DNA from: Gammaproteobacteria bacterium
GTDB taxonomy: Bacteria; Pseudomonadota; Gammaproteobacteria; J113
Assembly (NCBI GenBank): GCA_003694425.1
Contig: RFJX01000297.1
Coordinates: 1-14,627 of the forward strand
Direction: 5' to 3'
DNA: 14,627 nucleotides
Shown piece after piece: positions 1 to 14,627 of this stretch (its first letter is position 1; each line of letters begins with the position of its first letter). Under the pieces are notes generated by a model. It saw only the letters and a list, made by a program, of their open reading frames with translations. It searched no databases and was not told the DNA's origin. Made by a program: the position numbers and the translations under genes.

Positions 1-93
1 ATCCTCAATGTGGCCGGCCCCAGGGAGAGCGGCCGGCCGGGGATCGGGCGGCAGGCAGCGGACTTCCTGCGCCGTGCGCTGCTGGGGCAGTGA
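1..93 (+). CDS. C-terminal end of a putative molybdenum cofactor carrier protein (partial)
   Basis: Frame 1 is open from the window edge to a TGA at 91-93 and gives 30 residues. It begins ILNVAGPRESGRPGIGR and ends in an amphipathic helix (AADFLRRALLGQ). The LNVAGPR-E/A-S...PGI signature followed by a short helix is what I recall from the extreme C-terminus of the putative molybdenum carrier family (PF12694, related to YpsA/SLOG Rossmann proteins), which is thought to bind and deliver molybdenum cofactor. The N-terminal Rossmann part lies outside the window, so the call rests on this short tail. The gene converges on the VPLPA-CTERM gene, with only 15 nt between the two stop codons. A chance open frame is possible but unlikely given the motif. 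Confidence 0.6.
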   Translation: MLNVAGPRESGRPGIGRQAADFLRRALLGQ

Positions 94-108
94 GCGGCAT
101 GCCGCCGT

Positions 109-741
109 TCACCTCTGCCGGCGCCGGCCGAGCAGCGGCAGGGCGCAGGCCAGCAGGGTCAGGGAGGCCGGCAGCGGCACGGTGCTCAGATTGCCATCGA
201 GGGTGAACTCGTCGATGCGCCAGGAGCCGCTGTCGGAGGAGGCCCCTTGCGCGGCCAGCGTCACCAGTACCGTCCCCTGCAACGGGGCGAGGGAGAGGGC
301 GCCTGCGCGGGTGGTGAAGCTTGTGGCGGTCGGACCACTGGCGAGCGGCGTTCCGTCGATCTCCAGGGACCAGCCGGAAGGGCCGCTGCCCGAGGCCTGC
401 TCCGAGAAGCTGTAGCCTTCGAGCTGGAGGGACCTGCCGGGTGCGATCGTCAGCTCCAGGCTGAAGCGGTTGCCGGGCGTGCCCCCGGCCCCCCAGCTCC
501 GAGCCAGCATCGCCAGGTCGGTGGCACTCCCGCCGGGTCCGGCGGAGAAGTCGAGGCTGCCGTCCCGCAGCAGCCAGCCGCCGGCGGAAAGTCCCGGTTC
601 AATGAGTTCCGGGGCGTTCTCGAACAGCAGATTGCCACCGATCTCCGCCTGGAAATCGTAGCGGAGCAGAGTCCGGGTGGTCTGGGCGCCGGCAGCGGTC
701 GCCAGCAGAAGGTGGAAGAGGAATAGGATGATCCTGGGCAT
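109..741 (-). CDS. Secreted protein with VPLPA-CTERM (PEP-CTERM-like) sorting signal
   Basis: The 210-residue product starts with a signal peptide (hydrophobic residues 4-17, probable cleavage after AGA-Q near residue 20). It ends with a tripartite sorting tail: VPLPAS at 188-193, a hydrophobic helix at 194-204 and a basic GRRRQR end. This is the layout of VPLPA/PEP-CTERM proteins, which are processed by an exosortase-type enzyme and end up in the envelope, pilus-like fibres or exopolysaccharide matrix. The body (about 25-185) is rich in Gly, Ser, Thr and Ala, has alternating hydrophobic residues typical of a beta-sandwich, and carries no catalytic motif that I recognise. The start is set by AGGGAGG 9 nt upstream of the ATG. 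No exosortase gene is visible here, so sorting would depend on a distant locus. The biological role is unknown. Confidence 0.82.
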   Translation of the reverse strand: MPRIILFLFHLLLATAAGAQTTRTLLRYDFQAEIGGNLLFENAPELIEPGLSAGGWLLRDGSLDFSAGPGGSATDLAMLARSWGAGGTPGNRFSLELTIAPGRSLQLEGYSFSEQASGSGPSGWSLEIDGTPLASGPTATSFTTRAGALSLAPLQGTVLVTLAAQGASSDSGSWRIDEFTLDGNLSTVPLPASLTLLACALPLLGRRRQR

Positions 742-866
742 CTGACGCGGCCTCCCTGTCGTTCCCTGTCCCGACCGCCCGCCCGGGCGGCCTCCTGCGC
801 CCGGGCTCCGCCGGGCGAACTCCAGATCAAGAATAGTCCCCCCGGGCCCTGCGTCAAGGGTCCGGT
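742..866. other. Intergenic region with two GC-rich stem-loops after parB
   Basis: This spacer lies downstream of parB and upstream of the VPLPA-CTERM gene. A 9-bp stem (842-850 with 857-865, loop 851-856, one G/T position) follows the parB stop codon directly. A second stem of 7 bp (798-804 with 811-817) lies further on. Neither is followed by a T-tract in the parB direction, so they are not classical intrinsic terminators. They may protect the 3' end of the parB transcript. I see no convincing -35/-10 pair for the VPLPA-CTERM gene. Confidence 0.35.
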
Positions 867-1733
867 TCAGCGGATGTGGGAGAGGATCCCCTCCAGCTCG
901 TCGAGGCTGTTGTAGTGGATCACCAGCCGCCCCTTGCCCCTGGCGCCGTGCCGGAGCTGGACCCGGGCCCCCAGCTTTTCGCCGAGGTCTGTCTCCAGTC
1001 GGCGGGTATCGGGGTCAGGTGCCGGTTTCTCCGGCGCCGGCGGGGCGCCTTCCTGCTGAAACCTCCGGACCAGGGCCTCGGTCTCGCGCACCGAGAGACC
1101 GCGGGCAATCACCTGATGGGCGGCCTTCACCTGGAGGCTCTCGTCCAGGGGCAGGAGGGCCCGGGCGTGACCCATCTCGATATCGCCCACCTCGAGCATC
1201 CGCTTGACCTCCTCGGTCAGCTCCAGCAGCCGCAGCAGATTGCTGACCGCAGCGCGGGAACGGCCGACCGCCTCGGCCACCTCCTGGTGGGTCAGCTCGA
1301 ATTCCGTGATCAGCCGCTGCAGGGCGAGGGCCTCTTCCAGCGGATTGAGCTCCTCCCGCTGGATGTTCTCGATCAGGGCGATGCTCATCGCCGCCTGGTC
1401 CGGGACCTGCTTGACGATGGCCGGGACCTCGGTGAGCCCCGCGATCTGGGCCGCCCGCCAGCGGCGTTCGCCGGCGATGATCTCGTATCCGTCCTGGCTC
1501 TCCAGGGGACGGACCACGATCGGCTGCACGACCCCCTGGGCGCGGATCGAATCGGCCAGCTCCTGCAGGGTCTCGGAGCGGATGTCGTGGCGCGGCTGGT
1601 AGCGCCCCTGCTGGATCATCTCCACCGGGAGCTGCCTCAGCAGCGGCTCCTCTTCCGGCTCCAGCAGGGTCCCCGCCCCCATTCCCAGCAGGGCGTCGAG
1701 TCCCCGGCCCAGGCCGTGTTTCTTCTTGCTCAT
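867..1733 (-). CDS. parB: Chromosome partitioning protein ParB (CTPase, parS-binding)
   Basis: The 288-residue length is typical of chromosomal ParB. The N-terminus MSKKKHGLGRGLDALLG is the conserved basic segment that contacts ParA. The ParB/Spo0J nuclease-like CTP-binding domain follows, with GERRWRA at 88-94 and ENIQREELNP at 122-131. A helix-turn-helix for parS recognition lies near 148-168, and a C-terminal dimerisation domain spans about 240-288 after a Pro-rich linker (230-242). ParB loads at parS near the origin, spreads as a CTP-dependent clamp and is moved by ParA. I chose the ATG at 1733 because AAGGGGGAG stands just upstream. The open frame reaches 36 codons further, but that extension overlaps the end of parA and looks unlike ParB. 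ParB starts 13 nt after the parA stop, as in an operon. Confidence 0.97.
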   Translation of the reverse strand: MSKKKHGLGRGLDALLGMGAGTLLEPEEEPLLRQLPVEMIQQGRYQPRHDIRSETLQELADSIRAQGVVQPIVVRPLESQDGYEIIAGERRWRAAQIAGLTEVPAIVKQVPDQAAMSIALIENIQREELNPLEEALALQRLITEFELTHQEVAEAVGRSRAAVSNLLRLLELTEEVKRMLEVGDIEMGHARALLPLDESLQVKAAHQVIARGLSVRETEALVRRFQQEGAPPAPEKPAPDPDTRRLETDLGEKLGARVQLRHGARGKGRLVIHYNSLDELEGILSHIR

Positions 1734-1746
1734 CGCTCCCCCTTCA

Positions 1747-2535
1747 TCAGGCATTGGCGCCCTGGCGGGCACCCTCGTCCTTCCGCAGCATCTCTCCGGC
1801 CAGCGCCAGGTAGGCGACGGCGCCGCGTGAGGACTTGTCATACAGCAGCGCCGGCAGGCCGTGGCTGGGCGCCTCCGCCAGGCGGACGTTGCGCGGGATG
1901 ATGGTCTGGTAGACCTTCTCCCCGAAGTGCTTGAGCAGCTGGGCCGAGACCTGGTTGGCCAGATTGTTGCGCGGGTCGTACATGGTGCGCAGGAAGCCCT
2001 CGATTTGCAGCCCGGGATTGAGATAGCGCCGGATCTTCTCGATCGTTTCCAGCAGGGCGGTGAGCCCCTCCAGCGCGTAGTACTCGCACTGGGTCGGGAT
2101 CACCACCGAATCGGCCGCCACCAGGGCGTTGACGGTGAGCATGTTCAGCGCCGGCGGGCAGTCGATGATGATGTAGTCGTAGTCGTCCCGTACCGGGGCC
2201 AGGGCGCCCTTCAGGCGCAGCTCGCGGCCGATCTCCTCCAGCAGTCCGACCTCGGCCCCGGTCAGGTCACTGTTGGACGGCACCAGGTCGTAGCCCACCT
2301 CGTCCAGGGTCAGCGCCACCTCCCGCAGGGGGGTCTCCGCCAGCAGCAGGTCGAAGGCGCTCTTTTCCAGGGAGTTCTTGTTCACCCCACTGCCCATGGT
2401 GGCATTGCCCTGGGGGTCCAGGTCCACCAGCAGCACGCGCCGGCGCGTCGCCGCCAGCGAGGCGGCGAGATTGACGGAGGTGGTGGTCTTGCCGACCCCT
2501 CCCTTCTGGTTGGTCACGGCGAGGACTCGGGCCAT
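1747..2535 (-). CDS. parA: Chromosome partitioning ATPase ParA (Soj family)
   Basis: This 262-residue MinD/ParA-type ATPase has a deviant Walker A KGGVGKTT at 11-18 (signature lysine at 11), LLVDLDPQGN at 35-44 (Walker A') and Walker B IIIDCPP at 122-128. The C-terminal TIIPRNVRLAEAPSHG segment (211-226) is characteristic of chromosomal Soj/ParA. It lacks the N-terminal DNA-binding extension of plasmid type Ia ParA, so it belongs to the small chromosomal class. ATP-bound ParA coats the nucleoid and ParB-parS complexes stimulate its hydrolysis, which moves the origins apart. The gene lies 33 nt after rsmG and 13 nt before parB. The sequence before the ATG has no clear Shine-Dalgarno, so translation may depend on coupling to rsmG. 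Confidence 0.98.
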   Translation of the reverse strand: MARVLAVTNQKGGVGKTTTSVNLAASLAATRRRVLLVDLDPQGNATMGSGVNKNSLEKSAFDLLLAETPLREVALTLDEVGYDLVPSNSDLTGAEVGLLEEIGRELRLKGALAPVRDDYDYIIIDCPPALNMLTVNALVAADSVVIPTQCEYYALEGLTALLETIEKIRRYLNPGLQIEGFLRTMYDPRNNLANQVSAQLLKHFGEKVYQTIIPRNVRLAEAPSHGLPALLYDKSSRGAVAYLALAGEMLRKDEGARQGANA

Positions 2536-2568
2536 GGTCGCGTATGGTCAGCGGAGCAGAGAGGGCTA

Positions 2569-3204
2569 TTATGTCACAGCGGCGCCGGGCGCCGGCAAGG
2601 GGCGCAGGAGCAGCAGCCGGCGGCCGCTGCCGTCGGGGTCGGGCAACTCCCGCTCCAGCCGGTAGCCCTCCGCCCCGGTAGCGGCACCGGGCCCTGTCAT
2701 GGCCAGCAGCAGTCCCCCCGCCGGGAGCAGCGGCCGGCACAGCCGCAGCAGCGCGGGCAGGGAGGCGAAGGCGCGGGCCAGAAGGGTGTCGAAGGGGGCC
2801 CCGGGGCGATAGCGTTCGACCCGGGCACGCACCACGGTGACATTTTTCAGTCCCAGCTCCAGCTTCACCTGGGTCAGGAAGCGGGTGCGCTTGCCGCGGG
2901 CGTCGAGCAGGGTGTAGGCACGCTGCGGATCGGCGATGGCCAGCACCATCCCGGGGACCCCGGCGCCGCTGCCCACGTCCAGCACTCGCCCCCCCTCGAT
3001 CAGGGGCAGCAACCGCAGGCTCTCGAGCAGGTGGCGGCGGACCATCTCCCCCGGATCGGTGATGGCAGTGAGGTTGTAGGCCCGGTTCCAGCGCCGCAGC
3101 AGCGCCAGATAGTCCAGCAACAGCCGCTGCCGCTCCGGTGGAACCGCCAGCCCCTCCGCCGCGACGGCCCCGGCCAGCAGATCGGCAGGATCGTTTCTCA
3201 CCAC
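2569..3204 (-). CDS. rsmG: 16S rRNA (guanine527-N7)-methyltransferase RsmG (GidB)
   Basis: The 211 residues match the RsmG length (about 207 in E. coli). Features in order are the N-terminal helices with LLRRWNRAYNLTAITDP (35-51), SAM motif I VLDVGSGAGVPG (74-85), LLDARGKRTRFL (99-110) and ARAFASL (143-149). The enzyme adds the N7 methyl group to G527 in the 530 loop of 16S rRNA; in other species its loss gives low-level streptomycin resistance. The start is odd. The only codons that fit the family's N-terminus are a tandem GTG GTG at 3204-3199, and these lie inside the terminal arm of the interspersed repeat, with no good Shine-Dalgarno upstream. Alignment to E. coli RsmG from memory puts the family start within a few residues of this point. 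It leads the rsmG-parA-parB unit. Confidence 0.95.
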   Translation of the reverse strand: MVRNDPADLLAGAVAAEGLAVPPERQRLLLDYLALLRRWNRAYNLTAITDPGEMVRRHLLESLRLLPLIEGGRVLDVGSGAGVPGMVLAIADPQRAYTLLDARGKRTRFLTQVKLELGLKNVTVVRARVERYRPGAPFDTLLARAFASLPALLRLCRPLLPAGGLLLAMTGPGAATGAEGYRLERELPDPDGSGRRLLLLRPLPAPGAAVT

Positions 3205-3407
3205 AGAGACACGGAGGTCACAGAGATCTCAAGTGCGAATTCAAAACGAGCCCGGCGCCAGTCACCATCCCTGCGGCCGAATATACCGGCCACCGGCTTG
3301 ATAAAACAACGCGGACGGAGGCATTTCGCCCGGGCTCGGGAGACATCTCTTGCCGGGCGCCACGAGCAAACCGTCCTCTCCGTGACCTCCGTGTCTCTGT
3401 GGTGAGA
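3196..3407. repeat. Interspersed inverted-repeat element, copy 1 (mnmG-rsmG gap)
   Basis: Two 31-bp arms, 3196-3226 and 3377-3407, are reverse complements with one mismatch; the core reads CACCACAGAGACACGGAGG. They enclose 150 bp of unrelated sequence. Translated, the arms give HHRDTEVTE or VTSVSLW, short peptides I associate with a repeat scattered through many bacterial genomes. The element begins 4 nt after the mnmG stop codon and runs into the first codons of rsmG, so it fills the whole gap. No transposase is encoded, so it would be a MITE- or REP-like non-autonomous element. Confidence 0.85.
3280..3309 (-). promoter_or_regulatory. Candidate sigma70 promoter for rsmG-parA-parB inside the repeat element
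   Basis: On the minus strand TTGTTT (3309-3304) is followed after 18 nt by TATATT (3285-3280), which is five of six to the -10 consensus; the -35 box matches only TTG. Transcription would begin near 3273, about 70 nt before the rsmG GTG. The AT-rich patch stands out in GC-rich surroundings. This is a visual match only. Confidence 0.4.
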
Positions 3408-3411
3408 GGAA

Positions 3412-5301
3412 TCATGCCGCATGGCCCCGGCGCCGGAGGTGGACCAGCAGGAGGGAGATGGCGGCCGGCGTGATGCCGCTGATGCGGGCCGCCTGGCCGA
3501 GGGTCGCTGGACGGTATTCGCTCAGCTTCTGCACCACCTCGGCCGAGAGTCCGCGCACCCTGCGATAGTCGAGATCGGGGGGCAGCGGGGTCTCTTCATG
3601 GCGGCGGTTGCGTTCGATTTCGGCCCGCTGGCGCTCGATGTAGCCGGCGTAGCGGGCCTGGATCGCCACCTGCTCTGCGACCTCCGGGTCCGTCACTCCG
3701 GGCCCGGCGCCGGGCAGGCGCATCAGGGCCTCGTACGCCACGCCGGGACGGGCCAGCAGCTCCGAGAGGCGCTGTTCCCGGGCCAGCGGCCCGCCCAGCA
3801 CCTCGAGCTGCACTGCCTCGGGCAGGTCCGCGGGCCGGACCCACGTATCCCGCAGCCGCTCGCCTTCACGTGCTATCGCCTCCCGCTTGCGCTCGAAGGC
3901 CTCCCAGCGGGCCTCGTCGATCAGGCCCAGCTCCCGGGCCTTAGGCGTGAGGCGCAGGTCGGCGTTGTCCTCGCGCAGCTGCAGGCGATACTCGGCGCGG
4001 CTGGTGAACATGCGGTAGGGTTCGCGGGTGCCGCGCGTGACCAGGTCATCCACCAGCACCCCCAGGTAGGCCTCGTCGCGCCGCGGGGTCCAGGGCGCCT
4101 CGCCGCGCACGGCGAGGACGGCGTTGACCCCCGCCAGCAGGCCCTGGGCGGCCGCCTCCTCATAGCCGGTGGTGCCATTGATCTGTCCGGCGAAGAAGAG
4201 CCCGGCCAGAGGGCGCGTCTCCAGGGTGGCATTCAGTCCCCGGGGGTCGAAGAAATCGTATTCGATTGCATAGCCGGGCCGGGTCAGGTGGGCCCGCCCG
4301 AAGCCGGGGAGGGTGCGCACCAGTTCCACCTGGACCTCGAACGGCAGACTGGTCGAGATCCCGTTGGGATAGACCTCACGGGTCTGGAGTCCCTCCGGCT
4401 CGACGAAGACCTGGTGCCGCTCCCGATCGGCGAAGCGCACCACCTTGTCCTCCACCGAGGGGCAGTAGCGGGGGCCGGTCCCGTCGATGGCCCCGCTGTA
4501 GACGGGCGAGCGGTCGAGGGCGGCGCGGATGATCTCGTGGGTGCGGGCGCAGGTCCAGGTGATGTGGCAGGGCACCTGCCGTGGGCGCCGTGGCGGCTCG
4601 CCGGCGAAGGAGAAGCGCGGCGGTGGCCGGTCCCCCTGCTGCACCTCCAGCTTCGAATAGTCGATGGTGCGCCCGTCGATCCGCGGCGGGGTTCCGGTCT
4701 TGAGCCGGCCCACCTCGAAGGGCAGCTCGCGCAGGCGGGCCGCGAGCCGGTTCGCGGGCCGGTCACCCGCTCGTCCGCCGGCGTAATTGACCTCGCCGAT
4801 GTGAATCACCCCGCCGAGGAAGGTGCCCACGGTGAGAACCACGGCGCGGGCGCGGAACTTCAGTCCGGCCCGGGTAACCACCCCGGTGACCCGCTCCCCC
4901 TCCACGATCAGGTCGTCGACCGACTGCTGGAACAGGCTCAGGCCCGGCTGCGCGTCGAGGGCGCTGCGGACCGCCTGGCGATAGAGCGAGCGGTCGATCT
5001 GGGCGCGGGTCGCGCGGACCGCCGGCCCCTTGCTGGCGTTGAGGGTGCGGAACTGGATCCCGCAGGCGTCGGCGGCGCGGCCCATCATCCCGCCGAGGGC
5101 ATCGATCTCCCGCACCAGGTGGCCCTTGCCGATCCCGCCGATGGCGGGATTGCAGGACATCGCCCCGATGGTATCCAGGTTGTCGGTCAGCAGCAGCGTG
5201 CGCGCACCCATGCGGGCAGCCACCATGGCCGCCTCGCAGCCGGCGTGCCCGCCGCCCACCACGATGACTTCATAGGAATCGGTATGCTCCATGGCGGTCA
5301 T
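3412..5301 (-). CDS. mnmG: tRNA uridine-34 5-carboxymethylaminomethyl modification enzyme MnmG (GidA)
   Basis: The product has 629 residues from the chosen ATG, the same length as E. coli MnmG. It has the FAD dinucleotide fold with [12 protein letters not shown] (14-25) and [14 protein letters not shown] (48-61). The two conserved cysteines are Cys50 in SCNPAIGG and Cys280 in RYCPSVEDK, together with [16 protein letters not shown] and [18 protein letters not shown]. The C-terminal tRNA-binding helical domain ends in [15 protein letters not shown] and [18 protein letters not shown]. With MnmE it installs cmnm5U at tRNA position 34, which tunes decoding of split-box codons. The ATG at 5301 has GGGG 8 nt upstream. 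An ATG three codons later (5292) is possible, while the longer reading from a GTG at 5349 uses repeat-arm sequence. mnmE is not next to it. Confidence 0.97.
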
Positions 5302-5341
5302 TGTAAATGCCCCATGGCTACAGTGCGATATTCCGGTTTCA

Positions 5342-5365
5342 CTCACCACAAAGACCTGGAGAAAC
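5342..5365. repeat. Degenerate additional repeat arm upstream of mnmG
   Basis: Starting at CTCACCACAAAGACCTGGAG, this stretch matches the first 19 or so positions of the interspersed repeat arm with about three differences. It sits in the same orientation 25 nt before the left arm of copy 2. It looks like a decayed extra arm and would lie in the mnmG leader. Confidence 0.45.
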
Positions 5366-5366
5366 C

Positions 5367-5627
5367 CTCACCACGGAGACACGGAGCTCACGGAGAATAT
5401 CGAAGATTCAACAGGATATATTCATGAGAGGAGGCTCGATGCCTTGAGCCATCGGCCGGCAGAACGGAGCGTTTGACTCGTCGCGGTTTCTGAAACCACG
5501 ATGGTGACAGTTCAATCCTGAATGGTCTGGCACAATACGCGGATCGTTGCACCCAGGCCTGAGGACCCTCTGTGCATGGGGACTTTGCGGTAGAAGCTCT
5601 CCGTGACCTCCGTGCCTCCGTGGTGAG
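5367..5627. repeat. Interspersed inverted-repeat element, copy 2 (speE-mnmG gap)
   Basis: Arms of 30 bp at 5367-5396 and 5598-5627 are reverse complements with two mismatches and share the CACCACGGAG-ACACGGAG core of copy 1. The 201-bp interior shows no similarity by eye to the interior of copy 1. It contains a small perfect hairpin (GGTTT/AAACC around 5484-5496). The element fills most of the 338-nt gap between speE and mnmG; I see no gene in that gap and no clear promoter for mnmG. Confidence 0.82.
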
Positions 5628-5639
5628 AATAAAACCGGA

Positions 5640-6494
5640 TCAGGCTCCCAGCGCCTCGCGGAGGAATTCCGGCAGGGCGAAGGCGGCGCGGTGGGTCTCC
5701 TGGTTGTAGTAGCGGGTCCTGAAAGGCCGGTTGCGGACCGCCTCCTCGCGGAAGCCCTCGATCCGGGCACCCTTGCGCGCCAGGGTCGCGGTCCACCAGC
5801 CGGTGGGATAGGTGGGCTGGGGAAATTGGATGGTCCTCACGTCGGTGAAGCCGGCCGCCTTCATGTTGCGATGCAGCTCCTCCAGCAGCGCCACGTCGAG
5901 CAGGGCCGATTCGCTCTGTGCCACCATGATTCCGCCCTCGCCCAGGGCCCGGTGGACGTCCCGGTAGAAGGGTTCGCCGAACAGCCGCCTGGCCTGGCCC
6001 ACCGGGTCGGTGGTATCCAGGATCACCACGTCGGCGGTTTCCGGCTCGCAGCGGGCCATCCAGGCGATGGCATCCTCGAACAGGAGTTCGGCGCGCGGGT
6101 CGCCGTTGGCCTCGGTGAGTTCGGGGAAGTACTGCTCGCAGACCCGGGTCACCCGCTCGTCCAGCTCCACCTGTACCGCCCGGCGGATGGTCGGATGGCG
6201 CAGCACCTCGCGCAGGGTGCCGCAGTCGCCACCACCGACCACCACGGCCACCTCCGGTGCCGCATGGGTGAACAGGGCCGGGTGGCTCATCATCTCGTGG
6301 TAGAGGAAGTTGTCCCGGCTGGTGAGCATGACGATGTCGTCCAGGGTCAGGAGATTGCCGAAGCTCGCGGTCGCATAGACGTCGATCTTCTGCCAGGGCG
6401 ACTGCTCGCCGTGCAGGTGTTCCTTCACCTCCAGCGCCAGTCCGTAGCCGCGGTCGCGCTCGAGGAACCAGCCGTCGATGACCGGATTGCCCAT
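5640..6494 (-). CDS. speE: Polyamine aminopropyltransferase (spermidine synthase) SpeE
   Basis: This 284-residue enzyme transfers aminopropyl from decarboxylated SAM to putrescine. An N-terminal beta domain (1-55) precedes the Rossmann methyltransferase-like core. Visible motifs are DNFLYHEMMSHP (61-72, substrate pocket), VVVGGGDCGTLREVLRH (84-100, nucleotide loop), the VELD acidic residue (109-112), ILDTTDPVG (158-166) with the catalytic aspartates Asp160 and Asp163, and RYYNQETHRAAFALPEFL near the end. Length and order match E. coli SpeE. One difference is GGGDCG, where most homologues have GGGDG. The start is fixed by AGGAGAG just upstream. The gene precedes mnmG across repeat copy 2 and has its own candidate promoter. 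No speD is in the window. Confidence 0.93.
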   Translation of the reverse strand: MGNPVIDGWFLERDRGYGLALEVKEHLHGEQSPWQKIDVYATASFGNLLTLDDIVMLTSRDNFLYHEMMSHPALFTHAAPEVAVVVGGGDCGTLREVLRHPTIRRAVQVELDERVTRVCEQYFPELTEANGDPRAELLFEDAIAWMARCEPETADVVILDTTDPVGQARRLFGEPFYRDVHRALGEGGIMVAQSESALLDVALLEELHRNMKAAGFTDVRTIQFPQPTYPTGWWTATLARKGARIEGFREEAVRNRPFRTRYYNQETHRAAFALPEFLREALGA

Positions 6495-6523
6495 CTGCCT
6501 CTCCTCTGTCCGGAAGGCGGGCT

Positions 6524-6552
6524 ATGGTACGAGCCGGTGACCGGCGTGACAA
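6524..6552 (-). promoter_or_regulatory. Candidate sigma70 promoter of speE
   Basis: On the minus strand TTGTCA (6552-6547, five of six to consensus) is separated by exactly 17 nt from TACCAT (6529-6524, four of six). Initiation would fall near 6517, leaving a leader of about 23 nt that includes the strong AGGAGAG ribosome binding site of speE. This is the best -35/-10 pair in the minus-strand part of the window. Confidence 0.55.
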
Positions 6553-6617
6553 CTGGTCCGGTCGGCCGGTTGCTGCGTGAGGGCCGGTCCCGGAAGACGG
6601 AGCCGCGGGTGGTGAGC

Positions 6618-7811
6618 TCAGGGCGCGCTCTCCTCCGTCCCGCAGACCCGGTTGCGGCCCGAATCCTTGGCCCGGTAGAGGGCCTCGTCGGCGGAGGCCA
6701 CCAGGGCCTCTGCGGGGGAGCCTGGCTGCGGCAGGGCCGCCGCCACCCCGATGCTCAGGGTCACCACTCCGGCGGGGCTGCCCAGATGCGGGATCGCCGC
6801 CTGTTCGACCGCCCTGCGCAGCCGTTCGGCCACCTCGCGGGCCCCGCCTGCCGGCGTCTCCGGGAGCAGGGCGACGAATTCCTCCCCGCCGTAGCGGGCG
6901 ATCAGGTCTCCCGGCCGGTAGAGACCCCGGCGCAGGATGCGGGCGACCTGGCGCAGGCATTCGTCGCCGGCCGGATGACCGTAGCGATCGTTGTAGCCCT
7001 TGAAGTGATCGATGTCGATCATCAGACAGCCGAGGGCGTGCTGCCTCCGCTGGGCCCGTTGCCATTCGATCGCCAGCAGGCGAACGAAGCGGCGGCGGTT
7101 GGGCAGGCCGGTGAGCTCATCGGTGTCGGCCAGGGTCTGCAGCTGGTCGCGGGCCTCGGCAAGGGTCCGGTTGGCCTCCTCGAGCTGCCTGGCCAGCCTC
7201 TCCTTCTCCAGGCGCAGGCGCATCCCGTCGATCAGCCTGGCCGAGGCGCTGTGGTGGGTGAGCGCCATCATGGCCATGAAGAGCAGCATCACCAGGGCGG
7301 TGTAGTGGGACAGGGGAGCCTCCTCGACCAGCAGGGAGAGGGTCGGAGGCAGCAGCAGGACTCCCATGTAGAGTAGGAAAGACGGGGTATGGACGAGCAT
7401 CGAGGAGAAGGCTCCGGCGGTGAGGCCGCCGAGCATGAGGAGGTAGAAGAGGCGATATCCCGCGGGCGCGTCGGCGGCCAGGACGAGGTAACCCGCGCTC
7501 CAGATACCGGCGTTGAGGGCCGCGAGCAGCAGGTAACCGCGTATCTCCGCAATGGTGCTTGAAGACGTCTGTCCGCGCCCACGGGCGATGCGGATCCGGG
7601 CGATCCTGACCACGGTGCACAGGACCATCGCCCCGAGCCAGGCGGCGAGCGTCGTTCGGGGAGCCAGATGCCAGAAGGCCGCGGTGATGATCAGGGCGTT
7701 GATCACATTGAAGGGGATGGCGCGCAGGCCGCTTTCCAGGAGATGGCGAAGCCTCTCGCGGCCGATGTCGGCTTCGAAGGCATCCCCCGGCGGACGGTTC
7801 TCGTCCACCAT
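6618..7811 (-). CDS. Membrane-bound diguanylate cyclase (GGDEF domain)
   Basis: From the ATG at 7811 the product has 397 residues. The N-terminal half carries about six hydrophobic helices (roughly 34-49, 55-72, 92-113, 122-140, 145-163, 168-186) with short loops, which probably form an integral-membrane input domain that I cannot name. A charged coiled-coil linker (197-228) leads to a GGDEF domain starting at ADTDELTGLPNRRRF. The active-site loop is GGEEF (308-312), and the inhibitory I-site RPGD lies exactly five residues before it, so an active, product-inhibited cyclase making c-di-GMP from two GTP is expected. The start is uncertain: ATGs at 7874, 7919 and 8021 are in frame, none has a good ribosome binding site, and the extra N-terminal sequence looks non-conserved. 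It is divergent from the lipoprotein gene. Confidence 0.9.
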   Translation of the reverse strand: MVDENRPPGDAFEADIGRERLRHLLESGLRAIPFNVINALIITAAFWHLAPRTTLAAWLGAMVLCTVVRIARIRIARGRGQTSSSTIAEIRGYLLLAALNAGIWSAGYLVLAADAPAGYRLFYLLMLGGLTAGAFSSMLVHTPSFLLYMGVLLLPPTLSLLVEEAPLSHYTALVMLLFMAMMALTHHSASARLIDGMRLRLEKERLARQLEEANRTLAEARDQLQTLADTDELTGLPNRRRFVRLLAIEWQRAQRRQHALGCLMIDIDHFKGYNDRYGHPAGDECLRQVARILRRGLYRPGDLIARYGGEEFVALLPETPAGGAREVAERLRRAVEQAAIPHLGSPAGVVTLSIGVAAALPQPGSPAEALVASADEALYRAKDSGRNRVCGTEESAP

Positions 7812-8067
7812 TTCACTCTGCCCGCCCCGCTGGCTGAAAAACGGGGATCGCTGACGTGACTCCGGCTCCCTCATGGCAAGGAAGTTATCGACCGGTACGC
7901 ATGAAGACTTGAATGCCATGGGCGACACGCCGTCAGCCCCGCCTGCTGACGCCAGCCGCGTCGTTCTGGCAGGCCCGGACGGGCAACCATAACTCACCGC
8001 TGCGGGGGGAGCTGCGCGCATCGTGCCGGAACCCCGGTCTTTCCCACCTCCTGTGGAGATGCGGATA

Positions 8068-8076
8068 TGTTATAAT
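8068..8076 (+). promoter_or_regulatory. Extended -10 promoter of the OmpA-like lipoprotein gene
   Basis: TGTTATAAT at 8068-8076 is a perfect TGn-TATAAT extended -10 element, the only such match I saw in the window. No clear -35 stands 16-18 nt upstream, as is usual for extended -10 promoters. Transcription would start near 8083 and give a leader of about 77 nt. Confidence 0.7.
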
Positions 8077-8093
8077 CCTGCCTCGTCAGAATG

Positions 8094-8110
8094 GTGCGGG
8101 GACCTCGCAC
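8094..8110 (+). other. Stem-loop in the leader of the lipoprotein mRNA
   Basis: GTGCGGG (8094-8100) pairs with CTCGCAC (8104-8110), with one G-U pair and a 3-nt loop. It lies about 11 nt after the predicted transcription start and may stabilise the 5' end of the mRNA. Confidence 0.4.
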
Positions 8111-8145
8111 GCGCAAGGGCGCAGCGACAATCAACAAGGCATCTC

Positions 8146-8151
8146 AAGGAG
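8146..8151 (+). promoter_or_regulatory. Ribosome binding site that fixes the lipoprotein start
   Basis: AAGGAG stands 8 nt before the ATG at 8160. It selects this start over an upstream in-frame ATG at 8091, which would bury the lipoprotein signal 23 residues inside the protein. Confidence 0.85.
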
Positions 8152-8159
8152 AAACAGCC

Positions 8160-8669
8160 ATGAAAAGAAACACCAAGGGGATCGCATTTGCCTCACTGCT
8201 GATCCTGCTGCTGGCAGGCTGCAGCAGCGCCACCAAGAACCAGCCGCCGCCTCCGGCCGAAGAACCCGTGGCGATGCCGGAGCCGCAGACCTATGACTTC
8301 CCCGTACTGTCCAGCCAGCTGCCGCCGGACAGCTTCGTCCTCCAGGGGGTCCATTTCGACACCGACAGCGCGGAGCTCAAACCCGAATCCATCGCCATCC
8401 TGGACGAGGCGGCCGAGGCCATCAGGAGCCATCCGGACACCCGCTGGGTCGTGGCCGGCCATACCGACAGCCGGGATACCGACGAGCACAACATGAAGCT
8501 CTCCCAGGCAAGGGCCCAGGCGGTGTACGACTACCTGGTGTCCAGGGGGGTCTCTCCCTCCCAGCTGGAGGTACAGTACTTCGGCGAGGACATGCTCTAT
8601 GCCGAAGAGCGCAGCCCGGAGGCGATGGCCCTGAACCGCCGTGTCGAGATTGTCCGGGTCAAGGACTGA
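8160..8669 (+). CDS. OmpA-family peptidoglycan-associated outer-membrane lipoprotein
   Basis: The 169-residue precursor has a lipoprotein signal (MKRNTKG, then a hydrophobic stretch, LLAGC) with the lipidated Cys at 21. Ser at +2 argues for outer-membrane rather than inner-membrane retention. A short Pro-rich tether (28-48) leads to an OmpA C-terminal domain (about 58-167) with GVHFDTDSAELKPES, GHTDSRDTDEHNMKLSQARA (Asp103 and Arg118 are the expected diaminopimelate contacts) and NRRVEI near the end. It should link the outer membrane non-covalently to peptidoglycan, like Pal. It is not called pal because the Tol genes are absent. It has a strong promoter and ribosome binding site, and an intrinsic terminator follows 42 nt after its stop. 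It may be expressed as an abundant monocistronic message with occasional read-through. Confidence 0.92.
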   Translation: MKRNTKGIAFASLLILLLAGCSSATKNQPPPPAEEPVAMPEPQTYDFPVLSSQLPPDSFVLQGVHFDTDSAELKPESIAILDEAAEAIRSHPDTRWVVAGHTDSRDTDEHNMKLSQARAQAVYDYLVSRGVSPSQLEVQYFGEDMLYAEERSPEAMALNRRVEIVRVKD

Positions 8670-8684
8670 AATCCGCAAGACGAC

Positions 8685-8700
8685 CTGCCGTAGCCGGCAG
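8685..8700 (+). other. Small stem-loop between lipoprotein stop and terminator
   Basis: CTGCCG (8685-8690) pairs perfectly with CGGCAG (8695-8700) across a TAGC loop. It lacks a T-tract and lies 11 nt before the larger terminator hairpin. It could be a processing or stability element, or could compete in folding with flanking GGCC sequences. Confidence 0.4.
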
Positions 8701-8711
8701 TGGTCCGGCCT

Positions 8712-8750
8712 GAAAGGAGCGTCAGCAGCCATGCTGCTGGCGCTTTTTTT
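8712..8750 (+). terminator. Intrinsic terminator overlapping the start of the next gene
   Basis: The core stem is 11 bp: 8719-8729 pairs with 8733-8743 (one G-U pair), around a CAT loop. Seven Ts follow at 8744-8750 and can pair back to the AAAGGA at 8713-8718. By structure this is a canonical Rho-independent terminator for the lipoprotein gene. The left arm contains the AAAGGAG ribosome binding site, the loop contains the AT of the start codon, and the right arm plus T-tract are the first signal-peptide codons of the downstream gene. Confidence 0.85.
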
Positions 8751-9432
8751 CGCCCTCCCCGCAGCCTCGGAGGAACCCCTGAAGGGGCCGCTCGGCGCCC
8801 CGGCCGCCCCGGCCTACAGCATCGGAGAGGACGGCTCCGTCTCCCTGCGGATCTGCTTCAATTCCTCCTGTCGGCGGACCGAGTGGCTACGCTTCACGGC
8901 AGACGAGGTGGCGCAGGTCACCAGCCTGCTCGAGCTTTGTCCTTCCCCCGATCTCCGCTCACGCCTGCAACGCCTGCGCATCGCCGTCTGGCAGATGGAG
9001 CGACTGGCCGGGCTCCATGAGCCCCTGCTCGCCAACGACCGCGAGGTCAACGACCGGGACATCGCCCTCGACGGCCATACCGACTGTGTCGACAACGCGA
9101 CCAATACCACTACCTACCTGAGCATCCTGAAGGACCTGGGGAAACTGCCCGGCTGGAGGGTGGGAGAGCCGCGGGTGCGCGACCCGCTGGATTTCAACCA
9201 GGTACACTGGACCGCGATGGTGGTCGACGAGCAGACCGGAGCGGAGTGGAGCGTGGATTCATGGTTCCGGCCCAACGGACACCTCCCCTTCGTCCTGCCG
9301 CTTCGGGCCTGGAAGGAGGGGGCGCGGGGCTGGGCCCCGCCCTATGCGAGCCTGAATCCCTACCCCCGATACAGGGAGTTGCTCTGTCCGCGGGAGGGAT
9401 TGGCTGAGGGCCGGGTGTCCCTGTCGCGATGA
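8731..9432 (+). CDS. Secreted protein with predicted transglutaminase-like Cys-His-Asp triad
   Basis: From the ATG at 8731 the product has 233 residues with a signal sequence (MLLALFFALPAASEE, cleavage probably near 13). I do not know this gene by name. Three motifs fall in the order and spacing of the transglutaminase/cysteine-peptidase fold: DCVDNATNT with Cys119, VHWTAMVV with His159, and WSVDSWF with Asp176 in the next strand. Other cysteines (42, 47, 70, 219) could form disulfides. The signal n-region has no Lys or Arg, so initiation at an upstream GTG (8641) or TTG (8650) overlapping the lipoprotein gene is possible and would give a longer basic n-region. The stop overlaps the next start by 4 nt, so the two products probably work together. 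The enzymatic role is a prediction. Confidence 0.75.
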   Translation: MLLALFFALPAASEEPLKGPLGAPAAPAYSIGEDGSVSLRICFNSSCRRTEWLRFTADEVAQVTSLLELCPSPDLRSRLQRLRIAVWQMERLAGLHEPLLANDREVNDRDIALDGHTDCVDNATNTTTYLSILKDLGKLPGWRVGEPRVRDPLDFNQVHWTAMVVDEQTGAEWSVDSWFRPNGHLPFVLPLRAWKEGARGWAPPYASLNPYPRYRELLCPREGLAEGRVSLSR

Positions 9433-10865
9433 CCGGTTGGCTCCTGGCCGCACCCGACGACCGTGCGGGAACCTGCCGGATATTCCTGCGCCTGCTGGCC
9501 CTGATCTATCTCTGTGCCTTCGCCTCTCTCGCGGTCCAGATCGACGGCCTGGTCGGACCCGAGGGGATCCTTCCATACGGTGAGCTGCTGGAGGGCGCCT
9601 GGCGGCAGGAGGGGTGGAAGGCACTGTTGCTTCTGCCAGGGGTGTTCTGGATCGATGCCTCTGGCACGGTCCTGACCGCGACCGCCATCGCGGGTGCTCT
9701 CTGCTCGCTGGCATGGCTGCTTGGCCGCTTCGAACGCGCGGCCGCCGTGCTCTGCTTCGCGCTCTACCTGTCGCTGTTCCACGCCGGGCAGATCTTCCTC
9801 AGCTTCCAGTGGGACACCCTGCTGCTGGAGGCGGGCTTTCTGGCCATCTTCCTCACCTTCGGCGCCAGCAGGCTGCTTCTGCTGCTGTTCGAGTGGCTGC
9901 TGTTCCGCTTCCGCTTCATGTCGGGAGTGGCCAAGCTGGCCTCGGGTGACCCGTCCTGGCGCGACCTCTCGGTCCTGGACCACTATTTCGAGACCCAGCC
10001 GCTGCCGCACCTCGGCTCCTGGTACGCCCATCACCTGCCGCACTGGCTGCATTCCTTCGGCACCGGCTTCACCCTCTTCACCGAGCTGGTCGTGCCCTTC
10101 CTGATCTTCCTGCCCAGGCCCTGGCGCATCACCGCGGCGCTCATCACCATCTTCATGCAGCTGCTGATCCTGGCCACCAGCAACCACGCCTTCGTCAACC
10201 TGCTGGTGATCGTGCTGTGCCTGCTGCTGCTGGACGACCGGTTCCTGCGGCGCTGGTTGCGCTGGCTCCCCGCAAGGCCGGTCCCGGTCGCCTCCGGCCC
10301 CCTGCACGGCCTGCTGCTCTCCCTCTCCGGGTTGCTGATCGTGGTGGTCAGTATCTCTGCCTATGTCACCTTCGTCGGCGGGCCGGAGCCGCCCCGCCCG
10401 CTGGCGCGGACCATCCTCGTCGCCCAGAGCTGGGGGCTGGGCAACATCTATCACATCTTCCCGACCATGCAGACCACGCGCCAGGAGCTGGTGATTGAGG
10501 GGTCCAGCGACGGCAGGAACTGGCAGCCCTACGAGTTCCGCTACAAGCCGGGGGACCCGATGCGCCGGCCCGCCTTCGTGGTGCCCCATCACCCGCGCCT
10601 GGACTGGCTGATGTGGTTCGTGCCGACCCAGGACCCGCGCCAGCAGTACTGGTTCAACCGCTTCCTGGCCCGCCTGCGCACCGGCTCGCAGCCGGTCCTC
10701 GGCCTGCTGGAGCACAACCCCTTCCCCGACCGTCCTCCCCGCTTCCTGCGGGTGACGGCCTGGGACTACCGCTTCACCACGCCCGCCGAGCGGGCACGGA
10801 CGGGGGCGTGGTGGGTCCGGCACCGGCTGGGGAGGTTCCCCTACGTGCCGCCGCGGCGGCCCTGA
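9429..10865 (+). CDS. Lipase maturation factor (LMF1/LMF2) family membrane protein
   Basis: This 478-residue polytopic protein has hydrophobic helices at about 18-36, 64-74, 82-99, 104-116, 131-158, 214-228, 233-250, 254-268 and 293-314. Family signatures are FQWDTLLLEAGFLAIFL (127-143), RFRFMSGVAKLASGDPSWRD (160-179), HYFETQPLPHLGSWYAHHLP (185-204), the soluble-domain YEFRYKPGDP (368-377) and VVPHHPRLDWLMWF (384-397). Vertebrate LMF1 is needed for lipase folding in the ER; the function of bacterial members is unsettled, so a role in folding an exported enzyme is inference. The start codon overlaps the preceding stop as ATGA, which indicates translational coupling to the secreted triad protein. 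It converges on the 146-residue gene with a 24-nt gap and no clear terminator. Confidence 0.9.
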   Translation: MTGWLLAAPDDRAGTCRIFLRLLALIYLCAFASLAVQIDGLVGPEGILPYGELLEGAWRQEGWKALLLLPGVFWIDASGTVLTATAIAGALCSLAWLLGRFERAAAVLCFALYLSLFHAGQIFLSFQWDTLLLEAGFLAIFLTFGASRLLLLLFEWLLFRFRFMSGVAKLASGDPSWRDLSVLDHYFETQPLPHLGSWYAHHLPHWLHSFGTGFTLFTELVVPFLIFLPRPWRITAALITIFMQLLILATSNHAFVNLLVIVLCLLLLDDRFLRRWLRWLPARPVPVASGPLHGLLLSLSGLLIVVVSISAYVTFVGGPEPPRPLARTILVAQSWGLGNIYHIFPTMQTTRQELVIEGSSDGRNWQPYEFRYKPGDPMRRPAFVVPHHPRLDWLMWFVPTQDPRQQYWFNRFLARLRTGSQPVLGLLEHNPFPDRPPRFLRVTAWDYRFTTPAERARTGAWWVRHRLGRFPYVPPRRP

Positions 10866-10889
10866 CCGCCCCGTCCGTATCTTCCACGC

Positions 10890-11330
10890 CTAAAAGCCCA
10901 TGGCCATCAGGCTGAACAGCAGCGCCCTGGCCTTCTCCCGGTGACGGCCCGTCGCCGCCGGTTCCCGCAGGCCCGGCAGCTCGCCGTAGCTGACGACATA
11001 GTCGACCTGGGGCAGGCCGCTCTCGATGTGCAGGGAGCGGTCTGCCATGAGCTTCTCCAGGAGGCCGGGAGAAGGGCGGAAACGGACCCCGTCATGGAAT
11101 GAAGCGACCAGCCGCCTTCCCGTTTCCGGAGCGGGCCGGAAGGGGTCGGCCGGACGCCGGACGGGTGCCTGCATGCCGGCCGCCACCGGTTCCCCGGTCC
11201 ATGAGCCGATGGCCCCGGAGGAGAGCTCAAGAGCGGGTGGCGTCGGCGGGGCGGTGGTGCCGGAGAGGGTGCATTCCGCCATCACCGGCCGGGTCATCGC
11301 GATCAGCAGCAGGGGGAGTATCGTTCTCAT
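10890..11330 (-). CDS. Hypothetical small secreted protein
   Basis: I do not recognise this family. From the ATG at 11330 the product has 146 residues with a convincing signal peptide (MRTILPLLLIAMTRPVMA, then ECTLSG), cleavage expected after residue 18. Residues 25-75 are low-complexity and rich in Pro, Ala and Gly. The C-terminal half contains GRRLVASFHDGVRFRPSPGL (71-90) and a PQVDYVVSYGELPGL segment, and ends in a hydrophobic helix (ALLFSLMAMGF). The start is chosen because GGAG stands 9 nt upstream and the signal peptide begins there; the frame is open for 49 more codons of unconvincing sequence. It lies 174 nt after the 135-residue gene and may have its own promoter. Coding status is supported by the ribosome binding site and signal peptide only. 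Confidence 0.65.
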   Translation of the reverse strand: MRTILPLLLIAMTRPVMAECTLSGTTAPPTPPALELSSGAIGSWTGEPVAAGMQAPVRRPADPFRPAPETGRRLVASFHDGVRFRPSPGLLEKLMADRSLHIESGLPQVDYVVSYGELPGLREPAATGRHREKARALLFSLMAMGF

Positions 11331-11364
11331 GGTTCTGTTCTCCATCACTGGTTGCCCGATGATG

Positions 11365-11394
11365 GAAATAGCCGGTGAGGGCGTGATCCGCCAA
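11365..11394 (-). promoter_or_regulatory. Weak candidate promoter for the 146-residue secreted protein
   Basis: On the minus strand TTGGCG (11394-11389) is followed after 18 nt by TATTTC (11370-11365). Both boxes match consensus at about four of six positions. The rest of the 11331-11504 gap shows only a short GTGAC/GTCAC hairpin (11463-11476) followed on the minus strand by GGCCGTTTT, too weak to call a terminator. Confidence 0.25.
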
Positions 11395-11504
11395 TCCCGT
11401 GACGCCGATTTGCGAACGGTTTCACGAAGCCGGAGGCGGAGATGCGGAGAACGGAAAACGGCCGTGACGGAGGTCACAAAACCGCGGTCGCCCCTGTCCT
11501 GCGA

Positions 11505-11912
11505 TCAGGGCGGCCGGTAGCTGCAGTAGAGGCTGGCCTCGTCGGTGTCGAAGTTGTAGTGGGCGGTGAGCAGGTGTCCGCTGGCGAAGGCGATGCGGAG
11601 CTCGCCGCGGCTGCCGACCATGCGCTGGCCCACCTCGACGATGTACTTGCCTTCCAGGTGATACTGCCTGCCGACATCGACCACCGGATAGTGGCAGTCC
11701 CCGTCACCATATTCCTCCCGGGCCCGCGCCTCGTCGCAGGGCTCCAGCCTCCAGAGACGCTGCTCCCGGTCGGGGACGAAGACGTGCCACTCGCCTTCGC
11801 GGGTGGCGACGTACAGGGCCACCACCTCGGCCATGCATTCGCCCATGAGCCAGCGCTCACGGGCGAGGATGTGGGCCACGGTCCGGTCCTCGAGTTTCCT
11901 GATCGGTTCCAT
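11505..11912 (-). CDS. Hypothetical protein downstream of rtcB
   Basis: I cannot place this 135-residue soluble protein in a family. It has no signal peptide or membrane helix. An N-terminal helix (about 5-20) precedes alternating hydrophobic strands: MAEVVALYVAT, EWHVFVPD, YHLEGKYIVEVGQRMV, ELRIAFASGHLLTAHYNFD and SLYCSYRPP. These suggest a small beta-rich or alpha+beta fold. Cys at 26, 59, 73 and 130 and several His are scattered, and the CDEARAREEYGDGDC stretch is acidic. It has one of the best ribosome binding sites of the window (GGGAGGAGGG next to the ATG) and starts 13 nt after the rtcB stop, so it is almost certainly co-transcribed with archease and rtcB. A role linked to RNA repair is guilt by association only. 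Confidence 0.75.
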   Translation of the reverse strand: MEPIRKLEDRTVAHILARERWLMGECMAEVVALYVATREGEWHVFVPDREQRLWRLEPCDEARAREEYGDGDCHYPVVDVGRQYHLEGKYIVEVGQRMVGSRGELRIAFASGHLLTAHYNFDTDEASLYCSYRPP

Positions 11913-11925
11913 CCCTCCTCCCGCT

Positions 11926-13356
11926 TCAGCCCTTGATGCAGATCATCGGTTCCAGTCTGGCCACCTTGCGCGCCAGTCCCGCCCGGTGGGTCGCCTCGAC
12001 CACCGCGTCGACGTCCTTGTAGGCCCCCGGTGCCTCCTCGGCCACCCCGCGCATGGAGGGGCTGCGCACGAGGACGCCCCGGCCGGCCAGTTCGTCCACC
12101 AGCCTGCGCCCCTGCCAGCGCTTGCGCGCCTGGTGACGGCTCATGGCCCGCCCGGCCCCGTGGCAGGCCGAACTCAGCGCCAGCCCCTCGCCCTCCCGGG
12201 TCCCGGCCAGGACCCAGGAGGCGGTGCCCATGCTCCCGCCGATCAGGACCGGCTGGCCGGAACCCCGGAACGCGGCGGGCAGTTCCGGATGGCCGGGACC
12301 GAAGGCGCGGGTGGCCCCCTTGCGGTGGACGAAGAGGCGCCGCCTTCGCCCTCCGACCTCGTGGGTCTCCTCCTTGCAGGTGTTGTGGGAGACGTCGTAG
12401 AGCAGCTCCATGGAGGCCTCCGGGAGCAGCCGCCCGAACACCTCCCGGGTGAGGTGGGTGAGGATCTGCCGGTTGGCCAGGGCGCAGTTGATCCCGGCCC
12501 GCATGGCGCCGAGATAGGCCCGGCCGATGTCAGACTCCAGCGGGGCGCAGGCGAGTTCCCGGTCTGGCAGTTCGATCCCGTGCTGGCGGGCCGCCAGCGC
12601 CATCTCCCGCAGGAACTCGGTGCCGATCTGGTGGCCCAGGCCGCGAGACCCACAGTGAATGCTCACTACCACGTCGCCCTCCCGCAGACCCCAGGCCGTG
12701 GCGGTACCGGGGTCGTGGATCCCGGCGACTGCCTGGACCTCGAGGTAGTGGTTGCCGGAGCCCAGGGTCCCCATCTCGTCGCGCTGGCGGTGACGTGCCC
12801 GGGGGGAGACCTGTTCCGGATCGGCACCGGACATGCAGCCATGCTCCTCGATCCGTTCCAGGTCCTCCGGCCGGCCGTAGCCCTGTTCCAGGGCCCAGCG
12901 GGCGCCGCCGGCGAGCATGGCGGTCATCTCGTCCTCGTCGAGGCGGATCAGGCCGGTGCTGCCCACCCCGGCGGGGATGGCCCGGAACAGCGCCTCGGCC
13001 AGGCGCTCGCGGATCGCCTCCACGCGCTGGCGGGGAAGGCCGGTGAGCAGGGTCCGCACGCCGCAGGAGATGTCGAAGCCGACCCCGCCGGCGGAGATCA
13101 CACCGCCCTCCTCGGGGGCGAAGGCCGCGACCCCGCCGATGGGAAAGCCGTATCCCCAGTGAGCATCGGGCATGGTCCAGGCGGCCCCCACGATGCCGGG
13201 CAGCGTGGCGACATTGCAGATCTGCTCGCGCACCTTGTCGTCCATCTCCCGCAGCAGGGCGGAATCCCCGTAGAGGATGGCCGGCACGCGCATCGCCCCG
13301 CGTGGCGGGATGCGCCATGCGGTCCCGGAAAGCGGTTCCAGACCCTTCAGGTCCAT
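11926..13356 (-). CDS. rtcB: RNA-splicing ligase RtcB (3'-phosphate/5'-OH ligase)
   Basis: This 476-residue GTP- and Mn-dependent ligase joins 2',3'-cyclic phosphate or 3'-phosphate RNA ends to 5'-OH ends. All catalytic positions are visible and nearly share the archaeal numbering: GFDISCGVR with Asp95 and Cys98, GSGNHYLEV with His203, SIHCGSRGLGHQ with His234, VSHNTCKEE with His324, and SSACHGAGRAMSR with His399, the histidine that becomes guanylylated. MPDAHWGYGFPIGGVAA (62-78) and the final ICIKG are also typical. The start has GGAGG 10 nt upstream. It follows archease by 16 nt. No rtcA and no rtcR-type sigma54 activator is nearby, so this is not the E. coli rtcBA layout. RNA healing after stress or toxin cleavage is the likely role. 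Confidence 0.97.
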   Translation of the reverse strand: MDLKGLEPLSGTAWRIPPRGAMRVPAILYGDSALLREMDDKVREQICNVATLPGIVGAAWTMPDAHWGYGFPIGGVAAFAPEEGGVISAGGVGFDISCGVRTLLTGLPRQRVEAIRERLAEALFRAIPAGVGSTGLIRLDEDEMTAMLAGGARWALEQGYGRPEDLERIEEHGCMSGADPEQVSPRARHRQRDEMGTLGSGNHYLEVQAVAGIHDPGTATAWGLREGDVVVSIHCGSRGLGHQIGTEFLREMALAARQHGIELPDRELACAPLESDIGRAYLGAMRAGINCALANRQILTHLTREVFGRLLPEASMELLYDVSHNTCKEETHEVGGRRRRLFVHRKGATRAFGPGHPELPAAFRGSGQPVLIGGSMGTASWVLAGTREGEGLALSSACHGAGRAMSRHQARKRWQGRRLVDELAGRGVLVRSPSMRGVAEEAPGAYKDVDAVVEATHRAGLARKVARLEPMICIKG

Positions 13357-13372
13357 CGGGCATCGGCCTCCG

Positions 13373-13810
13373 TCATACGTCGACCACGCACTGGGCGACC
13401 CACTCGCCAGCGGGGCTCCGGGCCACCTTCAGTTCGGTGAAGGTGGCCCCCTTCACCTCCACGGCCGGCCGGTGGCGTCCGACATCGACCGGCTCGCCCC
13501 AGGCGGTGGCCCGCAGGGCATGGTCGTCGATGTGCACCTCGAAACGGCCGAAGAGCAGGTGGCGCGTAGCCATTTCATAGATGAGGGCATTGAGCCAGTC
13601 AAGCAAGAGGTATTCGGGATCGGGTGCCGCGCAGGAAATGGTGACCGGCTCCACGGGCCGCACCCGTGAGGGATCCGTGATCACCGCGGTGAGGGCCAGA
13701 GCGGCCTGCTCGAAGGCGGTCCCAAGGTCGGGCCCGATGCCGCGCACGCCGATGTCGGCCTGGTGGTGGAAGTGTTCCCAGCGGGCGGGCCCCTGTTTCC
13801 CCCGGCTCAT
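13373..13810 (-). CDS. Archease, RtcB activation cofactor
   Basis: The 145-residue product matches archease in length and motifs: [16 protein letters not shown] (11-26), [15 protein letters not shown] (66-80), a [14 protein letters not shown] strand region (96-109), [14 protein letters not shown] (116-129) and the terminal WVAQCVVDV with its conserved acidic residue. Archease speeds guanylylation of RtcB, allows multiple turnover and broadens nucleotide use. Its position directly upstream of rtcB agrees with that role. Its ATG overlaps the TGA of the RND permease gene (ATGA, 4 nt) and no strong Shine-Dalgarno precedes it, so its translation probably depends on ribosomes leaving the pump gene. 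That would tie RtcB activation to pump expression. Confidence 0.93.
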
Positions 13811-14627
13811 GTCGTCGGGGCGCGGCGATCCGCCGTGTGGTCCCGGGCCAGCAGGAGGTAGAAGGCGGGCAGGACGAAGAGGGTGAAGAAGGTGCCGATC
13901 CCGAGCCCGCTCGCCACGGTCAGCCCGATGCTGTAGCGGCTCACGGCACCGGGCCCGCTGGCGGTCAGCAGCGGGACCATCGCCACCACTAGCGAGATGG
14001 AGGTCATGAGGATGGGGCGCAGCCGGATTGCAGCCGCCGCCTCCACCGCCTCGCGCCGGGACAGGCCCGCCTCGATCTGCTGCTTGTTGGCGAATTCGAC
14101 GATCAGGATCCCGTTCTTGGCCACCACCCCGATCAGGGTGATCAGCCCGACCTGGGTATAGATGTTGATGGTCGCGTAGCCCAGGGTGATGAAGGCCATT
14201 GCCCCGGCGATGGCCAGCGGGACCGAGACGAGGATGATGAGCGGGTCGCGCCAGCTCTCGAACTGGCCGGCCAGGACCAGATAGATCACCAGCAGGGAGA
14301 GGAAGAAGGTGACCATCAGGGCGCTGCCCTGCTGGGCGTATTGCCGGGACTCACCCATGAAGTCGTAGCTGAAGCCCTTCGGCAGGACGGCATGGGCCCG
14401 CTGCGCCAGCCACTCCAGGGCGTTGCCCAGCGGGACCCCCGGCGCCATCACCCCTTCGATGGTCAGGGCGTTGAGCTGCTGGAACTGGGGGCGGCTGGCG
14501 GGCTCCACCGACCTGCGCAAAGTGACCAGGTTCGCCAGGGGCACCAGCTCGCCGCCGGCGCTGCGCAGGTAGTACCCCTCCAGCTGCCGCGCGTCGCGCC
14601 TGAATTCCCTCGCCACCTGCGGGATCA
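13807..14627 (-). CDS. RND-family efflux permease, C-terminal part (AcrB/MexB-type)
   Basis: The open frame runs off the right edge of the window, beginning [20 protein letters not shown], so about 272 of the usual 1020-1050 residues are present. Visible in order are the end of the second periplasmic porter domain ([14 protein letters not shown], then [22 protein letters not shown]) and the last five membrane helices: [21 protein letters not shown], the [16 protein letters not shown] region, [40 protein letters not shown] and [19 protein letters not shown]. These match the C-terminal half of AcrB-like proton-driven trimeric pumps that pass drugs or metabolites to a periplasmic adaptor and outer-membrane channel. 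Substrate and partner genes cannot be inferred from this part. The stop codon overlaps the archease start. Confidence 0.95.

Follow-up and report, generated by a model that had tools for sequence, protein, structure and literature searches.

A putative leaky intrinsic terminator built into the 5′ end of the following gene in a gammaproteobacterial contig

In the stretch of gammaproteobacterial DNA analysed here (the window, 14,627 nt), a GC-rich hairpin and T-tract at 8712–8750 on the + strand share their bases with the presumptive start of the next gene, and on balance we favour the reading that they form a constitutive, leaky intrinsic terminator that has fused with the 5′ part of that gene. 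The basis of this reading is the sequence, predicted fold, position, rarity and codon improbability of the element; from these we infer termination, its efficiency and the dependence of the downstream genes on read-through. RNA polymerase leaving the upstream lipoprotein gene would form the GC hairpin and T-tract and would mostly release there. In the minority of messages that read through, an 18-bp hairpin would still cover AAAGGAG and the ATG, and translation, if begun at 8731, would be further reduced by it. The outcome would be a fixed high:low ratio between an envelope lipoprotein and a secreted Cys/His/Asp protein together with a lipase maturation factor (LMF), with no need for a switch. 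The terminator probably keeps the output of the downstream gene low.

The hairpin and the genes around it

The transcript that the hairpin would end is that of an OmpA-family lipoprotein gene of the Pal/YiaD type (8160–8669, + strand; Pfam PF00691, E 1.1e-23), whose product matched the YiaD and Pal models of NCBIfam with scores under the curated cut-offs and whose stop codon is TGA 8667–8669. The downstream gene encodes a secreted protein with invariant Cys, His and Asp residues. The initial annotation started it at ATG 8731 (ORF 8731–9432, + strand); its frame is open upstream to GTG 8641, with TTG 8650 also in frame. A protein search returned 156 matches for this protein, the window's own entry included, and no Pfam or NCBIfam family was found for it at E 0.001. 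The gene shares an ATGA overlap with the LMF gene (9429–10865, + strand; Pfam PF06762, E 2.5e-52, and PF25179, E 1.6e-44). Lipoprotein gene, hairpin and downstream gene are all on the + strand, which places the stem-loop between co-directional adjacent genes, and a consensus scan found no promoter-like site on the + strand between 8160 and 8731.

Direct reading of the bases agreed with the initial annotation of an 11-bp stem, a 3-nt loop and seven Ts after the lipoprotein gene. The left arm of the GC stem (GCGTCAGCAGC, 8719–8729) and the right arm (GCTGCTGGCGC, 8733–8743) form 10 Watson–Crick pairs and one G.U wobble (T8722–G8740), and the T7 tract (8744–8750) abuts the stem with no gap. On folding, this stem-loop, with 8 GC pairs and the 3-nt loop CAT (8730–8732), had an energy of −19.6 kcal/mol. 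A GC-rich stem, a short loop and a U-tract directly after the stem, the features of an intrinsic terminator, are thus all present. The candidate start codon straddles the loop as had been claimed, its A and T (8731–8732) lying in the loop and its G in the stem. This G, the following Leu-Leu-Ala codons and the first base of CTT make up the right arm, and the T7 tract lies within Leu-Phe-Phe codons, so that the proposed dual use of these bases was borne out by the sequence.

RNA folding added seven pairs between GAAAGGA (8712–8718) and the T-tract. The RNA stem is predicted to extend from 11 to 18 bp because the AAAGGAG region pairs with the T-tract; in the minimum free energy (MFE) structure, 8712–8729 is paired with 8733–8750 and AAAGGAG lies opposite the T-tract. 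The MFE of the 66 nt from 8700 to 8765 was −37.1 kcal/mol, compared with −22.4 (sd 2.9) for shuffled sequences (z −5.0; 0/200 as stable). AAAGGAG (8713–8719) is a Shine–Dalgarno-like sequence 11 nt 5′ of ATG 8731. It had been assigned to the left arm, which is correct for its last G; the remainder lies outside the GC stem and pairs with the T-tract. As a putative ribosome site it is paired inside the 18-bp terminator fold and, according to the model, would be fully covered once the T-tract has left the polymerase. It could alternatively serve as the A-rich side of the hairpin. The distance from the lipoprotein stop codon is 49 nt to the GC stem and 42 nt to the base of the extended hairpin.

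Rarity of the hairpin and T-run

Background frequencies were taken from the window and from a sample of its genome, 60 of 301 contigs (392,492 bases in the 60). Runs of at least six Ts on either strand numbered 20 in these 407 kb, the hairpin's own included. In the 60 sampled contigs, hairpins of −19 kcal/mol or lower ended at 462 of 776,584 positions, and the chance of finding one at a given T-run was <0.2% with three offsets allowed. Scaling up the 19 T-runs counted in 392 kb gives about 100 for the whole genome, at which number about 0.2 such cases are expected by chance. By stem-loop energy, the hairpin ranked fourth among the 103 hairpin-plus-T entries in the sample and window, a few of which overlap. 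Five of the nine other entries at −13 kcal/mol or lower lie 16–47 nt after a long open frame (L044, L077, L089 and both strands of one L099 element); of the remaining four, L042 lies at 81 nt and there was no open frame for L085 and L043 (twice). The long-open-frame rule is crude and accepts any frame, and in the window it selected, instead of the lipoprotein gene, an open frame lying 5 nt upstream. A simple consensus terminator scan of the window listed three terminator-like sites, compared with a shuffle mean of 4.0, and did not list the hairpin; in our reading it was missed because the stem rule of the scan runs on into the T-tract. Since the chance of a strong hairpin abutting a T-run is <0.2%, these predictions are best explained by an intrinsic terminator.

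The same architecture was sought elsewhere. The pattern AGGAG-ATG-T6 had matches in 193 of 274 class genomes. Thirty pattern loci were fetched, and 16 of them have an ATG that opens at least 100 codons; the strongest fold among these 16 was −9.9 kcal/mol and none reached −15 kcal/mol. Strong hairpins were present at two of the 30 (L109 and L113), where the ATGs open 50 and 22 codons, and these look like plain terminators. Among the matches listed and read by eye, G142:C14:35961–35991 looks hairpin-like over its ATG. In the window's own genome, a looser pattern gave two matches, the second of which (on C298) has no ORF of at least 60 aa from its ATG.

The start codon and the coding constraint

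The choice of ATG 8731 as the start of the downstream gene has AAAGGAG at 11 nt upstream in its favour and the homologues against it. The nearest homologue, P0002 (73% identity), begins MSGAPAAWLLALFF where the window reads (L)KGASAAMLLALFF; it has Trp at the position of the window's ATG, and its Met1 aligns with CTG 8710–8712 (+ strand), an alternative or ancestral start position. A hydrophobic core was recognized by our rule in 93 of 119 examined homologues. Lys or Arg precedes this core in 83 of the 93, and the n-region is of two residues or fewer in 5, whereas a protein begun at 8731 would lack an n-region altogether. The premise of a start at 8731 is therefore weakened, because P0002 has Trp there and a K/R-bearing n-region is found in 83/93 homologues. 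The length of the protein collection entry for the window, P0001 (217 aa), places its first residue at CTG 8779, within the protein; this start drops the signal peptide and corresponds to neither 8731 nor 8710.

These data bear on a tentative alternative, somewhat unlikely in our estimate, in which translation starts upstream, at CTG 8710 or at TTG 8650 or GTG 8641 overlapping the end of the lipoprotein gene, and the hairpin is an ORF-internal terminator within signal-peptide codons. A ribosome following the polymerase could then block the hairpin, so that translation permits transcription. Besides the Trp and Met positions of P0002 and the n-region counts, the similarity of the residues encoded by the left arm (GASAA/GAPAA) argues for an upstream start. 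However, no Shine–Dalgarno-like sequence was seen by eye 5′ of 8641, 8650 or 8710, whereas AAAGGAG precedes 8731, and the annotated n-region of P0002 itself lacks Lys and Arg, as in 10 of the 93 homologues. An upstream start is compatible with a leaky terminator, since it alters the start and leaves the terminator in place.

Codon enumeration with the residues of P0002 showed that 5 of the 11 stem pairs are forced, 6 are allowed and none is forbidden. Between the window and P0002, the Ser to Pro change replaces a U.G pair by C-G, and the change from ATG to TGG affects loop bases only. In this block, 10 of 12 residues are conserved in P0002, compared with about 73% overall, and its compatibility with the stem comes largely from conserved residues. 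A longest contig of 58,913 bases is recorded for P0002 and also for P0122 (88%), a homologue of the lipoprotein; taking the two as one record on this ground, we consider that the lipoprotein/downstream-gene neighbourhood is probably kept there. For the closest LMF homologue, P0242 (84%), the contig recorded is another one, of 8,611 bases. P0010, a homologue of the downstream protein, and P0245, an LMF homologue, come from the same source (longest contig 49,505 bases), and both genes are probably linked in that other lineage.

A single-protein scan detected no close orthologous DNA, and there was no near relative among 94 relatives and 369 class genomes; the taxonomic order of the window is represented by one genome in the set searched. 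A profile search of genome contigs (alignment A2) found nine distinct distant loci at about 50% protein identity, with the best of them, G210/L022 (57% to P0002), counted once with L017, which has the same length and gene layout. None of the nine has the hairpin over the start; in two, L011 and L017, a hairpin followed by a T-rich stretch lies immediately before the ORF. No LMF match was found in the available flanks of the nine loci, several of which are short. An OmpA-like lipoprotein gene adjoins the gene in two of the nine (L018 and L019) in divergent orientation, and the gene pair is therefore not generally one operon. Two Chromatiaceae loci carry inverted repeats near the homologue: a perfect 14-bp repeat at L011 1429–1464, 5′ of the homologue start (−24.0 kcal/mol), and one seen by eye at L014 upstream of the ORF start at 3932, which is absent from the hairpin scan.

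The cost of encoding the element was estimated from random synonymous codings of GASAAMLLALFF with the codon usage of sampled ORFs of at least 250 codons, in which CTT makes up 10% of Leu codons and TTT 12% of Phe codons. Among 400,000 codings, the stem occurred in 1,196 and T7 in 4,862, and all 11 pairs together with T7 occurred in 16; this test is post hoc and presumes that the left arm is coding, and it otherwise applies to the right side only. Within that limit, the result fits the suggestion of the initial annotation that selection acted jointly on the coding and termination signals. It can be taken further, to a reading in which selection holds the signal-peptide codons to the terminator while the start codon moves; the start would lie upstream in P0002 and in the loop in the window. 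We regard this reading, including its moving start, as unlikely. If it were true, translation start and transcription stop would be one 39-nt element, neither being changeable alone.

Structure at start codons was compared with 274 sampled ORFs, 59 of which have a Shine–Dalgarno-like start by a crude rule. The local fold at these 59 starts averaged −9.2 kcal/mol (sd 4.9), compared with −26.7 kcal/mol at the candidate start in the window, and one of the 59 (L083) was stabler. At L083 (G000:C42), in the same genome and on the minus strand, a 14-bp palindrome covers a purine-rich site and the GTG start of ORF 1070–3808, which from its sequence looks phosphoenolpyruvate-carboxylase-like.

An origin of the hairpin by chance, through complementarity between the Ala and Leu codons in a GC-rich signal-peptide region and a fortuitous T-run after them with no termination function, is improbable. 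Such an origin is consistent with the several pairs that the residues alone force (5/11 for those of P0002) and with the one sampled start that has a stabler local fold, although L083 has no T-tract, and the roughly 0.2 coincidences expected genome-wide leave some room for it. The 16 of 400,000 codings, the <0.2% for a hairpin at a T-run and the location soon after a stop codon argue against it.

Regulation and comparison with known systems

The proposal of an attenuator or a combined transcription/translation gate was not supported. It is improbable that, under some condition, a factor, an RNA or a ribosome event unfolds the hairpin so that transcription and translation are released at once. 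A single hairpin covers both signals, as in the pT181 precedent (PMC5435934), and as long as the right arm is missing the left arm can pair weakly upstream (mean paired probability 0.41–0.46, hence not free), but this pairing is predicted to gain 3.5–6.4 kcal/mol, whereas losing the terminator would cost 20.8–23.7 kcal/mol, and the attenuator was rejected on this comparison and the lack of a strong competing fold. Folding revealed no strong competing antiterminator structure upstream, and an Rfam search returned no family at gathering score. A separate hairpin at 8685–8700 (CTGCCG..CGGCAG) coexists with the terminator in predicted folds, and a ribosome finishing the lipoprotein gene stops 42 nt short of the base of the extended hairpin. 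Because the competing pairing is weak and no Rfam family matched, a fixed leaky terminator appears preferable to a switch.

If real, the hairpin would be a compact natural case in which termination, access for the ribosome and the protein sequence make rival demands on the same bases, and it would show how a terminator survives the loss of intergenic space. It is also a warning that annotated starts can be misleading in such genes; a comparable case is RpfB, whose start was re-annotated (PMC6009663). The general understanding of termination would be unchanged by it. Our literature search of open-licence papers found no description of a start codon in the loop and stem of a terminator with a signal-peptide-coding T-tract.

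The following comparisons draw on the available portions of the cited texts. Internal termination in general is documented in an archaeon (PMC10450193). In E. coli, premature 3′ ends occur near starts, in 5′ UTRs and in ORFs, and one fifth of mapped 3′ ends are predicted to be intrinsic (PMC7815308); the E. coli cases in that portion of the text include no hairpin built on a start codon as in the window. Internal operon terminators of ABC importers in Ruminiclostridium (Clostridia), with long GC stems and paired U-tracts, set transcript ratios (PMC9045158). They resemble the window in having an inter-gene stem-loop with high upstream and low downstream transcripts, which were measured there and are inferred here, and they have a lower U content than the window's terminator. 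The terms 'start codon' and 'ribosome binding site' are absent from the text of that paper, which therefore does not deal with a terminator overlapping the next start. A Bacillus riboswitch exerts opposed control of transcription and translation, and the U-tail of its terminator can pair just after the start codon (PMC11218506). In the leader-peptide terminator of B. subtilis rplJL, the Shine–Dalgarno sequence of the following ORF lies inside the hairpin, as in the window; that system differs in having a short leader peptide and control by a ribosomal protein complex through an antiterminator and an anti-antiterminator (PMC4538822).

In the repC attenuator of pT181, one hairpin is both an intrinsic terminator and the cover of an AGGAG ribosome site (PMC5435934). 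The two systems are alike in that a terminator hairpin hides the ribosome site, a putative one in the window, with a spacing from site to start of 12 nt in pT181 and 11 nt in the window. In pT181, however, the 3′ half of the hairpin contains the site, with the start codon beyond it, whereas the window has its site on the 5′ side, an ATG shared between loop and stem, and a coding T-tract. Control of pT181 by antisense RNA and an antiterminator also contrasts with the window, where no strong antiterminator was found (PMC5435934). By analogy, the window hairpin is a variant of the known hairpins that terminate transcription and hide a ribosome site, and among known systems pT181 comes nearest to it in combining the two functions in a single hairpin.
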